Of a stretch of DNA of 64,000 nt, positions 1 through 64,000 are shown piece after piece. The position numbers and the translations under genes are program-made. The notes under the pieces were generated by a model. That model saw only the letters and a list, made by a program, of their open reading frames with translations. It was not told the origin of the DNA and searched no databases. The first letter of the stretch is position 1; the number at the start of each line of letters is the position of its first letter. The DNA is from Psychroserpens mesophilus. Its GTDB lineage: Bacteria; Bacteroidota; Bacteroidia; Flavobacteriales; Flavobacteriaceae. The stretch spans positions 124,001-188,000 of the forward strand of contig NZ_JXJP01000002.1 in the NCBI RefSeq assembly GCF_000826645.1. Direction: 5' to 3'.

Positions 1-1055
1 TTAAGGTTGCAGATATTTATAAAGATACAGAAGATACCTCAGTGGTGACTTTTGAAATCCCATCTGAATTACAAGAGGAGTTTAGATTCAGACAAGGGCA
101 GCATTTAACACTTAAAGCTGATATCAACGGTGAAGATGTACGTCGATCATACTCACTGTGCTCTAGTCCCACAGACAACCAATGGAAAGTTGCTGTGAAA
201 CTTATTCCTGGTGGCAAGTTTTCAACCTACATTAATGAAACTTTAAAAACAGGAGATCAGCTTGAAGTCATGGCTCCTAGTGGCACATTTGGTGTTGAGG
301 TCAATGCGAATTCATCTAAGAATTATCTCTTTTTTGCTGCAGGAAGTGGTATTACGCCAATCTTATCCATGATCAAAACTCATTTAAAAGCTGAGCCCAA
401 CGCTACTTGTAAATTGTTTTATGTGAATAAAACAGCAAAATCCATTATCTTTAAAGAAGAGTTAGAGCAATTACGAAATGCGTATTTCGGAAGATTAGAA
501 ATTTACTATTTCTTAACTAAAGAGCGTCGTGATATCGACTTGTTTAACGGTCGTTTTGATGATGATAAAATGCGAGTGCTCACCAAAACGTTTATTGATA
601 TTCCAGATACGAGTGAAGTGTTTCTTTGCGGACCAGAACAAATGGTCAACTATGTGAGTGCTTACTTAATAAATGCAGGGTTACCCAAAGAACTTGTGCA
701 TTTTGAGTTGTTCGTTAGCGGACTTTCAGAAGAGGATATCAAACGTGTCGAGCGCCTGTCTCAGCAAAATGTAGAAGGTGTTGAAGTGACTATCGTAGAT
801 GGTGGAAAAGAATTCATATTTACCATGACTAAAGAATACGATAATATTTTAGATGCAGCTTTAGGTGCAGGAGCCGATTTGCCTTTCGCCTGTAAAGGTG
901 GTGTTTGTAGTACCTGCAAATGTGAAGTGAAAGAAGGTGCCGTTGAAATGAAAATAAATTATGCTTTAGACGAAAAAGAAGTTTCACAGAATTTGGTGTT
1001 GAGCTGTCAGGCAGTGCCAACTTCTGATAAAGTGGTTGTCGATTTTGATGTTTAA
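1..1055 (+). CDS. paaE: Phenylacetyl-CoA epoxidase reductase subunit PaaE (5' partial)
   Basis: PaaE passes electrons from NAD(P)H through FAD and a plant-type 2Fe-2S cluster to the di-iron oxygenase PaaA. The reading frame is open to the left edge, so the true start lies outside the window; the GTG at 42 is only the first in-window start codon. Numbering from that codon, there is an RxYS flavin motif near residue 35 (RRSYS), a nucleotide-binding GSGITP near 101, and a C-terminal ferredoxin domain with cysteines 284, 289, 292 and 322. The order (reductase first, ferredoxin last) is that of PaaE. It is followed by paaA after a repeat-filled spacer. Known PaaE is about 350 aa, so only roughly 10-20 residues should be missing. 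The family assignment is firm from domain order plus neighbours. Confidence 0.95.
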   Translation, partial: KVADIYKDTEDTSVVTFEIPSELQEEFRFRQGQHLTLKADINGEDVRRSYSLCSSPTDNQWKVAVKLIPGGKFSTYINETLKTGDQLEVMAPSGTFGVEVNANSSKNYLFFAAGSGITPILSMIKTHLKAEPNATCKLFYVNKTAKSIIFKEELEQLRNAYFGRLEIYYFLTKERRDIDLFNGRFDDDKMRVLTKTFIDIPDTSEVFLCGPEQMVNYVSAYLINAGLPKELVHFELFVSGLSEEDIKRVERLSQQNVEGVEVTIVDGGKEFIFTMTKEYDNILDAALGAGADLPFACKGGVCSTCKCEVKEGAVEMKINYALDEKEVSQNLVLSCQAVPTSDKVVVDFDV

Positions 1056-1064
1056 AAGATAATG

Positions 1065-1091
1065 ATATTCCGACCAAAGTGGAGGAATCTC
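1065..1091. repeat. Palindromic repeat, family C variant (downstream of paaE)
   Basis: ATTCCGACC-AAAG-TGGAGGAAT forms a stem-loop starting 10 bases after the paaE stop and ends in the AATCTCA tail shared by the other repeats here. It is one of four repeats that fill the 345-base paaE-paaA spacer. The small open frame running through the spacer is just translated repeat and is not called as a gene. Confidence 0.6.
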
Positions 1092-1112
1092 AATAATTGG
1101 AATAATGATTTT

Positions 1113-1204
1113 GGCGTTACTCTACTTCGCGTAAGCTACGTAGAGTCAGGCTCTCGCAAGTCGCTATCAGAGATGAGCTCCAACAAATGCTCCATCCTTA
1201 ACGC
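1113..1204 (+). repeat. Structured repeat, family X (GGGCGTT...TAACGC), copy 1
   Basis: This is one of four copies in the window (others at 7422-7541, 13534-13634 and 42797-42875). All begin near GGCGTT, contain a GTCAGGCT/GTCGGGCT block and a GAGCTC(c)AACAA or related middle, and end CAATCC(t)TAACGC, so the ends pair as GCGTT/AACGC. This copy has an inserted hairpin, CTACTTCGCGTAAGCTACGTAG, near its start. It occupies the middle of the paaE-paaA spacer. Confidence 0.6.
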
Positions 1205-1226
1205 AAAGCGAAAGTCAATCATAAAG

Positions 1227-1256
1227 TGTCATTCCGAGCGCAGTCGAGGAATCTCA
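1227..1256. repeat. Palindromic repeat, family C (in paaE-paaA spacer)
   Basis: TGTCATTCCGAGCGCAGTCG then AGGAATCTCA. The outer arms ATTCC/GGAAT pair around GAG-CGCAG-TCG. A near copy lies at 13659-13686. Confidence 0.7.
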
Positions 1257-1271
1257 ATAACAAAGTGAAAG

Positions 1272-1299
1272 GTCATTCTGAACTTGATTCAGAATCACA
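1272..1299. repeat. Palindromic repeat, family D (in paaE-paaA spacer)
   Basis: ATTCTGAACTTGATTCAGAAT is a hairpin with 8-base arms. Copies are at 2767-2794 and, in frame inside paaH, at 6190-6218. Nothing else is recognised between here and paaA (1410). Confidence 0.7.
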
Positions 1300-1409
1300 C
1301 GAGTTACAAAAAAGAGTTCTATAATAAATGTGGAATCAAACAAATATTGAAAAAGAAAGAAAAGTTTAACGTGCTAAAGGCCAAAAGCTAATAGCGAATA
1401 GTGATCAAG

Positions 1410-2366
1410 ATGAGCGAAGAACAAATTAGAAGTTTAGAAAAACAATTCGATGAACGCATCGCACGAGATGAAAAAATCGAACCCAAAGACTGGATGCCTG
1501 AAAAATACCGTCACACGCATATCAGACAAATGTCGCAACATGCACATTCTGAAGTCGTAGGAATGCTTCCCGAAGGCAACTGGATTACAAGAGCGCCTTC
1601 CTTAAGACGTAAAGTGGCATTATTGGCAAAAATACAAGATGAAGCAGGACATGGTTTATACCTCTATTCTGCGACCGAAACTTTAGGTGTTACTAGAGAA
1701 GAATTGTATGATCAACTCCACTCTGGAAAAGCAAAATATTCAAGCATATTTAATTATCCAACATTAACTTGGGCAGATATGGGAGCCATTGGTTGGTTGG
1801 TTGATGGTGCAGCCATTATTAATCAGGTGCCTTTGTGTAATACGTCATATGGACCTTATGCTAGAGCTATGATTCGTGTATGTAAAGAAGAGAGTTTTCA
1901 CCAACGTCAAGGTTATGAAATTATGATGAAGCTGGCTAATGGCACTCCTGAACAAAAAGACATGGCTCAAGATGCATTGAACCGTTGGTGGTGGCCAAGT
2001 TTAATGATGTTAGGGCCAACCGACGATAAGTCTGTTCATACAGAACAATCCATGAAATGGAAACTTAAACGTAAAACTAACGATGAATTACGTCAGCAGT
2101 TTATAGATCAAACAGTGCCTCAGGCAGATTTAATCGGCTTAACAATTCCTGATCCAGATTTAAAATGGAATGAAGAACGTCAAAGCTATGATTTTGGAGC
2201 GATTAATTGGGATGAGTTCTGGCAAGTTGTTAAAGGCCATGGTCCATGCAATAAGGAACGAATGAAAGCCCGAGTGAATGCATGGGAAGAAGGAGAATGG
2301 GTTCGTGATGCGGCAATGGCTTATGCCGAAAAGAAACAAGAAAGAAAACAAAAACAAGCTGTTTAA
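1410..2366 (+). CDS. paaA: 1,2-phenylacetyl-CoA epoxidase, catalytic subunit PaaA
   Basis: PaaA is the di-iron oxygenase subunit that epoxidises the aromatic ring of phenylacetyl-CoA, working with PaaB, C and E. The protein is about 318 aa, the usual family length. Ferritin-like helices carry the iron ligands: DEAGH near residue 80 and EESFH near 163, both of ExxH type. The highly conserved start region ([16 protein letters not shown]) and the WWWP segment are typical of PaaA. An in-frame GTG lies nine bases upstream (1401); I prefer the ATG at 1410 because the protein then begins MSEEQ. No clear Shine-Dalgarno is seen, as is normal in this group. Downstream order paaB-paaC-paaD supports the call. 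Confidence 0.97.
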
Positions 2367-2374
2367 ATTGTTTG

Positions 2375-2446
2375 TCACCTTGAGCATTGGTTGAATAAAA
2401 ATATAGTTTTATTGAAAGCACATTGTGTAGCAATTAGAAAGGTCTT
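2375..2446. repeat. Long family B repeat with internal segment, copy 1
   Basis: A TGTCACCTTGAGCATTGGTT head and an AGAAAGGTCTT tail enclose an inner block with TTTTATTGAAAGCACATTG. A close relative lies at 5231-5303, and a third with a different interior at 2811-2880. It lies upstream of paaB and creates a spurious in-frame extension of that gene. Confidence 0.6.
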
Positions 2447-2468
2447 CAAACAAACAAATAAATATATC

Positions 2469-2759
2469 ATGTCAAATAAAAAAAACTGGCCTCTTTGGGA
2501 AATCTTCGTAAGAAGTAAAAACGGATTAGAACACAGGCACTTTGGTAGCCTTCATGCAGCAGATGCTGAAATGGCTCTTGAAAATGCTAGAGATGTCTAT
2601 ACACGACGCAATGAAGGCGTAAGTATTTGGGTTGTAGAATCTAAACATATTACAGCGTCTAATCCTGAGCATAATGGTGAACTATTTGAGCCAGCTCAAG
2701 ATAAAGTGTATCGTCATCCAACATTTTACGATTTACCAGATGAAGTGAAACACATGTAA
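2469..2759 (+). CDS. paaB: 1,2-phenylacetyl-CoA epoxidase subunit PaaB
   Basis: PaaB is a small accessory subunit of the phenylacetyl-CoA epoxidase that bridges PaaA-PaaC heterodimers. From the ATG at 2469 the protein is 96 aa, essentially the length of E. coli PaaB (95). It begins MSNKKNWPLWEIFVRSK and contains the family-typical LEHRHFGSLHA and WVVES segments. The frame is open back to 2391, but that part is a family B intergenic repeat, so the later start is preferred. It sits between paaA and paaC, as in other paa operons. Confidence 0.95.
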   Translation: MSNKKNWPLWEIFVRSKNGLEHRHFGSLHAADAEMALENARDVYTRRNEGVSIWVVESKHITASNPEHNGELFEPAQDKVYRHPTFYDLPDEVKHM

Positions 2760-2766
2760 TGCTAAC

Positions 2767-2794
2767 GTTATTCTGAACGTGTTTCAGAATCTCA
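2767..2794. repeat. Palindromic repeat, family D (paaB-paaC spacer)
   Basis: TTATTCTGAACGTGTTTCAG then AATCTCAT. The hairpin arms are ATTCTGAA/TTCAGAAT. It begins 7 bases after the paaB stop. Confidence 0.7.
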
Positions 2795-2810
2795 TAAATA
2801 GTAACAAATG

Positions 2811-2880
2811 TCACCTCGAGCATTACCGAGTTAAAAATATATTTTGAATGAAGGTAGCTCGCAAAGCGAATCGAGAGGTT
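2811..2880. repeat. Long family B repeat with different interior
   Basis: The head TGTCACCTCGAGCATTACCG and tail GCGAATCGAGAGGTT match family B termini, but the interior (AAAAATATATTTTGAATGAAGG) differs from the copies at 2375 and 5231. Conserved ends with exchangeable interiors suggest the ends are the recognised part. Confidence 0.5.
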
Positions 2881-2899
2881 TTAATGGAAGAAAAATAAA

Positions 2900-2928
2900 T
2901 GTCATTCAGAGCAAAGCGAAGAATCTTA
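2900..2928. repeat. Palindromic repeat, family E (paaB-paaC spacer)
   Basis: TGTCATTCAGAGCAAAGCGA then AGAATCTTA. An almost identical copy is at 3816-3844. It ends 17 bases before the paaC start. Confidence 0.7.
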
Positions 2929-2945
2929 TTATTTAAAGATTAAAT

Positions 2946-3701
2946 ATGAAAAACGAAAACTTATACAATTACATACTAGGCATAGCAGATAACAGTCTTA
3001 TCCTTGGTCAGCGTATGGGAGAACTTTGTGGCCATGGCCCAAGTTTAGAAACTGATATCGCTTGTACCAATATTTCATTAGATTTATTCGGACAAGTACG
3101 AAGTTATTTTCAATATGCTGCTAAAATTGCAGGAGATAAGAGAACAGAAGATGATATCGCGATGCTTCGCAAAGAACGCGAATATAAAAATGTATTACTG
3201 GTAGAACAGCCCAATACAAACTTTGCCTATTCTATTGGTCGTCAATTTTTATTTGATGTCTATCATTTGGCCTTTTTAACGGAGTTGCAGAAAAGTTCAG
3301 ATTTAACATTGTCAGCAATAGCAAACAAGTGTGTCAAAGAAGTGAGTTATCACGAGCGATTTTCTTCAGATTGGGTAAAACGTTTAGGTGATGGCACTGA
3401 GGAGAGTAATCAAAAAATGCAGGAAGCTATTAATGATTTGTGGACCTATACAGACGAACTATTTCATCAAACTCCAGCTGATATAGCTATGGTAACTGAA
3501 GGCGTTGGTGTTGATGTAACCAAATTAAAAGAAAAGTATTACAAACAAGTAAGTGAACTATTACAAGAGGCCAATCTCGAAGTTCCTGAATCAAAATGGT
3601 TTCAAAAAGGAGGTAAAGAAGGTATTCATACAGAGCATTTAGGGTATTTATTAAGCGATTTGCAATACATGCAACGCACATATCCTAATATGGAGTGGTA
3701 A
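2946..3701 (+). CDS. paaC: 1,2-phenylacetyl-CoA epoxidase structural subunit PaaC
   Basis: PaaC is a ferritin-like subunit that has lost iron binding and holds PaaA in the epoxidase complex. The 251-aa length matches the family (E. coli 248). Family signatures visible are ADNSLILGQRMGELCGHGP at the N-terminus, a central EVSYHERFSSDWVKRLGDG helix, and a C-terminal GKEGIHTEHLGYLL segment. It starts with ATG just after a family E repeat and ends two bases before a family A hairpin, so its expression unit is bounded by repeats on both sides. Confidence 0.96.
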   Translation: MKNENLYNYILGIADNSLILGQRMGELCGHGPSLETDIACTNISLDLFGQVRSYFQYAAKIAGDKRTEDDIAMLRKEREYKNVLLVEQPNTNFAYSIGRQFLFDVYHLAFLTELQKSSDLTLSAIANKCVKEVSYHERFSSDWVKRLGDGTEESNQKMQEAINDLWTYTDELFHQTPADIAMVTEGVGVDVTKLKEKYYKQVSELLQEANLEVPESKWFQKGGKEGIHTEHLGYLLSDLQYMQRTYPNMEW

Positions 3702-3703
3702 AA

Positions 3704-3726
3704 ATTCCTGCGAAAGCAGGAATCTC
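3704..3726. repeat. Family A hairpin (after paaC)
   Basis: ATTCCTGCGAAAGCAGGAAT is a perfect 8-base stem with a GAAA tetraloop, followed by CTC. It starts two bases after the paaC stop codon. Confidence 0.8.
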
Positions 3727-3745
3727 ATAAAACGATAAAAGAAAT

Positions 3746-3799
3746 GTCATCCTAAAATTTTCACACTGAGCGCAGTTGAAGTGTTATTCAGGATCTCAT
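3746..3799. repeat. Composite nested palindromic repeat
   Basis: An outer pair (GTCATCCT ... TTCAGGATCTCA) encloses a second hairpin, ACACTGAGCGCAGTTGAAGT, which resembles the family B/C core. One repeat appears to have landed inside another. Confidence 0.45.
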
Positions 3800-3815
3800 C
3801 ATAAACAGAATTAGA

Positions 3816-3844
3816 TGTCATTCAGAGCAAAGCGAAGAATCTCA
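3816..3844. repeat. Palindromic repeat, family E (upstream of paaD)
   Basis: Near-identical to the copy at 2900-2928. It ends 9 bases before the paaD start, so it forms most of the translation-initiation region. Confidence 0.7.
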
Positions 3845-3853
3845 TTTTAAATT

Positions 3854-4354
3854 ATGACAACAACAGAACAAAACATAGACGAAATTTTAATTCCAATTCT
3901 GGAACAGGTTTCTGATCCAGAAATCCCAGTATTATCCATCATGGATATGGGAGTTGTGCGTTCTGCTGTTATCAAAAATAATATAGTTAAAGTCGAAATC
4001 ACACCAACCTATAGTGGTTGTCCAGCAATGGATGTGATTGGTGACGACATCAAAAAAGCATTACAAGAGGCAGGTTACGAATCTGAGATTGATTTGATTT
4101 TGCATCCAGCTTGGACAACCGATTGGATCACACCAAGAGGTCGAAAAGCTTTAGAAGATTATGGTATAGCAGCACCTTTAAATGCCGAAGCAGATAAAGA
4201 GGTTCTGCTTAATGGAAAACGAATCGTGAAATGTCCACAATGTCGATCAACAAACACACGATTAGTCAGTCAGTTTGGTTCAACAGCATGTAAAGCACAA
4301 TTTCAGTGCGATGATTGTCAGGAACCTTTTGATTACTTCAAGTGCTTGAAGTAA
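3854..4354 (+). CDS. paaD: Phenylacetate degradation protein PaaD (DUF59/MIP18 with zinc-ribbon tail)
   Basis: PaaD is needed for an active epoxidase, probably in iron or Fe-S cluster assembly for PaaE/PaaA; the exact role is inferred from its DUF59 family. The 166-aa protein has an N-terminal DUF59 domain with DPEIPVLSIMDMG (residues 21-33) and the reactive-type cysteine in YSGCPAMD (Cys56). A C-terminal zinc-ribbon-like tail has Cys127, 130, 146, 152, 155 and 164 and ends EPFDYFKCLK, all typical of PaaD. The last codons and the stop lie inside a perfect 15-base inverted repeat (see 4328-4359). Confidence 0.95.
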   Translation: MTTTEQNIDEILIPILEQVSDPEIPVLSIMDMGVVRSAVIKNNIVKVEITPTYSGCPAMDVIGDDIKKALQEAGYESEIDLILHPAWTTDWITPRGRKALEDYGIAAPLNAEADKEVLLNGKRIVKCPQCRSTNTRLVSQFGSTACKAQFQCDDCQEPFDYFKCLK

Positions 4355-4359
4355 TCAAA
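4328..4359. repeat. Perfect 15-base inverted repeat across the paaD stop
   Basis: Arms TTTGATTACTTCAAG and CTTGAAGTAATCAAA are separated by two bases (TG). The arms include the last codons of paaD and its stop. There is no T-run after it, so it is not an ordinary terminator. A family A variant follows directly. Confidence 0.75.
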
Positions 4360-4378
4360 TTTCTGCGAAAGCAGAAAT
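4359..4378. repeat. Family A hairpin variant (after paaD)
   Basis: ATTTCTGCGAAAGCAGAAAT keeps the 8-base stem through a compensatory change (CC/GG to TC/GA) relative to the family A consensus. This indicates that pairing, not only sequence, is kept. Confidence 0.75.
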
Positions 4379-4398
4379 CCTATAAATAGAAATAAAAT

Positions 4399-4427
4399 GT
4401 CACCTTGAGCGCAGTCGAAAGGTCTCA
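4399..4427. repeat. Palindromic repeat, family B (upstream of paaG)
   Basis: TGTCACCTTGAGCGCAGTCG then AAAGGTCTCA. The arms ACCTT/AAGGT pair with a change matched on both sides relative to the ACCTC/GAGGT form. It ends 12 bases before paaG. Confidence 0.75.
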
Positions 4428-4439
4428 ATATAAAGAAAT

Positions 4440-5222
4440 ATGAACGAAAGCATTCAGCTTAAAATTGAAAATAAAGTAGCGTACATCACGCTCAATAGAC
4501 CAGAAGTCTTTAATAGCTTTAATCGTGACATGGCTTTATGCCTTCAATCAATTCTAGATGATTGTGAAACAAATTCAGAAGTAAGAGCAATCGTTCTTAC
4601 TGGAAACGGAAAAGCATTTTGTGCTGGACAGGATTTAAAAGAAGTCACTGATCCAGATTTAAATCCTGGATTCAAAAAAATACTTGAAGAACATTACAAT
4701 CCCATAATCACAAGAATTCGTGCAATTAAAAAACCAATTATTGCAGCAGTAAATGGTGTGGCAGCAGGTGCTGGAGCAAATATTGCGCTGGCTTGTGATA
4801 TTGTTGTAGCACATGAAAAAGTGAGTTTCATTCAAGCGTTTAGTTTAATCGGTTTAGTTCCTGATAGTGCAGGAACCTTCTTTTTACCAAGACTTATCGG
4901 TTTCCAAAAAGCATTAGCATTAGCCATGTTAGGAGACAAAATTGGAGCTGAAGAAGCCGAAAAACTTGGTATGATTTACAAAGTCATTCCCTTAGAAAAT
5001 TTTGAAGATGAGGTAAATAAGTTAGCCTTGAAATTAGCCAACATGCCTACCAAAGCTCTAGGGTTTATTAAAGAATTATTTAATCAATCGATGACCAATG
5101 ATTTAGATGCGCAATTAGCTTTAGAATCAAAATTGCAAATTGAAGCAGCACAAAGTGAAGATTATGCAGAAGGTGTAGCCGCGTTTATCGAAAAACGTAA
5201 ACCAAATTTTAAAGGAAAATAA
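4440..5222 (+). CDS. paaG: 1,2-epoxyphenylacetyl-CoA isomerase PaaG (crotonase family)
   Basis: PaaG converts ring-1,2-epoxyphenylacetyl-CoA into oxepin-CoA and also shifts double bonds later in the pathway. The protein is 260 aa with the crotonase fold. Oxyanion-hole segments GKAFCAGQDLKE and VAAGAGANIALACD are present, with the PaaG-type FIQAFSLIGLVPDSAGTFFL block holding the likely catalytic Asp142. The two glutamates of true enoyl-CoA hydratases are absent, as expected of PaaG. It lies between paaD and paaH; the upstream spacer carries family A and B repeats. Confidence 0.92.
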   Translation: MNESIQLKIENKVAYITLNRPEVFNSFNRDMALCLQSILDDCETNSEVRAIVLTGNGKAFCAGQDLKEVTDPDLNPGFKKILEEHYNPIITRIRAIKKPIIAAVNGVAAGAGANIALACDIVVAHEKVSFIQAFSLIGLVPDSAGTFFLPRLIGFQKALALAMLGDKIGAEEAEKLGMIYKVIPLENFEDEVNKLALKLANMPTKALGFIKELFNQSMTNDLDAQLALESKLQIEAAQSEDYAEGVAAFIEKRKPNFKGK

Positions 5223-5230
5223 TTTAAAGT

Positions 5231-5303
5231 TGTCACCTCGAGCATTGGTTGAAATAAAATGTAATTTTATTGAAAGCACATTGGAAAGCAATACGAGAGG
5301 TCA
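5231..5303. repeat. Long family B repeat with internal segment, copy 2
   Basis: It opens TGTCACCTCGAGCATTGG and closes ATACGAGAGGTCACATTG, with the inner TTTTATTGAAAGCACATTG block also found at 2375-2446. It fills most of the paaG-paaH spacer. Confidence 0.6.
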
Positions 5304-5324
5304 CATTGAAAGATAAACAGAATT

Positions 5325-6500
5325 ATGAACATAGGAATAATTGGTTCAGGAACAATGGGAAGTGGCATCGCACAAGTGGCAGCTACTGCTGGTTGTCAAG
5401 TAAAATTATACGATACCAATCAAGCAGCTTTAGATAAGGCAAAGACATCATTGGAAAAAATCTTGTCGCGTCTAATAGAAAAAGGACGCATAGATGCTTC
5501 TGAAAAAGATAGAATTCAATCTAATATTAGTTATGTTAATACTTTAAAAGATTTATCAGATGCTAACCTTACCATTGAAGCCATAATCGAAAATCTGGAG
5601 ATTAAACAAAAAGTCTTTTCAGAATTAGAAAGTTATGTAGCTGAGGATTGTATCATCGCATCAAACACTTCGAGTTTATCAATAGCCTCTATCGCAGCAT
5701 CTTTAAATAAACCTGAACGTTGTGTCGGTATTCACTTTTTCAATCCAGCACCTTTAATGAAATTAGTTGAAATCATTCCTGCGATTCAAACATCTAAAGA
5801 GGTACTTCAAAAATCAATTGAAACCATTTCCGACTGGAATAAAGTGGTTGCAGTTGCTAAAGATACTCCAGGATTTATCGTTAATAGGGTTGCAAGACCT
5901 TTCTATGGTGAATCATTACGAATTTATGAAGAAGGAATCGCAGATTTCGCAACTATAGATGCTGCCATGAAAGATGTTGGAGGTTTCAGAATGGGACCTT
6001 TTGAATTGATGGATTTCATCGGAAATGATGTGAATTATACAGTAACAGAAACGGTTTTTACAGCCTTTTATTTCGATCCGAGATACAAACCAGCATTCAC
6101 ACAAAAACGTTTTGCTGAAGCTGGGTACTTAGGACGAAAATCAGGAAAAGGTTATTACGATTATGATGAAAACGGAAAGCTAATTTCACGTCATTCTGAA
6201 CTTGTTTCAGAATCTCATAACAGTAAATTATCAGAGCAAATTTTCAACCGTGTTTTAGTCATGCTCATCAACGAAGCTGCAGATGCATTATTTCTGAATA
6301 TTGCTTCAGCAAAAGATATTGATAATGCCATGACTAAAGGTGTCAATTATCCAAAAGGATTATTAGCTTGGGCAGATGAAAAAGGAATCGATTGGTGTGT
6401 GAATACCATGGATGAACTATATAGCGAATATCATGAAGATCGCTATCGTTGTAGTCCGTTGTTACGTAAAATGAAAAAAGAAAACAAAACATTTTTTTAA
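5325..6500 (+). CDS. paaH: 3-hydroxyacyl-CoA dehydrogenase (PaaH type) with an in-frame repeat
   Basis: It oxidises 3-hydroxyadipyl-CoA to 3-oxoadipyl-CoA with NAD+. The 391-aa protein has a Rossmann domain with GSGTMGSG (Gly7, 9, 12), the IEAIIENLEIKQKVF segment, and a catalytic His137 in VGIHFFNPAP. A first C-terminal dimerisation domain occupies about residues 185-285 and a second about 302-388, where SEQIFNRVLVMLINEAAD marks the repeat of that domain. Between the two, residues 289-299 read RHSELVSESHN. That stretch is a translated family D palindrome (6190-6218), also seen as intergenic DNA at 1272 and 2767. It sits in a domain linker, so the enzyme is probably still active (inference). 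Confidence 0.93.
   Translation: MNIGIIGSGTMGSGIAQVAATAGCQVKLYDTNQAALDKAKTSLEKILSRLIEKGRIDASEKDRIQSNISYVNTLKDLSDANLTIEAIIENLEIKQKVFSELESYVAEDCIIASNTSSLSIASIAASLNKPERCVGIHFFNPAPLMKLVEIIPAIQTSKEVLQKSIETISDWNKVVAVAKDTPGFIVNRVARPFYGESLRIYEEGIADFATIDAAMKDVGGFRMGPFELMDFIGNDVNYTVTETVFTAFYFDPRYKPAFTQKRFAEAGYLGRKSGKGYYDYDENGKLISRHSELVSESHNSKLSEQIFNRVLVMLINEAADALFLNIASAKDIDNAMTKGVNYPKGLLAWADEKGIDWCVNTMDELYSEYHEDRYRCSPLLRKMKKENKTFF
6190..6218. repeat. Family D palindrome inside paaH
   Basis: GTCATTCTGAACTTGTTTCA then GAATCTCAT lies in frame within the linker of the 3-hydroxyacyl-CoA dehydrogenase. The arms ATTCTGAA/TTCAGAAT are intact, so the hairpin is preserved although the DNA is coding. Confidence 0.85.
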
Positions 6501-6508
6501 CAAAAGGA

Positions 6509-6535
6509 ATTAGGGATCAGGTAAAAGGGATTAGT
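6509..6535. repeat. Left inverted repeats flanking the S23/IVP gene
   Basis: ATTAGGGAT (6509-6517) and GGGATTAGT (6527-6535) are each the exact reverse complement of part of ACTAATCCCTAAT at 6911-6923, the right side of the S23/IVP gene. Confidence 0.55.
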
Positions 6536-6922
6536 ATGAAGAGTAGCTATCATTTTAAATTTGAAGATTTATTAGTGTATCAAAAAGCTATGGATTTTGG
6601 AGAAGAAGTTGACGAATTAGTGAAAAATTTTCCTAATCACGAATTATATGCTCTATCATCACAATTTAGAAGAGCAGCAGATTCTATTGCTTTAAATCTT
6701 GCTGAAGGCTATCCTGGTTCAGATGCGCAATTTATCAAACACATCAATCATGCTATTTATAGCTCAAACGAATGTGTTAGTTGTAGTACAAAGGCTAAAA
6801 GAAGATCATATATTAATTTTGAACAAGATGAAAAAAACAGAGAACAGATATCAGAGTTAACAAAAATGATGACCTCATTGAGAAAGACCATTTTAGAAAG
6901 AAATGCAAAAACTAATCCCTAA
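6536..6922 (+). CDS. Four-helix-bundle protein (S23/IVP family)
   Basis: This 128-aa protein belongs to the family first found encoded in intervening sequences of 23S rRNA genes and often called S23 ribosomal protein or IVP; its molecular function is not established. Family marks are FEDLLVYQKAMDF at residues 9-21, SSQFRRAADSIALNLAEG at 41-58, and a C-terminal TKMMTSLRKTI helix. It is here inside a catabolic operon, not an rRNA gene. ATTAGGGAT (6509-6517) and GGGATTAGT (6527-6535) upstream pair with ACTAATCCCTAAT (6911-6923) at its stop codon. This suggests a discrete inserted unit. The stretch CSTKAKRRSYINFEQDEKNR departs from the usual family helix spacing, perhaps reflecting sequence drift. 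Confidence 0.85.
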   Translation: MKSSYHFKFEDLLVYQKAMDFGEEVDELVKNFPNHELYALSSQFRRAADSIALNLAEGYPGSDAQFIKHINHAIYSSNECVSCSTKAKRRSYINFEQDEKNREQISELTKMMTSLRKTILERNAKTNP

Positions 6923-6923
6923 T
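6911..6923. repeat. Right inverted repeat flanking the S23/IVP gene
   Basis: ACTAATCCCTAAT contains the stop codon of the S23/IVP gene and complements both left repeats at 6509-6535. Confidence 0.55.
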
Positions 6924-6935
6924 ACCAAATAGCTA

Positions 6936-7346
6936 ATGCCTTTAACAGGAGAACAAATTCCCTACAAAATGCTTTCGCAAGACGCCTATAGTCAATGGCT
7001 AGGAATAGAAATATTAGAATGTGAAATCGGACGCTGTAGAGTGGCAATGACCATTAGGAAAGATATGCTCAATAGTATGAATAAAGCACATGGCGGAATT
7101 AGTTATTCATTAGCAGATACTGCTTTTGGTTTTGCAGCCAACACGCATGGTAAATACGCAGTGTCTATTGAGACAAGCATCAACCATATTGAAGCTTTAG
7201 ACGAAGGTGATTATCTCGTTGCAGAATCAGTAATAGAGAAAGTAAACAATAAGCTAGGCTTTAATATTATAGAAGTAAAACGAGGAGACGAACTGGTAGC
7301 ACTTTTTAAAGGTGTTGTCTACAGAACTCAAAAAGATTGGGAATAA
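6936..7346 (+). CDS. paaI: Hydroxyphenylacetyl-CoA thioesterase PaaI (hotdog fold)
   Basis: PaaI hydrolyses phenylacetyl-CoA derivatives that would otherwise tie up CoA, a rescue enzyme of the paa pathway. The 136-aa protein is of typical length. The motif NKAHGGISYSLADTAF (residues 49-64) contains the HGG turn and Asp61, the position of the catalytic aspartate in characterised PaaI. A second marker is ETSINHIEAL. It follows the S23/IVP gene by 13 bases and is itself followed two bases after its stop by a family A hairpin. Confidence 0.93.
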   Translation: MPLTGEQIPYKMLSQDAYSQWLGIEILECEIGRCRVAMTIRKDMLNSMNKAHGGISYSLADTAFGFAANTHGKYAVSIETSINHIEALDEGDYLVAESVIEKVNNKLGFNIIEVKRGDELVALFKGVVYRTQKDWE

Positions 7347-7347
7347 A

Positions 7348-7370
7348 ATTCCTGCGAAGGCAGGAATCTC
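7348..7370. repeat. Family A hairpin (directly after paaI)
   Basis: ATTCCTGCGAAGGCAGGAAT plus CTC starts two bases after the paaI stop; the stem pairing is perfect. Confidence 0.8.
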
Positions 7371-7421
7371 TTAGTAGAAAGAAAATGAATTTTGACTAAG
7401 AAAAAAACATAGCAAGTAGAA

Positions 7422-7541
7422 GCGTTAGGGATTGATGTGGCATCCTTTTTTACATCCGTTCGAGTGAAATTGCTTTTAGCAATTTTGTAAGGTGAACAAG
7501 TAAAAAAGATATAACGGAAAGCCCGACCATTAGGGAACGCC
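7422..7541 (-). repeat. Structured repeat, family X, copy 2 (possible ncRNA or RNA element)
   Basis: Read on the minus strand this is a family X copy: GGCGTTCCCT, a GGTCGGGCTTTCCG block, then CAATCCCTAACGC. It is the largest copy and has visible secondary structure. GCGTT (7422-7426) pairs with AACGC (7536-7540). ATCC-TTTTTTAC pairs with GTAAAAAA-GAT, GTTC with GAAC, and ATTGC-TTTTA-GCAAT makes the tip. The nested stems suggest a folded RNA or cruciform. It may correspond to a known Flavobacteria RNA motif (Flavo-1 is the obvious candidate to test); I cannot confirm this by eye. It fills most of the 244-base paaI-paaJ spacer. Confidence 0.6.
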
Positions 7542-7590
7542 AAAAAGAATATTAATAATTAAAAGATATCTGGTTTCGCAGGCATTTAAA

Positions 7591-8805
7591 ATGAAAGAAG
7601 CATACATCATAGACGGAGTAAGAACTCCAATAGGAAATTACAAAGGCACATTATCTGCTGTACGCACAGACGATTTAGCAGCTTTAGTAATTGAAGAAAT
7701 CGTAAAAAGAAATCCAAACATCCCAAAGGAAGCGTATGACGATGTCATTATGGGTTGCGCCAATCAAGCTGGCGAAGATAATCGTAATGTCGCCCGAATG
7801 GCATCCTTATTAGCAGGATTGCCTTTTACAGTTCCTGGCGAAACAGTAAACCGTTTATGTAGTTCTGGTTTGTCTGCAATTATTCATGCAAATCGTGCTA
7901 TTAAAGCTGGTGATGGTGACCTGTTTATTTCTGGAGGTGTTGAAAACATGACACGTGGTCCTTATGTGATATCAAAATCATCGACAGGATTTGGAGGCGA
8001 TTCAAAAATGTATGACTCCACTTTCGGCTGGCGTTTTATAAATCCCAAAATGCAAGAACTATATGGAACCGATGGTATGGGAAATACGGCTGAAAATTTA
8101 GTAACTAAGTATGCCATTTCAAGAATTGATCAAGATAAGTTTGCATATTGGAGCCAGATGAAGGCAACCAAAGCTCAAGAAAACGGACGATTAGCTAAGG
8201 AAATTGTAACCGTAGAAATTCCACAACGTAAAAAAGATCCTATCCGATTTTCGAAAGATGAATTTGTAAAACCAACGACATCATTGGAGGTTTTAGGAAA
8301 ATTACGTCCTGCATTTAAAAAGGAAGGTGGAAGTGTTACAGCTGGAAATTCATCTGGATTAAATGATGGAGCAGCAGCAACCATTATAGCTTCCGAAGAG
8401 GCTGTAAAAAAATATAACCTAAAACCATTGGCTAGAATAGTTAGTTCTGCTGTGGTTGGTGTTGAACCAAGAATTATGGGAATTGGCCCAGTTCAAGCAT
8501 CAAATAAAGCTTTGAAAAAAGCAGGATTGACCATGAATGATATGGATATTATAGAGCTTAACGAAGCGTTTGCTGCTCAAGCCTTAGCCTGTACAAGAGC
8601 TTGGGGATTGGCAGATGACGATCCAAGACTAAATCCAAATGGAGGATCGATTGCTATGGGTCATCCATTAGGAGTCACTGGAGCAAGAATTGCCTATTCC
8701 GCAGCTTTAGAATTGAAGGAACAACAAAAAAGATATGCGTTGGTTACCATGTGTATTGGTGTCGGACAAGGATATGCTGCGATAATTGAACGAGTTCCTG
8801 CGTAG
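7591..8805 (+). CDS. paaJ: 3-oxoadipyl-CoA/3-oxo-5,6-dehydrosuberyl-CoA thiolase PaaJ
   Basis: PaaJ performs the two thiolytic cleavages of the phenylacetate pathway, releasing acetyl-CoA and finally succinyl-CoA. The 404-aa thiolase has the catalytic triad at Cys90 (NRLCSSGL), His358 (MGHPLG) and Cys388 (MCIGVGQG), at positions close to those of E. coli PaaJ. The [20 protein letters not shown] loop is typical of the subfamily. The final residues V-P-A and the TAG stop come from a family A hairpin (8794-8816), so the native C-terminus appears to have been replaced or trimmed by repeat insertion. It lies between paaI and paaZ. Confidence 0.94.
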
Positions 8806-8816
8806 GCAGGAATCTC
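8794..8816. repeat. Family A hairpin supplying the paaJ stop codon
   Basis: TTCCTGCGTAGGCAGGAA (8795-8812) has the paaJ TAG at 8803-8805 in its loop. The left arm encodes the last residues of PaaJ. It also forms the left border of the GIY-YIG pseudogene. Confidence 0.8.
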
Positions 8817-8829
8817 ACTATAAAGAAGA

Positions 8830-9150
8830 ATGATACATTGGTACGTCTATATAATGGCAAATAAACCAAGCAGAGTAATTTATATTGGTGTAACAGATAA
8901 TATTGTTGAAAGAGTAAGAGAACATTAAAAAAAGATTTATCCAAAATCATTCACAGCACGTTATAATTGTGATAAGCTTGTGTATTTTGAAGAGTTTGAA
9001 AATGGAGAAGATGCTTCTAAAAGAAAACGATAATTCAAAAAGTGGAAACGTGAATGGAAAGTGAAATTAATAGTAGATATGAATCCAAGTTGGTTTGATT
9101 TAAGTACAAATTAGAAATTAGATAATAGAGAGTTTAGAATTAATAAGTAA
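8830..9150 (+). pseudogene. Decayed GIY-YIG endonuclease gene
   Basis: Reading from the ATG at 8830, the frame aligns end to end with the intact GIY-YIG gene at 12579-12902 (WYVYIMA, YIGVTDN, IYPKSFTARYNC, FKKWKREWKV, MNPSW, REF-NK), about four residues in five identical by eye. It is interrupted by three in-frame stops: TAA 8926-8928, TAA 9031-9033 and TAG 9112-9114. No frameshift is seen and only one codon is missing, so decay was by point mutation. It is bracketed by family A hairpins at 8794-8816 and 9155-9172, as is the intact copy. Confidence 0.85.
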
Positions 9151-9154
9151 AAAA

Positions 9155-9172
9155 TACCTGCTTTTACAGGCA
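9155..9172. repeat. Degenerate family A hairpin (right border of pseudogene)
   Basis: TACCTGCTTTTACAGGCA keeps a CCTG/CAGG stem only. It ends just before the paaZ start and mirrors the hairpin to the right of the intact GIY-YIG gene. Confidence 0.5.
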
Positions 9173-9178
9173 TTAGTT

Positions 9179-11722
9179 ATGAACAAAATCCAACACTACG
9201 TCCAAGGAAACTGGACGACAGGAAAAGAAGAAGGAACACCAATACTGGATGCTATAACTGGTGAAGCATTTACAAGTGTAGCTATTGAAGGATTAGATAT
9301 TCCTGAAATCCTTAACTACGGAAGAACTAAAGGTGGCGAACAACTTCGTAAAATGACTTTCCAAGAGCGTGGAAATATGCTCAAAAAATTAGCATTGTAT
9401 TTGACTAAAAGAAAAGATGCATTTTACGATTTAAGTTACAGAACTGGTGCAACGAAAGTGGATAGCTGGATCGACATCGAAGGTGGTTTCGGAAACTTAT
9501 TTGCCAATGCATCATTAAGAAAATTATTCCCAAATCAGCCGTTTCATGTCGAAGGTGATCCTGTTGATTTATCTCGTGGTGGACGCTTTATGGCGCATCA
9601 TATCATGGTGCCTAAAAAAGGCGTTGCAGTTCATATCAATGCTTTTAACTTTCCAGTTTGGGGCATGTTAGAAAAATGTGCAGTAAACTGGATGGCTGGA
9701 GTTCCTGCAGTGGTGTTACCTGCGCCTTCATCGTCATATTTAGCAGAAGCTGTTGCTCGTACCATTATAGATTCAGGTATTTTACCAGAAGGTGCTTTGC
9801 AAATTATAAACGGAACGGTTAAAACAATCCTTGATACTGTAGAATCTCAAGACGTGGTAACGTTTACAGGTTCAGCTGCAACAGGACGTTTGTTAAAAGC
9901 GCATCCAAGACTCATTCAGGAATCTGTGCCTTTTACTATGGAAGCGGATTCGCTTAACGCATCAATCTTAGGTCAAGATGCTGTTCCAGGAACTCCAGAA
10001 TTTGATTTGTTTATTAAAGAAGTTCGAAAAGAAATGACCGTTAAAGCTGGGCAAAAATGTACAGCAATCCGACGTATCATAGTTCCTGAAAATTTAGTGG
10101 AAGATGTTCAGATTTCTTTAGGTAAAGCCTTAGATAAAGTCACCATAGGCGATCCTAGATTAAAGGAAGTGAGAATGGGATCACTTGTGAGTCATCAGCA
10201 AGTTCAGGCGGTTAGAGATTCTGTAAACGACTTAGCCAAAGAAGCTCAAATCGTTTATGGCGATTTAGACAACATTAAAACCATTGGAGCTGATGTTAAT
10301 AAAGGTGCATTTATCAGTCCGATTTTATTAAGAGCAGATCACCCGTTCCAGAATACAGTCATTCATGAACGTGAAGCTTTCGGACCAGTAAGTACAATAA
10401 TGCCTTATAAAAACTTAGAGGAAGCCATTACATTAGCGCAAATGGGCAAAGGATCTTTGGTCTCTTCAATTGCGACAAATGATGATAAAATTGCTAAAGA
10501 GTATGTAATCAATGCTGCTTCTCATCATGGTAGAATCCTAGTGCTTAATAGAGAAAGTGCTAAAGAAAGTACTGGTCATGGTTCGCCATTACCTTATTTA
10601 GTTCATGGTGGTCCAGGTCGTGCTGGTGGTGGTGAAGAAATGGGTGGCATGCGTGGTATTAAGCATTATTTACAACGCACAGCTATTCAGGGTTCTCCAA
10701 CCACAATTTCAGAAATTACGGGTATTTACCAGCAAAATGCAAAGTATAAAGAAGCAGAACATCATCCATTCAAATACCATTGGGAAGACATTCAACCAGG
10801 TATGTCGCTCAAAACTCATAAACGTACGTTAACAGATACTGATATCATTAACTTCGCAAATCTCACTTGGGATCATTTTTATGCGCATACAGATATCACC
10901 TCTTTAGATGGTAGTATTTTCGAAAAGAGAACAGCTCATGGCTATTTCATCATTTCAGCAGCAGCAGGTTTATTTGTATATCCAAACAAAGGTCCAGTCG
11001 CTGCTAACTATGGTTTAGATAGTATTCGATTTCTTAGACCTTTATATCACAACGATACGATTTATGTTAGATTAACCTGTAAGCAAAAAGTTGATCGCGA
11101 TGTCGCTTCAGCTGAACATCCAAGTGGCATTGTAAAATGGCATGTTGAAGTGTTTGATGCTAATTTTGAGGATAGACCTGAAAGTCAAAAAAGTGATAAA
11201 GACAGTCCTTTAGTAGCAGTCGCAACTATTTTAACAATGGTTCAAAAGAAACAAGAAACTTTTGTTGAAATGACATATGATAAAATCGAAGAATGTCTAT
11301 CTAAACTTTCGCAAGATGCGAAGCCAAAATGGGGAATTATGACGCCTCAGCACATGATCGAGCATTTAGAATATACTTATAAAATTGCCTCAGGTGAAAT
11401 TCAGGATTTTGAAATTGCGACGCCAGAAAAGATATTGGATAAGGTTAAGAACAGTTTATATAACTATGATAAATTTCCGAAGAACAGTCAATTCCCACAA
11501 CTGGAAAAAGACACTTTAGATGATTTAAAACATCCTAATTTGGTAACTGCGATTGAACAATTTAAAGCGCAAAGAGAAAAGTATGTAGAATATTTTAAAG
11601 AAAATCCTGATTCTAAATTAAAGAATCTGGTTTTCGGTGAGTTAAACAGATATGAATCCTATTTATTAGAAAGAAAACACCTTAACCACCATTTTGAACA
11701 ATTCGGATTATTAGATAAATAA
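9179..11722 (+). CDS. paaZ: Bifunctional oxepin-CoA hydrolase/aldehyde dehydrogenase PaaZ with extra C-terminal DUF1569-like domain
   Basis: PaaZ opens the oxepin-CoA ring (hydratase domain) and oxidises the resulting aldehyde with NADP+ (dehydrogenase domain). Residues 1 to about 520 are aldehyde dehydrogenase, with Glu255 (FTMEADSLN) and nucleophile Cys294 (GQKCTAIRR). Residues about 535-690 are a MaoC-like hotdog hydratase with Asp565 and His570 in DHFYAH, one turn from the E. coli positions. E. coli PaaZ ends near 681 aa; this protein runs to 847. The extra 150 residues carry KPKWGIMTPQHMIEHLEY, KNLVFGEL and KHLNHHFEQFGLL, which resemble DUF1569/DinB-like domains and their metal-binding histidines. 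The role of that tail is unknown. Confidence 0.95.
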   Translation: MNKIQHYVQGNWTTGKEEGTPILDAITGEAFTSVAIEGLDIPEILNYGRTKGGEQLRKMTFQERGNMLKKLALYLTKRKDAFYDLSYRTGATKVDSWIDIEGGFGNLFANASLRKLFPNQPFHVEGDPVDLSRGGRFMAHHIMVPKKGVAVHINAFNFPVWGMLEKCAVNWMAGVPAVVLPAPSSSYLAEAVARTIIDSGILPEGALQIINGTVKTILDTVESQDVVTFTGSAATGRLLKAHPRLIQESVPFTMEADSLNASILGQDAVPGTPEFDLFIKEVRKEMTVKAGQKCTAIRRIIVPENLVEDVQISLGKALDKVTIGDPRLKEVRMGSLVSHQQVQAVRDSVNDLAKEAQIVYGDLDNIKTIGADVNKGAFISPILLRADHPFQNTVIHEREAFGPVSTIMPYKNLEEAITLAQMGKGSLVSSIATNDDKIAKEYVINAASHHGRILVLNRESAKESTGHGSPLPYLVHGGPGRAGGGEEMGGMRGIKHYLQRTAIQGSPTTISEITGIYQQNAKYKEAEHHPFKYHWEDIQPGMSLKTHKRTLTDTDIINFANLTWDHFYAHTDITSLDGSIFEKRTAHGYFIISAAAGLFVYPNKGPVAANYGLDSIRFLRPLYHNDTIYVRLTCKQKVDRDVASAEHPSGIVKWHVEVFDANFEDRPESQKSDKDSPLVAVATILTMVQKKQETFVEMTYDKIEECLSKLSQDAKPKWGIMTPQHMIEHLEYTYKIASGEIQDFEIATPEKILDKVKNSLYNYDKFPKNSQFPQLEKDTLDDLKHPNLVTAIEQFKAQREKYVEYFKENPDSKLKNLVFGELNRYESYLLERKHLNHHFEQFGLLDK

Positions 11723-11726
11723 AAAC

Positions 11727-11783
11727 AAGAATCAAGAGCCAAGACTGTCTTGATTCTTGATTCTATAAATCTTGATTCTTAAA
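11727..11783. repeat. AAGAATCAAGA/TCTTGATTCTT palindromic repeat
   Basis: AAGAATCAAGA pairs with TCTTGATTCTT around GCCAAGACTG, and a second TCTTGATTCTT follows at 11770-11780. It fills the short paaZ-paaF spacer. It could act as an RNA hairpin; no T-run follows. Confidence 0.55.
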
Positions 11784-11785
11784 TC

Positions 11786-12538
11786 ATGACACAACCATAC
11801 GTAACTTTAAACATACAAAACGAAGTAGGATACATCGAATTTTTTCATCCTGCCCACAACTCATTACCAGGAGATGTCCTGGCGAAATTAGCACAAACCA
11901 TTACTGATGCAGGACAAAACGATGCTATTAAAGTTATCGTTCTTAAAAGTGGAGGCGACAGAACCTTTTGTGCTGGAGCAAGCTTTAAAGAATTGATCAA
12001 TATCAATGATGCAGCAACAGGAAAAGTATTCTTTTCCGGATTTGCTAATGTCATTAATGCCATGCGCAAATGTCCGAAATTTATCATCGGACGCATACAA
12101 GGAAAAACTGTAGGAGGAGGTGTTGGACTAGCAGCCTCAACCGATTATTGTATGGGAACAAAATTCGCTGCGATTAAACTGAGCGAATTAAATATTGGTA
12201 TCGGACCATTTGTTGTCGGACCAGCAATTGAGCGAAAAATGGGATTGAGTGCCATGTCACAAATCGCTATTGATGCCAATTCGTTTTATCCAGCAGAATG
12301 GGCAAAACAAAAAGGACTGTTTACTCATGTCTTTGAAAGTACTGAAGAACTCGATGAAGCTGTTAAAACTACAGCAGAACACTTATGCACGTACAATACT
12401 GAAGCGATAATGGAAATGAAAAAAGTATTCTGGAAAGGCACAGACGATTGGGATGAGTTACTGGCAGAACGAGCAGTAACGAGCGGTAGATTAGTACTTT
12501 CAGATTTTACAAAAGAGAAATTAAAAACATATAAATAA
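11786..12538 (+). CDS. Enoyl-CoA hydratase/isomerase family protein, PaaF-like
   Basis: This is a crotonase-superfamily protein of 250 aa. Its place between paaZ and paaY suggests the 2,3-dehydroadipyl-CoA hydratase step (PaaF) or an auxiliary isomerase. Visible are the oxyanion segments RTFCAGASFKEL and GKTVGGGVGLAAS and the second catalytic-position glutamate in LSELNIG. The first catalytic glutamate of classical hydratases (GGGCE) is replaced by glycine here (GGGVG), and the N-terminus is divergent (FFHPAHNSLPG). Standard hydratase activity is therefore uncertain. I leave the symbol empty for that reason. Confidence 0.85.
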   Translation: MTQPYVTLNIQNEVGYIEFFHPAHNSLPGDVLAKLAQTITDAGQNDAIKVIVLKSGGDRTFCAGASFKELININDAATGKVFFSGFANVINAMRKCPKFIIGRIQGKTVGGGVGLAASTDYCMGTKFAAIKLSELNIGIGPFVVGPAIERKMGLSAMSQIAIDANSFYPAEWAKQKGLFTHVFESTEELDEAVKTTAEHLCTYNTEAIMEMKKVFWKGTDDWDELLAERAVTSGRLVLSDFTKEKLKTYK

Positions 12539-12541
12539 CTA

Positions 12542-12564
12542 ATTCCTGCGAAGGCAGGAATCTC
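12542..12564. repeat. Family A hairpin (left border of GIY-YIG gene)
   Basis: ATTCCTGCGAAGGCAGGAAT plus CTC starts 3 bases after the upstream stop codon and ends 14 bases before the GIY-YIG start. Confidence 0.8.
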
Positions 12565-12578
12565 ATAATGAATAAGTA

Positions 12579-12902
12579 ATGACGTTTTGGTATGTCTACA
12601 TAATGGCATATAAGCCAAATGGAGTAATTTATATTGGTGTGACTGATAATCTTGATGAAAGAGTAAGAGAGCATAAGTATAAGATTTATCCGAAATCATT
12701 TACGGCTAGATATAACTGTGAAAATCTTGTTTATTTTGAAGAATTTGATAACGGAGAAGACGCTTCAACTAGAGAAAGGCGATTCAAAAAATGGAAAAGA
12801 GAATGGAAAGTCAATTTAATTGAAGAAATGAATCCTAGTTGGACAGATTTAAGCATTAATTGGAACTTAGATAATAATAGAGAGTTTAGAGTTAATAAAT
12901 AA
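12579..12902 (+). CDS. GIY-YIG endonuclease domain protein (intact copy)
   Basis: A single-domain GIY-YIG nuclease-fold protein of 107 aa. The N-terminal strand FWYVYIMAYKPNGVIYIGVT contains the VY..YIG signature, followed by the conserved Arg helix (DERVREHKYK) and KSFTARYNCENLVYFEEF. This group is often annotated UvrC-like, but no other UvrC domain is present. Its family's function is unclear. A decayed copy lies 3.7 kb upstream. Both copies are bracketed by family A hairpins (this one by 12542-12564 and 12907-12925) and lie between paa genes that they do not obviously serve. A selfish or repeat-spreading role is an inference. Confidence 0.88.
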   Translation: MTFWYVYIMAYKPNGVIYIGVTDNLDERVREHKYKIYPKSFTARYNCENLVYFEEFDNGEDASTRERRFKKWKREWKVNLIEEMNPSWTDLSINWNLDNNREFRVNK

Positions 12903-12906
12903 TAAG

Positions 12907-12925
12907 ATTCCTGCCTGCGCAGGAA
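12907..12925. repeat. Family A hairpin (right border of GIY-YIG gene)
   Basis: ATTCCTGCCTGCGCAGGAA, with TTCCTGC/GCAGGAA arms, starts four bases after the GIY-YIG stop. Confidence 0.75.
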
Positions 12926-12934
12926 GTAATAATA

Positions 12935-13531
12935 ATGATATATCAATTCAAAGGCTATACACCTGTTGTTCACGAAAGCAGTTTCGTGCATCCTCTGGCA
13001 GCTGTAACAGGTAACGTCATCATTGGCAAAAACTGTTACATTGGTCCAGGTGCAGCTATACGTGGAGATTGGGGACAAATCATTTTAGAAGATGGCGTCA
13101 ACGTTCAGGAAAATTGTACAGTGCATATGTTTCCCGGAAAATCCATTACGCTTAAAGAAAGTGTACATGTTGGTCATGGTGCCATTATTCATGGTGCTAA
13201 TTTGGGTAGAAATTGTTTGATTGGGATGAACACTGTCATTATGGACGATGCCGAAATAGGAGACGAGTGTATTATAGGAGCTATGGCATTTGTAAAGGCA
13301 GAAACCATCATTCCAAAACGGAGTTTAGTGGTTGGTAATCCTGCAAAAGTTATAAAAGAAGTAAGTGACGAGATGATTGCCTGGAAAACGAAAGGCACGC
13401 AATTGTATCAGCAATTACCACAAGAATGTCATGATACCTTGAAAGAAGTTGAGCCATTGCGTAAAGTGCCTAAAGATAACATGTTGCAGCAAGATGTTTA
13501 TCAAACATTACGTGATTTTATGAAAAAGTAG
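12935..13531 (+). CDS. paaY: Hexapeptide-repeat protein PaaY (gamma-carbonic-anhydrase-like thioesterase)
   Basis: PaaY proteins are trimeric left-handed beta-helix proteins that have been described as thioesterases clearing dead-end CoA intermediates in phenylacetate catabolism. The 198-aa protein shows consecutive hexapeptide turns from about residue 20 to 150 (AVTGNVIIGKNCYIGPGAAI onward), the gamma-class metal histidines in VHMFPG and HVGHGAIIHG, and a long C-terminal helical tail. This is the standard PaaY architecture. It follows the intact GIY-YIG gene and precedes the E2 gene. No signal peptide. Confidence 0.92.
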   Translation: MIYQFKGYTPVVHESSFVHPLAAVTGNVIIGKNCYIGPGAAIRGDWGQIILEDGVNVQENCTVHMFPGKSITLKESVHVGHGAIIHGANLGRNCLIGMNTVIMDDAEIGDECIIGAMAFVKAETIIPKRSLVVGNPAKVIKEVSDEMIAWKTKGTQLYQQLPQECHDTLKEVEPLRKVPKDNMLQQDVYQTLRDFMKK

Positions 13532-13533
13532 TT

Positions 13534-13634
13534 GGGCGTTACCACAAGGGTCGCGCTTTCACTACTCGCTCTTTTCAAGGAGCTCAAACAATTAGCCTGC
13601 GTTGAGCGCAGTCGAAACGTTCAATCGCTAACGC
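13534..13634 (+). repeat. Structured repeat, family X, copy 3, with nested family B-like core
   Basis: It begins GGGCGTTACC three bases after paaY stops, contains GGGTCGCGCTTTC and GAGCTCAAACAA, and ends CAATCGCTAACGC. Near the 3' end the sequence GTTGAGCGCAGTCGAAACGT interrupts the block, which looks like a family B/C core landed inside family X. Confidence 0.6.
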
Positions 13635-13658
13635 GAAAGAAAAAAAACAACATATAAT

Positions 13659-13686
13659 TGTCATTCCGAGCACAGCCGAGGAATCT
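13659..13686. repeat. Palindromic repeat, family C (upstream of E2)
   Basis: TGTCATTCCGAGCACAGCCG then AGGAATCT. It is open in frame with the downstream E2 gene and creates a false upstream start. Confidence 0.7.
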
Positions 13687-13702
13687 AACAATAGAAACAA
13701 AA

Positions 13703-15028
13703 ATGTCAAAAGTAGAATTTAAAATGCCCAGATTGGGTGAGAGTATTACAGAAGCAGCCATCATAACGTGGTTCAAAAATGTTGGTGATACCATTGAAGA
13801 GGATGAAATGCTTCTAGAAGTCGCTACCGATAAGGTAGATTCTGAGGTGCCTTCAAATGTTTCAGGAGTTATTGAGGAGATTTTATTTGATGCCAATGCG
13901 GTTATCAAAATAGGCGAGACCATTGCTGTCATTAAAACCAATGGTAATGTTTCTTCTTCAAAATCTACAAAAAAACAAGATGACACGTCGAGCACAGTTG
14001 AGATGTCTCAAAAGAAAAATGAAAAGCCTAAAAAGAAGCGCACTGTCACATCGAGCGCAGTCGAGATGTCTCAATCAAATGCATTTTCAGTTTCAAATAG
14101 TAATACATTCTTTTCTCCATTAGTTATTAAAATCGCTAAAGAACATCATATTAGTTTTGAAGAGTTGGCTCGTATACCTGCAACAGGTCATGAGGGTCGC
14201 TTACGTAAAAGTGATGTGTTTCAATATATAGAAGATGGTCGACCATTTAAATTTGCGCAACCTGTTGCTCAACAGGATCCTACAGCTTATCGTATTCCAC
14301 AGTTAACTTTCGACAAGGGTCAAGGGAAAGTCATTGAAATGGACAGAATGCGCCAAATGATTGCTGATCATATGGTATATTCTAAGCATACATCACCTCA
14401 TGTAACCGCTTATGTTGAAGCCGATTTAACCAATATGGTCAATTGGCGAAATGCTAACAAAGATGCTTTTCAGAAAACATATGGTGAACGTCTAACCTTT
14501 ACACCTTTATTTGTTGAAGCTGTTGCTAAGGCAGTCAAAGACTTTCCTAATATCAATGCCTCTGTCGACGGCAAAAACATTATTGTAAAGGACAATATCA
14601 ATATTGGTATGGCAACGGCTTTACCTAGTGGGAATTTAATTGTTCCAGTAGTAAAAAATGCTGATACGAAAGACTTACAAGCTTTAGCCGCAAATGTGAA
14701 TGAACTTTCTAATAAAGCCAGAGAGAATAATTTAAAAGCAGACGATATTCAGGGCAGCACCTTTACGATTTCTAATGTAGGAACCTTTGGAAGTGTCATG
14801 GGAACACCAATTATCAATCAGCCAGAAGTTGCTATTCTTGCTCTTGGAATCATAAAAAAACGACCTGAAGTGATAACAACAGACAAAGGTGATGAAATCG
14901 CGATTAGAAGTATGATGTATCTATCTTTATCCTTTGACCATCGAGTCGTTGACGGGTTTTTAGGTGGAAGTTTCGTACGTCGCGTAGCTGATTACTTTGA
15001 GCAGTTTGATGTAAATAGAAAAATATAA
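13703..15028 (+). CDS. 2-oxo acid dehydrogenase E2 (dihydrolipoyl acyltransferase) with two in-frame repeats
   Basis: E2 is the core of a pyruvate/branched-chain type dehydrogenase complex, moving the acyl group from E1 to CoA on a swinging lipoyl arm. The start at 13703 (MSKVEFKMPRLGESITEAAI) gives 441 aa; the open frame upstream to 13658 is a family C repeat. Residues 1-76 are the lipoyl domain (Lys44 in ATDKVDS), about 137-180 the E1/E3-binding domain, and from about 205 the catalytic domain with SFDHRVVDG (His413, Asp417). The linker contains two translated family B repeats, residues 93-102 (DTSSTVEMSQ) and 114-124 (TVTSSAVEMSQ). Substrate (branched-chain, pyruvate or phenylpyruvate) cannot be read from sequence. 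The E1 gene follows. Confidence 0.93.
   Translation: MSKVEFKMPRLGESITEAAIITWFKNVGDTIEEDEMLLEVATDKVDSEVPSNVSGVIEEILFDANAVIKIGETIAVIKTNGNVSSSKSTKKQDDTSSTVEMSQKKNEKPKKKRTVTSSAVEMSQSNAFSVSNSNTFFSPLVIKIAKEHHISFEELARIPATGHEGRLRKSDVFQYIEDGRPFKFAQPVAQQDPTAYRIPQLTFDKGQGKVIEMDRMRQMIADHMVYSKHTSPHVTAYVEADLTNMVNWRNANKDAFQKTYGERLTFTPLFVEAVAKAVKDFPNINASVDGKNIIVKDNINIGMATALPSGNLIVPVVKNADTKDLQALAANVNELSNKARENNLKADDIQGSTFTISNVGTFGSVMGTPIINQPEVAILALGIIKKRPEVITTDKGDEIAIRSMMYLSLSFDHRVVDGFLGGSFVRRVADYFEQFDVNRKI
13979..14009. repeat. Family B repeat inside the E2 linker, copy 1
   Basis: GACACGTCGAGCACAGTTGA then GATGTCTCA encodes DTSSTVEMSQ. It is the same palindrome core (CGAG-CGCAG-TCGAG) as the intergenic family B elements. 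Confidence 0.8.
14043..14073. repeat. Family B repeat inside the E2 linker, copy 2
   Basis: GTCACATCGAGCGCAGTCGA then GATGTCTCA encodes TSSAVEMSQ, 64 bases after the first copy. This suggests tandem duplication or double insertion. Confidence 0.8.
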
Positions 15029-15032
15029 TTAA

Positions 15033-15098
15033 TGTCATTCAGAGCGAAGCGAAGAATCTTTGAAAAGATTGTTACGTCGTTTCACTCCTCACAATGAC
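15033..15098. repeat. Long family E repeat (E2-E1 spacer)
   Basis: It starts TGTCATTCAGAGCGAAGCGA and ends CTCCTCACAATGAC. AAGAATCTT pairs with the following AAGATTG, and the outer GTCATT/AATGAC ends are inverted. It is open in frame into the E1 gene and would add MKRLLRRFTPHNDK if translated. Confidence 0.65.
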
Positions 15099-15101
15099 AA
15101 A

Positions 15102-17189
15102 ATGAATAAAATGAATAAAGACATACTTAAAAAAGGATTTTCAAATTTGTGTACTGCCAAAGCTATGGCAGAATTATATGAAGCGAATTTCAAACAAGTT
15201 TCAAAATATGTACATGCAACCTCAAGAGGTCATGAAGCCATTCAAACGGCTTTAGGAATGCAATTGTTACCACAGGATTATGCGTTTCCGTATTATAGAG
15301 ATGATGCTATGTTATTATCATTCGGATTGGAGCCTTATGATTTAATGTTGCAATTATTAGCCAAAAAAGACGATCCATTTTCAGGAGGTCGAACCTATTA
15401 TTCCCATCCAAGCTTAAAGGATGATGATAAACCTAAAATTCCACATCAGTCTTCTGCAACTGGTATGCAAGCCATTCCTGCAACAGGAGTAGCCATGGGA
15501 ATGCAATATAAAGAATTGCAAGGTATTGCGGATAAAGCAGCTCAGTTGTCACCTCGAGCGGAGTCGAGAGGTCTTAAACCCATAACAGTGTGCTCATTAG
15601 GTGATGCTTCAGTCACCGAAGGTGAAATTGCCGAAGCTTTTCAAATGGCAGCTCTAAAGCAAATGCCAATTTTGTATCTAGTTCAGGATAATGGTTGGGA
15701 TATTTCTGCTAATGCAGCGGAAACCAGAGCTCAGAATGCTTTTGAATATGCTCAGGGATTTCATGGCTTAGATGCAATTTCTATTGATGGCGCAAACTTT
15801 ATCGAAAGCTATGAGGCATTAGAAAACGTCATTAAAACCATTCGTAAAGAAAGACGTCCATTTTTAGTGCATGCTAAAGTTCCGTTATTAAATCATCATA
15901 CGTCTGGTGTACGAATGGAATGGTATCGTGATGATTTGGAAGAAGCCAGATCGAGAGACCCTTACCCGGTTTTAAAACAGCAGTTATTAGATCATGGTTT
16001 TTCTGAGACTGAAGTTGATAACATAGAAAATTCTGCGAAAACGAAAGTAGAACAGGATTTTAAAAAAGCGTTAAAAGCCGAAGACCCTAAGCCTGAAGAT
16101 TTATTTACTAACGATTTTGTGCCAACGCCAATTACTGAAGAGAAGGGAATTCGTGCTCCTGAAGGTGCAGATAAAGTAGTCATGGTCGATTGTGCTTTAT
16201 TCGCTGTTGAAGAACTGATGAAGAAGCATAAAGAGTGTTTGCTCTATGGACAAGATGTTGGAGGACGATTAGGAGGTGTGTTTAGAGAAGCAGCTACATT
16301 AGCTCAAAAATTTGGTGATGACAGAGTTTTTAATACACCAATTCAGGAAGCTTTTATTGTGGGCTCTACTGTAGGAATGAGTGCTGTTGGCTTAAAACCT
16401 ATTGTTGAGGTTCAGTTTGCAGATTATATTTGGCCAGGACTGAATCAGTTATTTACTGAGGTAAGTCGCAGTTGCTATTTGTCTAATGGAAAATGGCCTG
16501 TAAGCATGATTCTTCGTGTACCAATCGGAGCTTATGGAAGCGGAGGCCCTTATCATTCGTCTTCCGTAGAAAGTGTAATAACGAATATACGAGGCATTAA
16601 AATAGCTTATCCGAGTAATGGAGCCGATTTAAAAGGCTTGTTGAAAGCGGCTTATTACGACCCGAATCCTGTTGTTATTTTAGAACATAAGGGTTTATAC
16701 TGGTCGAAAGTACCAGGAACCTTAACAGCGACCTCTGTTGAACCATCTGAAGATTATGTGTTGCCATTTGGAAAAGCTTGGGTCTTACAGGAAATCTGGA
16801 AACAAGATGATGTTGAAACCCTTACTATTGTGACTTACGGCATGGGAGTGCATTGGGCATATAATGCTTCAGGTGAATTAAATATGCGCGACCAAATTGA
16901 GATTATTGATTTAAGAACCTTATATCCATTAGATGAGGATACAATTATGACTTCAGTTAAGAAAACAGGAAAGTGTTTAGTGGTTACAGAGGAGCCTTCT
17001 AATAATAGTTTTGCAAGAGCTTTATCAGGGAAAATTCAAGAAGAATGTTTTAAATATTTAGATGCACCTGTTATGACTATTGGTAGTGAGAATATGCCAG
17101 CGATTCCTTTGAATTCAACTTTAGAAGAGACCATGATCCCTTCAACTGAAAAAGTAAAAACAAAAATAGAAACCTTATTAAACTATTAG
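15102..17189 (+). CDS. 2-oxo acid dehydrogenase E1, fused alpha and beta subunits, with an in-frame repeat
   Basis: E1 decarboxylates a 2-oxo acid on thiamine diphosphate and passes the acyl group to E2. The protein is a single-chain alpha-beta fusion of about 695 aa. The ThDP motif GDASVTEG...QDNGWDIS lies in the alpha half. The beta half starts near residue 340 (VVMVDCALFAVEELMKKH) and includes GQDVGGRLGGVFR and SVGLKP-like segments. ATG at 15102 or 15111 is preferred; the frame upstream (TTG 15060) is a family E repeat. Residues 150-157 (SPRAESRG) are a translated family B palindrome just before the ThDP strand. A 2-oxoisovalerate or phenylpyruvate substrate is plausible from context only. 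Confidence 0.92.
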   Translation: MNKMNKDILKKGFSNLCTAKAMAELYEANFKQVSKYVHATSRGHEAIQTALGMQLLPQDYAFPYYRDDAMLLSFGLEPYDLMLQLLAKKDDPFSGGRTYYSHPSLKDDDKPKIPHQSSATGMQAIPATGVAMGMQYKELQGIADKAAQLSPRAESRGLKPITVCSLGDASVTEGEIAEAFQMAALKQMPILYLVQDNGWDISANAAETRAQNAFEYAQGFHGLDAISIDGANFIESYEALENVIKTIRKERRPFLVHAKVPLLNHHTSGVRMEWYRDDLEEARSRDPYPVLKQQLLDHGFSETEVDNIENSAKTKVEQDFKKALKAEDPKPEDLFTNDFVPTPITEEKGIRAPEGADKVVMVDCALFAVEELMKKHKECLLYGQDVGGRLGGVFREAATLAQKFGDDRVFNTPIQEAFIVGSTVGMSAVGLKPIVEVQFADYIWPGLNQLFTEVSRSCYLSNGKWPVSMILRVPIGAYGSGGPYHSSSVESVITNIRGIKIAYPSNGADLKGLLKAAYYDPNPVVILEHKGLYWSKVPGTLTATSVEPSEDYVLPFGKAWVLQEIWKQDDVETLTIVTYGMGVHWAYNASGELNMRDQIEIIDLRTLYPLDEDTIMTSVKKTGKCLVVTEEPSNNSFARALSGKIQEECFKYLDAPVMTIGSENMPAIPLNSTLEETMIPSTEKVKTKIETLLNY
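15547..15574. repeat. Family B palindrome inside E1
   Basis: TGTCACCTCGAGCGGAGTCG then AGAGGTCT encodes LSPRAESRGL in frame. Arms ACCTC/GAGGT and CGAG/(G)TCG remain intact. Confidence 0.85.
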
Positions 17190-17259
17190 CTTTTTAAAAA
17201 TTTTAATGCTAACTACTTCAAATTTCGTATATTGAACCATTAATTTATCTAACTTTATT

Positions 17260-17625
17260 ATGAAAAAAAACATACTATTAATTGCCGCAGCGACGTTTCT
17301 GTTTTTAGGAAACCAATCAATGACTGCTCAGACTAAAATAAAAAAAGAAACTCAGTCAGCAGTGATTCAAAAAAGCAACATTAATGCAAAAGAGAAGACG
17401 ATGAATTTGATTCGTCCTTTAGGATTAAATGATAAACAACAAGAACAAGTGTATAGTCTTTTTGAGAAAACTGAAGAGAAAATGGGTAGAGCTGGCACTG
17501 AGGCTGATGCCAAGCAACTGGAAGCTAAGCAAGCTAAAATTGACCAATATATTATGTCTAAAATGAAAGAGATATTAAATGAGGAGCAGTATAATAAATA
17601 TCTTGAATTAGTTAAAGATTTCTAG
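17260..17625 (+). CDS. Spy/CpxP-like periplasmic helical protein
   Basis: A 121-aa exported protein of unknown function with an N-terminal signal peptide (MKKNILLIAAATFLFLGNQS, cleavage probably after MTA). The mature part is helical: it has the LNDKQQEQVYSLFEKTEEKM helix and ends in KMKEILNEEQYNKYLELV. The same closing motif occurs in the proteins at 34673-35002 and 35123-35575, and resembles chaperone-like Spy/LTXXQ proteins (inference). It follows the paa cluster after a 70-base AT-rich gap that may hold its own promoter, and ends at a strong terminator. Confidence 0.75.
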   Translation: MKKNILLIAAATFLFLGNQSMTAQTKIKKETQSAVIQKSNINAKEKTMNLIRPLGLNDKQQEQVYSLFEKTEEKMGRAGTEADAKQLEAKQAKIDQYIMSKMKEILNEEQYNKYLELVKDF

Positions 17626-17641
17626 TGTATTACATTTAAAT

Positions 17642-17673
17642 AAAAAAGCGACCCAAATAAGGTCGCTTTTTTT
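17642..17673. terminator. Bidirectional rho-independent terminator
   Basis: AAAAAAGCGACC-CAAATAA-GGTCGCTTTTTTT has a GC-rich stem with A- and T-runs on both sides. It serves the Spy-like gene (+) and the SulP gene (-), which converge here. Confidence 0.9.
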
Positions 17674-19348
17674 ATATGTTATATTCTGATAATGGTTTCG
17701 TGAATTTTTCGGGATCAGCTGCTAAATGGTATCTAGGATCATCAATGTCTTCAACTATAACTTCTTTAAATTTCGGACTTCCCTTATATAATAATATTTT
17801 ACAGTCTTCACTTAGATGTCTTAATTTTATCGATTTGCCTTCTGCTTCATATTTGTTCACCAAATTGAAAATAGCCTCTAATGCAGAGTGATCACTTACT
17901 CTTGATTCAATAAAATCTATTTCTACGTGTTGAGGGTCGTTTTTTACATCGAATTTCGAATTGAAATTTTGAATAGAACCAAAAAATAATGGTCCCCAAA
18001 TTTCATAGGTTTTGGTGCCATCAGGTTGGATGCGTTTACGCGCTCTAATCATTGTTGCATTTTTCCAAGCAAAAACTAAAGCTGAAATTATAACTCCTGC
18101 AATCACTGCAACAGCAAGATCTTTCCAAACTGTAATTGCTGAAACAGCAATTAAAACAATAGCATCTGATAATGGTATTTTTCTAATAATTCTAAAACTA
18201 CTCCAGGCAAATGTTCCTATAACAACCATAAACATAACGCCTACCAAGGCTGCAATTGGAATCTGTTCAATCAATGGCGCGCCAAAAAGTACAAAGCATA
18301 ATAAGGCTACTGCTGCAACAGCACCAGACAATCGTCCACGACCTCCTGAATCAACATTTATAATAGATTGACCAATCATAGCACAGCCTCCCATTCCTCC
18401 AAACAAGCCATTCAGCATATTTGCACCACCTTGAGCAATACACTCTCTGTTGCCATTTCCTCTAGTTTCAGTCATTTCATCAATGAGATTCAGTGTCATT
18501 AATGATTCAATTAAACCTACAGCTGCCAATATAAATGCTGTAGAAAAAATTAAATCCCAATGTCCAGCTAAAGTATTGAATAATCCAAATATTTGATCCT
18601 GAAACGTTGGTAATCCACCTTCTAATCCCTGTCCTCCTCCTTCTTGAATAAATGATCCAACGGTACTCATTTCTATACCTCCAAAAATAGTAATACATGC
18701 AACTACAACAATAGCAATTAGTGCGGCTGGAATCTTTTTGGTAAGCTTAGGTAAGCCATACATGATTGCCATAGTTAATCCAATAAAGCCCATCATTTTC
18801 CAGAAGGTTGCATTAGAAAACAAAGCAGAAAACCACTCTGATGTATTTGACCAAATTGATAAGTCTTTGGGAACTGCATTAGGAAACAAACCCAATTGGG
18901 ATAAAAAGATAACTATGGCTAAACCATTTACAAATCCCATCATTACAGGATGTGGTATGAGTCTGACGAATTTTCCTAACTTAAAAACACCAGCTAATAT
19001 TTGAATAGCACCAACAAACAATAAAGTAATAAATAGCCATTGAAGTCCGAGATTTTCTATAGGTATTTCGAGGTTGACACCAACTTCATTTCCTTTTTGA
19101 ATTAGGTGCACCATCACAACTGCCATCGCTCCAGTAGCACCAGAAATCATTCCTGGTCTTCCACCGAATAGGGCTGTCACAATTCCCATCATAAAGGCTC
19201 CATATAAACCAACTAACGGATCAACTCCTGCAACAAATGCAAATGCTACAGCTTCAGGTACAAGTGCTAATGCAACTGTTAAACCTGATAAAATATCATT
19301 TTTCGGATTTTGAGTAAAGTTCTTTCTGGTGGTTTGACCTAATATCAT
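17672..19348 (-). CDS. SulP family anion transporter with STAS domain
   Basis: An inner-membrane SLC26/SulP transporter of 558 aa, the usual family size. The substrate is probably sulfate, bicarbonate or another anion; no gene here tells which. The N-terminal half has the TRKNFTQNPKNDILSGLTVALALVPEAVAFAF start typical of the family. The membrane core continues to about residue 415, with GANMLNGLFGGMGGCAMIGQ and the AAVALLCFVLFGAPLIEQIPIAALVGVM segment. A C-terminal cytoplasmic STAS domain occupies about 430-540 (EIWGPLFFGSIQNF...DFIESRVSDHSALEAI). It is monocistronic between two terminators, with a TATATTTG promoter box close to its start. Confidence 0.92.
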   Translation of the reverse strand: MILGQTTRKNFTQNPKNDILSGLTVALALVPEAVAFAFVAGVDPLVGLYGAFMMGIVTALFGGRPGMISGATGAMAVVMVHLIQKGNEVGVNLEIPIENLGLQWLFITLLFVGAIQILAGVFKLGKFVRLIPHPVMMGFVNGLAIVIFLSQLGLFPNAVPKDLSIWSNTSEWFSALFSNATFWKMMGFIGLTMAIMYGLPKLTKKIPAALIAIVVVACITIFGGIEMSTVGSFIQEGGGQGLEGGLPTFQDQIFGLFNTLAGHWDLIFSTAFILAAVGLIESLMTLNLIDEMTETRGNGNRECIAQGGANMLNGLFGGMGGCAMIGQSIINVDSGGRGRLSGAVAAVALLCFVLFGAPLIEQIPIAALVGVMFMVVIGTFAWSSFRIIRKIPLSDAIVLIAVSAITVWKDLAVAVIAGVIISALVFAWKNATMIRARKRIQPDGTKTYEIWGPLFFGSIQNFNSKFDVKNDPQHVEIDFIESRVSDHSALEAIFNLVNKYEAEGKSIKLRHLSEDCKILLYKGSPKFKEVIVEDIDDPRYHLAADPEKFTKPLSEYNI

Positions 19349-19370
19349 AATATAAACTCTTAAAAGTCGG

Positions 19371-19378
19371 CAAATATA
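19371..19378 (-). promoter_or_regulatory. -7 promoter box (TATATTTG) for sulP gene
   Basis: Matches the Bacteroidota TAnnTTTG -7 element on the minus strand, about 22 bases before the start codon. The -33 element is weak (TTTA at about the right spacing). Confidence 0.5.
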
Positions 19379-19417
19379 GGCTTTTATAAATGAAGCTTAA
19401 AACTCAAATAGAGAAAC

Positions 19418-19450
19418 AAAAAAAGCATCAATGGGATATTGATGCTTTTT
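19418..19450 (-). terminator. Terminator after DUF4136 gene
   Basis: AAAAAGCATCAAT...ATTGATGCTTTTTTT on the minus strand, with an 8-base or longer stem followed by a T-run, 20 bases after the DUF4136 stop. Confidence 0.85.
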
Positions 19451-19469
19451 CATATATGATTTAAACCGT

Positions 19470-20027
19470 TTACCGGTTTATTTCTGGAGGATATTTTTCC
19501 ATTATTTTCTGAACAAATTCTTTAATTTGCTCTTCTTTTTTCTCCATTTTTTTAGAAATATAGCCGGTTCCCATTCCTTGCCAAATCAATTCTTTTTTTT
19601 CCATATCAATAAGGTCAATAAATAAGGTGCCTTCCGTTTGGGTTGAAACTACAGGTTGATTATTCCAGCCCCAGCCCCAACCTGGACCGTAACCACCCCA
19701 ACCTGGACCAAAACCTCCCCAGCCCCAAGCATTATTGTAAATATCAACCCGTTGTTGTGATTTGGTAAAAATGCTTACCAGCATGTCTGGATTTTCAGAT
19801 TTAGTATATCCTTTTGCTAACAATTCTGCTTCAATAGCTCTTAAGATTCTACGTTTATCTAGGTCACTTATTTCAGCTTTATCTATTCCTGTTTTAAAGA
19901 AGGCAAAGGTTTTATAAGAATTAAAATCGGCAGTTTTATCATAATCTGCAGCAACTTTTACAGATGAACATGATGCCATTAAGATGCCAAATAGAACAAT
20001 TAATGATTTTGTTAAAAAGTTTTTCAT
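19470..20027 (-). CDS. DUF4136 lipoprotein with Gly-Trp-rich insert
   Basis: A probable lipoprotein of 185 aa. The signal peptide ends in a lipobox at LMASC (Cys20), giving lipid attachment in the envelope. The rest fits the DUF4136 family: the YDKTADFNSYKTFAFF strand near residue 30 and the EGTLFIDLIDMEKKELIWQG block near 130. Between them is a low-complexity Gly/Trp/Pro stretch (about residues 100-123). Function is unknown. It starts 17 bases after the hutU stop and ends at a terminator, so it is probably the last gene of the DUF5522-hutU transcript. Confidence 0.85.
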   Translation of the reverse strand: MKNFLTKSLIVLFGILMASCSSVKVAADYDKTADFNSYKTFAFFKTGIDKAEISDLDKRRILRAIEAELLAKGYTKSENPDMLVSIFTKSQQRVDIYNNAWGWGGFGPGWGGYGPGWGWGWNNQPVVSTQTEGTLFIDLIDMEKKELIWQGMGTGYISKKMEKKEEQIKEFVQKIMEKYPPEINR

Positions 20028-20044
20028 AGCAATGTTTTTATAAT

Positions 20045-22045
20045 TTATAACGAGTTCAGTAAGTCTTCATCAACTAAGTTTGGAAGCGTTACCTTTAAAT
20101 TAGGTTCAGATTCCATCGCACGTTTAATAGCAAATACAGCACCTTCATTTCTAGCCCAGTTTCGTCTCGCAATTCCGTTATTGACATCCCAGAATAGCAT
20201 CGATTTTAAACGTCTTTCAGCATCATTACTACCATCAAGAACCATACCAAAACCACCATTAATAACTTCGCCCCAACCAACACCACCGCCATTGTGGATA
20301 CTAACCCAAGTAGCACCTCTAAAGCTATCTCCAATTACATTTTGAATGGCCATATCTGCTGTAAAGCGAGACCCATCATAAATATTACTGGTTTCACGAT
20401 AAGGAGAGTCTGTTCCTGAAACATCATGATGATCTCGTCCAAGGATTACAGTACCAATGAGTCCGTTTTTTATTGCATTATTGAATGCTTCAGCGATTTT
20501 CATTCGTCCTTCGGCATCTGCATATAAAATTCTTGCTTGGGAACCTACAACCAGTTTGTTTTCTTGGGCACCTTTAATCCATTGAATATTATCAGCCATT
20601 TGTTGTTGAATTTCTTCAGGAGAATTTTTCTTTATCTCTTCTAAAACATTGCAAGCAATCTCATCGGTCTTTGCTAAATCTTCAGGTTTTCCTGAAGCAC
20701 AAACCCATCTAAAAGGTCCAAATCCGTAATCAAAACACATAGGTCCCATAATATCTTGAACATAACTTGGATATTTAAAATCAATACCATTTTCAGCCAT
20801 GATATCAGCACCAGCTCTTGAAGCTTCCAATAAAAAGGCATTTCCGTAGTCAAAGAAATAGGTGCCTTTAGCAGTGTGTTTATTGATTGCAGCTGCATGA
20901 CGACGTAAGGTTTCCTGAACTTTTTGTTTGAATAATTCAGGTTTATTTGCCATCATGTCATTAGCGTCTTCAAATGAAATACCGACAGGATAATAGCCAC
21001 CTGCCCAAGGATTATGTAGCGACGTTTGATCACTTCCTAAGTCGACATGAATATTGGCTTCATCAAATTTTTCCCATACATCAACGATGTTTCCTAAATA
21101 GGCTATTGAAATGGTTTCTTTTTCAGCTTTAGCTTTAAGAACTCGGGCAACCAATTCCTCTAAATCTGTAATTTTTTCATCTATCCAACCTTGATCTAAT
21201 CTCACCTGAGTGATTTTTGGATTCACTTCGGCACAAACCGTAATACAACCAGCAATATTGCCCGCTTTTGGTTGTGCTCCAGACATGCCTCCTAATCCAG
21301 ATGTTACAAATAGGTTTCCTTTAGGTTCTTTTTTTATTTTTCTAAATCCGTTTAATACCGTTATTGTCGTGCCATGAACGATACCTTGCGGACCAATATA
21401 CATATAGCTTCCAGCAGTCATTTGTCCGTATTGCGTAACACCTAAAGCATTAAATTTTTCCCAGTGATCAGGTTTAGAATAGTTAGGTATCATCATTCCG
21501 TTAGTGACTACAACTCTTGGCGCATCTTTGTGACTAGGAAACAATCCCATGGGGTGACCAGAGTACATGACAAGCGTTTGTTCGTCATTCATTTCAGAAA
21601 GATATTTCATGGTCAATCTGTATTGTGCCCAGTTTGAAAATACACCTCCATTTCCACCATACGTAATTAATTCATGAGGATGTTGCGCAACAGCATAATC
21701 GAGATTATTCTGAATCATTAACATGATTGCTGCGGCTTGCTTAGATTTTGCAGGATACTCATCAATAGGTCTTGCATACATTTTATAATCTGGACGAAGA
21801 CGATACATGTAAATTCTTCCGTAGGTATCTAATTCGTTTTTGAACTCTTTTATTAATTCAGCGTGATGTGATTTATCAAAGTAGCGCAATGCATTTTGCA
21901 GGGCTAACTTTTTTTCTTCTGAAGTCAGAATTTCTTTTCGCTTAGGCGCATGATTAATTGAGAAATCATAAGGTTTAGATTGCGGTAAAGTTTTAGGAAT
22001 TCCTTCTGTAATTTGTTCTTGAAAAGATATACGTGTTGTTTGCAT
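20045..22045 (-). CDS. hutU: Urocanate hydratase HutU
   Basis: HutU adds water to urocanate to give imidazolonepropionate, the second step of histidine degradation, using tightly bound NAD+. The protein is 666 aa from the ATG at 22045, the longer form seen in Bacteroidota. Family segments include NNLDYAVAQHPHELITYGGNG, MYSGHPMGLFPSHKDAPR, GGMSGAQPKAGNIAG, DQTSLHNPWAGGYYPVG and HNGGGVGWGEVINGGFG. The frame is open 22 codons further upstream, but that DNA encodes the DUF5522 protein in another frame, and the hutU ATG overlaps its stop codon (TAATG). Translational coupling is therefore likely. No other hut genes lie in the window. Confidence 0.95.
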   Translation of the reverse strand: MQTTRISFQEQITEGIPKTLPQSKPYDFSINHAPKRKEILTSEEKKLALQNALRYFDKSHHAELIKEFKNELDTYGRIYMYRLRPDYKMYARPIDEYPAKSKQAAAIMLMIQNNLDYAVAQHPHELITYGGNGGVFSNWAQYRLTMKYLSEMNDEQTLVMYSGHPMGLFPSHKDAPRVVVTNGMMIPNYSKPDHWEKFNALGVTQYGQMTAGSYMYIGPQGIVHGTTITVLNGFRKIKKEPKGNLFVTSGLGGMSGAQPKAGNIAGCITVCAEVNPKITQVRLDQGWIDEKITDLEELVARVLKAKAEKETISIAYLGNIVDVWEKFDEANIHVDLGSDQTSLHNPWAGGYYPVGISFEDANDMMANKPELFKQKVQETLRRHAAAINKHTAKGTYFFDYGNAFLLEASRAGADIMAENGIDFKYPSYVQDIMGPMCFDYGFGPFRWVCASGKPEDLAKTDEIACNVLEEIKKNSPEEIQQQMADNIQWIKGAQENKLVVGSQARILYADAEGRMKIAEAFNNAIKNGLIGTVILGRDHHDVSGTDSPYRETSNIYDGSRFTADMAIQNVIGDSFRGATWVSIHNGGGVGWGEVINGGFGMVLDGSNDAERRLKSMLFWDVNNGIARRNWARNEGAVFAIKRAMESEPNLKVTLPNLVDEDLLNSL

Positions 22046-22206
22046 TACTTTTTTTTTAACATGTTTTTGTCGAAACCATAAGGGCAATGTCTGCATCCAC
22101 TTTCGCAGCAATAGCCTCGCTTTAATAGATATTGCTCAGTGAAGCAACGATAGCCTTCAGGTGTTAAATAATAATCACCTTCTTCTAGAGGTATGATTTT
22201 CTTCAT
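22045..22206 (-). CDS. Small Cys-rich DUF5522-like protein
   Basis: This 53-aa gene starts ATG at 22206 (MKKIIPLEEGDYYLTPEGYR) and ends TAA at 22045. The C-terminal half holds YCCESGCRHCPYGFD, a cluster of four cysteines of the type found in the short DUF5522 proteins of Bacteroidota, possibly metal binding (inference). Its stop overlaps the hutU ATG by one base. A TATCTTTG promoter box lies only seven bases upstream of its start codon, so the message may be nearly leaderless. Confidence 0.8.
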   Translation of the reverse strand: MKKIIPLEEGDYYLTPEGYRCFTEQYLLKRGYCCESGCRHCPYGFDKNMLKKK

Positions 22207-22212
22207 ATCTTA

Positions 22213-22220
22213 CAAAGATA
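22213..22220 (-). promoter_or_regulatory. -7 promoter box (TATCTTTG) for DUF5522-hutU operon
   Basis: A perfect TAnnTTTG match on the minus strand. The predicted start of transcription falls within a few bases of the DUF5522 ATG (22206). Confidence 0.55.
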
Positions 22221-22243
22221 GTGCAAATTGGATTGATTTTTGA

Positions 22244-22585
22244 ATGCATGGAATTATGATTTTAATCTCTAAATATTTGGTGCCAAAAGGCTATGTTGGA
22301 ATAACGATTTTTCCCTTCGTTTTTCTGAAACATAAGTATTTGAAAACCGATATTAATTTGGTTAATCATGAAAGAATTCATTTGAGACAACAATTAGAAC
22401 TGCTAATTGTTTTGTTTTATCTCTGGTACTTTATGGAGTTTCTAATTCGACTAATTGTTTATAAAAACTGGAATATGGCTTATAAAACTATTTCATTTGA
22501 AAGAGAAGCTTATGCAAAAGAAAAAGACCTTAATTACTTAAAATCAAGGCCTTTTTGGAATTTTATAAACTTTATAAGATTTTAA
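22244..22585 (+). CDS. Small membrane-associated protein with HExxH motif
   Basis: I do not recognise a named family. The protein is 113 aa (ATG 22244; a second in-frame ATG at 22256 gives MILISKYLVPKG). It contains NHERIH (His42, Glu43, His46), which fits HExxH, followed by a hydrophobic helix (about 52-72) and a later FEREAYAKE with Glu86 or Glu88 in a position a gluzincin third ligand could take. A small zinc metallopeptidase-like fold is an inference. It converges on the giant T9SS gene, and its last four bases overlap that gene's 3' end. Confidence 0.7.
   Translation: MHGIMILISKYLVPKGYVGITIFPFVFLKHKYLKTDINLVNHERIHLRQQLELLIVLFYLWYFMEFLIRLIVYKNWNMAYKTISFEREAYAKEKDLNYLKSRPFWNFINFIRF
22519..22554 (-). 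terminator. Probable terminator for the T9SS gene, inside the opposing CDS
   Basis: On the minus strand AGGCCTTGAT...ATTAAGGTCT pairs with two G-U pairs and is followed by TTTTTCTTTT. It lies downstream of the T9SS gene ending at 22582 but within the coding sequence at 22244-22585. Confidence 0.5.
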
Positions 22586-25500
22586 TTTTTCAAGACTATT
22601 TTTTGAGCCTTAGATACACCACTTGTTAGAGTAGCTTTTACAATATAAGTTCCAGCTGATAAGTTATGATTATTTAAAACGAATTCAGATTTGCGAATAG
22701 CGTTTTTCTCATATAAAATTCTGCCTAGCAGGTCATATACTATAACCGAATCTATTGGACTTCTATCTGAATTGATTTTAATATAATCGCCTTTAGGAAC
22801 AATGATGCTTAAAGCACTTAATTCCAATTCGCTCATACTTAACGCTTCATTAGTATATCTTAATATAAATCTGGTATCATAATCTATTGCTTCAGTTTCA
22901 GTAAACGTATAAGGAGCAGCTCTTAAATCATGAATTATACCAGTATTTAAATCTTCTAAATAGATGTTTTGATTCTCATCTAAAAACAGTCCGTCTACAT
23001 TGTTTATTGCAATTGTATATTGTCCTGGTTGAGGAATTACTGTTCCTAATGGAACTTGATCATTCGGATCAAAAGGTAAGGCACGTCCCTGAATAATCAT
23101 ACGTTGATTTCCAATCTTAGAATACATGCTCAAACTATTAACTTCTCTTGCATAGGCGTCATATAATCGGTCTTTTTCTTGAGTAGCTCCTTCAATATAG
23201 CCTACTAAGATACTAGATGTTGATCCGTTTTGGTCTATTAAATTTAGCCATATACGGTGTCGCTCAATAGCATTTGAGTCAGAATCTTCGTTTGAATTTC
23301 TATAAAAAGCAGTGTTACTATGCGATCTATCACGCATACTGTTATTGAATGTGACACTACCACTTTCGTTGTCATTTAAGGCTAGTACAAAGAAGCCTTG
23401 ACCTGAAGCAATCTTTCCTGCAAAGGTTTCATCATCATATGTATTTGTTCCAGAGAAATTATAGGTTGTATAATCAGCAACATCATAAGTGAGTGAATAA
23501 TCTTCATAGAACGAGTCACCATTATTGCCAATTTGTGTGCCATGAGTCCATATATGCACGGCACCTTCTATAATAGAATTACTCGGATGTGTCAAAAATG
23601 TTTGCGCATCTAAAGCAGAAGGATAAGGATTTCCTAAGAGATTCCAGTTATCATCAAAAGGCGTTACAGTTAAATCATCTACGCCATAAGGATTATAGGT
23701 ATAATTACTGTTTCCAAAACTATTATTTCCACTAAGTATTTGTTGGGTAATAACACCATTATTTGGCACTCCATTAAATACAGCTGTAGCGATTGAAGCA
23801 CCTGCTGTGTGATTTGTTGGAGCTCTTACAATGTAACCTTTACCGAGAGCCATGTTGCCAGAACTATAAGGATCCCAATTTCCATAACAAATTGGCATGC
23901 CACCAGTAGGCAGAGTACCTGGAGCATTAGTTCCGGTAGGAACAGTTGGAGTCCATTGATAAATATAATTAGAAGGCGTGAAACCACCATAAACAGTAGA
24001 TACATCAAACCCTTGTACAGGACTCGACCAGTAAACATAATCTGTAAGCCTGATATTAGTATTTCTATCGAGTGTAATATTTCCTGAATTTGCAGCACTA
24101 GGTGTTGGTACTGTCGTACTATCATACACCTGAATTAAGCTGGCATCATCTTGAACAAATAGTTCACCAGAACCTTGAATGTCTATATAATCTTGAATTG
24201 TTAAGGAAGACGCAAAACCATTACTATTTGTATCTGATGTTAAAGTCAGTGTAGCTCCGTTTTCAATGACCATGTATAAACCATCTCCATTAGCATCATC
24301 ATAAATGATTGGGTCATTTGCTGTTGCCGGAATAATTACGCAATCGGCAGCAGTCGGTACCAAATTGTCAGACCAGTTAGTTGGTTCCATCCAATCACTT
24401 GATGTTGATCCATCCCAGACTTTTCCGTTATGGGTAATCACAATTTCATCCGTGAGTGTTACTGTTGAACCACTGCATGTGGTATACGTGGATATTGCAG
24501 TATATGTTCCAGCAGCAGATACAGTATATGTATTGGTTGTTGCATCTGGTGTTCCTGAAGTGTCCGTTCCGTTATACCATTCCACACCTGTAAGTCTAGA
24601 ATTACCACTAGGTACAAATCGCCAAGCTTCGTTGGTGGTTTCCCAGTTGGTGTCTAAACCATTTCTACAAGGGGCAACAGAATATTGATTGTTTGGTAAT
24701 AAAGGCGTAATGTCACCTTGTATACCCACAATAGCATTACCTCCATTCCATGGGTTAACGTCACCATTTTCAATTCTTTTTTCTTCAATATAGACTTCAA
24801 TAATATTCGTTGTTTCATATAAAACGATTAAACCAGAATATAATCTAGAAGCATCACTATACATTGGGATGTCGCGCCAACTGGCAACAAATAACCTACA
24901 TCCTGGAGTACCTTGAGTTCTAGTGGTTATTGCATTAGCCGGAAGACCTCTAGGATCTATATCATGATATACACCATAGATTGTCTGTTCAAATAAAGAA
25001 TTTGCCGTACTTGGTAAATCATCACTGAAATCATAATCACAAGAAGTACCAGGTGTATTTGTACCAGTCATAAAATAAGGTGCACCTGGAGCATTAATAT
25101 CAAATGTAATCATACTGTTTGCTCCTGCTAATGTATAGTCATATTCATTGTCATAAAAACAAAAAGGAAATCCTATAGCGGTAGGATCATCTGCCCAATA
25201 ATCATCGTTAGTAATAGATGAATTATCTATTGTTGCTCCTGAACTTCTTATAGTTTCATAAGGTATTTTAATTACATCATAAGATGTTGTTTCATTCATT
25301 TGTGCGTTGGTTGCTAATTCTATAGTATTCGCATTACAACCTATGGTATAATCAGGATTCGAATTGTATGGTGTTATCGCAAAAGGATCAATACCAACTT
25401 CTGCAATTACCATTTCACAAACGTTAGGTGTATAATCAAGATCAACACAACCAGTATTAAAGCTTATAGTAAACCAAATGCCGTTATCAACAGCATTACA

Positions 25501-27660
25501 AACACTTCTAACAAAAACGTAATACATTGTGTTTGCAACTAGTCCTGTTAAGTTAATACTAGTTCCAGTAGTTGTTCCAGTTATATCTCCTGCAGGTGTT
25601 GAAGTTGTATTGTCTGTTGAGATGATATATTCATAACCATTACCTGGTGGCGTTGTAGGATCAGTCCAACTCACAGTGGCAGTTGTTGTAGTTGTTGCAA
25701 ATGCAGTTAGATTTTCAGGATTAGAATTACAGTTTAAAGGTGTTACAATTAAAGTGTAATCATGCGTTTCACTATCGTCGTCAAAACCGCAAGACGATGG
25801 ATCACTATTGAGCCAATCTGAGCGTACCCTCATTCTATAGGATCCTCCTGCAACTGCTGCTACTGTAAAACTTCCAACTGTCGGGTCACTATATCCTGGG
25901 GAGTCATAAACTTTTTCACCTCCATCCACAAAATCACCATCATTGTTCCAGTCTACCCAAATATTGGTTTCAAAAGTACCTCCAACAAAATTAATAGTAA
26001 AATCAATGTTAGAACTAGCAAATTGCTCAACACTCAAGGTCGTAAAATTGCCATATCCATTTGTTGAAAACCCTGTTCCAGTATGGTTGATATTAGTGAT
26101 AGCACCAGTTGTTATGAAATCATCTATATAATAATTGGTGTCACTTGAAGACGGACTACAATAAGTGTCTGTTGTTTCATTACCTGTTAAAGGGCTCACC
26201 GTATTGTATAGTGGTCCACCAGTACAACCCACATCATTAAAAGCATAGATAAAGAAATAATATGTTGTATTTGCTGTGAGTCCAGTAGCAGAAAAATTAA
26301 GATTTGTATCATTATCTACAACAGTGGCACCCAATGCAGTATTACCTATAGCGTAAGTTGTACCATTTGTAGGCGCAGTTGGTGCTGTTCCAGTGGTATT
26401 CATCAAAACCAAGTAATTTGAAGATGCTGGTGCAGATGCCGTAAAACTACCATCAATGGTTGAATTGGTCACTGCGCCAAACGTTAAACCTGTAGGTTGT
26501 GCCAAAGGCGTAACACATGGGCCTGGTACTGTTACAGATATGGTATAGTCCTCAAAACACGCAAAGGAACCCGTGTAGCATGGATCTGTCATGGGTCCAA
26601 AATCCATTCCTCCAATACGCATTCTATGTAATCCAGTACCTAATCCTGAAGTTGAAGCTCCAACTGGGATAGTAATTGATGCGGCTAGAGTCGTTGGATT
26701 TGCTCCTAAAGAAGTTCCAGTGTAGGCGACTTCGCCAGCATCAGCAAAATCAAAATCATCGTTCCAGTCTACCCAAATGGTAGTGTCATAGGTGTATCCT
26801 GTTTGATAGGTTATATTTATTGGTAATGCTGAACCTTCTGTTCCCGTACCAATCATAGCGGAATAATCACCATAATTACCAGCTTCTGCGCCTGTTGTAT
26901 TATTCACAGCACCAAATGACACATTGGTAATGCCTAAATTATCAACACTTGTAGGATTGGGAGTACAGTAACTTGTGTTTGTATCAGATATTAAAGAAAT
27001 ATTATCTATAGCTATAGGTGGATTACCTCCAAGTGAAGCGTCATTGCGCCATTCAAAAACTAATCTAAATGTTGTTCCAGCATAAGCTGTAGGTAGGGTT
27101 TCCGTACTATTTTGCCATGTATATTGCTCACTGTAATTTCCGCCAACCTGAATTCTACCAGTAGGAGCCGTTCCAGCCGCTCCAATTTCTGTGCCGTAAG
27201 TTGGTGTCCAAGTCGTTGGTACAAGCCAAATACGCATTCTGTCATACGTAGTTTCTCCATCACATATCCAATCAAAATTTAATGTGATATTTGATTCTCC
27301 AGCAGGAACCGTTATATCGCGATAAATGTGGGTCACTCTTCCGTTATTATTCGCATAAGTGTGAGGAGGAGGGTTTGCATTTCTAGCATTGGTAACATAA
27401 GCCGCACGTATGCCAGTAAATCCAGTAGTAGCTCCAGTATTACAAACCCATTGGTTTTGAGTTGCACCACCAGTTGTGGCAGTCCATCCATTGGCAGCAA
27501 AAGTTGTACCTAATTCAAAACCACCATTGGTCGCTGGATTTAAATGTGTTGTTTGAGAATGACCTTGAAAATCAATAGCAAAACAAATTAAAAACAGTAG
27601 GCATAATCCTGCATACTTTACTTTTTTGTAAAAAGTATCTAAAAGTAATTTTTTAATCAT
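22582..27660 (-). CDS. Giant secreted protein with GEVED and fibronectin III domains and T9SS type A sorting domain
   Basis: A 1692-aa exported protein with an N-terminal signal (residues about 15-36). From the N-terminus: a jelly-roll-like region ending in FEWRNDASLGGNPPIAIDNI (about 80-210); a GEVED domain with WVDWNDDFDFADAGE (about 245-380); an fnIII-like repeat (about 385-500); a second GEVED with WVDWNNDGDFVDGGE (about 560-650); another fnIII; and a unique beta-rich middle. The C-terminal half from about residue 1130 is shared with the next gene. The last 80 residues (YIKINSDRSPIDSVIVYDLLGR...AGTYIVKATL) are a type A T9SS sorting signal, so the protein is exported by the gliding/T9SS machinery and probably surface-attached or released. 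Ligand unknown. Confidence 0.9.
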   Translation of the reverse strand: MIKKLLLDTFYKKVKYAGLCLLFLICFAIDFQGHSQTTHLNPATNGGFELGTTFAANGWTATTGGATQNQWVCNTGATTGFTGIRAAYVTNARNANPPPHTYANNNGRVTHIYRDITVPAGESNITLNFDWICDGETTYDRMRIWLVPTTWTPTYGTEIGAAGTAPTGRIQVGGNYSEQYTWQNSTETLPTAYAGTTFRLVFEWRNDASLGGNPPIAIDNISLISDTNTSYCTPNPTSVDNLGITNVSFGAVNNTTGAEAGNYGDYSAMIGTGTEGSALPINITYQTGYTYDTTIWVDWNDDFDFADAGEVAYTGTSLGANPTTLAASITIPVGASTSGLGTGLHRMRIGGMDFGPMTDPCYTGSFACFEDYTISVTVPGPCVTPLAQPTGLTFGAVTNSTIDGSFTASAPASSNYLVLMNTTGTAPTAPTNGTTYAIGNTALGATVVDNDTNLNFSATGLTANTTYYFFIYAFNDVGCTGGPLYNTVSPLTGNETTDTYCSPSSSDTNYYIDDFITTGAITNINHTGTGFSTNGYGNFTTLSVEQFASSNIDFTINFVGGTFETNIWVDWNNDGDFVDGGEKVYDSPGYSDPTVGSFTVAAVAGGSYRMRVRSDWLNSDPSSCGFDDDSETHDYTLIVTPLNCNSNPENLTAFATTTTTATVSWTDPTTPPGNGYEYIISTDNTTSTPAGDITGTTTGTSINLTGLVANTMYYVFVRSVCNAVDNGIWFTISFNTGCVDLDYTPNVCEMVIAEVGIDPFAITPYNSNPDYTIGCNANTIELATNAQMNETTSYDVIKIPYETIRSSGATIDNSSITNDDYWADDPTAIGFPFCFYDNEYDYTLAGANSMITFDINAPGAPYFMTGTNTPGTSCDYDFSDDLPSTANSLFEQTIYGVYHDIDPRGLPANAITTRTQGTPGCRLFVASWRDIPMYSDASRLYSGLIVLYETTNIIEVYIEEKRIENGDVNPWNGGNAIVGIQGDITPLLPNNQYSVAPCRNGLDTNWETTNEAWRFVPSGNSRLTGVEWYNGTDTSGTPDATTNTYTVSAAGTYTAISTYTTCSGSTVTLTDEIVITHNGKVWDGSTSSDWMEPTNWSDNLVPTAADCVIIPATANDPIIYDDANGDGLYMVIENGATLTLTSDTNSNGFASSLTIQDYIDIQGSGELFVQDDASLIQVYDSTTVPTPSAANSGNITLDRNTNIRLTDYVYWSSPVQGFDVSTVYGGFTPSNYIYQWTPTVPTGTNAPGTLPTGGMPICYGNWDPYSSGNMALGKGYIVRAPTNHTAGASIATAVFNGVPNNGVITQQILSGNNSFGNSNYTYNPYGVDDLTVTPFDDNWNLLGNPYPSALDAQTFLTHPSNSIIEGAVHIWTHGTQIGNNGDSFYEDYSLTYDVADYTTYNFSGTNTYDDETFAGKIASGQGFFVLALNDNESGSVTFNNSMRDRSHSNTAFYRNSNEDSDSNAIERHRIWLNLIDQNGSTSSILVGYIEGATQEKDRLYDAYAREVNSLSMYSKIGNQRMIIQGRALPFDPNDQVPLGTVIPQPGQYTIAINNVDGLFLDENQNIYLEDLNTGIIHDLRAAPYTFTETEAIDYDTRFILRYTNEALSMSELELSALSIIVPKGDYIKINSDRSPIDSVIVYDLLGRILYEKNAIRKSEFVLNNHNLSAGTYIVKATLTSGVSKAQKIVLKN

Positions 27661-27996
27661 AGGTATCAGATTTAATGCATAACAAAATGAAGCTACGCAA
27701 ATAGCTAGATTGATGTAGGTACCACTATGTTAGATAGAAATGTGACGTATATAGCCAACAATGTAATTAAAATCTAATAAATTTAACAAAAAATTAATGA
27801 TTATTTCTGATTTTTTGTTAAAGTGTTTTTGTTTGGGGTTGAAAGACCTATCCTATCTGGTAATCATGTTATTATGATGGTTTCGCGATATCTAAGATTT
27901 TTTCATATTCAGATTTTAAATGAATAGAAAATACCGTAAAGTTATGAGTTGCTATAAATTATTTTTCGAGTAGTTAATAGCATTTAAACCACAAAC
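27661..27996. other. Long AT-rich spacer between the two T9SS genes
   Basis: This roughly 340-base stretch, up to the terminator of the upstream gene, holds no gene or repeat that I can support. It should contain the promoter of the 22582-27660 gene on the minus strand, but I find no clear TAnnTTTG match. Confidence 0.5.
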
Positions 27997-28040
27997 AAAA
28001 AAAGGTCTTGATTTTTTAAAAAATCAAGACCTTTTTTTTT
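27997..28040 (-). terminator. Strong terminator after the second T9SS gene
   Basis: Perfect 16-base arms (AAGGTCTTGATTTTTT and its complement) followed by an A/T-run, 20 bases after the 28060-31470 gene stop. It is symmetrical enough to work both ways. Confidence 0.9.
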
Positions 28041-28059
28041 ATTTGAATATACGGTTAAC

Positions 28060-31000
28060 TTACCGTTTTAATATCACTTTTTGAGTTTTAAATAAGCCAT
28101 TACTCAGTGTCACTTTAACGACATACGAGCCACTTGATAAGTTATGGTTGTTTATAACAAATTCTAAATCATCAATATTAGTTTGTTCAATTAATGATCT
28201 ACCTAAAAGATCGTAAACTGTAACAGAATTAATGCTACTGTTATAAGAATTAATTTTAATATAGTCGCCTTTAGGAGCAATGATTTTTAAAGCATTTAAT
28301 TCAGTTTCATTAATACTTAATGCGTCATCTGTATATCTCAGTACAAAACGATCTTCATAGCTTTCGTTATCTGCAACAGTAAATACATAAGGCGCAGCTT
28401 TTAAGTTATGAATTAAATTTGTGTGTGTGTCTTCCAAATAGATATTCTGATCATCATTTAAGAATAAACCATCCACATTTTTGATAGCTAAGGTATATTG
28501 TCCAGCCACAGGAATTACAGCTCCCAGAGGTATTTGGTCATATTGGTCAAATGGTAAACCTTTACCTTGTATAATCATGCGTTCGTCATTGATTTTAGAA
28601 TATAAACTTAAATTATTTGACTCTCGTGCGAAGGCATCGTATAATCTATCTTTTTCTTCTGTTGCTCCTTCGATGTAACCGACCAAAATGTTAGATGATA
28701 ATCCGTTTTCATTATCTATTAAATCTAACCAGATACGGTGACGTTCAATGGCATTGGTATCATTTGTGGAATCAGCATTTCTATAAAAATCAGTATTACT
28801 AATACCAGCACCTCTCATACTATTATTAAATGTCACACTACCTGATTCGTTATCGTTCAATGCTAATACAAAGAAGCTTTGTCCAGAGCCTATATTGCCA
28901 CTAAAAACAGGATTAGGATTTGTTACACCTAATAAATTATAAGTTATATAATCTGAAGGGCTATACGATAATAAAAAGTCATCGTAAAACGAATCTCCGT
29001 TATTTCCAATTTGAGTACCGTGAGTCCAAATATGAACAGCACCTTCAATAATACTATTACTTGGATGCGTCAGGAAAGCGTCTGCATCAAGTGCTGAAGG
29101 ATAAGGGTTTCCAATTAAATTCCAGTTATCATCTTTATCTGTAACGGTTATCATATCTGTACCATAAGGACTGTACATAAATGTGCCTCCCGTATAATCA
29201 CCACTGTCTAGAGCCTGGGTAATCACGCCATTGTTAGGAACACCATTAAATGTTGCTGTTGCTGTTGAAACTGTAGCCGTGTGATTGGTTGGTCCTTGGA
29301 TGATATATCCTTTTCCTGGAGACATGTTACCAGACGAAAGAGCGTTCCAATTTCCGGTAATAACTGCAACAGGACCTGGAGGTGGTGAAAAATAACCAGT
29401 CGCTGTTGTAGGAAGCCACTCATAAATACGATTCGTTGGTGTAAAAGCTCCATATACGTCAGATACATCAAATCCTTGAACAGGACTAGACCAATAAACA
29501 TAATCTGTTTGTCTGATGCTTGTATTTCTATTTAATAAAATATCACCACTATTTGCTTGAGATGGCGAATCGCTAACTTGTATTAAACTTGCGCCATCAG
29601 GAATGATTAATGAGCCACCTGCTTGCACGATAACTGCGTCTTGTAAGGTTAAAGATGATGCCAAACTATTAGCATTTCCGTCTGATGATAAATTTACAGA
29701 AGCTCCTGTTTCAATAGTTATATTATAGCCATCTGCATTTAAATCATCATTAATTATCGGGTCATTAGGTGTGCCTGAAGGAATGAAAACACATTCCGAA
29801 GGACTAGGTACAAAATTTCTATTCCAATTGAGAGGATTAAACCAATCAGCTGATGCCGAACCATCCCAAACCATGCCAATCACATAATCAGCCTGAACTC
29901 TTACACCAGGAGTAGTTGGACATTCAACCCAAAATGAGTAAATACCTGGAGTGTTTGTATCAGGTAATCCTGAACCAGCGACACCAACAGGATTAAAACC
30001 GTCGCCAGAACCTATAGAAGTTCCTCCAACTGCTGTGGTAAACCAATCGGGTTGGGGCGTTGTAGTAGCAAAGCTGATGTTCCATGTGTAAGGTCCTGAG
30101 ATCGTTACTGGTCCGAAACCAAACACTGTGGTTATTAAAGTATAGTTGACGCCAGCAGTAAGGTTCGCTGTTATTTGTGGCTCATTACTAACCGGATTAG
30201 AATCGTCATCACCAGCAATAAAACCTGGTCCACATATTCCAGGAGTAAATCCAGCCTCGACAATATAACCCATCCCATCATAAGCAGCACTAGTAGCCAT
30301 TTCAAATACATAATCACCCGTTACGGTAACAGTAAAATTTGTGGCTGTATAATTTGCAGTATCAGGCGGGTCAAATTGACAAGGATCAGTACTTACTTGA
30401 AAAATGCCAAGTTGATTTGCAATAGGGTCAGTTGCTGCGTTTAAATTTCCATTAATAGTATTTCCTAAACTGGTAGTTCCTGCTACTGCTCCACACGTAA
30501 TCCCAATGTCTGAGGTAAGTTCACGAGGAAACTCACCAGGACAATCCATAATCACGCCATGGGTGCCAACAGGTACTGGCGTAGTAATACATATATCAAA
30601 TGTACCATTATTATCATTTCCAAATTCCCATACTCTAATGTAAACAATTTCACCAGGTGCTCTGCCAGTGATTGTAATAGAAGACATAAAACCATTTGCA
30701 CTACTATCATCATCACATGCTAAAAGTGTTAAGCCACCACAAGTACCTGAATATACTGCAAGCCCACTGTCAGTTATAACTCCAGTGTCCATGTCAATTG
30801 TAAAATCTCCCGTAGAATTAACTTCATAAGAAAACCAAACATCACCTCCTAAATAGCTAGAACAACCAGGAGCAGGAAGTTCTCCAGAATCTGTTGCTGC
30901 TTCGTTAGTGAATGTTTGATATAAACAGTTTACATTGGAATATAATTCAATAGCATCAGCACACAAATCGTTTGAGGGTGGTACGGCAGGAGCAGAAATT

Positions 31001-31470
31001 GTTAATGTGAATTGTGGAGTACCTCCAAAGGTTGCGCCATCAACAACGATATAATAGGTGCCAATAGGTAGGTTAATGGTGACAGTGCCATTTCTGTTAC
31101 CAGCAGTATAAAAGCCACCTAAACAGTCGCCTGGAACAACAGGGCAAGCAGGAAATACAGATAGCGTCTTAAATGTGCTTCCTGTGACCGTATATGAGAA
31201 CGTGTGGTCACCAGCAGTGGTCACATTAATGGAGTAAACACCATCGATAGCACCTGCAGCGAAACCAGGAAAAGCAGCCGCACCTACACAAGTGGGTATG
31301 GCTGTATAAGAGTTAGAAAGTCCTGCTGTGCTTTGTAACCCTGTATTGAGTGTGCCTCCAGGAATTAAAGTAAGCGGTGTAGCTGATGCACAATCTTCTC
31401 CAGGCGCTTGACCCAAAGTGAGTTGTGTAGTACATATCAATAAAAAAAAGAAAAGTAGCTTTTTAATCAT
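28060..31470 (-). CDS. Large secreted T9SS type A cargo protein, paralogue of the neighbour
   Basis: This 1136-aa protein has a signal peptide (MIKKLLFFFLLICTTQLTLG, cleaved before QAPG). The N-terminal half holds beta-sandwich segments resembling pre-peptidase or DUF-type domains (GTYYIVVDGATFGGTPQFTL near 140; TNEAATDSGELPAPGCSSY and FTIDMDTG near 185-225). From about residue 560 it is collinear with the neighbour: WDGSASADWFNPLNW, TDYVYWSSPVQGFDVSDVYG, NWNLIGNPYPSALDADAFL, SIIEGAVHIWTHGTQIGNNG, then the C-terminal sorting domain ending GSYVVKVTLSNG. The two genes look like a tandem duplication in which the N-terminal halves differ. No catalytic motif is visible. Confidence 0.88.
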   Translation of the reverse strand: MIKKLLFFFLLICTTQLTLGQAPGEDCASATPLTLIPGGTLNTGLQSTAGLSNSYTAIPTCVGAAAFPGFAAGAIDGVYSINVTTAGDHTFSYTVTGSTFKTLSVFPACPVVPGDCLGGFYTAGNRNGTVTINLPIGTYYIVVDGATFGGTPQFTLTISAPAVPPSNDLCADAIELYSNVNCLYQTFTNEAATDSGELPAPGCSSYLGGDVWFSYEVNSTGDFTIDMDTGVITDSGLAVYSGTCGGLTLLACDDDSSANGFMSSITITGRAPGEIVYIRVWEFGNDNNGTFDICITTPVPVGTHGVIMDCPGEFPRELTSDIGITCGAVAGTTSLGNTINGNLNAATDPIANQLGIFQVSTDPCQFDPPDTANYTATNFTVTVTGDYVFEMATSAAYDGMGYIVEAGFTPGICGPGFIAGDDDSNPVSNEPQITANLTAGVNYTLITTVFGFGPVTISGPYTWNISFATTTPQPDWFTTAVGGTSIGSGDGFNPVGVAGSGLPDTNTPGIYSFWVECPTTPGVRVQADYVIGMVWDGSASADWFNPLNWNRNFVPSPSECVFIPSGTPNDPIINDDLNADGYNITIETGASVNLSSDGNANSLASSLTLQDAVIVQAGGSLIIPDGASLIQVSDSPSQANSGDILLNRNTSIRQTDYVYWSSPVQGFDVSDVYGAFTPTNRIYEWLPTTATGYFSPPPGPVAVITGNWNALSSGNMSPGKGYIIQGPTNHTATVSTATATFNGVPNNGVITQALDSGDYTGGTFMYSPYGTDMITVTDKDDNWNLIGNPYPSALDADAFLTHPSNSIIEGAVHIWTHGTQIGNNGDSFYDDFLLSYSPSDYITYNLLGVTNPNPVFSGNIGSGQSFFVLALNDNESGSVTFNNSMRGAGISNTDFYRNADSTNDTNAIERHRIWLDLIDNENGLSSNILVGYIEGATEEKDRLYDAFARESNNLSLYSKINDERMIIQGKGLPFDQYDQIPLGAVIPVAGQYTLAIKNVDGLFLNDDQNIYLEDTHTNLIHNLKAAPYVFTVADNESYEDRFVLRYTDDALSINETELNALKIIAPKGDYIKINSYNSSINSVTVYDLLGRSLIEQTNIDDLEFVINNHNLSSGSYVVKVTLSNGLFKTQKVILKR

Positions 31471-31565
31471 AATCTTTTAAATTTAAGGCATAACAACATT
31501 GACTATAATACAGGCAATTTTGTAGGATTTATAAGATTCGATCAGTACTCTTAGGGAATAATGAC

Positions 31566-31573
31566 CAAATTTA
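31566..31573 (-). promoter_or_regulatory. Possible -7 box (TAAATTTG) for the second T9SS gene
   Basis: A perfect TAnnTTTG match on the minus strand about 95 bases before the start; no clear -33 TTTG partner. Confidence 0.35.
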
Positions 31574-31629
31574 GTCAAAAATAAATAAATTTAACAGAAA
31601 TTTGTTGATTTATTAACTTATTTGATGAA

Positions 31630-32520
31630 GTGCTTATTTTTATGGATAAAAACCTTATTTCTATTGACAACCATGTTTTTATAAAGCCTGAATACCTTAA
31701 CCATCCTTACGTTTCTGGTAATAAATTGAGGAAGCTCAAATACAATTTAATTGCGGCAAAAAAGAGAGAAAAAAAGGTGATATTGACTTTTGGAGGCGCT
31801 TTTTCAAATCATATTGCTGCAGTTGCTTATGCAGGAAAAGAACAAGGGTTTCAAACCATTGGAATTATTAGGGGAGACGAGTTGAAAAATGTAAAACCAT
31901 TAAATGCCACGCTGTCATTTTCAAAAACGTGTGGTATGTCGTTTAAATTTGTTTCCAGAGCGCATTACAGAAATCGAATGTCTCAAGATTTTATTGCCCA
32001 ATTGGAAGAAGAGTTTGGTGAATTTTTTCTAATTCCTGAGGGAGGAACCAACGCACTGGCTGTTAAAGGTTGTGAGGAAATTCTTGAAGATACAGATTTG
32101 AACTATGATTATGTCTGTTGTTCAGTTGGTACTGGAGGTACTATTTCTGGTTTAATAAATTCTAGTAGTACCAATCAAAAAATTATTGGTTTTCCGGCAT
32201 TAAAAGGTGATTTTTTAAGAGAAGAAATCACTAAATTTGTATCTAAATCCAATTGGGAGCTTATTGATGATTATCACTTTGGAGGATATGCCAAAATAAA
32301 TGACGATTTAATTCAGTTTATAAATCGGTTTAAGGATAATCATAAAGTGCCCTTAGATCCTATTTACACAGGTAAAATGATGTATGGTATTTATGATTTA
32401 ATTTCTAGAGGTTTTTTTAAAAAAGGCTCAAAAATATTAGCAATTCATACAGGAGGTTTGCAAGGTATTGCAGGTATGAATGTAAAATTGAAACAACAAA
32501 ATAAGCCCTTAATCGTTTAA
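31630..32520 (+). CDS. PLP-dependent ACC deaminase/D-cysteine desulfhydrase family protein
   Basis: A fold-type II PLP enzyme of 296 aa related to 1-aminocyclopropane-1-carboxylate deaminase and D-cysteine desulfhydrase; the real substrate cannot be told. The PLP lysine lies in NHPYVSGNKLRKLKYNL (near residue 28) and is followed by ILTFGGAFSNHIAAVAYAG. A phosphate-binding SVGTGGTISGL lies near 178 and IHTGGLQGIAG near the C-terminus. The N-terminus is short compared with relatives. The start may be the GTG at 31630 or the ATG at 31642. It is the first gene of a three-gene run with 5-6 base gaps. Confidence 0.85.
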   Translation: MLIFMDKNLISIDNHVFIKPEYLNHPYVSGNKLRKLKYNLIAAKKREKKVILTFGGAFSNHIAAVAYAGKEQGFQTIGIIRGDELKNVKPLNATLSFSKTCGMSFKFVSRAHYRNRMSQDFIAQLEEEFGEFFLIPEGGTNALAVKGCEEILEDTDLNYDYVCCSVGTGGTISGLINSSSTNQKIIGFPALKGDFLREEITKFVSKSNWELIDDYHFGGYAKINDDLIQFINRFKDNHKVPLDPIYTGKMMYGIYDLISRGFFKKGSKILAIHTGGLQGIAGMNVKLKQQNKPLIV

Positions 32521-32526
32521 TAATTT

Positions 32527-33324
32527 ATGAAGAGAATTAGTATTATTTTTTTGATTTCACTATTACTGATAAATTGTGGTTCTAAGCGCAAAATTGTTAC
32601 TAAAAAGAAAAACAATACACCTAAAACGGAACGCGTTATTATAAAAACGGAACCTGAAAAACCTGTATCTTCTGAAACATCTCCTAAAGCTACATCCTAC
32701 GCAAATGCAACGGAAGCATATATTGCCAATTTTAGTGCTATTGCTAAAGAGGAAATGAGAAAGTATAAAATACCTGCCAGTATTACGTTGGCTCAGGGCA
32801 TACTAGAATCAGGTTCTGGTAAGGGACGACTTGCGGTTGAAGCAAATAACCATTTTGGGATTAAGTGTCATGGCTGGACAGGTCAAAAAATTTATCACGA
32901 TGATGATGCCTCGCAAGAATGTTTCAGAAAATACCAGCACGCCGAGTCTTCATTTGAAGATCACTCTACATTTTTAACGGGTAGAAGTCGCTATTCTAAA
33001 TTGTTTCAGTTAAGAGAAGATGACTATAAAGGCTGGGCAAAAGGTCTAAGAGCAGCAGGTTATGCCACCGATAAAAAATATCCAGATAAATTAATTAGTT
33101 TAATAGAACGTTATCAATTATACAAATTTGATGATGAGGTTTTAGGTAGAATAGAGGTGATTCGTTCAGATGAAAAAAGTAGTTACATCAGCCATACTGT
33201 GGTTAAAGGTGATACCCTATATTCCTTATCGAAAACATATAATACAACGGTTGAAGAACTTAAATTACGTAACAATCTTTCTAATAACGAATTGTCTATT
33301 GGACAGATTTTAATCATAAAATAA
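32527..33324 (+). CDS. Glucosaminidase (mannosyl-glycoprotein endo-beta-N-acetylglucosaminidase fold) lipoprotein with LysM
   Basis: A cell-wall hydrolase probably acting on peptidoglycan glycan strands in the periplasm. The 265-aa protein has a signal peptide with lipobox LLINC (Cys17). A Lys/Thr-rich linker precedes the glucosaminidase domain at about residues 65-200: [19 protein letters not shown] with the catalytic-position Glu, [11 protein letters not shown], and [22 protein letters not shown]-terminal LysM follows ([20 protein letters not shown], 218-264). This is the common architecture in Flavobacteria. It lies six bases after the PLP enzyme and five before hemL, so co-transcription is likely though functionally unrelated. 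Confidence 0.93.
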
Positions 33325-33329
33325 ATACT

Positions 33330-34616
33330 ATGTTATATACGCGAAGTAGTGCGCTTTTCAGAGATGCGGAACAGGTTATTCCTGGAGGTGTTAATTCACC
33401 TGTGAGAGCGTTTAAGGCTGTAGGAGGAACACCAATTTTTGCGAAATCAGCTAAAGGTGCATACGTTTATGATGAAGATGGTAATCGGTACATCGATTAT
33501 ATTAATTCTTGGGGACCAATGCTTTTAGGTCATGCTTTTGAGCCTGTAGTTAATGCCGTTATAGAAAAAACCAAACAGGGAACATCTTTTGGAATGCCTA
33601 CTGAAATAGAAACAAAGATTGCGGAGTTGGCAGTATCTATGGTTCCAAATATTGATAAAATAAGGTTCGTGAATTCTGGTACTGAAGCTTGTATGAGTGC
33701 TGTGCGTTTGGCTAGAGGGTTTACAAAAAAAGATAAAATCATAAAATTTGCTGGGTGTTATCATGGTCACAGTGATGCCTTTTTAATTCAGGCTGGAAGT
33801 GGCGCTGTTACCTTTGGAAGTCCGAATAGTCCAGGAGTAACCCAAGGTACAGCGAAAGATACTTTGCTGGCTAGGTATAATGATATTGATAATGTTAAGG
33901 CGTTAGTTGAGGCTAATGTCAATGAAATTGCTTGTGTGATTCTGGAGCCAGTAGCTGGTAATATGGGATGTATTCCGCCAAAATCTAATTTTTTACAAGA
34001 ACTCAGAACCCTTTGTGATGCGCATAACATATTGTTGGTTTTTGATGAGGTGATGACAGGTTTTAGATTGGCAAAAGGGGGTTGTCAGGAATTGTTTGGT
34101 GTCGATGCTGATATCGTTTGCTTCGGAAAAGTAATAGGTGGTGGATTGCCAGTTGGTGCTTTTGCAGCTCGCAATGAAATAATGAATCATTTGGCGCCTT
34201 TGGGTAATGTATATCAAGCAGGAACCTTAAGCGGAAATCCTTTAGCTATGGCAGCTGGTTTTGCCATGTTGAATTCGATTAATAATGATGCTGAATTGAT
34301 TCAGCGTTTAGAAGATAAAACAGCTTATTTACACAAAGGTTGTGCTGAAGTGTTGAAAGCTTCAGGAGTAACACATACCATAAATAGAGTTGGATCAATG
34401 ATATCCATTCATTTTTCTGAAACTGAAGTTGTAGATTTTGAAAGTGCTGCTACAGGAAATAATGATACGTTTAAAGCGTTTTTTCACGGCATGCTTAATG
34501 AAGGGATTTATATTGCACCAAGTGCTTTTGAAACCTGGTTTATAACAGATGCGCTAACTTATGAGGATTTAGATGAAACTATTGCAGCAGTTAAAAAAGT
34601 TGCGAAAACACTATAA
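33330..34616 (+). CDS. hemL: Glutamate-1-semialdehyde 2,1-aminomutase HemL
   Basis: HemL makes 5-aminolevulinate from glutamate-1-semialdehyde in tetrapyrrole (C5 pathway) synthesis. At 428 aa the length is canonical. Class III aminotransferase features are [17 protein letters not shown] for the phosphate site, [12 protein letters not shown] with the Asp contacting the PLP ring, and the Schiff-base Lys267 in [32 protein letters not shown] near the N-terminus is diagnostic for HemL. It is last in the run that begins at 31630 and is followed by a strong terminator. Confidence 0.96.
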
Positions 34617-34642
34617 AAAAAAGCCTGCTCAATGTAAGCAGG
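34615..34642. terminator. Bidirectional terminator between hemL and Spy-like gene
   Basis: AAGCCTGCT-CAATGTA-AGCAGGCTT with flanking A- and T-runs. It serves hemL (+) and the converging gene at 34673 (-). Confidence 0.9.
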
Positions 34643-34672
34643 CTTTTTTTTTATAATTCATTTTTCAGAAGG

Positions 34673-35002
34673 TTATTCAGCTCTGAATATTAACAGGTAT
34701 TTATCAAATTGCTCTTCGTTTAAGATGCTTTTTAACTTCGTGTCTAAAATCATATTGATTTTTTCTATCTGTTTCTGATTACCATCTAGGTCATCACCAA
34801 ATTGGACATAACTAGTTTGGTACTCTTTGTAAGCCTGATAAACTTCTTCTAATTGATTATTGTCAATCTTAATTGCTTTTCGGACTTCCTTTGCTTGTTC
34901 AGATGCAAATGCATTGATATCTTTAATGTTTTGAGCATCTAATCCTTGAGTGCTAAATAAAAGTGCAAAGGCAAAAAAGCAGAGTGTTATTAATTTTTTC
35001 AT
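34673..35002 (-). CDS. Spy/CpxP-like periplasmic helical protein
   Basis: A 109-aa exported protein with a signal peptide (MKKLITLCFFAFALLFSTQG, cleaved near LDA-Q). The mature part is two or three helices ending LKSILNEEQFDKYLLIF, the same closing motif as in the proteins at 17260 and 35123. LTXXQ-like families include periplasmic chaperones and metal or envelope-stress proteins; no specific role can be assigned. It lies downstream of the paralogue at 35123, with a terminator between them. Confidence 0.7.
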   Translation of the reverse strand: MKKLITLCFFAFALLFSTQGLDAQNIKDINAFASEQAKEVRKAIKIDNNQLEEVYQAYKEYQTSYVQFGDDLDGNQKQIEKINMILDTKLKSILNEEQFDKYLLIFRAE

Positions 35003-35063
35003 TGTTATGAATTTTATAAGGAAATTTAAGTGACTAAATTAATGATTTTTAATTTAAAATGAC

Positions 35064-35094
35064 AAAAAAAGCATTGATTAAAAAACCAATGCTT
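35064..35094 (-). terminator. Terminator after the 35123 gene
   Basis: On the minus strand AAGCATTG-loop-CAATGCTT followed by TTTTT, 29 bases after the stop. Confidence 0.8.
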
Positions 35095-35122
35095 AATTAC
35101 TAACTAACCAATCAAACTAATA

Positions 35123-35575
35123 TTAGTCTCTTTTACCAGACCGTTTATCTTTTCTTGCTTTGCGAATTCCTTTCTTTTTATTAGCTAATGTAGCTTCCCA
35201 TTTGGTATACTGTTCAGCATTTAGGATGCTTTTCATTTGTTTTTTCATTTCAATTTGTCTGTCTAGTCGTTCGTTAGCCATAGCATAACGTTCTTCTTTA
35301 CTGGGCTTTTTGAAATCCTCGTCATTTTGTTGTTGTTGGCGCTTTGTTCTTAAGAGCTCTCTGTGTTGAGCTTCCTTCAAAACTAAGGCCTTTACAGAAG
35401 CTTGCTGTGATTCGGTAAGATCTAATTCTAAAGTCAGTTTTTTAGTTTTTAAAGTTGCGACTTCTTCAGCAGATAAATCTTTAATTTGATCTCTTCCGTT
35501 TTTTTTGTCTTGAGCTGTTGCATTTAAGGTTAAAAATGCAATCGCTATTAGCATTAATTTTTTCATAATATTCAA
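35123..35575 (-). CDS. Spy/CpxP-like periplasmic protein, Lys/Arg-rich
   Basis: A 150-aa exported protein. The signal peptide is MKKLMLIAIAFLTLNATA from the second Met; the first ATG adds MNI. Helical LTXXQ-type segments are DLTESQQASVKALVLKEAQ and MKSILNAEQYTKWEATL. The C-terminus is strongly basic (KKGIRKARKDKRSGKRD), so it may bind anionic polymers (inference). Together with 34673 and 17260 it makes three relatives in the window. Unnamed; function unknown. Confidence 0.75.
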   Translation of the reverse strand: MNIMKKLMLIAIAFLTLNATAQDKKNGRDQIKDLSAEEVATLKTKKLTLELDLTESQQASVKALVLKEAQHRELLRTKRQQQQNDEDFKKPSKEERYAMANERLDRQIEMKKQMKSILNAEQYTKWEATLANKKKGIRKARKDKRSGKRD

Positions 35576-35648
35576 GTATTTGTTTTTAATTGATACTATT
35601 AAGACTTGAATAGGTTTTAAAAGTTTAATGCATTTTTGATTTTAGCTT

Positions 35649-37160
35649 TTATTTAACTTTCTGGGCTAATTTAACCAGTTCTAAAGTGGATTCATAAAGA
35701 GGTTTGTTTTCCATTTTGCTTTTTAGCCAAGCGAAAAAACTCATCACAAAGATGTCTTCCTGCTCAGCTTCTATCCAATTAAACGAGGTTTCGACTTTGT
35801 TTATAAAAGCTTCAGACATTACAGATTCAGGATGTTTGTAGTAGTAGGTTACCAATTTCAGATAAGTAAGCACACGTTCTTGACGTATTTGTTTTAAATA
35901 GGACGTGTAGTTGCGTTTAAAACTTAGTAATCTGGATTCGACCAAATCAATATGTCCCAATTCGATATAAAGAATAATTTCCATCAAGCTCTTCTTGAGA
36001 ACCCATTCTCTTCCTGCTTTTTCAGTGTAGTATTGATCTGTGTGATAAAATTTTGAAAATATTTCTGAAGCATCTTTAAATCGTGAGCTTTGCATATAAA
36101 ACATGACCAGGCTTAATTGGATGTCGAGGGCAGATTCTAGATCTTGATGTTTGGCTGGTTTATAATGTTCTAAACAGGCTATAGCTTCATTTTGAACTCC
36201 GGAATAATTCAGGTTTAAGCCGTGTAGCAAATGATATTTATCTTCAAACGTCTTAAAATATTTTCTGCGTTGCTTTTCCATGAGGTGCTTCATTTCCTCT
36301 AAATAGCTTAAAGACCTTTTAAATTTTTTATTTCTGAACAATGTATTCGCAATCATATACACAATTTGAATGTGATAATAGAGCTGCTTGTCTTTTAATT
36401 TATGCGATTGGATTTTTGAATAGGTGTTTAATAGGAAGGGTTCTATCTTCAGATAATCATTGGTGACGAACGCTGAAATACTTACGATTTTCATCAGCTG
36501 ATACAACGATTTAAACGACATGGAATCTGTGACATTAATATTATGTTCGGCTAAAGTGTTGTTTAATATGGTTTGAAAATCTAACACTTCACCTTTGTAA
36601 GTCATACTGTTAAGGGTTTGTCTGATTTTGGCATAGACCATATTGAGTTCTTCCTCAACAAATTGGTTTTTTTGATTGGCTTTAAAACTAGAAATTAAGG
36701 CCTTGATATCTGCTGAAGGGTTTAAATACGCATACTGGATTTTAGTGTGATAGATTTCATTTAAGATAGGAAATAGTGAGTGTTCCTGAGCTAAAACTTC
36801 TGCTTTGTCTAAAATATCATAAGCTATTTTGAATTGTTTGTTGATTAGGAATGTTCTGGAAGCTAATATGTATTTGATAATCTGCATATCCATAGAATTC
36901 TCTTCTTCAAGATTTGTATTGGCTATAAAATCGATAAGGGATTGGTATAACCGTTTACGAAGTGCGTGATATGCCACCTTGTTCTCGTTTTTGTAAATGG
37001 CTTTACATAGTGCTTTAGAACTTAAATCTTCATTTGCAAGTAATTTGAATAGTTGAATGTTTTTGGTGTCGTTTCGTTTGTTCTTTTTCTGAAGGTATTT
37101 GATGAATTGTTGCTGTTCATCCAAAGAAAAGGTTGAAGCTATAGCGTTTAAATCGGTCAT
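35649..37160 (-). CDS. TPR-like helical repeat protein, unknown function
   Basis: A cytoplasmic-looking 503-aa protein, all helical, without signal peptide or membrane segment. The N-terminal 90 residues form a distinct helical unit (LDEQQQFIKYLQKKNKRNDT, ALRKRLYQSLIDFIA) that I remember as common in conserved flavobacterial proteins. The rest looks like degenerate tetratricopeptide-type hairpins (FLINKQFKIAYDILDKAEVLA, LFRNKKFKRSLSYLEEM, SALDIQLSLVMFYMQSSRFKDASEIF). No catalytic motif or DNA-binding domain is visible. It is transcribed away from the small-peptide/membrane-protein run that starts at 37312. Confidence 0.7.
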   Translation of the reverse strand: MTDLNAIASTFSLDEQQQFIKYLQKKNKRNDTKNIQLFKLLANEDLSSKALCKAIYKNENKVAYHALRKRLYQSLIDFIANTNLEEENSMDMQIIKYILASRTFLINKQFKIAYDILDKAEVLAQEHSLFPILNEIYHTKIQYAYLNPSADIKALISSFKANQKNQFVEEELNMVYAKIRQTLNSMTYKGEVLDFQTILNNTLAEHNINVTDSMSFKSLYQLMKIVSISAFVTNDYLKIEPFLLNTYSKIQSHKLKDKQLYYHIQIVYMIANTLFRNKKFKRSLSYLEEMKHLMEKQRRKYFKTFEDKYHLLHGLNLNYSGVQNEAIACLEHYKPAKHQDLESALDIQLSLVMFYMQSSRFKDASEIFSKFYHTDQYYTEKAGREWVLKKSLMEIILYIELGHIDLVESRLLSFKRNYTSYLKQIRQERVLTYLKLVTYYYKHPESVMSEAFINKVETSFNWIEAEQEDIFVMSFFAWLKSKMENKPLYESTLELVKLAQKVK

Positions 37161-37311
37161 TAAGTCGTCAGTATAAAATTTAATATTATAATAAAAATAA
37201 TACTTTATAATAAAATATTAATTATATAATCGTCAGTTTTTTAACAAACCTGTGTTTTTAAAATGCACTTATGGTTGCACATTTGTTTCATAATCAACAA
37301 AACAAATCATT

Positions 37312-37470
37312 ATGAAAACAATTTTTAAAACTACGATTCTGATAGCTTTTATGAGTGCTATTATTATGTATTCTAAATCCATTCAGACAGAAGTTATCGA
37401 AAGTTATAATAAGGGAATAGCTTTTTTATCAAGTCATACGATTAGTAAAGCAAACCTAACAGGTTTTTAA
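37312..37470 (+). CDS. Short exported or membrane-anchored peptide (52 aa), unknown
   Basis: The open frame is ATG 37312 to TAA 37468-37470. It encodes MKTIFKTTILIAFMSAIIMY as a hydrophobic N-terminus, then a roughly 30-residue polar tail (SKSIQTEVIESYNKGIAFLS...) ending in Gly-Phe. It is separated by one base from the membrane protein at 37472, so the two are probably co-translated. No family is recognised. It may be a small membrane protein or a secreted peptide precursor; the link to the CPBP-like gene downstream makes the second idea worth testing. Confidence 0.55.
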   Translation: MKTIFKTTILIAFMSAIIMYSKSIQTEVIESYNKGIAFLSSHTISKANLTGF

Positions 37471-37471
37471 T

Positions 37472-37939
37472 ATGAAATTAAAGCAGGTCAATACAGCTTT
37501 TATTATCACGACAGGTGTTTCTGTAGTTGTGTTCATCTATCTGGTGTTTTTAGGATATGATGAAATAAAAACCTTAAAGGATGTGGTTAAGATTATAGCA
37601 TCGATTTTATTTCCAATTCCAATGTTGTTTTTTGTTCGCTTTCTTTTGATAGAACATTTTTTACCTCAAAATACTGACGAATACAAACAGAAAAATCAAA
37701 AACCAGCAATTCTATTACTCATGGCAACCATAATTGTTAGTCTTGGAAGTATGCAATTGATAGAATTTTTTACACAGCAAAAATTAGAAGATCATCTCAT
37801 TTTTGCACATTTAATCAATTCATCAGCCATTAGTAGTTATGTATTGAATTACATCTTGTATAACAATTTAAAAGCCAACGGAATTTTAAGTGGTGTGCTG
37901 CTTTCATTAGCGATACACGTCTTTTTTCTTACGGCATAA
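37472..37939 (+). CDS. Small integral membrane protein, unknown
   Basis: A 155-aa protein with about five predicted membrane helices: residues 9-28, 40-63, 79-97, 108-127 and 136-154. It starts MKLKQVNTAFIITTGVSVVV and has no conserved motif I can name. It starts one base after the stop of the 52-aa peptide gene and is followed 37 bases later by another small membrane protein. All three and the CPBP-like gene at 38530 point the same way. Loop residues EHFLPQNTDEYKQKNQKP are polar and cytoplasmic or periplasmic. Confidence 0.65.
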   Translation: MKLKQVNTAFIITTGVSVVVFIYLVFLGYDEIKTLKDVVKIIASILFPIPMLFFVRFLLIEHFLPQNTDEYKQKNQKPAILLLMATIIVSLGSMQLIEFFTQQKLEDHLIFAHLINSSAISSYVLNYILYNNLKANGILSGVLLSLAIHVFFLTA

Positions 37940-37976
37940 CTTAAAAAATTAGTCAAATCATCAAAAAATTAAAATT

Positions 37977-38459
37977 ATGAATCCAATTATTGAGAGTCCA
38001 AAACCCAAATCAAATTCAAACAAAAGAGAATTATTATTCACGTTTCAATCTATTATTGTCACAGGTTTACTCGCGTTTACAGCGATTGCATTTTTCTTTT
38101 ACTTCGACTTAACTATAGTCAAAGGGATTAAAGTGATTTTTGCTCCATTTCTATCTGTAGTACCACTCTTGTTTATTCTCTCTATTCTCAGAGATTTACG
38201 ACAAGGCTTTAAAGAGGGGAATTACACCAAAAATGAAATTATTAAGTTTTGTCTTATAACGTTTGGTATTACTGTCGCATTTACTGGTATCACATTTTTG
38301 CTCTCTAAAATTGAAGCCTTAGAAATTTTACTGGCAGCCATTATGGCTATTCTAAGTGCTGTGTTTTTCTTAAGAAGTAAAATCAAAGATATTCTGGGCA
38401 TGAGTATCATCACAGGAATAGCCGAAGGGATTATTGTGTATATGATCTTTTTGTTTTGA
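37977..38459 (+). CDS. Small integral membrane protein, unknown
   Basis: A 160-aa protein with a polar N-terminus (NPIIESPKPKSNSNKRELLF) and about five hydrophobic segments (about 25-45, 52-70, 88-105, 113-130, 140-160). It resembles the preceding protein in size and topology but not obviously in sequence. No family recognised. It is part of the same-direction run ending in the CPBP-like gene. Confidence 0.65.
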   Translation: MNPIIESPKPKSNSNKRELLFTFQSIIVTGLLAFTAIAFFFYFDLTIVKGIKVIFAPFLSVVPLLFILSILRDLRQGFKEGNYTKNEIIKFCLITFGITVAFTGITFLLSKIEALEILLAAIMAILSAVFFLRSKIKDILGMSIITGIAEGIIVYMIFLF

Positions 38460-38529
38460 TGATGGTTAGCAGATTGATGCTAACACCAAACCTCGTGGCT
38501 TTTGTTGCGAGGTTTTTAAACCAAAACCT

Positions 38530-39225
38530 ATGAAATCTAAACTCACAAAGTATTTAATAGAATTTTCAAACGTTAGTTTGACTCGACCTGTTTCTGACAA
38601 AGTCAGATTGTTAGAAATCATTGCTGTGGCCCTAACTGGCATTGGCAAATTTATATTTATGGATCATTTAAATTGGCGATTACCATTTGTGGTTTTTGCC
38701 ATAGTGGCATGGTCACTTTACATGTACTATCGTTATAGGAAAGATGTATACGTTTTAAAAGATTGGGGATTTCGACTAGATAATTTTAAAAGTGTTTTTA
38801 AACTCATGTTGCCTTTTACTATCGTTTCTGTGCTATCCTTTTTAGTAATTGGATATGTGCAAGGCACTTTAAATTTAAGTTGGCATATTATACCATTATT
38901 AATTACCTATCCAATTTGGGGAACTGTTCAGCAGTTTTTAACTATCGGACTTGTAGCTGGTAACTTAAGTACTTTCAAATCTGTGAAATTTCATAAGCTA
39001 ACAGTTGTTGTCTTAACTGCTGTGTTATTTTCATTGGTGCATTATCCGTCAAACTGGCTAATGATTGGTACATTTATATTAGCATTGTATTATGCCTATA
39101 TCTATTTAAAATCAAAAAATTTATACGTTTTAGGTATATTGCATGGCTGGCTAGGTGCTTTGTTTTATTACACAGTAGTTAATCAAGATCCATTTGCAGA
39201 TGTGTTTTTGAAGTTTATAAATTGA
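38530..39225 (+). CDS. CPBP/CAAX-protease-like membrane protein with degenerate active site
   Basis: A 231-aa multi-helix membrane protein of the CPBP (type II CAAX endopeptidase/bacteriocin-processing) fold. In active members motif 1 is EExxxR, motif 2 FxxxH and motif 3 HxxxN. Here motif 1 reads QQFLTI (Gln134, Gln135), motif 2 is intact (FSLVH, His171), and motif 3 is HGWLGA (His205 kept, Asn lost). It is therefore probably not a standard glutamate-dependent peptidase; it may have another role, such as self-immunity or scaffolding. It ends the run that begins with a 52-aa peptide. Confidence in fold is moderate to good. Confidence 0.75.
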   Translation: MKSKLTKYLIEFSNVSLTRPVSDKVRLLEIIAVALTGIGKFIFMDHLNWRLPFVVFAIVAWSLYMYYRYRKDVYVLKDWGFRLDNFKSVFKLMLPFTIVSVLSFLVIGYVQGTLNLSWHIIPLLITYPIWGTVQQFLTIGLVAGNLSTFKSVKFHKLTVVVLTAVLFSLVHYPSNWLMIGTFILALYYAYIYLKSKNLYVLGILHGWLGALFYYTVVNQDPFADVFLKFIN

Positions 39226-39288
39226 TTTCTTTACAATTCAATATTAAAAAAATAGAGGTTCCTTTCTTAAGAAACCTATTAAATTAAT

Positions 39289-39296
39289 TAACTTTG
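39289..39296 (+). promoter_or_regulatory. -7 promoter box (TAACTTTG) for the M49-like lipoprotein
   Basis: A perfect TAnnTTTG match 28 bases before the preferred start at 39324. The -33 position has TTTC. It supports starting at 39324 and not 39294. Confidence 0.5.
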
Positions 39297-39323
39297 GGAA
39301 ACTTAATAAACGCATTAACATTT

Positions 39324-40964
39324 ATGAAAAAATTAATAGCCTTACTATCCGTATTAGTGATAGTTACATCGTGTAAAGAAGAGAAAAAAGAGGAGGTCGT
39401 TGCAGAGGAAAAAGAAATGACAGACATGGAACAAAATCTCAGTAAATATGTAAGTTTTAAACTCACTGCAGATGTTAGCAACTTATCTGAAAATGAACGT
39501 CAAATGCTTCCGTTGCTTATTAAAGCTGCCGATAAGATGAACGACTTATTCTGGTATGAGTCTTATGGAGATAAAGAAGCACTTTTAAACTCTATTTCAG
39601 ATGAAGCAACAAAACAATTTGTAAAAATCAATTATGGTCCTTGGGATCGACTCGATGGAAATGCTTCTTTTGTTGAAGGTATTGGTGAAAAGCCAGCTGG
39701 AGCAAATTTTTATCCGAAGGATATGACTAAAAAAGAATTTGAAGCTGCAGACATTGAAAATAAGTCGAGCATTTATAATTTTGTGCGTCGTGACGACAAC
39801 GGGAAATTATATTCTATTCCGTATCACAAACAGTTCGAAGCTGAAGTAAAAGAGGTTTCAGATTTATTAAGTAAAGCTTCACAATTAGCAGAAGATGAGG
39901 GTTTAAAAAAATACTTAGAATTGCGATCTCAAGCTTTACTCGATGACAACTATCAGCCTAGTGATTTAGCCTGGATGGATATGAAAACCAATACACTTGA
40001 TATTGTGATTGGCCCTATTGAAACTTACGAAGATCAACTCTTTGGAAACAAAGCTGCTCATGAAGGTTATGTGTTAATTAAAGATCAGGAATGGAGTAAA
40101 CGATTGGCTAAGTTCAGTGCTTATTTACCTGAATTACAAGAGAATTTGCCTGTTGATGATAAATACAAGCAGGAGAAACCAGGAACAGATAGCGATTTAA
40201 ACGCTTATGATGTTGTGTATTATGCAGGAGATTGTAATTCTGGAAGTAAAACCATTGCTATTAACCTTCCTAACGATGAAGAAGTACAATTACAAAAAGG
40301 AACGCGTCGTTTGCAATTGAAGAATGCGATGCGTGCCAAATTTGATAAAATTTTGATGCCAATTTCTGAAGTGCTAATTGATGAGAGTCAGCGTCAACAT
40401 ATTACATTTGATGCATTTTTCGCCAACACTATGTTTCATGAAGTAGCTCATGGTCTTGGAATTAAGAACACTATTAATGGGAAAGGAACAGTTAGAACAT
40501 CTTTAAAAGAACATGCCAGTGCTTTAGAAGAAGGTAAAGCAGATATTTTAGGTCTGTATATGATTCAGCAATTACAAGCCAAAGGTGAACTAAAAGAAGA
40601 TTTAAAAGATAACATGGTGACCTTTATGGCTGGAATTTTCCGTTCGGTTCGATTCGGAGCATCTTCAGCTCATGGTAAAGCCAATATGATTCGTTTTAAT
40701 TTCTTTAAAGAAAAAGGTGCCTTTTCTAGAAATGAAGATGGGACTTATAAAGTGAACTTTGATAAAATGGAAATGGCTATGAAAGATCTCTCAAACCTGA
40801 TCTTAACACTTCAAGGAAATGGAGATTATGATGGAGTAGCTCAATTAGTGGCTGATAAAGGAATTATTTCTCCTGAACTTCAATCCGATTTAGATCGATT
40901 GACAAATGCTAACATTCCTGTTGATGTTATTTTTGAACAGGGAACAGATGTATTAGGTTTGTAA
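39324..40964 (+). CDS. M49-like zinc metallopeptidase lipoprotein (dipeptidyl-peptidase III related)
   Basis: A probable envelope peptidase of 546 aa. A signal peptide ends in a lipobox at VTSC (Cys17), then an acidic linker. The catalytic domain has HEVAHG (His372, Glu373, His376) and EEGKAD (Glu402, Glu403), with NFYPKDMTKKEFE and IGPIETYEDQLFGNKAAHEG upstream, as in dipeptidyl-peptidase III relatives. Classical DPP III carries HExxxH; this one has the plain HExxH spacing. The start at 39324 is chosen because the ten codons before it precede a normal signal peptide. It is monocistronic, ending at a terminator at 40986. Confidence 0.85.
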   Translation: MKKLIALLSVLVIVTSCKEEKKEEVVAEEKEMTDMEQNLSKYVSFKLTADVSNLSENERQMLPLLIKAADKMNDLFWYESYGDKEALLNSISDEATKQFVKINYGPWDRLDGNASFVEGIGEKPAGANFYPKDMTKKEFEAADIENKSSIYNFVRRDDNGKLYSIPYHKQFEAEVKEVSDLLSKASQLAEDEGLKKYLELRSQALLDDNYQPSDLAWMDMKTNTLDIVIGPIETYEDQLFGNKAAHEGYVLIKDQEWSKRLAKFSAYLPELQENLPVDDKYKQEKPGTDSDLNAYDVVYYAGDCNSGSKTIAINLPNDEEVQLQKGTRRLQLKNAMRAKFDKILMPISEVLIDESQRQHITFDAFFANTMFHEVAHGLGIKNTINGKGTVRTSLKEHASALEEGKADILGLYMIQQLQAKGELKEDLKDNMVTFMAGIFRSVRFGASSAHGKANMIRFNFFKEKGAFSRNEDGTYKVNFDKMEMAMKDLSNLILTLQGNGDYDGVAQLVADKGIISPELQSDLDRLTNANIPVDVIFEQGTDVLGL

Positions 40965-40985
40965 AAATTTGAAAACATGAAAAAT

Positions 40986-41023
40986 AAAAAAGCCTTTCAA
41001 CCATTAACTGCTGAAAGGCTTTT
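40986..41023. terminator. Bidirectional terminator
   Basis: AAAAGCCTTTCA...TGAAAGGCTTTT lies between the M49-like gene (+) and the kynurenine operon (-), which converge here. Confidence 0.85.
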
Positions 41024-41042
41024 CTATTTTTATAAATTTACT

Positions 41043-42137
41043 TTATCCTAAAATTCTGTTGACTAGTTTTTGCTTGGCTGCTTCGTTATCACCACACAGC
41101 CATTGAATGACGTTGTCTTCCCAGATGGCATCACGTTGGGTTTCATCAATAATGTGCCTATCAACTGCTAGATCTAATATTTTTCCTGGATACGAACTTT
41201 GTTTTACACTTTCCATTTCACCTAAGGGATAAGGGTCGTCTAATCCCATTAAAACTTGTTTTGAACCTTGATTTTTAATAAGTAATTCAAGTCCACCAGT
41301 ATCATGAACTAAAGTGTCAAAGAATATGTTTTTATGACCTACAGCCTTTCTAGGATGAGTTTTGCCTTCAAATAAATCTGGACGACCATCAAAACCCTGG
41401 ATTCGTCTTCCTAGGTTAATTTGAGCTAATTGTCCGCCATGCGCAAAGCAAATTCGCATGTTTTTGTATTTTTCATAATAACCGTTTAAGGTTAAAAAGT
41501 GATAAGCATCAGCACATTGCGCTAACATCCAAATCAAATGGAAACGCCAGGATGTGTTTTCAAGTTTTATAAATTTTTCACCATCATAAGGATGCACTTC
41601 AACGGCTAAGTTGTACTTATCTGCTAATTCAAAAATGGGCTCATTTTCTTCATCAAAAATACATCGCCAAGTTCCAATCGTATCCATATAATGGGTTGGC
41701 AAGCATAATAACTGCATGCCTAATTCTTCAACACAACGTTCAATTTCCCAGCAAGCACCTCTTACAAAACCAGGATGCACTACAAAACCTGTTGTGAATT
41801 TACTCGGATTTTCCCTCTGAATTTTAGCATTGAAATCATTTTGAAACCTTAAGGCTTGTTTCATTTCTTCCAGTCGTAAGCCATTGCCATAGAGCTGTGA
41901 TAAGTTTAAAACAACGGCATGGTCAATTTTAAAATGCTCCATCCAGGCCAACTTTTCGTTTAAAAAGAAACTGGAATCTGTAATGGGACGATTCCAATCT
42001 TTTTGAAGCATAAATTTTCGGTCTTTATCGACCCAAAAAATACCTTTGTCCTTCATAAAATCCGGAATTTCTTCCGGATAAGGAAGTAAATGTGAATGAC
42101 CGTTGATTCTAAGTTTTCGTTTTTCCATAGTTGTCAT
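41043..42137 (-). CDS. 2-amino-3-carboxymuconate-6-semialdehyde decarboxylase (ACMSD, amidohydrolase family)
   Basis: The enzyme decarboxylates ACMS to 2-aminomuconate semialdehyde, diverting tryptophan carbon away from quinolinate. The 364-aa amidohydrolase fold has the N-terminal metal motif NGHSH (His-x-His), mid-chain histidines in CLPTHYMD, VEVHPYDGE and CFAHGG, and the C-terminal GLDDPYPLG aspartate. Its neighbour, 3-hydroxyanthranilate dioxygenase, produces its substrate. It is last in the minus-strand kyn operon and ends at a terminator. Three palindromic repeats separate it from the dioxygenase gene. Confidence 0.92.
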   Translation of the reverse strand: MTTMEKRKLRINGHSHLLPYPEEIPDFMKDKGIFWVDKDRKFMLQKDWNRPITDSSFFLNEKLAWMEHFKIDHAVVLNLSQLYGNGLRLEEMKQALRFQNDFNAKIQRENPSKFTTGFVVHPGFVRGACWEIERCVEELGMQLLCLPTHYMDTIGTWRCIFDEENEPIFELADKYNLAVEVHPYDGEKFIKLENTSWRFHLIWMLAQCADAYHFLTLNGYYEKYKNMRICFAHGGQLAQINLGRRIQGFDGRPDLFEGKTHPRKAVGHKNIFFDTLVHDTGGLELLIKNQGSKQVLMGLDDPYPLGEMESVKQSSYPGKILDLAVDRHIIDETQRDAIWEDNVIQWLCGDNEAAKQKLVNRILG

Positions 42138-42242
42138 TGCGAGACTTTAGTCGTGGCAATTTTTATATTATTTGTCATTCCTAGACAGGTAGGAATCTAT
42201 TTTTGAATAGCATTATAAGGGATTCCACATCAAGTGTGGTAT
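42132..42242. repeat. Cluster of palindromic repeats between ACMSD and dioxygenase genes
   Basis: Three elements stand side by side: GTCATTGCGAGACTTTAGTCGTGGCAAT; a family A variant TCATTCCTAGACAGGTAGGAATCT (about 42176-42198); and GGGATTCCACATCAAGTGTGGTATGAC. They are operon-internal. Confidence 0.6.
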
Positions 42243-42249
42243 GACAGTA

Positions 42250-42783
42250 CTAATCCAATTGAACCTTTTTTGGTGGTTGCATCACTTCGCCACAATTCGG
42301 GCAACTACGCTTGTCTTTATCACCATAGTACTTGTCAAAAATCGCAGGCATATCTGTCTCAATATTGTCTAAGGTGAAATCTTCTTCATATAGCTTTGTT
42401 GTGCAGTTTTCGCAAAACCATAATAAGGCATCTTGCACACCTTCTTCACGTGGATATTCAATGACCAGTCCTACAGTGTTAGCTCCTCTTTGCGGAGAAT
42501 GTGGAACTTTTGGTGGTAATAAAAATATCTCACCTTCTTTGATATGAATATCTTTTGGAGTGCCTTTGTCAATTACTTTCAAAACGATATCACCTTCAAC
42601 TTGGTAAAAAAATTCTGGAGTTTCATTATAATGATAATCTTTTCTGCTGTTTGGTCCACCAACAACCATAACAATGAAATCACCATCTTTCCAAACAACC
42701 TTATTACCAACTGGTGGCTTTAAAAGATGTCGGTTTTCTTCAATCCAGGCTTTAAAATTTATAGGAGGATACAGTTTACTCAT
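42250..42783 (-). CDS. 3-hydroxyanthranilate 3,4-dioxygenase
   Basis: It opens the ring of 3-hydroxyanthranilate to give ACMS. The 177-aa cupin is the bacterial size. The iron ligands lie in FRAKDYHYN-like and EFFYQVEGDIVLK segments (His-x-Glu type) and KVPHSPQRG. A C-terminal rubredoxin-like second metal site has two Cys pairs, CENC (near 125) and CPNC (near 160), as in bacterial forms. Upstream (42797-42875) is a family X repeat; downstream ACMSD takes its product. Confidence 0.95.
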   Translation of the reverse strand: MSKLYPPINFKAWIEENRHLLKPPVGNKVVWKDGDFIVMVVGGPNSRKDYHYNETPEFFYQVEGDIVLKVIDKGTPKDIHIKEGEIFLLPPKVPHSPQRGANTVGLVIEYPREEGVQDALLWFCENCTTKLYEEDFTLDNIETDMPAIFDKYYGDKDKRSCPNCGEVMQPPKKVQLD

Positions 42784-42796
42784 AGTGTTTTATTTT

Positions 42797-42875
42797 GGGC
42801 GTTACCCATAAAGGGTCAGGCTTTCAAGGCTCGCTATCAAAGATGAGCTCAAACAAACCTTTCAATCCTTAACGC
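42797..42875 (+). repeat. Structured repeat, family X, copy 4
   Basis: GGGCGTTACCCATAAAGGGT, then CAGGCTTTC, GATGAGCTCAAACAAAC and TTCAATCCTTAACGC. It is the shortest and cleanest copy and gives the best view of the ends: GGGCGTT opens, TAACGC closes. It lies in the operon between the SDR and dioxygenase genes. Confidence 0.65.
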
Positions 42876-42956
42876 GTGATTTCGTTCTTAAAATTAAGTA
42901 TAAAACTCCAAAACAAAAAGTCTTTGCTCTTGGTTCTTTTATCTTTATGTTCCTTT

Positions 42957-43739
42957 TTATAAACTTTTAGTTCGCCCACCATCAACCGGAAGATTAATTC
43001 CGTTGATATAAGCAGCGCGTTCACTCGCTAAAAATGTTATGGCATCAGCTAATTCTTCTGGTTTTGCAAAGCGTTTTGCTGGTACTGCATTTTTCATAGC
43101 ATTGGCAGCTTCATCTTCTGTGGTTCCTGTTTTTGCCGATTTATTTTTAATAATTTCAGTTAAGCGTTCAGTCCCTGTAGCACCAGGAAGTATATTATTA
43201 ACCGTAATTCCAAATTGTCCTAATTCATTGGCTAAGGTTTTACTCCAGTTTGCTACAGCACCACGAATGGTGTTACTCACGCCTAAGCCATCTAAAGGTT
43301 GTTTAACTGACGTTGAAATTACATTAATGATTCGACCATAGTTTGCACTTTTCATAAATGGAACTACTGCTTGCGCTAAGACATGATTACATTTTAAATG
43401 CTGTGTAAAAGCTCTTTCAAATTCTTCAATTTCTGCAGAAAACACTGGTCCACCTTTAGGGCCTCCAGTATTGTTTACTAAAATGTGAAACCCATGATTC
43501 GATTTAATATAGGCTTCCACTTTCGATTTTAATTCAGTTGGATTTGAAAAATCGGCAACGATATAGTCGTGATTTCTATGTTGTGGTAGTTCAGCTAAAG
43601 CGGCTTTAAGCTTATCTTCGTTTCTGGCAATTAAAGTGATAATTGTACCTTCTTCAGCCAAAGCTAAAGCGGTTGCTTTTCCAATACCTGCTGTGCTTCC
43701 ACAGACTAATGCGTATTTGTTATTTAAGTTTAAATTCAT
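42957..43739 (-). CDS. Short-chain dehydrogenase/reductase in the kynurenine operon
   Basis: An SDR of 260 aa from the ATG at 43739. The N-terminal TGxxxGxG-like motif is GSTAGIGKA (near residue 14). The active-site segment has Ser in VISTSVKQP with YGRIINV preceding, the NNTGG motif is LVNNTGGP, and GGRT ends the protein. The classical catalytic Tyr-x-x-x-Lys is not obvious (the usual position reads NTIRGAVANWSK), so the enzyme may be unusual. Its substrate is unknown, but its position next to aminomuconate-semialdehyde dehydrogenase suggests a role in the same route. The frame is open upstream to 43853 but overlaps the dehydrogenase, so the later start is chosen. Confidence 0.85.
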   Translation of the reverse strand: MNLNLNNKYALVCGSTAGIGKATALALAEEGTIITLIARNEDKLKAALAELPQHRNHDYIVADFSNPTELKSKVEAYIKSNHGFHILVNNTGGPKGGPVFSAEIEEFERAFTQHLKCNHVLAQAVVPFMKSANYGRIINVISTSVKQPLDGLGVSNTIRGAVANWSKTLANELGQFGITVNNILPGATGTERLTEIIKNKSAKTGTTEDEAANAMKNAVPAKRFAKPEELADAITFLASERAAYINGINLPVDGGRTKSL

Positions 43740-43758
43740 CTTTTTTGCTCTAGTTTTT

Positions 43759-45198
43759 TTAAAATTTAATACACACATTCTTTGCCTCAGTAAAAAAACG
43801 CAAGGCTTCAAATCCGCCTTCACGACCAACTCCTGAGGCTTTAACACCACCAAAAGGCGTTCGTAAATCTCGCATCATCCAGGTGTTTACCCAAACAATA
43901 CCAGCTTGCAATTGATGGCTCATGCGCATGGTGCGTTTTAAATTGTTCGTCCATAACGTAGCAGATAATCCATATTTAACCTTATTTGCCATTGTTAATA
44001 CCTCTTCTTCAGAATGAAATGGCATGATGGTGACTACTGGCCCGAAAATTTCTTCCTGATTCACACGACATTCATTATTTGGAACTTCAATTACGGTTGG
44101 TTCTAGATAGTAACCGTTTTCAAAACCATTAACAGCAACTTCATTTCCGCCACATAAAACCGTTCCGTTATCATCTTTAGCAATTTGAATATATTCTTTT
44201 ACTTTCTCTAAATGTGGTTTTGATACCAAAGCACCAATATTGGTAGCCTCTTCCGATGGATGTCCTACCTTGAGCTGTTTTACTTTTGCCACAAAATCGG
44301 TTTTAAATTTGTCGTAGATTGCTGCTTCCACAAAAATGCGACTACCACAAAGACAAATTTGTCCTTGATTAGCAAACGACGAACGTACAGTTGTATTCAG
44401 CATATCATTATAGTCGCAGTCCGCAAAAATGATGTTTGGATTTTTTCCACCTAATTCCAACGATAATTTTTTAAACATTGGTGCAGCTACTTTGGCGATA
44501 TGCGCTCCAGTAGCTGTCCCTCCAGTAAACGAAATCGCTTTGATATCATGATGTTCAATAATAGCCTGACCAGTTGAACCACCCAGACCATGAACAATAT
44601 TCAGGACACCTTTAGGTAAACCAGCTTCATTACAGATTTCTCCAAGTAAATAAGCAGTCATAGGAGTTACTTCACTTGGTTTAGCAACCACACAATTTCC
44701 GGCTGCAAGTGCAGGAGCAATTTTCCAGGTAAACAAATAGAGTGGAAGGTTCCAAGGCGAAATACAACCGACGACTCCAATGGGTTGACGTAAAGTGTAG
44801 TTAATGGCTTGCTGACCAACACTTTCGTGACTTTCACTGGCAAATTGGGTTATGGCATTTCCGAAGAACCTAAAATTACTAGCAGCTCTTGGGATATCAA
44901 CAGATTTTGCTAATGAGATAGGTTTTCCATTGTCTTTAGATTCGGCTTCAGCAAAACGTTGTAAGTTGTGTTCTAATAATTCTGAAATTTTAATTAATAT
45001 ACGACTGCGTTCTTCTAAAGTGGTTTGTGACCAAACAGGAAATGCAGATTTTGCTGCGATGTATGCATTTTCAACGTCTTCTTTTGATGAGTTTGGTATC
45101 TGACTGTAAACTTCACCATTAGAAGGGTTGTAGTTATCCAACCATTGATTATGAATCGGATTATGAAAGTTGCCGTTGATGTAGTTTTGAATGTTCAA
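43759..45198 (-). CDS. 2-aminomuconate-6-semialdehyde dehydrogenase (ALDH family)
   Basis: It oxidises 2-aminomuconate semialdehyde (or 2-hydroxymuconate semialdehyde) to the acid with NAD+. The ALDH is 479 aa. The catalytic Glu is in LELGGKNPN (near 252) and the nucleophile is in NQGQICLCGSR (near 286). The start MNIQNYINGNF and the MMRDLRTPFGGVKASG C-terminal segment match the 2-aminomuconate/hydroxymuconate semialdehyde dehydrogenase branch. It lies in the kyn operon between the SDR and a DUF6090 protein. Confidence 0.92.
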   Translation of the reverse strand: MNIQNYINGNFHNPIHNQWLDNYNPSNGEVYSQIPNSSKEDVENAYIAAKSAFPVWSQTTLEERSRILIKISELLEHNLQRFAEAESKDNGKPISLAKSVDIPRAASNFRFFGNAITQFASESHESVGQQAINYTLRQPIGVVGCISPWNLPLYLFTWKIAPALAAGNCVVAKPSEVTPMTAYLLGEICNEAGLPKGVLNIVHGLGGSTGQAIIEHHDIKAISFTGGTATGAHIAKVAAPMFKKLSLELGGKNPNIIFADCDYNDMLNTTVRSSFANQGQICLCGSRIFVEAAIYDKFKTDFVAKVKQLKVGHPSEEATNIGALVSKPHLEKVKEYIQIAKDDNGTVLCGGNEVAVNGFENGYYLEPTVIEVPNNECRVNQEEIFGPVVTIMPFHSEEEVLTMANKVKYGLSATLWTNNLKRTMRMSHQLQAGIVWVNTWMMRDLRTPFGGVKASGVGREGGFEALRFFTEAKNVCIKF

Positions 45199-45220
45199 AG
45201 TTTAATTTTTCTAAAGTTAA

Positions 45221-45856
45221 TCAATCACGAGCAGGATAAATAGAATCTATTTGAGTAATACAATGATTATAAATGTCTGATAATTCTCGTTCGTAATAAA
45301 ACAAATCGGTCATGGTCATTTGAACTTTAGCCATTGTTTTAGCAAAATTATTGGCATCGGTAAAATCAGCATTAAAAAAAATTTGACTGGATTTCGTGTT
45401 AAACTCATTATAACTGTCTTGATAGGTGTACAAATTATTGAGCGTGTTTAGCAGAACTGGATTAAACTCTCTGTTCATTCCAGATTGAATACTTGTTTGA
45501 AAAGCCGCATTTCTAAGGCGTGGAGTATTCATTCCTCTCCAAAAACCCAATGCTTCATTGATGCCTTCTTCAGTTTTTGGTAAATCCATTTTTCTTAAAG
45601 TATCTCTAACCATAATATGGTAGTCTTTAACATTGGCAATGCTGTTTTTATTTGAAATAATTTCATCTTTCAAAATGGTTAGCGTAGTTGTGATGTTTTT
45701 TTCAATCTTTTTGCGTTCATTCCAGTTATTGAATTGAAGCGCCATGAAAATACCTATGAAAACCAAGATGATTTCTCCAAGAGCATACAATAGATATTTA
45801 CTGAATTTGTTTTCAGCAAGCAATGATTGACGTATGCTTCGGAAGAATTTAATCAT
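45221..45856 (-). CDS. DUF6090-type single-helix membrane protein
   Basis: A 211-aa protein with one membrane helix near residues 22-41 preceded by the basic segment IKFFRSIRQSLLAENKFSKY and followed by NNWNERKK, which is the signature I associate with DUF6090. The rest is helical and extracytoplasmic or cytoplasmic, without catalytic motif. It lies within the kynurenine operon with a 5-base gap from the RidA gene. Its role there is unknown; such proteins often occur as unexplained passengers in flavobacterial operons. Confidence 0.8.
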   Translation of the reverse strand: MIKFFRSIRQSLLAENKFSKYLLYALGEIILVFIGIFMALQFNNWNERKKIEKNITTTLTILKDEIISNKNSIANVKDYHIMVRDTLRKMDLPKTEEGINEALGFWRGMNTPRLRNAAFQTSIQSGMNREFNPVLLNTLNNLYTYQDSYNEFNTKSSQIFFNADFTDANNFAKTMAKVQMTMTDLFYYERELSDIYNHCITQIDSIYPARD

Positions 45857-45861
45857 TAGTA

Positions 45862-46296
45862 TTATTGTTTCTTATAAGCCATAACCTTAATTTCAATGAC
45901 CAGATCTGGATGAGGTAGTTGATGCACAGCAACTGTGGTTCGTGTTGGTCCTGTAGCTTTGTCAAAGAACTCACCATAAGCCTTGTTGTAATCTGCGAAA
46001 TCATTCATATTGACTAAAAACGAGGTGACATCAACCACATCTTTAAGGCTAGCACCAACTTTTTTTAAATTGGCATCAATGTTTTTTAAAACTTCCTGAG
46101 TTTGTGTGTAAACATTGAGTCGTTTAGTTCCCATGTCATCAATAAGGTCAACTCCTGCAATAGAATTGTCAGGTCGTCTTGAACTGGTTCCTGAGACGAA
46201 AATGAAATCGCCTACTTGCTTTACATGTGGATATGCTCCTCTTGGTGTTACTCCAGTTCCTGCGGAAGCAGGAATCTTATTGTCTTTTTCTTCCAT
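45862..46296 (-). CDS. RidA-family 2-aminomuconate deaminase, with an in-frame repeat at the N-terminus
   Basis: A RidA/YjgF-fold protein of 144 aa. Context between KMO and aminomuconate-semialdehyde dehydrogenase points to 2-aminomuconate deaminase, which gives 4-oxalocrotonate. Core features are [15 protein letters not shown], the active-type [21 protein letters not shown] segment with the conserved Arg (in TRTTV), and the VMAYKK C-terminus. Residues 8-14 (IPASAGT) are translated from a family A hairpin (46256-46277) inserted at the N-terminus, before VTPRGAYP where homologous proteins normally begin their core. The effect is probably tolerated because this is the floppy start. Confidence 0.9.
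46256..46277. repeat. Family A hairpin inside the RidA gene
   Basis: GTTCCTGCGGAAGCAGGAAT plus CT. On the coding strand it gives IPASAG(T). The stem is intact. Confidence 0.85.
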
Positions 46297-46307
46297 ATTC
46301 TTGGTAT

Positions 46308-46334
46308 TCAGAGCTTATCTCAGAATCTCATTTT
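46308..46334. repeat. Family D-like palindrome upstream of the RidA gene
   Basis: TATTCAGAGCTTATCTCAGA then ATCTCAT lies in the kmo-ridA spacer. The arms TTCAGAG/CTCAGAA are slightly degenerate relative to family D. Confidence 0.55.
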
Positions 46335-46365
46335 TATTATTTATTTGATTTGCACTAATCACTAA

Positions 46366-47763
46366 TCAGTGCAATCCAGCAATTCTATCATCTTCTAAAA
46401 TGGCTTCGGTTGCTGATTTAACTTTATCTAAAATATCTTTTATGTCATCTTCTGTTGAGATAATGCCATCAGCTAGCATATTTAAAATGGCTTTGTCTTG
46501 AGCACGACCTTTCAGCATGGCTTCTCTGTAACCAATATGCTCATTAAAGGTGACTAAGCTATATTTAGATGAATAGTCGTCTGGAAACTCTCGTTCCAAT
46601 GCCATTTCAATTTTTCGTTTCTCCTGAAAAATCGCTTGACCAACGTGGTCTTTCATTTCGTGAAAATTATCAATGGCTAAATCAGCAATTGCATCGGTGT
46701 CTTTCTTTCTGGTTTTTTCATATGCTGAAAATATAGTTTCCCAATCGCCTTCGTGCTGATCTAAAACCGCATCAAATTCTACTACATCTTCAAAAGACGC
46801 ATTCATCCCTTGTCCGTAAAAAGGTACAATCGCATGTGCAGAATCTCCCATTAGCAAGGTATTTCCTTTATAATGCCAAGGCGAACATTTTACAGTTCCT
46901 AAAGGCGCTGTTGGGTTGTCGAAAAAATCTTCAACCAGATTTGGCATGAGTTCTAAAGCATCAGGAAATTCTTTCTGGAAGAATTCGGTAACCATTTCTG
47001 GCGTTGTTAAATTATTGAAATTGTATTCGCCTTCATCATAACTCAAGAATAAAGTTACTGTAAAACTTCCGTCTAAATTAGGCAGCGCAATGACCATGAA
47101 GTCACCTCTTGGCCAGATATGTAGTGCGTTTTTATACGTTTTGTAATCACCTGTTCTGGTTGGAAGAATAGATAATTCTTTGTAACCATGCGTTAAATAA
47201 TCTTGTGAAAAACTAAATAAAAACTTACGTTCCAAATAGTAACTTCTTCGAAGTGCAGAACCTGCACCATCGGTAGCTATGATACAATCGGCATCTTCAA
47301 CAAACTCATCTTTAGTTAGATGGTCTTTGAATCTTGCTGTAGTATCTTCAAAATTTACCGATTTACATTTTTTGTTAAAATGGATGGTGACATTATCGTG
47401 TTTTTCGGCTTCGTCAAGTAAAAGTGCGTTTAATCCACCTCGAGAGATAGAATTGATGTATTCGTGATCTCTTCCACTGTAGTTTGATAAAAAAGTATTC
47501 CCTTCTTGATCATGAATCATTCTACCATTCATTGGAATACAGAGCGCTTTTACTTTGTCTTCAATCCCAACCAGTTTCATGGCTTTGTTGCCTCGATCTG
47601 AAAATGCTAAATTAATAGAACGACCTGCTGAAATATCTGTCTTTCGTAAATCAGGACGCATTTCGTAAACGGTTACATTATAGCCTCGTTGGCCTAAACG
47701 TAATGCGAGAAGACTTCCGCAGAGACCTGCACCAATAATAAGAATGTTTTGTTGTTTGCTCAT
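46366..47763 (-). CDS. kmo: Kynurenine 3-monooxygenase KMO
   Basis: An FAD enzyme that hydroxylates kynurenine to 3-hydroxykynurenine with NADPH and O2. At 465 aa the size is normal. The N-terminal FAD fold is IIGAGLCGSLLALRLGQRGY; a DG-type motif lies in CIIATDGAGSALRR; and the second FAD motif is LLMGDSAHAIVPFYGQGMNA. The MRPDLRKTD segment near residue 35 is KMO-like. Bacterial KMO may lack a membrane anchor; no C-terminal membrane helix is seen here. It follows kynU (start 49126) in the operon; the two flank a spacer with family B repeats (47798-47825). Confidence 0.95.
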   Translation of the reverse strand: MSKQQNILIIGAGLCGSLLALRLGQRGYNVTVYEMRPDLRKTDISAGRSINLAFSDRGNKAMKLVGIEDKVKALCIPMNGRMIHDQEGNTFLSNYSGRDHEYINSISRGGLNALLLDEAEKHDNVTIHFNKKCKSVNFEDTTARFKDHLTKDEFVEDADCIIATDGAGSALRRSYYLERKFLFSFSQDYLTHGYKELSILPTRTGDYKTYKNALHIWPRGDFMVIALPNLDGSFTVTLFLSYDEGEYNFNNLTTPEMVTEFFQKEFPDALELMPNLVEDFFDNPTAPLGTVKCSPWHYKGNTLLMGDSAHAIVPFYGQGMNASFEDVVEFDAVLDQHEGDWETIFSAYEKTRKKDTDAIADLAIDNFHEMKDHVGQAIFQEKRKIEMALEREFPDDYSSKYSLVTFNEHIGYREAMLKGRAQDKAILNMLADGIISTEDDIKDILDKVKSATEAILEDDRIAGLH

Positions 47764-47797
47764 ATGTTTTCTAGTCTAGCGCAGTTGAAACTTTTTA

Positions 47798-47825
47798 AGA
47801 CCTTTCGACAGCGCTCAAGGTGACA
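47798..47825. repeat. Family B repeat in kynU-kmo spacer
   Basis: On the minus strand TGTCACCTTGAGCGCTGTCG then AAAGGTCTT. Directly to its left is TCTAGCGCAGTTGAAACT, a degenerate half of a second copy. Confidence 0.65.
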
Positions 47826-47830
47826 CTTTT

Positions 47831-49126
47831 TTAATTCAAAATTGTTTTCAATCGCTCTACAAATCCGTAAACATCCATATACGAATTGTATAACGGAACT
47901 GGAGCACATCTAATCACATCTGGTTCTCTCCAATCGGTAATGATTCCGGCTTTTGTAAGCTTATTGTGCAATCCTTTATCTGCATTTTTGACCTGAATTG
48001 ACAATTGACAACCACGTTCGTCTGGATTGCGTGGTGTGATTATTTTTATATCTGAATTGTTGAGTTCATCTAATAGGAACTCAAAATAACCAGTTAATTT
48101 CCTTGATTTTTCACATAATTTATCAAAACCAGCAGCCTTAAATACATCTAAAGATGCTCTTATTGCTGCCATAGATAAAATAGGCGGATTGCTTAATTGC
48201 CAACCTTCAGCTCCAGGCAGCTGATCAAATTCATCACGCATTTTAAAACGCGTTTGCTTATTGTGCGACCACCAACCTGTAAAACGATTAAGATCTTTTC
48301 TATGTGCATGACGTTCATGAACAAAAGCACCAGACAAGCTGCCAGGTCCTGAGTTCAAATACTTATACGAACACCAAACTGCAAAATCGGCTCCAGAATC
48401 GTGAAGATTCAATGGTACGTTTCCTGCGCCATGCGCACAATCGAAACCTACCATGCAACCGTGTTTATGTCCTAAAGCAGCAATGCGTTTTAAATCGAAA
48501 AATTGACCAGTGTAATAGTTTACACCACCAATCATCACCAAAGCAATCTCGTCGCCATGTTGATTAAAAATGGTTTCTAAATCGTCATAATTGGCTAATT
48601 CTTCACCTTTGCGGGCTTTCCAAAGAATTAAGCCTTCTTTATCATCATAACCATGGTGACGTAATTGTGATTCCACAGCATATTTATCGCTAGGAAACGC
48701 ATCAGCTTCAATTAAAATTTTATAACGTTTAGGTGTTGGTTTATAGAAACTCACCATCATAAAGTGGAGGTTGGCTGTTAGTGAATTCATCACGACAACT
48801 TCCATGGGTTTTGCGCCTACGATATTCGCCATGGTTTCAGTTAAAAATTCGTGATAATGCAACCATGGATGTTTGCCTTCTGTATGACCTTCAACACCAA
48901 GATTTGCCCAGTCATCAAGTTCTTGATTGATATAATCTTTTGTGATTTTAGGCTGTAAACCTAAAGAGTTTCCTGTCATGTAAATGAGCTCGTTTCCGTT
49001 GTTGTCTTTCGGAATATGAAACTGTTTTCGATACGATGATAGTTCGTCATTCTGGTCTTGTTGTTTTGCGAATTCAAGACCTAATTTATAGTTGGACAAG
49101 GTGTTTGGTTTTATGGTATCTAACAA
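47831..49126 (-). CDS. kynU: Kynureninase KynU
   Basis: KynU cleaves 3-hydroxykynurenine (or kynurenine) to 3-hydroxyanthranilate (or anthranilate) and alanine. The PLP enzyme is 423-431 aa. The Schiff-base Lys lies in WCSYKYLNSGPGSL; other marks are MTGNSLGLQPK, GFDCAHGAGNVPL and TGWWSHN. No ATG start fits: 49126 is TTG, and the first in-frame ATG lies about 50 codons inside. The TATTTTTG box at 49124-49131 covers that TTG, so translation may begin at the TTG at 49099 (SNYKLGLEFA). It is the first gene of the kyn operon. No tryptophan 2,3-dioxygenase gene is visible. Confidence 0.95.
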   Translation of the reverse strand: MLDTIKPNTLSNYKLGLEFAKQQDQNDELSSYRKQFHIPKDNNGNELIYMTGNSLGLQPKITKDYINQELDDWANLGVEGHTEGKHPWLHYHEFLTETMANIVGAKPMEVVVMNSLTANLHFMMVSFYKPTPKRYKILIEADAFPSDKYAVESQLRHHGYDDKEGLILWKARKGEELANYDDLETIFNQHGDEIALVMIGGVNYYTGQFFDLKRIAALGHKHGCMVGFDCAHGAGNVPLNLHDSGADFAVWCSYKYLNSGPGSLSGAFVHERHAHRKDLNRFTGWWSHNKQTRFKMRDEFDQLPGAEGWQLSNPPILSMAAIRASLDVFKAAGFDKLCEKSRKLTGYFEFLLDELNNSDIKIITPRNPDERGCQLSIQVKNADKGLHNKLTKAGIITDWREPDVIRCAPVPLYNSYMDVYGFVERLKTILN

Positions 49127-49131
49127 AAATA
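49124..49131 (-). promoter_or_regulatory. Possible -7 box (TATTTTTG) for the kyn operon
   Basis: A perfect TAnnTTTG match on the minus strand overlapping the furthest upstream possible kynU start codon. If used, transcription would begin near 49118, downstream of TTG 49126. Confidence 0.45.
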
Positions 49132-49226
49132 AGAATAATTACTGTAGTAAAGAACTGTTGAAAGCGTCAATTTTTAGTGCTGATATAAATTGCTTTTTTT
49201 AGTATCTTTAAAGAAATCAAAACGAT

Positions 49227-49646
49227 ATGGGAAAGACAAAAGCGTATAGCAATGGAGATGTTACAATCGTCTGGGAACCTGAAGCTTGCATTCATTCTGC
49301 GATATGTGTTAAAGGGCTTGGTGAGGTGTTTCAGCCTAAAGAAAAACCATGGATTAAAATTAATGCAGCTTCAACTGAAGCATTAGTAAACCAAGTTAAA
49401 GCTTGTCCGTCTGGTGCATTGAGTTATTATATGAATGATGAGAAGAATAATGAATCTGAATCTTTAGAAACAAAGGTTGAGGTGCTTGAAAACGGTCCGC
49501 TTCTCATATATGGAACTTTGAAAGTCACTTATAAAGATGGTATAGAGGAAACTAAAAATAGAACGACGGCATTTTGCAGATGTGGTGCTTCACAGAATAA
49601 GCCCTATTGTGATGGTGCGCATATTGATCATCAATTTATTGGTTGA
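49227..49646 (+). CDS. Fer4_19-type ferredoxin fused to a CDGSH iron-sulfur domain
   Basis: A 139-aa cytoplasmic protein joining two Fe-S modules. Residues about 1-65 resemble the divergent Fer4_19 domain, with cysteines in ACIHSAICVKGLGEVF and VKACPSGALSYY. From about residue 82 the CDGSH/mitoNEET-like domain follows, with FCRCGASQNKPYCDGAH near 113-129 (three Cys and one His binding a 2Fe-2S cluster). An acidic linker (NDEKNNESESLETK) joins them. Such fusions are known, but the partners and role are not established. It is divergently placed from kynU (101 bases between) and shows no operon partner. Confidence 0.9.
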   Translation: MGKTKAYSNGDVTIVWEPEACIHSAICVKGLGEVFQPKEKPWIKINAASTEALVNQVKACPSGALSYYMNDEKNNESESLETKVEVLENGPLLIYGTLKVTYKDGIEETKNRTTAFCRCGASQNKPYCDGAHIDHQFIG

Positions 49647-49691
49647 TTTTTTTTAAGAGTTACAGACAGTAAAACAAAAGTTTATTAAAGT

Positions 49692-49725
49692 AAAAAGCGC
49701 TTCAACTCAATAGATGAAGCGCTTT
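49692..49725 (-). terminator. Terminator between the CDGSH gene and the converging lipoprotein gene
   Basis: AAAAAGCGCTTCA...TGAAGCGCTTT. The better T-run is on the minus strand, downstream of the 49798-50490 gene. Confidence 0.7.
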
Positions 49726-49797
49726 GAATATATATAGACGCATACTGCGGAATATTAATATACTTTATATACGTCTAAAGGTCATGGTTTAGATGTT

Positions 49798-50490
49798 TTA
49801 AAATGACTTTATTTTAATATTGCTAAAGTAAAGATTGAAATTACCCTCTGTCATTTTATGGTCGTGAGCGAATTTAATGCCATTGACATCTTGATAGTTT
49901 TCAAAGGTTGTAGTCATTGATGGCTCTTCAGAGTTTCCTTTTCGAAATACCCATTCCTGAATTATGTAATCCTTATCGAAATAAATATCATAAGCGTCTC
50001 CAGGAGTGTAGCCACCTTCGTTTCCATAGGTTAGTGTTATTTTGTTTAATTCAGTTTTAGAGATTGGCGCAACTGCTGTTGATGATTCTGAAATGGTTGT
50101 GCCTTTATCCCATACCATTTGAAACGGAATAAGCAACCAGAATTTATCATTAATAAAAGCTTTATCAGCATTTATTGATAAACTATCAACAGATGTTCTA
50201 TTGTATTGAATGGTATCAGTATCTGTTACTAATCTAACATCATCAGATTTTGGATTCCAAGTCCAAGAGCGTTCAAAATGACTGCTATCGCGATCTACAT
50301 TAAAAGTGAATTGTATGTCGTTAACATGTTTCCAGTTTTCAAAACCATGAGCTAGGGCAATTTTTTCAGCTGTAGTTGATTCAGTTTTTAATTCTGAATC
50401 TGCTTCGACTGTGGTGGTTTGTTCTTTTGTGTCTGTTTTACAAGCCGAAAAAAGAAGTATGAAACATAAAAAGGATGATAGTCGTGTCAT
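49798..50490 (-). CDS. Lipoprotein of unknown function
   Basis: A 230-aa probable envelope lipoprotein with lipobox FSAC (Cys17) after a short signal peptide. The mature domain begins EKIALAHGFENWKHVNDIQF and is beta-rich (FTFNVDRDSSHFERSWTWNP, WVFRKGNSEEPSMTTTFENY). I recognise no named family. The pattern resembles outer-membrane-lipoprotein-sorting LolA-like folds (inference, weak). It is monocistronic with a TATCTTTG box six to eight bases from its start. Confidence 0.7.
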   Translation of the reverse strand: MTRLSSFLCFILLFSACKTDTKEQTTTVEADSELKTESTTAEKIALAHGFENWKHVNDIQFTFNVDRDSSHFERSWTWNPKSDDVRLVTDTDTIQYNRTSVDSLSINADKAFINDKFWLLIPFQMVWDKGTTISESSTAVAPISKTELNKITLTYGNEGGYTPGDAYDIYFDKDYIIQEWVFRKGNSEEPSMTTTFENYQDVNGIKFAHDHKMTEGNFNLYFSNIKIKSF

Positions 50491-50501
50491 TAGTTTTTTG
50501 T

Positions 50502-50509
50502 CAAAGATA
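50502..50509 (-). promoter_or_regulatory. -7 promoter box (TATCTTTG) for the lipoprotein gene
   Basis: A perfect TAnnTTTG match 12 bases upstream of the start codon at 50490, implying a very short 5' leader. Confidence 0.5.
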
Positions 50510-50614
50510 CTTTAATCGATAGATACCTACAAGGTTTTGAAACCTTGCAGGATTTGTATGATATAGGTTGTGTTTCCGAAGTTATTATTAATTTAGTCAT
50601 TTAATAGTGATGTT

Positions 50615-51409
50615 ATGAATGAAGATTATTTTGAAGTCAACCGAAACACCTGGAATGAGAAAGTGAAAGTTCATTCCAAAAGTGATATGTACGATTTAGA
50701 AGCTTTTAAAAGCGGAAAGTCATCTTTGATGCCTTATGAATTAAAAGCACTAGGAGCAGTGAATGGGAAATCATTATTGCATTTACAATGCCATTTTGGA
50801 CAAGATACGTTGAGTTGGAGTAGAGCAGGAGCAACATGTGTTGGTGTCGACTTAAGTGATGAGGGCATTGCTTTAGCGAAGGCTTTAAATGAAGAATTAC
50901 AACTTGATGCAGAATTTGTGCGATGCAATGTTTTAGATACTTCAAAGTATGTAAAAGACACATTTGACATCGTATTCACGTCTTATGGTGTTATTGGCTG
51001 GTTGCCAGATCTAAAACCTTGGGGAAACATGATTGCTGAACGTTTAAAACAAGGAGGAACGTTTTATATGGCTGAATTTCATCCTATAGTCTGGATGTTT
51101 GATTATTTAGACGGAAAACCAATTATGAAATATGGTTATATGCAGGACGAGCCTATTTATGAAGAATATGAAGGGACTTATGCTAATCAAGGTTCAAAAA
51201 TGACTAGCAAAGAATATGGCTGGAATCATGGATTGAGCGAAGTAATTAATGCGCTAATTGAAGCTGGATTGACCATTGACTACGTAAACGAATATGATGA
51301 AAGTCCATACAATGTTTTGCCAGATTTAATACAAACTGAGTATGGTATGTATACCACTAAGGATAAGTTGTATCCTCTTATTTTCGAAATTAAAGCGACT
51401 AAAGTCTAG
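50615..51409 (+). CDS. Class I SAM-dependent methyltransferase
   Basis: A 264-aa methyltransferase. The SAM-binding core has LLHLQCHFGQDTLSWSRAGA (motif I, about residues 50-70), the acidic VGVDLSDEGI, and FDIVFTSYGVIGWLPDL for motif post-II/IV. The late YMAEFHPIVWMF segment is found in a group of bacterial small-molecule methyltransferases. Acceptor unknown. It is monocistronic; a palindromic repeat region follows at 51427. Confidence 0.88.
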   Translation: MNEDYFEVNRNTWNEKVKVHSKSDMYDLEAFKSGKSSLMPYELKALGAVNGKSLLHLQCHFGQDTLSWSRAGATCVGVDLSDEGIALAKALNEELQLDAEFVRCNVLDTSKYVKDTFDIVFTSYGVIGWLPDLKPWGNMIAERLKQGGTFYMAEFHPIVWMFDYLDGKPIMKYGYMQDEPIYEEYEGTYANQGSKMTSKEYGWNHGLSEVINALIEAGLTIDYVNEYDESPYNVLPDLIQTEYGMYTTKDKLYPLIFEIKATKV

Positions 51410-51426
51410 TTGTTTTAATTATGTGA

Positions 51427-51502
51427 TGTCATGCAGAGCTAAATGGAATGAAGCGCAGCATCTTTAGTTTACGTTTAGATTCTTCGCTCTACTCTTAATG
51501 AC
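51427..51502. repeat. Two palindromic repeats, family E type, at the msrA 3' end
   Basis: TGTCATGCAGAGCTAAATGG... and, on the minus strand, GTCATTAAGAGTAGAGCGAA then GAATCT. The second provides the last two MsrA residues (SH) and its TAA stop at 51495-51497. Confidence 0.6.
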
Positions 51503-52160
51503 TATTATCCTTTAGAACGTCTGGCATTTTTGCCTGAAAACGTTTCAATCTCGGAATCGATACATTTCTAATGTAACCATTATTTGGGTGAAGTCTTTCA
51601 TAATTTTGATGGTAATCTTCAGCTACCCAAAACTTTTGAAATGGATACACTTCTGCGGCAATCTCAGCATCGAGTTGTTTCGCCAGAGCTGATTTTTTCT
51701 CCTCAATGATTTTCTTTTGCGTATCATTTTGATAAAAAATTATAGATCGATATTGCGATCCACGATCTGGTCCTTGACCGTTAACCTGTGTTGGATTTTG
51801 GGAAGCAAAATACACGTCAACTAAGGTTGCAAAACTTACCACATTCGGATCGTAAATAACTTCGACAGCTTCTGCATGACCAGTTCTTCCTGTATTGCTT
51901 AAATCGTATGTAGGATTGTCTGTAAATCCACCAGAATAACCACTAATGACTTCATCAACACCTTTTACACTTTCATAAATAGCTTCTACGCACCAGAAGC
52001 ACCCACTGGCAAAATAGGCTTTGGCTTTTCCGTTTTTTAGAGGAACTTCAATAGGTTTTGCATTAATAACAGCTTGTTGCTCCTTACTCACTTGCGCCAT
52101 GTTTTGACAACTGAATAATAAGGTAATGGCTAATGTGGTTAAAATTGTTTTCATTTTCAT
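51495..52160 (-). CDS. msrA: Peptide methionine sulfoxide reductase MsrA, exported form
   Basis: MsrA reduces methionine-S-sulfoxide in oxidised proteins. The 221-aa protein has an N-terminal signal with a lipobox-like LLFSC (Cys18), so it works in the envelope. The catalytic Cys lies in ASGCFWCVEAI (near residue 53), followed by GYSGGFTDNPTYDLSNTGRTGHAE, QNPTQVNGQGPDRGSQYRS and WVAEDYHQNY, all canonical. The last residues come from a repeat (see 51427-51502). It is monocistronic. Confidence 0.95.
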   Translation of the reverse strand: MKMKTILTTLAITLLFSCQNMAQVSKEQQAVINAKPIEVPLKNGKAKAYFASGCFWCVEAIYESVKGVDEVISGYSGGFTDNPTYDLSNTGRTGHAEAVEVIYDPNVVSFATLVDVYFASQNPTQVNGQGPDRGSQYRSIIFYQNDTQKKIIEEKKSALAKQLDAEIAAEVYPFQKFWVAEDYHQNYERLHPNNGYIRNVSIPRLKRFQAKMPDVLKDNSH

Positions 52161-52237
52161 GTTTAGGTTTTCTTTTTCTTTAAGTCGATAAAAGATAAGA
52201 AACCTTAATGCGAAGTTTGTGAAAGTTTTATTAAAAT

Positions 52238-52267
52238 AAAAAAGCCTTCAATAGATGAAGGCTTTTT
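52238..52267 (-). terminator. Terminator after the coiled-coil gene
   Basis: AAGCCTTCA-ATAGA-TGAAGGCTTTTT, 21 bases downstream of the 52288-53070 stop on the minus strand. Confidence 0.85.
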
Positions 52268-52287
52268 AAAAACGTATTTAAGGTTTA

Positions 52288-53070
52288 CTAAGAAAGTTTA
52301 GCAAACATTTTTTCCATTTTTTCTTTTTCTTCCTGAGCTAATTCAGCATCAACAAGAATTCTTCCACTATGTTCGTCTGTAATTACTTTTTTACGTGACG
52401 CAATTTCAACTTGAATTTGTGGTGGAATTGTAAAAAATGATCCTCCCGAAGCACCTCTTTCGATGGCAACAACTGCTAATCCATTTTTTACGTTATTTCT
52501 AATTCGTAAGTAAGCGTTTACCAATCGATCATCTAATTTCTTTTGGAAATCTTCAGATTTTTTTAATAAAGCATCCTCTTCTTTTTGAGTTTCAGCTAAA
52601 ATTTCGTTTAACTCACCTCTTTTGTGCTTGAGGTGTGTTTGACGACTTTTAAGTTTGTCTTTCGTTTCAGCAATGACTTCTTTCTTTTGTTCGATTTGAA
52701 CTTTAAATTCTTTAATGTGCTTTTCAGCCAATTGAATTTCTAATTCTTGAAATTCAACTTCTTTAGTTAAAGAGTTATATTCTCTGTTATTTCTAACATT
52801 TTTTTGCTGTTCAGAATACTTTTTGATGAGTGCTTTCGCTTCTTCAATAAGATTTTTCTTTCCTTTGATTTGATCATCAATAAGCTCTAGATTAGTACTT
52901 AGTTTCTCTAGTCTAGTGTTTAAACCTTCAACTTCATCTTCTAAATCTTGAACCTCTAAAGGGAGTTCTCCTCTTAGGTTTCTAATTTCATCTACTCTAG
53001 AGTCGATTAATTGTAAATCATACAATGCTCTTAATCTATCTTCAACAGATGTTTCAGCTTTTTTTGCCAT
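52288..53070 (-). CDS. Coiled-coil protein related to C4-type zinc ribbon (CT398-like) family, cysteine-free
   Basis: A 260-aa cytoplasmic protein. Residues about 30-190 are a long coiled coil with heptads (EDEVEGLNTRLEKLSTNLEL, YNSLTKEVEFQELEIQLAEK). The C-terminal region is IPPQIQVEIASRKKVITDEHSGRILVDAELA. The last part matches the zf-ribbon position of CT398-like proteins, but the four zinc Cys are absent; HSGRILVD stands where CxRILY-like sequences lie. The zinc ribbon is probably lost in this lineage (inference). It lies two bases after nif3, so the pair is likely co-transcribed. Confidence 0.85.
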   Translation of the reverse strand: MAKKAETSVEDRLRALYDLQLIDSRVDEIRNLRGELPLEVQDLEDEVEGLNTRLEKLSTNLELIDDQIKGKKNLIEEAKALIKKYSEQQKNVRNNREYNSLTKEVEFQELEIQLAEKHIKEFKVQIEQKKEVIAETKDKLKSRQTHLKHKRGELNEILAETQKEEDALLKKSEDFQKKLDDRLVNAYLRIRNNVKNGLAVVAIERGASGGSFFTIPPQIQVEIASRKKVITDEHSGRILVDAELAQEEKEKMEKMFAKLS

Positions 53071-53072
53071 AA

Positions 53073-54167
53073 TTATAAATACTTTACCGGATTTGTATTC
53101 GTCGTTGATAAAACGACTGCAAAATTAGTAATTTTTTTCGAGAGATAGTCAACTAAAAAGTTTTTTGTGAACTGTTCGCTTTCATAATGTCCAATGTCAG
53201 CCAATATAATGTCGTTTTCTGCTGAAAAGAAATCGTGATATTTTAAATCTGAAGTAATTAAAACATCAGCTCCAGCACCTTTAGCTGCTGAGATCGCGAA
53301 ACTTCCGGAGCCACCTAACACGGCAACTTTAGATATGTTTTTTTTGATGAGCTTTGAATGTCTGATACAGGCGACATTCATTTTTTCTTTTACAAACTGA
53401 AGAAATGCTTCCGTTTTTTGATGAGTTTCGAGCTCACCAACCATGCCGATACCAATATTCTGGTTATAATTATCTAGTGTGGTGACTTCAAAAGCAACTT
53501 CTTCATAAGGATGATGCTCAAAAAGGACATTTAAAAGTCGAGACTCCACATGTTTGCTGAATGTCACTGAAATTTGAGTTTCAGGTTCTTCGTGTAATTC
53601 GCCTTTTTTGCCCACTTTCGGATTTGAAGACTCATTGCCTCGATACGTGCCTTTTCCTTCAGTATTAAAACTGCAACTATCGTAATTGCCAATGTTTCCT
53701 GCTCCAGCTTTAAATAATTCAGATCTTAAAGCATTTGCATTTTTTGTCGGAACATAAGTGGTCAGTTTTTTTATGGTACCTTTTTGTGGTATTAAAATCT
53801 TCTTATTTTTTAGTCCTAGAGTATTGCAAATAATATCATTAACGCCTTTTAGCGCATTGTCTAAAGCCGTATGAATGGCATAAATAGCGATATCATTTTT
53901 AATGGCTTTTAAAACGGTTCTTTCAACATAAGACTTACCCGTTATTGTTTTTAAACCTTTGAAAATAATAGGATGAAAACTCACAATTAGATTACAGTTT
54001 TTTGCGATCGCTTCATCAACAACCGCTTCTAAAGTATCTAAAGTCACTAATATACCTGTAACAGGTGCTTGTTGATCTCCAACCAGAAGTCCGACATTAT
54101 CAAAGTCTTCTGCATAATTAAGAGGAGCTAAATCTTCTAAATAGTTGATGACATCTTTTACGATCAT
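53073..54167 (-). CDS. Nif3-like dinuclear metal centre protein
   Basis: A Nif3/YbgI family protein of 364 aa, the longer form with a central PII-like insert. Metal-binding positions are visible as SFHPIIFKG, IHTALDNA, and late GGSGSFAISAAKGAGADVLITSD and DIGHYESEQF. Function in the family is uncertain (proposed hydrolase or metal-binding roles). The insert at about residues 125-235 holds KKLTTYVPTKNANALR and HHPYEEVAFEV. It is divergent from lpxK; the TATATTTG box at 54184-54191 drives it. Confidence 0.93.
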   Translation of the reverse strand: MIVKDVINYLEDLAPLNYAEDFDNVGLLVGDQQAPVTGILVTLDTLEAVVDEAIAKNCNLIVSFHPIIFKGLKTITGKSYVERTVLKAIKNDIAIYAIHTALDNALKGVNDIICNTLGLKNKKILIPQKGTIKKLTTYVPTKNANALRSELFKAGAGNIGNYDSCSFNTEGKGTYRGNESSNPKVGKKGELHEEPETQISVTFSKHVESRLLNVLFEHHPYEEVAFEVTTLDNYNQNIGIGMVGELETHQKTEAFLQFVKEKMNVACIRHSKLIKKNISKVAVLGGSGSFAISAAKGAGADVLITSDLKYHDFFSAENDIILADIGHYESEQFTKNFLVDYLSKKITNFAVVLSTTNTNPVKYL

Positions 54168-54183
54168 ATTTGTGAATTTGTTT

Positions 54184-54191
54184 CAAATATA
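54184..54191 (-). promoter_or_regulatory. -7 promoter box (TATATTTG) for nif3 operon
   Basis: A perfect TAnnTTTG match on the minus strand, 16 bases before the nif3 start. Confidence 0.5.
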
Positions 54192-54205
54192 AAATTTTAT
54201 AGTCA

Positions 54206-54236
54206 TTTGATATGATTATCTTAGCAATTGATTTTG
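54206..54236 (+). promoter_or_regulatory. Promoter TTTG-19-TGATTTTG for lpxK
   Basis: TTTG at 54206-54209, 19 bases, then TGATTTTG at 54229-54236 (one mismatch to TAnnTTTG). The spacing is ideal. The transcript start would fall at or next to the ATG at 54242, supporting that ATG over 54212. Confidence 0.5.
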
Positions 54237-54241
54237 CAAAA

Positions 54242-55246
54242 ATGAAGCTAGTTCGATACTTATTATTACCTGTTGTGCCCATATATTATTTGGTAACCTG
54301 GTTGCGCAATATGTTTTATGATTTAGGTTGGAAGTCTTCAACCTCTTATCAAATTCCGATTATTTGTGTTGGAAATTTAAGTGTTGGAGGAACAGGGAAA
54401 ACGCCAACTATAGAATATCTTATCAGAGTTCTAAGTCAAGATTTTAAAGTTGCAACATTAAGTCGAGGCTATAAGCGAGAATCTTCCGGATTTATTATTG
54501 CTGATGAAAAAGCAACTGTGCGTTCAATAGGTGATGAGCCCTTTCAGTTTTATAATAAGTTTAAAGAAGTGACTGTTGCTGTAGATTCTAACAGACGACG
54601 TGGTATTTCCAATTTGATTGATAAAAAGCAACCAGATATTATTTTGCTCGATGATGCCTTTCAGCATAGAAAGGTAAAGGCTGGATTTAATATTTTATTG
54701 ACAGCTTATGACAAGCTTTATTGTGATGATATGGTTTTGCCTACTGGTGATTTAAGAGAGCCAAAAACTGGTGCTAAGCGTGCTAATGTAATTGTGGTGA
54801 CCAAATGTCCTGAATCGCTTTCTGAAGCCGAAAAGGCTATAATTAAGAAGCGATTAAAACCATTGCCAAACCAAGATGTGTTTTTTAGTTCTATTGAGTA
54901 TTCTCAACGTATTTTGAATGAAAAAAAAGATTTAGGTTTAAACGAATTGAAAGATGATACATTTACCTTAGTGACTGGAATTGCAAATCCGAAGCCATTA
55001 AAAAAATACCTGAAGCATAAAGGATTGAAGTTTGAGCATTTAAATTTTAAGGATCATCATAATTTTACAGATGATGAGATTCTAAGTCTGAAAAAGAAGA
55101 ATAGAATATTAACTACAGAAAAAGATTATGTCAGGTTATTACCTTATTTTAAAGATAGTGATGCTTTATTTTATATGCCTATTGAATTTAAAATAGAGCA
55201 CTCAAAATTATTTGAAGAAGCACTTGCTTCGTTTTTGAAAACGTAA
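54242..55246 (+). CDS. lpxK: Tetraacyldisaccharide 4'-kinase LpxK
   Basis: LpxK phosphorylates the 4' position of the lipid A disaccharide at the inner membrane. From the ATG at 54242 the protein is 334 aa, starting MKLVRYLLLPVVPIYYLVTW with the membrane-anchoring helix. The P-loop is CVGNLSVGGTGKTPT; the second family block is LSRGYKRESSGF; the DDAFQHRKV catalytic-type motif follows. An upstream ATG at 54212 adds MIILAIDFAK, unusual for the family and upstream of the likely transcript start. It converges on the hybrid kinase gene, the stops touching (55246/55247). Confidence 0.95.
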   Translation: MKLVRYLLLPVVPIYYLVTWLRNMFYDLGWKSSTSYQIPIICVGNLSVGGTGKTPTIEYLIRVLSQDFKVATLSRGYKRESSGFIIADEKATVRSIGDEPFQFYNKFKEVTVAVDSNRRRGISNLIDKKQPDIILLDDAFQHRKVKAGFNILLTAYDKLYCDDMVLPTGDLREPKTGAKRANVIVVTKCPESLSEAEKAIIKKRLKPLPNQDVFFSSIEYSQRILNEKKDLGLNELKDDTFTLVTGIANPKPLKKYLKHKGLKFEHLNFKDHHNFTDDEILSLKKKNRILTTEKDYVRLLPYFKDSDALFYMPIEFKIEHSKLFEEALASFLKT

Positions 55247-57478
55247 TTATACTGATGGTGTTGTTTTTTCATTTTCAGAAAGCACCTCATATAATTTCTT
55301 CTCGAAATCTTCTTGTTTGAAAGGCTTAGAAATGATGTCATCAAATCCGGCTTCATCAAATTCATGCATTTTGTCTTCTAAAGTTACCGCAGTAAGTGCA
55401 AAAATAGTCAGTTCTTTGTCGAATGTCCTAATGATTTTAGTAGCTTCTAATCCGCTAATTCCTGGCATATGAATATCCATGAGTACAACGTCATAGTTGT
55501 TTTCTCTCACTTTTTCAACTGCTGCTTCACCATTGTCTACGATTTCACACTCAAGTCCCATCTTATTCAAGATTTTCTTGGTAATCATTTGATTAATCTT
55601 GTTGTCTTCAACAATCAAAATCTTAATGTTGCTAATGTCCAATTTGCTAATGTTTTTAGAGTAGTCTTCTTTAATAATTTCAACTTCTTCTGGAGCGTAG
55701 GTTAATGGTATTTCGAAAAAGAAAGTTGTTCCTTTTCCGAGTTCACTTTTGAGGTAAATTTTTCCTTTTAATATTTCAATTAATCCTTTTACAATAGAGA
55801 GGCCAAGTCCTGTACCTCCATATTTTCTGTTAATCTGAATAGAGCCTTGGGAGAAGCTCTCAAACATATTGTCTTGTTTCTCTTTGGAGATTCCAATACC
55901 ATTATCTTCAATTTCAAATCGAAGGATATGATCGTCTCCATTTTGAGAAATACTATATACACGTACCCAAATATCACCATCTTTGGTAAACTTGATGGAG
56001 TTACCAATAAGGTTGATTAATATTTGAGATATTTTTAAATTATCACCAATAAACGTGTGTGGCAAGTCTTTTTGATATTCGTAATGCATGATAACATTGT
56101 TATCTAATGCCGAATTGTTTAAAGCAGACACTACGTTTTCAACTTTCATTTTTAAGTTAAACTGCACTGGGTCAAGTTCAACTTTATTCGCTTCAATCTT
56201 GTTGATTTGAAGAATGTCATTAATGAATGTTAATAAATAATCACCTGAAAACTTTAAAGACTTTAAATGTGGTATCTGATGTTCTTTTGGGTCTTCATCT
56301 AAAAGCATATTGGTTAATCCAGTAACAGCATACAGAGGAGTTCTTAACTCATGAGTTACCGTAGAAAGGAAGTTGGCTTTTGTTTTTGATGCTTGTTCTG
56401 CTTTACGCATGGCTTCAATAAGATCATCATTTTTTTCATGCAGCATGTTATTAGACTTCAGTCGAATATTATTGTTTTTATAAAGCGCTAATGTTAGCAA
56501 CGATAAGATAGTAATTAAGGCAATACTGAGTATTGTAGTGATTTTAGCCAAGCTACTTTCGGATTCTTGTTCTTCAATTATTGTTTTCAATTTTTCATAA
56601 TCAGCAGCATTATAAGCATCGATATATTGTACTCTTTTCTCTGGCGTTAAATTTTCTCTTTTGATATTTAGAATAGAGTCAGATAAATGCACGTGCTTTG
56701 CTAAATAGTCGTGAGCTAATTTGTAGTCAGCCTCATTTTCATAAATATTACTAAGCGTCAGATAGGCTTCATTGGTGTTTTCAATAAATCCGTTAGCATC
56801 AGCGATTTCTAATCCTTCTTGAGTCATTGAAATCGCTAACTTGTTATTGCCTAGTTTGTCAATAGTTTTTCCACTATAAATAAGAGCATTTGATAAAATA
56901 TTATTTTGATCATATTTTTTTGCTAATACGATGGTACGTTCAAGCAATGATTTAGCAGTTTTATAATCTTTGATTGCAAGATTTACTTTAGCTTCGTTAA
57001 GAGTGACTTCAGGAATAAAGCGCTCTAGATCTTCCTCTTCAAATTTTGTTTTTGCAGAATTAAAATAATCTAATGCTGTTTGGTATTCTTTTTTACTTGC
57101 ATGAAGTGCGCCTCTAATATTATAGGTCATGGCCAGGTTACCATAATCATTGATTTCGCGCTGAATTTCAGCCGCTTTTGTCAATGAAACTAGAGCATTT
57201 TCATGTTCATTAACCGTAAATTGAAGCTTGGCAATTTTAGTATAGATTTCGCCTTCACTTTTTCTATCACTAATTTTTTGAGCTATTGTGAGTGCTTTTT
57301 CAAGATTATCTTTGGCATTAAAATAGTCACCTCTCTCATTATCGAAATTGGATTGAGTCACTAGGTTTTCAATGCGCATTTTTAATATATCAATGTCTTC
57401 TTCTGAATCTTCCTGAGCAGAAACAAACATTGATAAAGTGATTAAAAAAGCTAATATGTAATATTTAATTTGGGACAT
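55247..57478 (-). CDS. Hybrid two-component sensor kinase with TPR sensor region and receiver domain
   Basis: A 743-aa kinase with signal peptide (cleaved after VSA), extracytoplasmic TPR repeats (about 25-270: AKDNLEKALTIAQKISDRKS, LMALTYNIRGALHASKKEYQT-like), a membrane helix near residue 315-335, then HisKA with VTHELRTPLY (His about 375), HATPase with NLIGNSIKFT, GIGISKEK and GTGLGLSIVKG, and a C-terminal receiver with Asp in VVLMDIHMPG (about 668) and KPF. It receives a signal in the periplasm and passes phosphate to its own receiver. No separate regulator or HPt gene is next to it. It has its own TATATTTG box. Confidence 0.93.
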   Translation of the reverse strand: MSQIKYYILAFLITLSMFVSAQEDSEEDIDILKMRIENLVTQSNFDNERGDYFNAKDNLEKALTIAQKISDRKSEGEIYTKIAKLQFTVNEHENALVSLTKAAEIQREINDYGNLAMTYNIRGALHASKKEYQTALDYFNSAKTKFEEEDLERFIPEVTLNEAKVNLAIKDYKTAKSLLERTIVLAKKYDQNNILSNALIYSGKTIDKLGNNKLAISMTQEGLEIADANGFIENTNEAYLTLSNIYENEADYKLAHDYLAKHVHLSDSILNIKRENLTPEKRVQYIDAYNAADYEKLKTIIEEQESESSLAKITTILSIALITILSLLTLALYKNNNIRLKSNNMLHEKNDDLIEAMRKAEQASKTKANFLSTVTHELRTPLYAVTGLTNMLLDEDPKEHQIPHLKSLKFSGDYLLTFINDILQINKIEANKVELDPVQFNLKMKVENVVSALNNSALDNNVIMHYEYQKDLPHTFIGDNLKISQILINLIGNSIKFTKDGDIWVRVYSISQNGDDHILRFEIEDNGIGISKEKQDNMFESFSQGSIQINRKYGGTGLGLSIVKGLIEILKGKIYLKSELGKGTTFFFEIPLTYAPEEVEIIKEDYSKNISKLDISNIKILIVEDNKINQMITKKILNKMGLECEIVDNGEAAVEKVRENNYDVVLMDIHMPGISGLEATKIIRTFDKELTIFALTAVTLEDKMHEFDEAGFDDIISKPFKQEDFEKKLYEVLSENEKTTPSV

Positions 57479-57499
57479 ATTTTTGCCACTTTATTTGGA

Positions 57500-57507
57500 C
57501 AAATATA
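57500..57507 (-). promoter_or_regulatory. -7 promoter box (TATATTTG) for the hybrid kinase
   Basis: A perfect TAnnTTTG match 22 bases upstream of the start at 57478, in the 30-base gap after gap. Confidence 0.5.
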
Positions 57508-57508
57508 A

Positions 57509-58525
57509 TTATTTATTCGATAAACGTACTAATTTCATCGATAAATTGCAAATTAAATCTAAAATTCTTGTAGCATAAGCAGTTTCATTATCATACCAAC
57601 CCACGATTTTTATCATGTTTCCAATCACAGAAGTCATCTGAGAATCAAATATGCACGAATGCGGATTTCCAACAATATCTATAGATACTATAGGGTCTTC
57701 AGTGTATTCAAGTATATGTTTTAAGTGCGTTTGAGAAGCGCTTTTAAAAGCAGCATTAATTTCTTCGATAGTGACTGTGCGTTTAACATTGAAGGTTATG
57801 TCGGTTAAAGAGCCATTAGCAACTGGAACTCGAATTCCACAGCCACCAATAACATCTGATAAATTTGGAAATATCTTAGTTAAGGCTTTTGCAGCACCAG
57901 TCGTTGTAGGCACAATAGATTGACCTGCCGCTCGAGCGCGTCGTAAGTCCTTATGAGGTTGATCGTGTAAACTTTGATCTGTGGTATAGGAATGAACTGT
58001 TGTAATATACGCTTGTTTTACACCGCAAAGTTTATCAATAACAGCAATCATTGGAGCTGCATTGTTGGTGGTACACGAGGCATTGGAAATAATCTTTTCA
58101 TTTCCTATAATCTCATCATCATTAACACCTAAAACCACAGTTTTGATGTCATCTCCAATTGGAGGTACAGAGAGTATAACTTGTCTTGCACCATTTGTAA
58201 TATGGTATTCTAATTCTGACGAGGACTTGAACTTTCCACTAGATTCAATGACGTAATCAATATGAAACGGAGTCCAGTCAATATCTTTAGGATGATTATA
58301 GTTTAAAAGAGGAATAGATCTGCCATCAATTACAATTGTACCTTCTGAATATGAAGTCTCATGTTTTGACACGCCATGAATACTATCGTATTTAAGTAAA
58401 TGGCTAAGTGTTCTAGCATCTGCAAGGTCATTAATGGCTACCACCTGAATATCTTCTCGATCTTGGATGAGTCTAAAAACGCGTCTTCCAATACGACCAA
58501 AACCATTAATTGCAATGTTAATCAT
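57509..58525 (-). CDS. gap: Glyceraldehyde-3-phosphate dehydrogenase
   Basis: A 338-aa NAD(P)-dependent GAPDH, oxidising glyceraldehyde-3-phosphate in glycolysis or the reverse. The Rossmann start is AINGFGRIGRRVFRLI; the catalytic Cys is in SNASCTTNN (near 150), with His in TVHSYTTDQ. The usual motif is SCTTNC; the last Cys is Asn here. RRARAAGQSIVPTTTGAAKA binds phosphate. The start codon directly follows the lipA stop with no gap. Flavobacteria carry more than one gap gene, so this may not be the main glycolytic one (inference). Confidence 0.94.
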   Translation of the reverse strand: MINIAINGFGRIGRRVFRLIQDREDIQVVAINDLADARTLSHLLKYDSIHGVSKHETSYSEGTIVIDGRSIPLLNYNHPKDIDWTPFHIDYVIESSGKFKSSSELEYHITNGARQVILSVPPIGDDIKTVVLGVNDDEIIGNEKIISNASCTTNNAAPMIAVIDKLCGVKQAYITTVHSYTTDQSLHDQPHKDLRRARAAGQSIVPTTTGAAKALTKIFPNLSDVIGGCGIRVPVANGSLTDITFNVKRTVTIEEINAAFKSASQTHLKHILEYTEDPIVSIDIVGNPHSCIFDSQMTSVIGNMIKIVGWYDNETAYATRILDLICNLSMKLVRLSNK

Positions 58526-59404
58526 CTAGTTGATGTGTTTTTGCGCTTTATATGACGATCTTACTAAGGCACTACTTTCAACATGACGAAAGCCTAAATC
58601 TAGTCCTATCGCTTTGTACTCGTCAAATTGTTCAGGAGTGATAAATTGTTTTACAGGTAAGTGCTTTTTACTAGGTTGAAGATATTGACCAATAGTTACA
58701 ACATCGACATCATTCGCTCTTAAATCATGAAGTGTTCCGATGACTTCCTCACGAGTTTCGCCTAAACCTAACATGATACCAGATTTAGTACGACGCTGAC
58801 CTTGTTGTTTTAAATATTTAAGCACGTGCATGCTACGATCGTATTTTGCTTGAATACGAACTTCTCTAGTCAATCGTCTTACAGTTTCAATATTATGCGA
58901 TACGACTTCTGGCGCAACATCAATAATTCTGTCAATATGTTGTTCTAAACCTTGAAAATCTGGAATAAGTGTTTCTAAAGTAGTGTCAGGATTCATACGT
59001 CTAACAGCTTTTACCGTTTCGCTCCACATAATACTTCCCATATCTTTCAGGTCGTCTCTATCGACACTCGTTAAAACAGCATGTTTGATACTCATGATTT
59101 TTATGGAACGTGCCACTTTTTCTGGCTCGTCCCAATCTAGAGTTTCTGGTCGTCCAGTTTTTACACCACAAAACCCACAAGATCTCGTACATACATTTCC
59201 TAAAATCATGAATGTTGCAGTACCTTCTCCCCAACATTCACCCATATTTGGGCAACTACCAGATGTGCAAATGGTATTCAATTTGTACTTGTCAACAAGT
59301 CCTCTTAATTCGGTGTATTTTTTACCCGTTGGAAGTTTAACACGAAGCCATTTTGGTTTTGGCTGACGTTCGGTGGTTGTATTTGAAACTACTTGTGTAT
59401 TCAT
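58526..59404 (-). CDS. lipA: Lipoyl synthase LipA
   Basis: A radical SAM enzyme that inserts sulfur into octanoyl groups to make lipoyl cofactors, needed by E2 proteins such as the one at 13703. It is 292 aa from the ATG at 59404. The auxiliary cluster Cys are in [13 protein letters not shown], and the radical SAM CxxxCxxC is CTRSCGFC (near residue 76). The [11 protein letters not shown] and [10 protein letters not shown]-terminal markers are present. A TTG at 59419 is a weaker start and lies at the predicted transcript start. The stop abuts the gap start. Confidence 0.96.
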
Positions 59405-59422
59405 TCTTGAAAATTTCAATTA

Positions 59423-59430
59423 CAAAGATA
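59423..59430 (-). promoter_or_regulatory. -7 promoter box (TATCTTTG) for lipA-gap
   Basis: A perfect TAnnTTTG match 19 bases upstream of the lipA ATG. A second CAAAGTAT-type match lies directly to its right. Confidence 0.5.
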
Positions 59431-59453
59431 CAAAGTATTCTTTTAAATAAATC

Positions 59454-60665
59454 TTAATATATGAGATACCAAATGCTAAAGCTTACCAAGAATACAATTC
59501 CAAAAACACTTAACAAATGCAACACTTTTGTTGGTCTCCATGCTTTTGGAGTGTGTTGGCTAGAGATTAGTACATAGTTAATTATTGCATAAAAAGGCGC
59601 TGTTAAAAACGAAAGTATTGTCGCCACTTTTATTAATAATCCCATTTCTGAAGCGAAGAAAAAGAAAATGATAATGGTACCAATAGTTAAAATGAGAATC
59701 CAAAATAAGTACCCATTTTTTAAAATATGACCAAGGAGTAATTGTGTCGTTTTTGCCATAGCTCTTGGTGACGCATCTAATGTGGTTAAAGTTGTGCTAA
59801 ACATGGTTGTAAAAGCCGCTATGCCAATAAATACATAAGCCCATTTGCCTAAATTTTTTGTGTACATATCTAACAGTTGATTGGCAAATGCTCCTGCTGA
59901 AGGACTAAACGTTTCTCCACTTTCAAACATGACCAAAGCACCTAAAGCTAAAAATGCGACACCTAAGATGATTGTGCCAATATATCCGACATTAAAATCG
60001 AATATTGCAGATTTAGGAGAAAATTTTCCTGATGATTTCTCTTTTTCGAGCGTCCATAGCGAATGCCATACAGATATGTCTAAAGGTGCTGGCATCCAAC
60101 CCATAAAAGCAATTAAAAAAGCAATCTCTATACTGTCACCTGGAAGTATTTGTTGAAATGAAATGGCTTGTGTTTTATTTCCTAAAGCAAAACAAACCGC
60201 AGTTATTGTGCTTAGAGTGAGTGTTATAATAATTAGTTTTATGAGTTTGTCAAGAAGTTTATACTTTCCAACAAGTAATACTAGAAGACAGATAGCTAAT
60301 ATAATTACGGTCCAGATTTCAATACTGAAAATATCTCCGAATAAAGAGGTCGCAATTCCCGCAGTGACTATAGTTACAGCTGTTTGAATGGTAAACATTG
60401 TTGCAAAAGTGAGGATGAAATAGGCAATTAATACCGGTTTTCCAAGTTTTTTATAACCATCTAGGAGTGATTCTCCAGTTGCTGATGCATATCGAGGTCC
60501 AAACTGGAAAAAAGGATATTTAAAAAGGTTAACTAAAAGTAAAGCCCAAAGTAAGCCGAAACCAAAATCTGCTCCTGCTCTTGTAGATTGAACTAAGTGT
60601 GAAACTCCGATAGCTGCACCAGCAAATAATAATCCTGGACCTATTTTTTTGAGAGTAATCTTCAC
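59454..60665 (-). CDS. Nramp-like divalent metal transporter lacking the DPGN motif
   Basis: A 403-aa inner-membrane protein with about eleven helices and the LeuT-fold Nramp family look (GPGLLFAGAAIG... start, GADFGFGLLWALLLVNLFKY, SATGESLLDGYKKLG). In Mn/Fe-type members TM1 carries DPGN and TM6 a methionine before PHN. Here the TM1 region reads AAIGVSHLVQSTRA and TM6 reads GWMPAPLDISVW, so the canonical metal ligands are largely missing. The substrate may differ. It is six bases after the ECF sigma gene, last in a four-gene operon. Confidence 0.85.
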   Translation of the reverse strand: MKITLKKIGPGLLFAGAAIGVSHLVQSTRAGADFGFGLLWALLLVNLFKYPFFQFGPRYASATGESLLDGYKKLGKPVLIAYFILTFATMFTIQTAVTIVTAGIATSLFGDIFSIEIWTVIILAICLLVLLVGKYKLLDKLIKLIIITLTLSTITAVCFALGNKTQAISFQQILPGDSIEIAFLIAFMGWMPAPLDISVWHSLWTLEKEKSSGKFSPKSAIFDFNVGYIGTIILGVAFLALGALVMFESGETFSPSAGAFANQLLDMYTKNLGKWAYVFIGIAAFTTMFSTTLTTLDASPRAMAKTTQLLLGHILKNGYLFWILILTIGTIIIFFFFASEMGLLIKVATILSFLTAPFYAIINYVLISSQHTPKAWRPTKVLHLLSVFGIVFLVSFSIWYLIY

Positions 60666-60671
60666 GTTTTG

Positions 60672-61220
60672 CTATTTCTTCTTTATAATCTCAGCTAATA
60701 ATTTTTTGGCTCGAAGTAATTTAACCTTGACATTATTCATAGGTTCATCAAGTTGTTGAGAGATGTCTTTATAACTTAGTTCTTGAAAATATCTTAAATT
60801 GATTACCTCCTGATAATGTGGTTTCAACTTTTTAATATCGCGAAGTAATTTAGCAAGATTTTGCTCTGTAATTAGTTTGTCCTCAGGTGAAGGAGATTCA
60901 TCAATAATGGCGTGAAAGTCATCATCTTCATCACTATTCGACGTATGGGCAACTGAGGATTTACGTTTTCGTAGTAAATCAATATGAATATTTTTCGAAA
61001 TGGTAATTAGCCAGGTTTTAAACTCAAACTTTTCATCGTAAGTATGTATTTTATCGAATGCTTTTGAAAACGTTTGAATAGTTATGTCTTCAGCATCATT
61101 TTCATTTTCAGTACGTTTTAATTGAAATCCGTAAACGCTATTCCAAAACGTATCCAGTAAAAAATTAAATGCGATTTGGTCGTTGGCTTTTGCTCTTTCA
61201 ATGGCTTCTTTTACTTCCAA
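60672..61220 (-). CDS. ECF-type RNA polymerase sigma factor
   Basis: A 182-aa sigma-70 family extracytoplasmic-function factor. Region 2 is seen as AEDITIQTFSKAFDKIHTYDEKFEFKTWL (the usual D-E rich plus W pattern) and region 4 as LRDIKKLKPHYQEVINLRYFQELSYKDISQQLDEPMNNVKVKLLRA. It overlaps the 3' end of the glycosyltransferase gene by 10 bases and precedes the Nramp-like gene. No dedicated anti-sigma gene is adjacent. Target regulon unknown. Confidence 0.93.
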   Translation of the reverse strand: MEVKEAIERAKANDQIAFNFLLDTFWNSVYGFQLKRTENENDAEDITIQTFSKAFDKIHTYDEKFEFKTWLITISKNIHIDLLRKRKSSVAHTSNSDEDDDFHAIIDESPSPEDKLITEQNLAKLLRDIKKLKPHYQEVINLRYFQELSYKDISQQLDEPMNNVKVKLLRAKKLLAEIIKKK

Positions 61221-62323
61221 TACTCCGGTTTTGATATCATATTTTTTATAAATATAAAGAATTGAAAGGCAATTAAAAATAACTCAAGTACAGGACTAAG
61301 AAAAGGGAGGTCATTTTCATCGAGTTTTTTCGACGCCAAAAAGAGGTTTATGAGTTGAATTATAAATCTTAAAACAATCAAGCTTAAAACCAGTTTCCAT
61401 TGAAACATAAAACTCATTAACACGATTGCTAATAACCAAAATAGTAACTGAGAGCAATAGAAACTTGCTAAAAAAATCTTATGTCTAAGCTTATAATAAT
61501 TTGCAGTACTGATATGTCTTCGTTTTTGTAATGTCCAATCTTTTATTGATTGTTTAGGAATCGATTCAGTAAAACTTTCTTTAGAAATACATATTGTCGT
61601 ATTTGAAGCAGTGGCTGTTTGATTAATAAATAAATCATCATCACCAGATTTTAAATGCATATGTTGCATAAAGCCGTTAGCTTCAAAAAATTGTTCTTTT
61701 CTATAGGCTAAATTTCTTCCTACAGCCATGTATGGTTGCCCTAGTGATGCGTAAGATAAATATTGAATAGCTGTTAAAAAGGTTTCATAACGTATCAATT
61801 TATTTAAGAATGAACCTTTCACTTTTTTATAAGCACCATAGCCCAATACGATAGTTTTTTCATTAGTAAAATGCGAGTTCATTTCTTGAATCCAATACCG
61901 AGAACGTGGTTTACAATCTGCATCGGTAAATAATAGGAAATTGTGAGTCGCTGCTTTAATGCCAAGAGTTAATGCGTATTTTTTATTGCCCCAAAATTTT
62001 TCAATGGGCTTAACATTGACGATTTTAATATTTCTGTGTTTTTCTTTGAAGTGTTCTAAAACCTCTAAAGTATCATCTTTTGAATTGTCATTGATAAGAA
62101 TAACTTCAAAATCAGAATACGCTTGGTCCATTATTAATGGTAAAAAGGTTCTGAGGTTGTCAGCTTCATTTTTTGCACAGATTATAACTGAAACTGAAAT
62201 ATTTTTTTGATGAGGTGTAACAGATTGGTGTCTCGGTAAGCTGTTGAAAATGATTCCGTAAAAAACAAGTTGTATACCTACAGTAACGATAAATACGTAG
62301 AATGCTATTTCTAAGATAATCAT
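61211..62323 (-). CDS. Family 2 glycosyltransferase, membrane-bound
   Basis: A 370-aa GT-A glycosyltransferase with one N-terminal and three C-terminal membrane segments (last about 265-345). The DxD-type motif is FTDADCKPR (near 118); VSVIICAKNEADNLRTFLPL is the nucleotide-binding start; GDDDLFINQ and KRRHISTANYYKLRHK fit the acceptor/QxxRW-like region. It likely acts on a lipid-linked or surface glycan acceptor. It is between the small membrane protein (6 bases) and the ECF sigma gene (overlap 10). Confidence 0.9.
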   Translation of the reverse strand: MIILEIAFYVFIVTVGIQLVFYGIIFNSLPRHQSVTPHQKNISVSVIICAKNEADNLRTFLPLIMDQAYSDFEVILINDNSKDDTLEVLEHFKEKHRNIKIVNVKPIEKFWGNKKYALTLGIKAATHNFLLFTDADCKPRSRYWIQEMNSHFTNEKTIVLGYGAYKKVKGSFLNKLIRYETFLTAIQYLSYASLGQPYMAVGRNLAYRKEQFFEANGFMQHMHLKSGDDDLFINQTATASNTTICISKESFTESIPKQSIKDWTLQKRRHISTANYYKLRHKIFLASFYCSQLLFWLLAIVLMSFMFQWKLVLSLIVLRFIIQLINLFLASKKLDENDLPFLSPVLELFLIAFQFFIFIKNMISKPEYWK

Positions 62324-62329
62324 TAAAGA

Positions 62330-62533
62330 TTAAGAATGTTGTGATTCGTTGCAATTTTCGAATTGGTCAGGTGTTTTACCACAAAACCCACAAGCTTCAC
62401 CTTCTTGATTGAGCATAGGGTTTTGGCTTGCACATGTGCCTGCAAACTTGCCGTCTTTTTTTGCCCAGATTTTAATGGCAATACCAGCTACACCTAAACT
62501 TAAGAGTATTAATGTTATGATAATGAGTTTCAT
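62330..62533 (-). CDS. Small cysteine-rich membrane protein
   Basis: A 67-aa protein with one N-terminal helix (MKLIIITLILLSLGVAGIAI) and a soluble tail holding KKDGKFAGTCASQNPMLNQE and CGFCGKTPDQFENC, four to five cysteines. The pattern recalls NqrM-like small proteins but I do not claim that. It is first of the operon GT2-ECF sigma-Nramp and sits 25 bases below a TATCTTTG promoter box. Function unknown. Confidence 0.75.
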   Translation of the reverse strand: MKLIIITLILLSLGVAGIAIKIWAKKDGKFAGTCASQNPMLNQEGEACGFCGKTPDQFENCNESQHS

Positions 62534-62557
62534 AAACGAAGGTTAAAAATTTGAAGA

Positions 62558-62565
62558 CAAAGATA
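62558..62565 (-). promoter_or_regulatory. -7 promoter box (TATCTTTG) for the GT2/sigma operon
   Basis: A perfect TAnnTTTG match 25 bases upstream of the ATG at 62533. Confidence 0.5.
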
Positions 62566-62713
62566 CAATTTTTCAGATGTTTTATCGAATAAATAGAATG
62601 GATAGTCTTGTTGTGGTTTGAATATTAGTGATCTAGTGACTTTTTAACAATTTTAGTGTCTTATTAATAATTATCATAAATTTAAATTCACTAACTAATA
62701 CTTTTTATCACTT

Positions 62714-63400
62714 ATGAAAAAATTATTCGCAGAGTTCTTCGGAACATTTTGGCTTGTTTTTGGAGGATGTGGTAGCGCTATTTTTGCCGCTGCATTTCCA
62801 GAATTAGGAATTGGTTTTGTTGGCGTTTCGCTAGCTTTTGGTCTTACAGTGTTAACAATGGCTTATGCTGTAGGACATGTGTCAGGAGCACATTTTAATC
62901 CGGCAGTTTCACTTGGTTTGTGGGCTGGAGGCAAGTTTCCTGCAAAAGATCTTGTAGGATATATTATAGCCCAAGTTGTTGGAGCTATAGCTGCTGCTGC
63001 TGTTTTGTACATTATTGTTTCAGGTAAAGCTGATTTTGTGGATATAGGTAGCTTCGCAGCCAATGGTTACGACGAATTATCTCCAGGAGGTTTTAGCATG
63101 ATGTCTGTATTAATTGCTGAATTTGTACTCACGATGTTTTTTCTATTGGTTATTTTGGGAAGTACTTATCCAAAAGCACCAAAAGGTTTTGCAGGAATTG
63201 CCATTGGTTTGGCACTGACCCTCATACATTTAATTAGTATTCCCATTTCTAACACATCAGTTAATCCAGCACGATCTACAAGTCAGGCATTGTTTGCAGG
63301 AGGAGAATTTACGGCTCAATTGTGGTTGTTTTGGTTAGCGCCAATTGCTGGTGCCATAGTTGCAGGATTTATACATAAGGCGTTATTTGATAAAGAATAG
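62714..63400 (+). CDS. aqpZ: Aquaporin Z
   Basis: A water channel of 228 aa with six helices and two NPA boxes, HFNPAVS (Asn62) and SVNPARS. The constriction residues fit the water-selective AqpZ type: [16 protein letters not shown] carries His and Arg at the expected places, without the changes of glycerol channels. It is monocistronic with its promoter in the 180-base gap (no certain box). Confidence 0.96.
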
Positions 63401-63426
63401 ATACTATCATTCTTAGAACTAATAAA

Positions 63427-63461
63427 GAAAGCCACTTTTGACTCATTCAAAAGTGGCTTTC
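63427..63461. terminator. Bidirectional terminator between aqpZ and the anti-sigma gene
   Basis: AAAGCCACTTTTGA-CTCAT-TCAAAAGTGGCTTT is a perfect long stem between converging genes, with only a modest T-run. Confidence 0.75.
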
Positions 63462-63482
63462 AATTTTAAAAACTAGTGGCTA

Positions 63483-64000
63483 TTAATTATTTCGTTTATT
63501 GTTTAAATCTATTTCTGCAACTGCACTGTCAGCTTCAGTTCTGTTTAAACGATCTTTATCTTGAATTGTAATACTTAATGCTAAAGCGTCTTTAACATAG
63601 GGTACAGATTGTAACTGTCTTTGTGATGCATCTAATATTCCAAGGTTAATCATTCTATCTTGCATTTCAGCCCATAGTTGATAAGTTTGATCTTCAGGTA
63701 ATTGTGGTAAAGATACTACATCAATCATAGACGTTTCGTCTACAGGATTAATGTAAGCTACTGTTTTCAAATCTTTAGCACGATCATTTCCTCTAAACAC
63801 ATATTTTTCGGTTTCAGGATTATTGAGTTTCATAAACTCATGCATCAAATTGTCGAGTCTTTTATTATTTTCTTCTATATCACTTCTTAAGTCAAAAATT
63901 TCTTCAACCACAACTTGATTCTCTTTTAATAAGTCTAAATTTTGTTGTGTTTTTAAGTAATATCCACCAGCAAAAAGTAAAGCAACAACGCTAGCAGCAA
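63483..64000 (-). CDS. RskA-like anti-sigma factor, N-terminus cut by the window
   Basis: The C-terminal part of an anti-sigma-K factor-like protein. The C-terminal domain is VAYINPVDETSMIDVVSLPQ, followed by YQLWAEMQDRMINLGILD, a pattern of RskA C-terminal domains. Upstream of the only in-window start codon (GTG 63911) the frame remains open to the edge and reads AASVVALLFAGGYYLKTQQN, a membrane helix. The gene therefore begins outside the window and the N-terminal cytoplasmic sigma-binding part is missing. The sigma gene it pairs with is probably to the right. The ECF gene at 60672 is not adjacent. Confidence 0.85.
   Translation of the reverse strand, partial: AASVVALLFAGGYYLKTQQNLDLLKENQVVVEEIFDLRSDIEENNKRLDNLMHEFMKLNNPETEKYVFRGNDRAKDLKTVAYINPVDETSMIDVVSLPQLPEDQTYQLWAEMQDRMINLGILDASQRQLQSVPYVKDALALSITIQDKDRLNRTEADSAVAEIDLNNKRNN

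Follow-up and report, generated by a model that had tools for sequence, protein, structure and literature searches.

A gene for a single-domain GIY-YIG nuclease was found between two inverted hairpins in a 64,000-nucleotide stretch of the Psychroserpens mesophilus genome (hereafter the window), and the whole is probably a mobile or formerly mobile unit of ~385 bp in which an RxWK-type, Ssn-like nuclease would nick, and so copy, DNA bounded by its own cognate hairpins. The inverted hairpin ends, the presence or absence of the unit as a block, the covariation of hairpin arms with protein subfamily and the larger number of hairpins in gene-bearing genomes were all observed directly. The unit is best read as a GIY-YIG counterpart of the REP/RAYT systems, mobile over evolutionary time, whose nuclease would cleave the hairpins and actively mobilise the segment; the association and the turnover of units support this reading well, while its mechanism is a proposal. 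Bacterial genomes widely carry REPs, which are short repeats, and the importance of the reading is that it would join a GIY-YIG nuclease family to a REP superfamily without a known enzyme.

Units and relics in the window

Family A hairpins were sought in the window with the pattern ATTCCTGCN4GCAGGAAT, allowing up to 3 mismatches, which gave 10 occurrences against 0.34 expected and a maximum of 3 in any of 100 shuffles. Over the full 3.68 Mb of the genome there are 13 perfect TTCCTGCN4GCAGGAA palindromes, six of them inside the window. The names of neighbouring genes (the paa genes, dut, rmlA and odhB) are presumed from their sequences. The features concerned are as follows.

3704..3723, + strand: solo family A hairpin directly after a stop codon, between paaC and paaD (palindrome scan)
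4359..4378, + strand: solo hairpin with 2 mutually compensating mismatches (ATTTCTGC..GCAGAAAT), between paaD and paaG1 (palindrome scan)
7348..7367, + strand: left-end hairpin of a relic unit that has no gene, between paaI and paaJ (palindrome scan)
7566..7585, - strand: right end of that relic unit, degraded, ATATCTGGTTTCGCAGGCAT (comparison with L099-L101)
8794..8813, + strand: left hairpin of the dead unit, perfect over 8795-8812
8830..9150, + strand: dead GIY-YIG copy with 3 stop codons, its protein 78% identical to the intact one
9154..9173, - strand: right hairpin of the dead unit, degenerate, 3 mismatches
12540..12928, + strand: intact unit (hairpin, GIY-YIG gene, inverted hairpin) between paaG2 and paaY
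12542..12561, + strand: left hairpin ATTCCTGC-GAAG-GCAGGAAT, then tail CTCATAA (palindrome scan, folding)
12579..12902, + strand: single-domain GIY-YIG nuclease gene, 107 aa, RxWK type (PF01541, alignments, model)
12907..12926, - strand: right hairpin, inverted relative to the left (loop CTGC against GAAG) (palindrome scan, folding)
46256..46275, + strand: solo family A hairpin with tail CTTA (palindrome scan)

The sequence-only reading had placed the intact gene between family A hairpins, and the palindrome scan and the terminal repeats confirmed this. The left hairpin is a perfect 20-bp palindrome with an 8-bp stem and a 4-nt loop; the right has a 7-bp stem, its perfect part being 18 bp (12908-12925), and the two unit ends form 30-bp terminal inverted repeats that match at 26 of 30 positions (12540-12569 against 12899-12928). 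The gene product matches PF01541 (E 3e-16), and Y18, G20, R28, H32, E66 and N85 are all present; the active-site residues Y18, R28, H32, E66 and N85, with known catalytic roles in the GIY-YIG superfamily, were invariant or nearly so in two alignments. Its structure model was confident (mean pLDDT 92.3), and the best PDB matches of the model were UPF0213 (1zg2, the top match; Foldseek E 0.004, probability 1.00) and Slx1, both GIY-YIG proteins matched at probability 1.00 with no E-value below 0.001. By sequence and model, the product is a single-domain GIY-YIG protein with an intact active site, as expected of the Ssn family.

A second copy had been described as a decayed sister, bracketed in the same way. 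The copy is dead and is bracketed by family A hairpins, of which the right one folded no better than shuffles (z -0.75), against z -4.4 to -5.9 for the other five hairpins folded. Dead and intact units align over their full length with a like layout, and the gene upstream of the dead unit (7591-8805) takes its stop codon from the unit's left hairpin. In the gene tree the dead copy falls together with an intact one that occupies this junction in a different genome (L098; support 99/93). It is therefore an older insertion and not simply a decayed copy of its intact neighbour, and the description as a sister was narrowed to that extent.

The earlier count of two units proved correct as far as it went: both are real, and more exist. 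Outside the window (G000:C6:239758-240032), a third homologue, itself degraded, also has hairpins on both sides, the right one with 2 mismatches, and all 3 homologues of the window protein found in the genome are thus bracketed by hairpins. In the gene-less relic at 7348-7585, both unit ends are present with other DNA in between, and the same paaI-paaJ junction carries a full unit in L099, L100 and L101. Such units had been put forward to explain the many solo hairpins; at least some of these are ends of decayed units, as seen from this relic and from others at the dut-rmlA junction (below), and others may be gene-less derivatives.

Other insertions were noted in and around the paa operon. Its gaps (window 3700-5330, L237-L256) contain many other short palindromic insertions of TGTCATCCTGAACTTGATTCAGGATCTC, TGTCATTCCGCACTTGATGCGGAATCCA and CTCGAGCGCAGTCGAGAGG types, which vary between species. 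An ORF of 128 aa at 6536-6922, which we take to encode a protein of the four-helix-bundle/23S-IVP kind, separates paaH from paaI, two genes with a 0-bp gap in 10 of 19 readable panel genomes; a similar-looking ORF occurs at paaG2-paaY in genome G594. The paaH reading frame (window 5325-6500) contains the peptide RHSELVSES, presumably the usual translation of a palindromic repeat, and such a repeat may lie inside the gene.

Bracketing, arm sequence and hairpin number across genomes

Homologues were searched for in 299 genomes of the same family, of which 147 had one at E 1e-10 and 152 had none; a phylum sample (match in 135 of 296 genomes) was added, as were 80 named loci from a genome scan for which K[KN]W[KNH]RxWK[IV] served as the seed motif. 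Copies were drawn mainly from the best matches of each list. Bracketing was scored on palindromes with 4-5 nt loops lying within 150 bp of the gene, with arms agreeing on both sides, and ORFs of at least 80 aa at the same loci, more than 350 bp from any copy, were used as controls. Arms matching at 6 or more of 7 bases were found on both sides of 69 of 216 copies (201 loci, best matches, some genomes included twice) and of 0 of 329 control ORFs. Hairpins are therefore commoner around GIY-YIG genes than around others, which is the comparison that the sequence-only reading had proposed. When 5 of 7 arm bases were accepted, 82 of the 216 copies were bracketed, again against 0/329; a first pass on 97 copies had given 34 bracketed against 0/103 non-adjacent ORFs (2/227 once copy-adjacent ORFs were included). 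In the closest relatives, family A hairpins with up to 3 mismatches lay on both sides of 41/60 distinct copies and 0/104 control ORFs. The association of hairpin and gene is not chance, and it reaches beyond Flavobacteriaceae.

A non-redundant set at 95% protein identity comprised 179 intact copies, in which (5/7 arm bases) 68 of 153 copies with the motif [RK]xWK were bracketed against 0 of 26 without it, e.g. those of KxGNRxKK or KGWxRxKK type, in a contrast that was picked only after the flanks had been seen; the genome scan that supplied part of the copies had moreover been seeded with this motif. More than half of the [RK]xWK copies (85/153) failed the two-sided test, in part because one hairpin has decayed. 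UPF0213/YhbQ-like proteins and other GIY-YIG proteins without RxWK share the fold (1zg2 and 1ywl were the closest small PDB matches) but differ in this lack of paired hairpins among the counted copies. One exception, of another kind, was met outside the counted set: L268 (G265, contig 1, 548938-549186), a GIY-YIG gene without RxWK, has TCCCGAT-armed hairpins at -187 and +7. Longer hairpins occur at L268 too, at -52 and +56, and it is perhaps a second type of hairpin-associated GIY-YIG gene. At L279, on a Planktothrix plasmid, a KGWxRxKK-type homologue has an MmeI-like gene on one side, the DISARM gene drmA on the other, and no hairpins.

Arm sequences differ from unit to unit, with 18 different seven-letter arms among 53 units (TTCCTGC, TTCCCGC, TGCTGAA, TTCCCAC, CTGCGCA and others; arms unlike that of family A include ATTCCCAC and ATGCTGAA); both arms vary together, so that the hairpin structure is kept. 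These units are the 53 of 86 W-motif copies with hairpins on both sides whose arms agree at 6 or more of 7 bases, and random re-pairing among loci gave 20 of 86 on average (maximum 30 in 1000 trials). The more two proteins diverge, the more their arms differ (Mantel r 0.49, p 0.0002, n=53), in an uneven trend: the mean was 1.39 of 7 below a protein distance of 0.2, 0.53 at 0.2-0.3, and 1.40, 2.34, 3.60 and 4.94 at successive larger distances. This correlation could come merely from joint descent of gene and hairpins. Two subfamilies within one stretch of one genome (L011; L118) keep different arms, which argues for more than base composition. Units of TTCCCGT/CACCCGA type at L025, L026, L031, L032, L035 and L036 were seen to have an extra hairpin of ~36 nt (for example TTTAAACAGTTCAATC..GATTGAACTGTTTAAA) just outside the short one, upstream of the gene.

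The hairpins might instead be transcript elements, terminators or RNA stabilisers that pile up in intercistronic gaps with the gene as a passenger, and they do sit behind stop codons within an operon. This is very improbable as the main explanation, given that control ORFs at the same loci were never bracketed (0/329), that the arms follow protein subfamily and that a T-rich stretch (at least 7 T in 10 nt) followed only 21 of 372 hairpin ends, the count by which the terminator reading was ruled against; an added role in RNA is possible.

Hairpin number was compared between genomes with the exact 20-bp family A pattern, at least one palindrome of which was present in 123 of 299 genomes, while a reversed control pattern gave 0 in all 299. 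The mean was 6.05 exact hairpins in the 147 genomes with a homologue and 0.80 in the 152 without (p 7e-14, a value that ignores kinship). In 31 genomes whose sampled copy was flanked by TCCTGC hairpins the mean was 14.8, or 12.6 after subtraction of two per flanked copy, and it was 4.83 in 47 genomes whose sampled copies have no TCCTGC flanks. Seven genomes were exceptions, with at least 5 palindromes and no homologue at 1e-10. More distant GIY-YIG proteins (E 1e-13 to 1e-17) were found in four of these (G096, G107, G131 and G265), and the ten such homologues inspected had neither the motif nor TTCCTGC hairpins; G097 and G282 gave long UvrC-like matches only, and in G158, which is 87% complete, a search found no GIY-YIG match.

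Carriage by other replicons was also considered. A phage origin was rejected, with no match among 50,697 phage records, as was carriage on plasmids, with matches in just 25 of 72,556 records, some of them chromosome-sized. Eight IMG/VR contigs classed as viral carry the gene (L269-L276), six of them with hairpins on both sides within 200 bp. Four of the eight have their hairpins at nearly equal distances (-35 to -37, +7), and these contigs may be host fragments.

Presence, absence and turnover at gene junctions

Empty sites, which had been proposed as a check, were found at three junctions. At paaG2-paaY, where the window's genome has 396 bp holding the intact unit, stop and start codons are 0-3 bp apart in 12 of 22 other genomes of the same genus; G595 has a degenerate solo hairpin there and the other nine have different inserts of 80-478 bp. 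At paaZ-paaG2, GIY-YIG copies with other hairpin types are present in 5 of 20 panel genomes and the gap is 2-6 bp in 8 of 20. At dut-rmlA, the window's genome carries the third unit (385 bp), and 8 of 22 relatives have 19-45 bp with no clear hairpin; both hairpin ends are kept around a shortened inside in G595, and a right-end-like remnant is left in G583 and G596. It was noted that G593, scored at 54 bp at dut-rmlA because its start was misplaced, may join the 19-45 bp group as a ninth member, and that G591 may retain a trace of a right end. These unit, empty and relic states indicate that units and relics come and go as blocks between cistrons. Loss of old units explains part of the pattern at dut-rmlA and paaI-paaJ.

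Comparison of the flanks of 77 copies showed no excess of direct repeats over re-paired ends and hence no target-site duplication, and a MITE or IS of DDE type was rejected on this ground; RAYT systems likewise are not known to make a target duplication. Neighbouring genes are mostly co-directional with the nuclease gene (upstream 164/175, downstream 135/164).

Among the closest relatives, 25 copies lie at dut-rmlA and most others in the paa operon, and the gene tree mixes these junctions. On this tree of clade A, a minimum of 14 changes of junction is required among 6 junctions, its deep branches being weak, and a single clade for all paaG2-paaY copies was not rejected (p-AU 0.39). A firm number of jumps was dropped on account of the weakly supported tree and this non-significant one-junction test. 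A hop of the intact unit from paaJ-paaZ was dropped too, its group having 82/90 support and being drawn open. A form of the right hairpin with an A-C mismatch was found in 11 of 13 units at paaJ-paaZ, paaI-paaJ and paaB-paaC, in 12 of 23 at dut-rmlA and in 0 of 14 at paaG2-paaY and paaY-odhB together (in three of these only odhB was recognised).

GIY-YIG is a homing-endonuclease fold, and the occupation of the same few junctions in many genomes could reflect homing, in which the nuclease cuts sites already bearing one or more hairpins and its gene is copied in by repair, as with free-standing homing endonucleases. The dependence of the A-C form on junction (0/14 against 11/13) and the degenerate solo hairpin of G595 at the very junction of the window's unit are in keeping with such a process. 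We consider it improbable: many empty junctions, at 0-6 bp, offer no hairpin to home into, both forms of the right hairpin occur at dut-rmlA (12/23), and the junction argument depends on a tree with poor support.

On the preferred reading of a mobile unit, the protein would recognise its hairpin in the single-strand state, as during replication, repair or DNA uptake, and would nick it. Nicks at both ends could then free or copy the segment, which would be resealed behind another operon gene with no target duplication, and the unit would there ride on the transcript of the upstream gene.

Comparison with known systems

As set out in the portions of Di Nocera 2013 (PMC3733652) drawn on here, CGTC REPs are marked by a tag (CGTC or TGTC), a stem of 8-9 bp starting with A-T pairs, a loop of 4-5 nt and, in most cases, the tail CCA; Neisseria dRS3 is one of them, as are repeats of Bradyrhizobium and G. 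forsetii. Those portions associate no dedicated transposase gene with the superfamily, and state that its repeats do not flank tyrosine transposase genes and that other transposase genes are met only fortuitously.

Family A agrees with this description in stem and loop, with A-T pairs at the first two positions of the stem, and resembles CGTC REP family 1 in its 8-bp stem beginning with A-T pairs and its 4-nt loop. The window units have no CGTC/TGTC tag, GTC being found in their clade at 3 left and 5 right ends of 18, and their tail is CTC (10/18 in the clade, against 1/18 for CCA). Family A, lacking tag and CCA tail, is thus a relative of CGTC-1 that fails two defining marks. Among 50 bracketed units from other clades than the window's, 33 left and 32 right ends have GTC on the outer side (~3 in 100 expected) and CCA is the commonest left tail (22/50); the hairpins of these other GIY-YIG subfamilies mostly bear the CGTC/TGTC tag. 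Many of the hairpins fit CGTC REPs, the tag having mostly been lost in the window's clade.

Bracketing, cognate arms and the link with copy number point to the GIY-YIG nuclease as the partner of the hairpins. At a little under even chances, we suggest that RxWK GIY-YIG nucleases may be the missing dedicated mobilising enzyme of CGTC REPs in bacteria at large (Neisseria dRS3, Bradyrhizobium, Bacteroidota and others), forming a second REP-nuclease system of independent origin beside GTAG/RAYT, with its own palindrome for each subfamily and the hairpin-gene-hairpin unit as its autonomous element. If this is true, hairpin parasites evolved twice with unrelated nucleases, and many enzyme/target pairs become available on which to study hairpin recognition by a small nuclease; the question can be tested with one small protein and one oligonucleotide.

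That some other recombinase, for instance a RAYT or another transposase of IS200 type, mobilises both the hairpins and the unit, with the GIY-YIG gene as cargo, has some precedent in the recognition and cleavage of single-stranded GTAG REPs by RAYT (PMC3733652, in part). We give this explanation very little credence, less than any other considered, in view of the absence, stated in the same portions, of CGTC repeats from the flanks of tyrosine transposase genes, and of the hairpin numbers, which follow the GIY-YIG gene, the one gene scored for them. Searches for literature pairing GIY-YIG with REP or dRS3, and wider searches, gave no such link among the matches listed, nor does one appear in the available parts of PMC12306157 and PMC9465073.

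The homologue in N. gonorrhoeae is 47.7% identical over residues 6-91, has RxWK and sits in a dRS3 array of 16 palindromes within 4.3 kb. Ssn, a Neisseria GIY-YIG nuclease with a palindromic target, NTS, is said to have been described by the Veyrier group in Nature Communications in 2025; it reportedly cuts NTS in single strands and modulates transformation. We infer that the gonococcal homologue is the published ssn. The view in the sequence-only reading that pairings of this kind are not well described therefore holds only in part, the reported Ssn family already joining a GIY-YIG protein to a palindromic target. A host-serving role of this sort, in which an Ssn cuts incoming or exposed single strands at palindromes and tunes transformation or repair, with hairpins as marks and autoregulatory sites and their spread incidental, would suit the position of the gonococcal homologue inside a dRS3 array, the reported action of Ssn and an upstream neighbour that is co-directional in 164/175 cases, as for a settled operon member. 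We hold it to be the less likely account, though one of some weight: the dead copies, gene-less relic and empty sites within one genus look like the turnover of a selfish unit rather than of a conserved host gene, and 152/299 genomes of the family have no homologue at E 1e-10.

Ssn/NTS is nevertheless the closest known system, as a single-domain GIY-YIG protein with palindromic repeats of the dRS3 kind. The window gene makes up a discrete unit with its pair of inverted hairpins, gained or missing as one block and leaving relics behind, a feature in which it may differ from Ssn/NTS. With REP/RAYT systems (REPtrons, REPINs), whose arrangement the sequence-only reading had likened to the window unit, the likeness stands in anatomy, palindromes around a small nuclease gene and many scattered solo palindromes, and in the statistics (69/216 against 0/329), also outside Flavobacteriaceae; the spreading of the hairpin by the nuclease would be the further point in common. 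The two differ in the enzyme, a GIY-YIG nuclease here and an HUH tyrosine transposase in RAYT, and in the tag, CGTC/TGTC as against GTAG.
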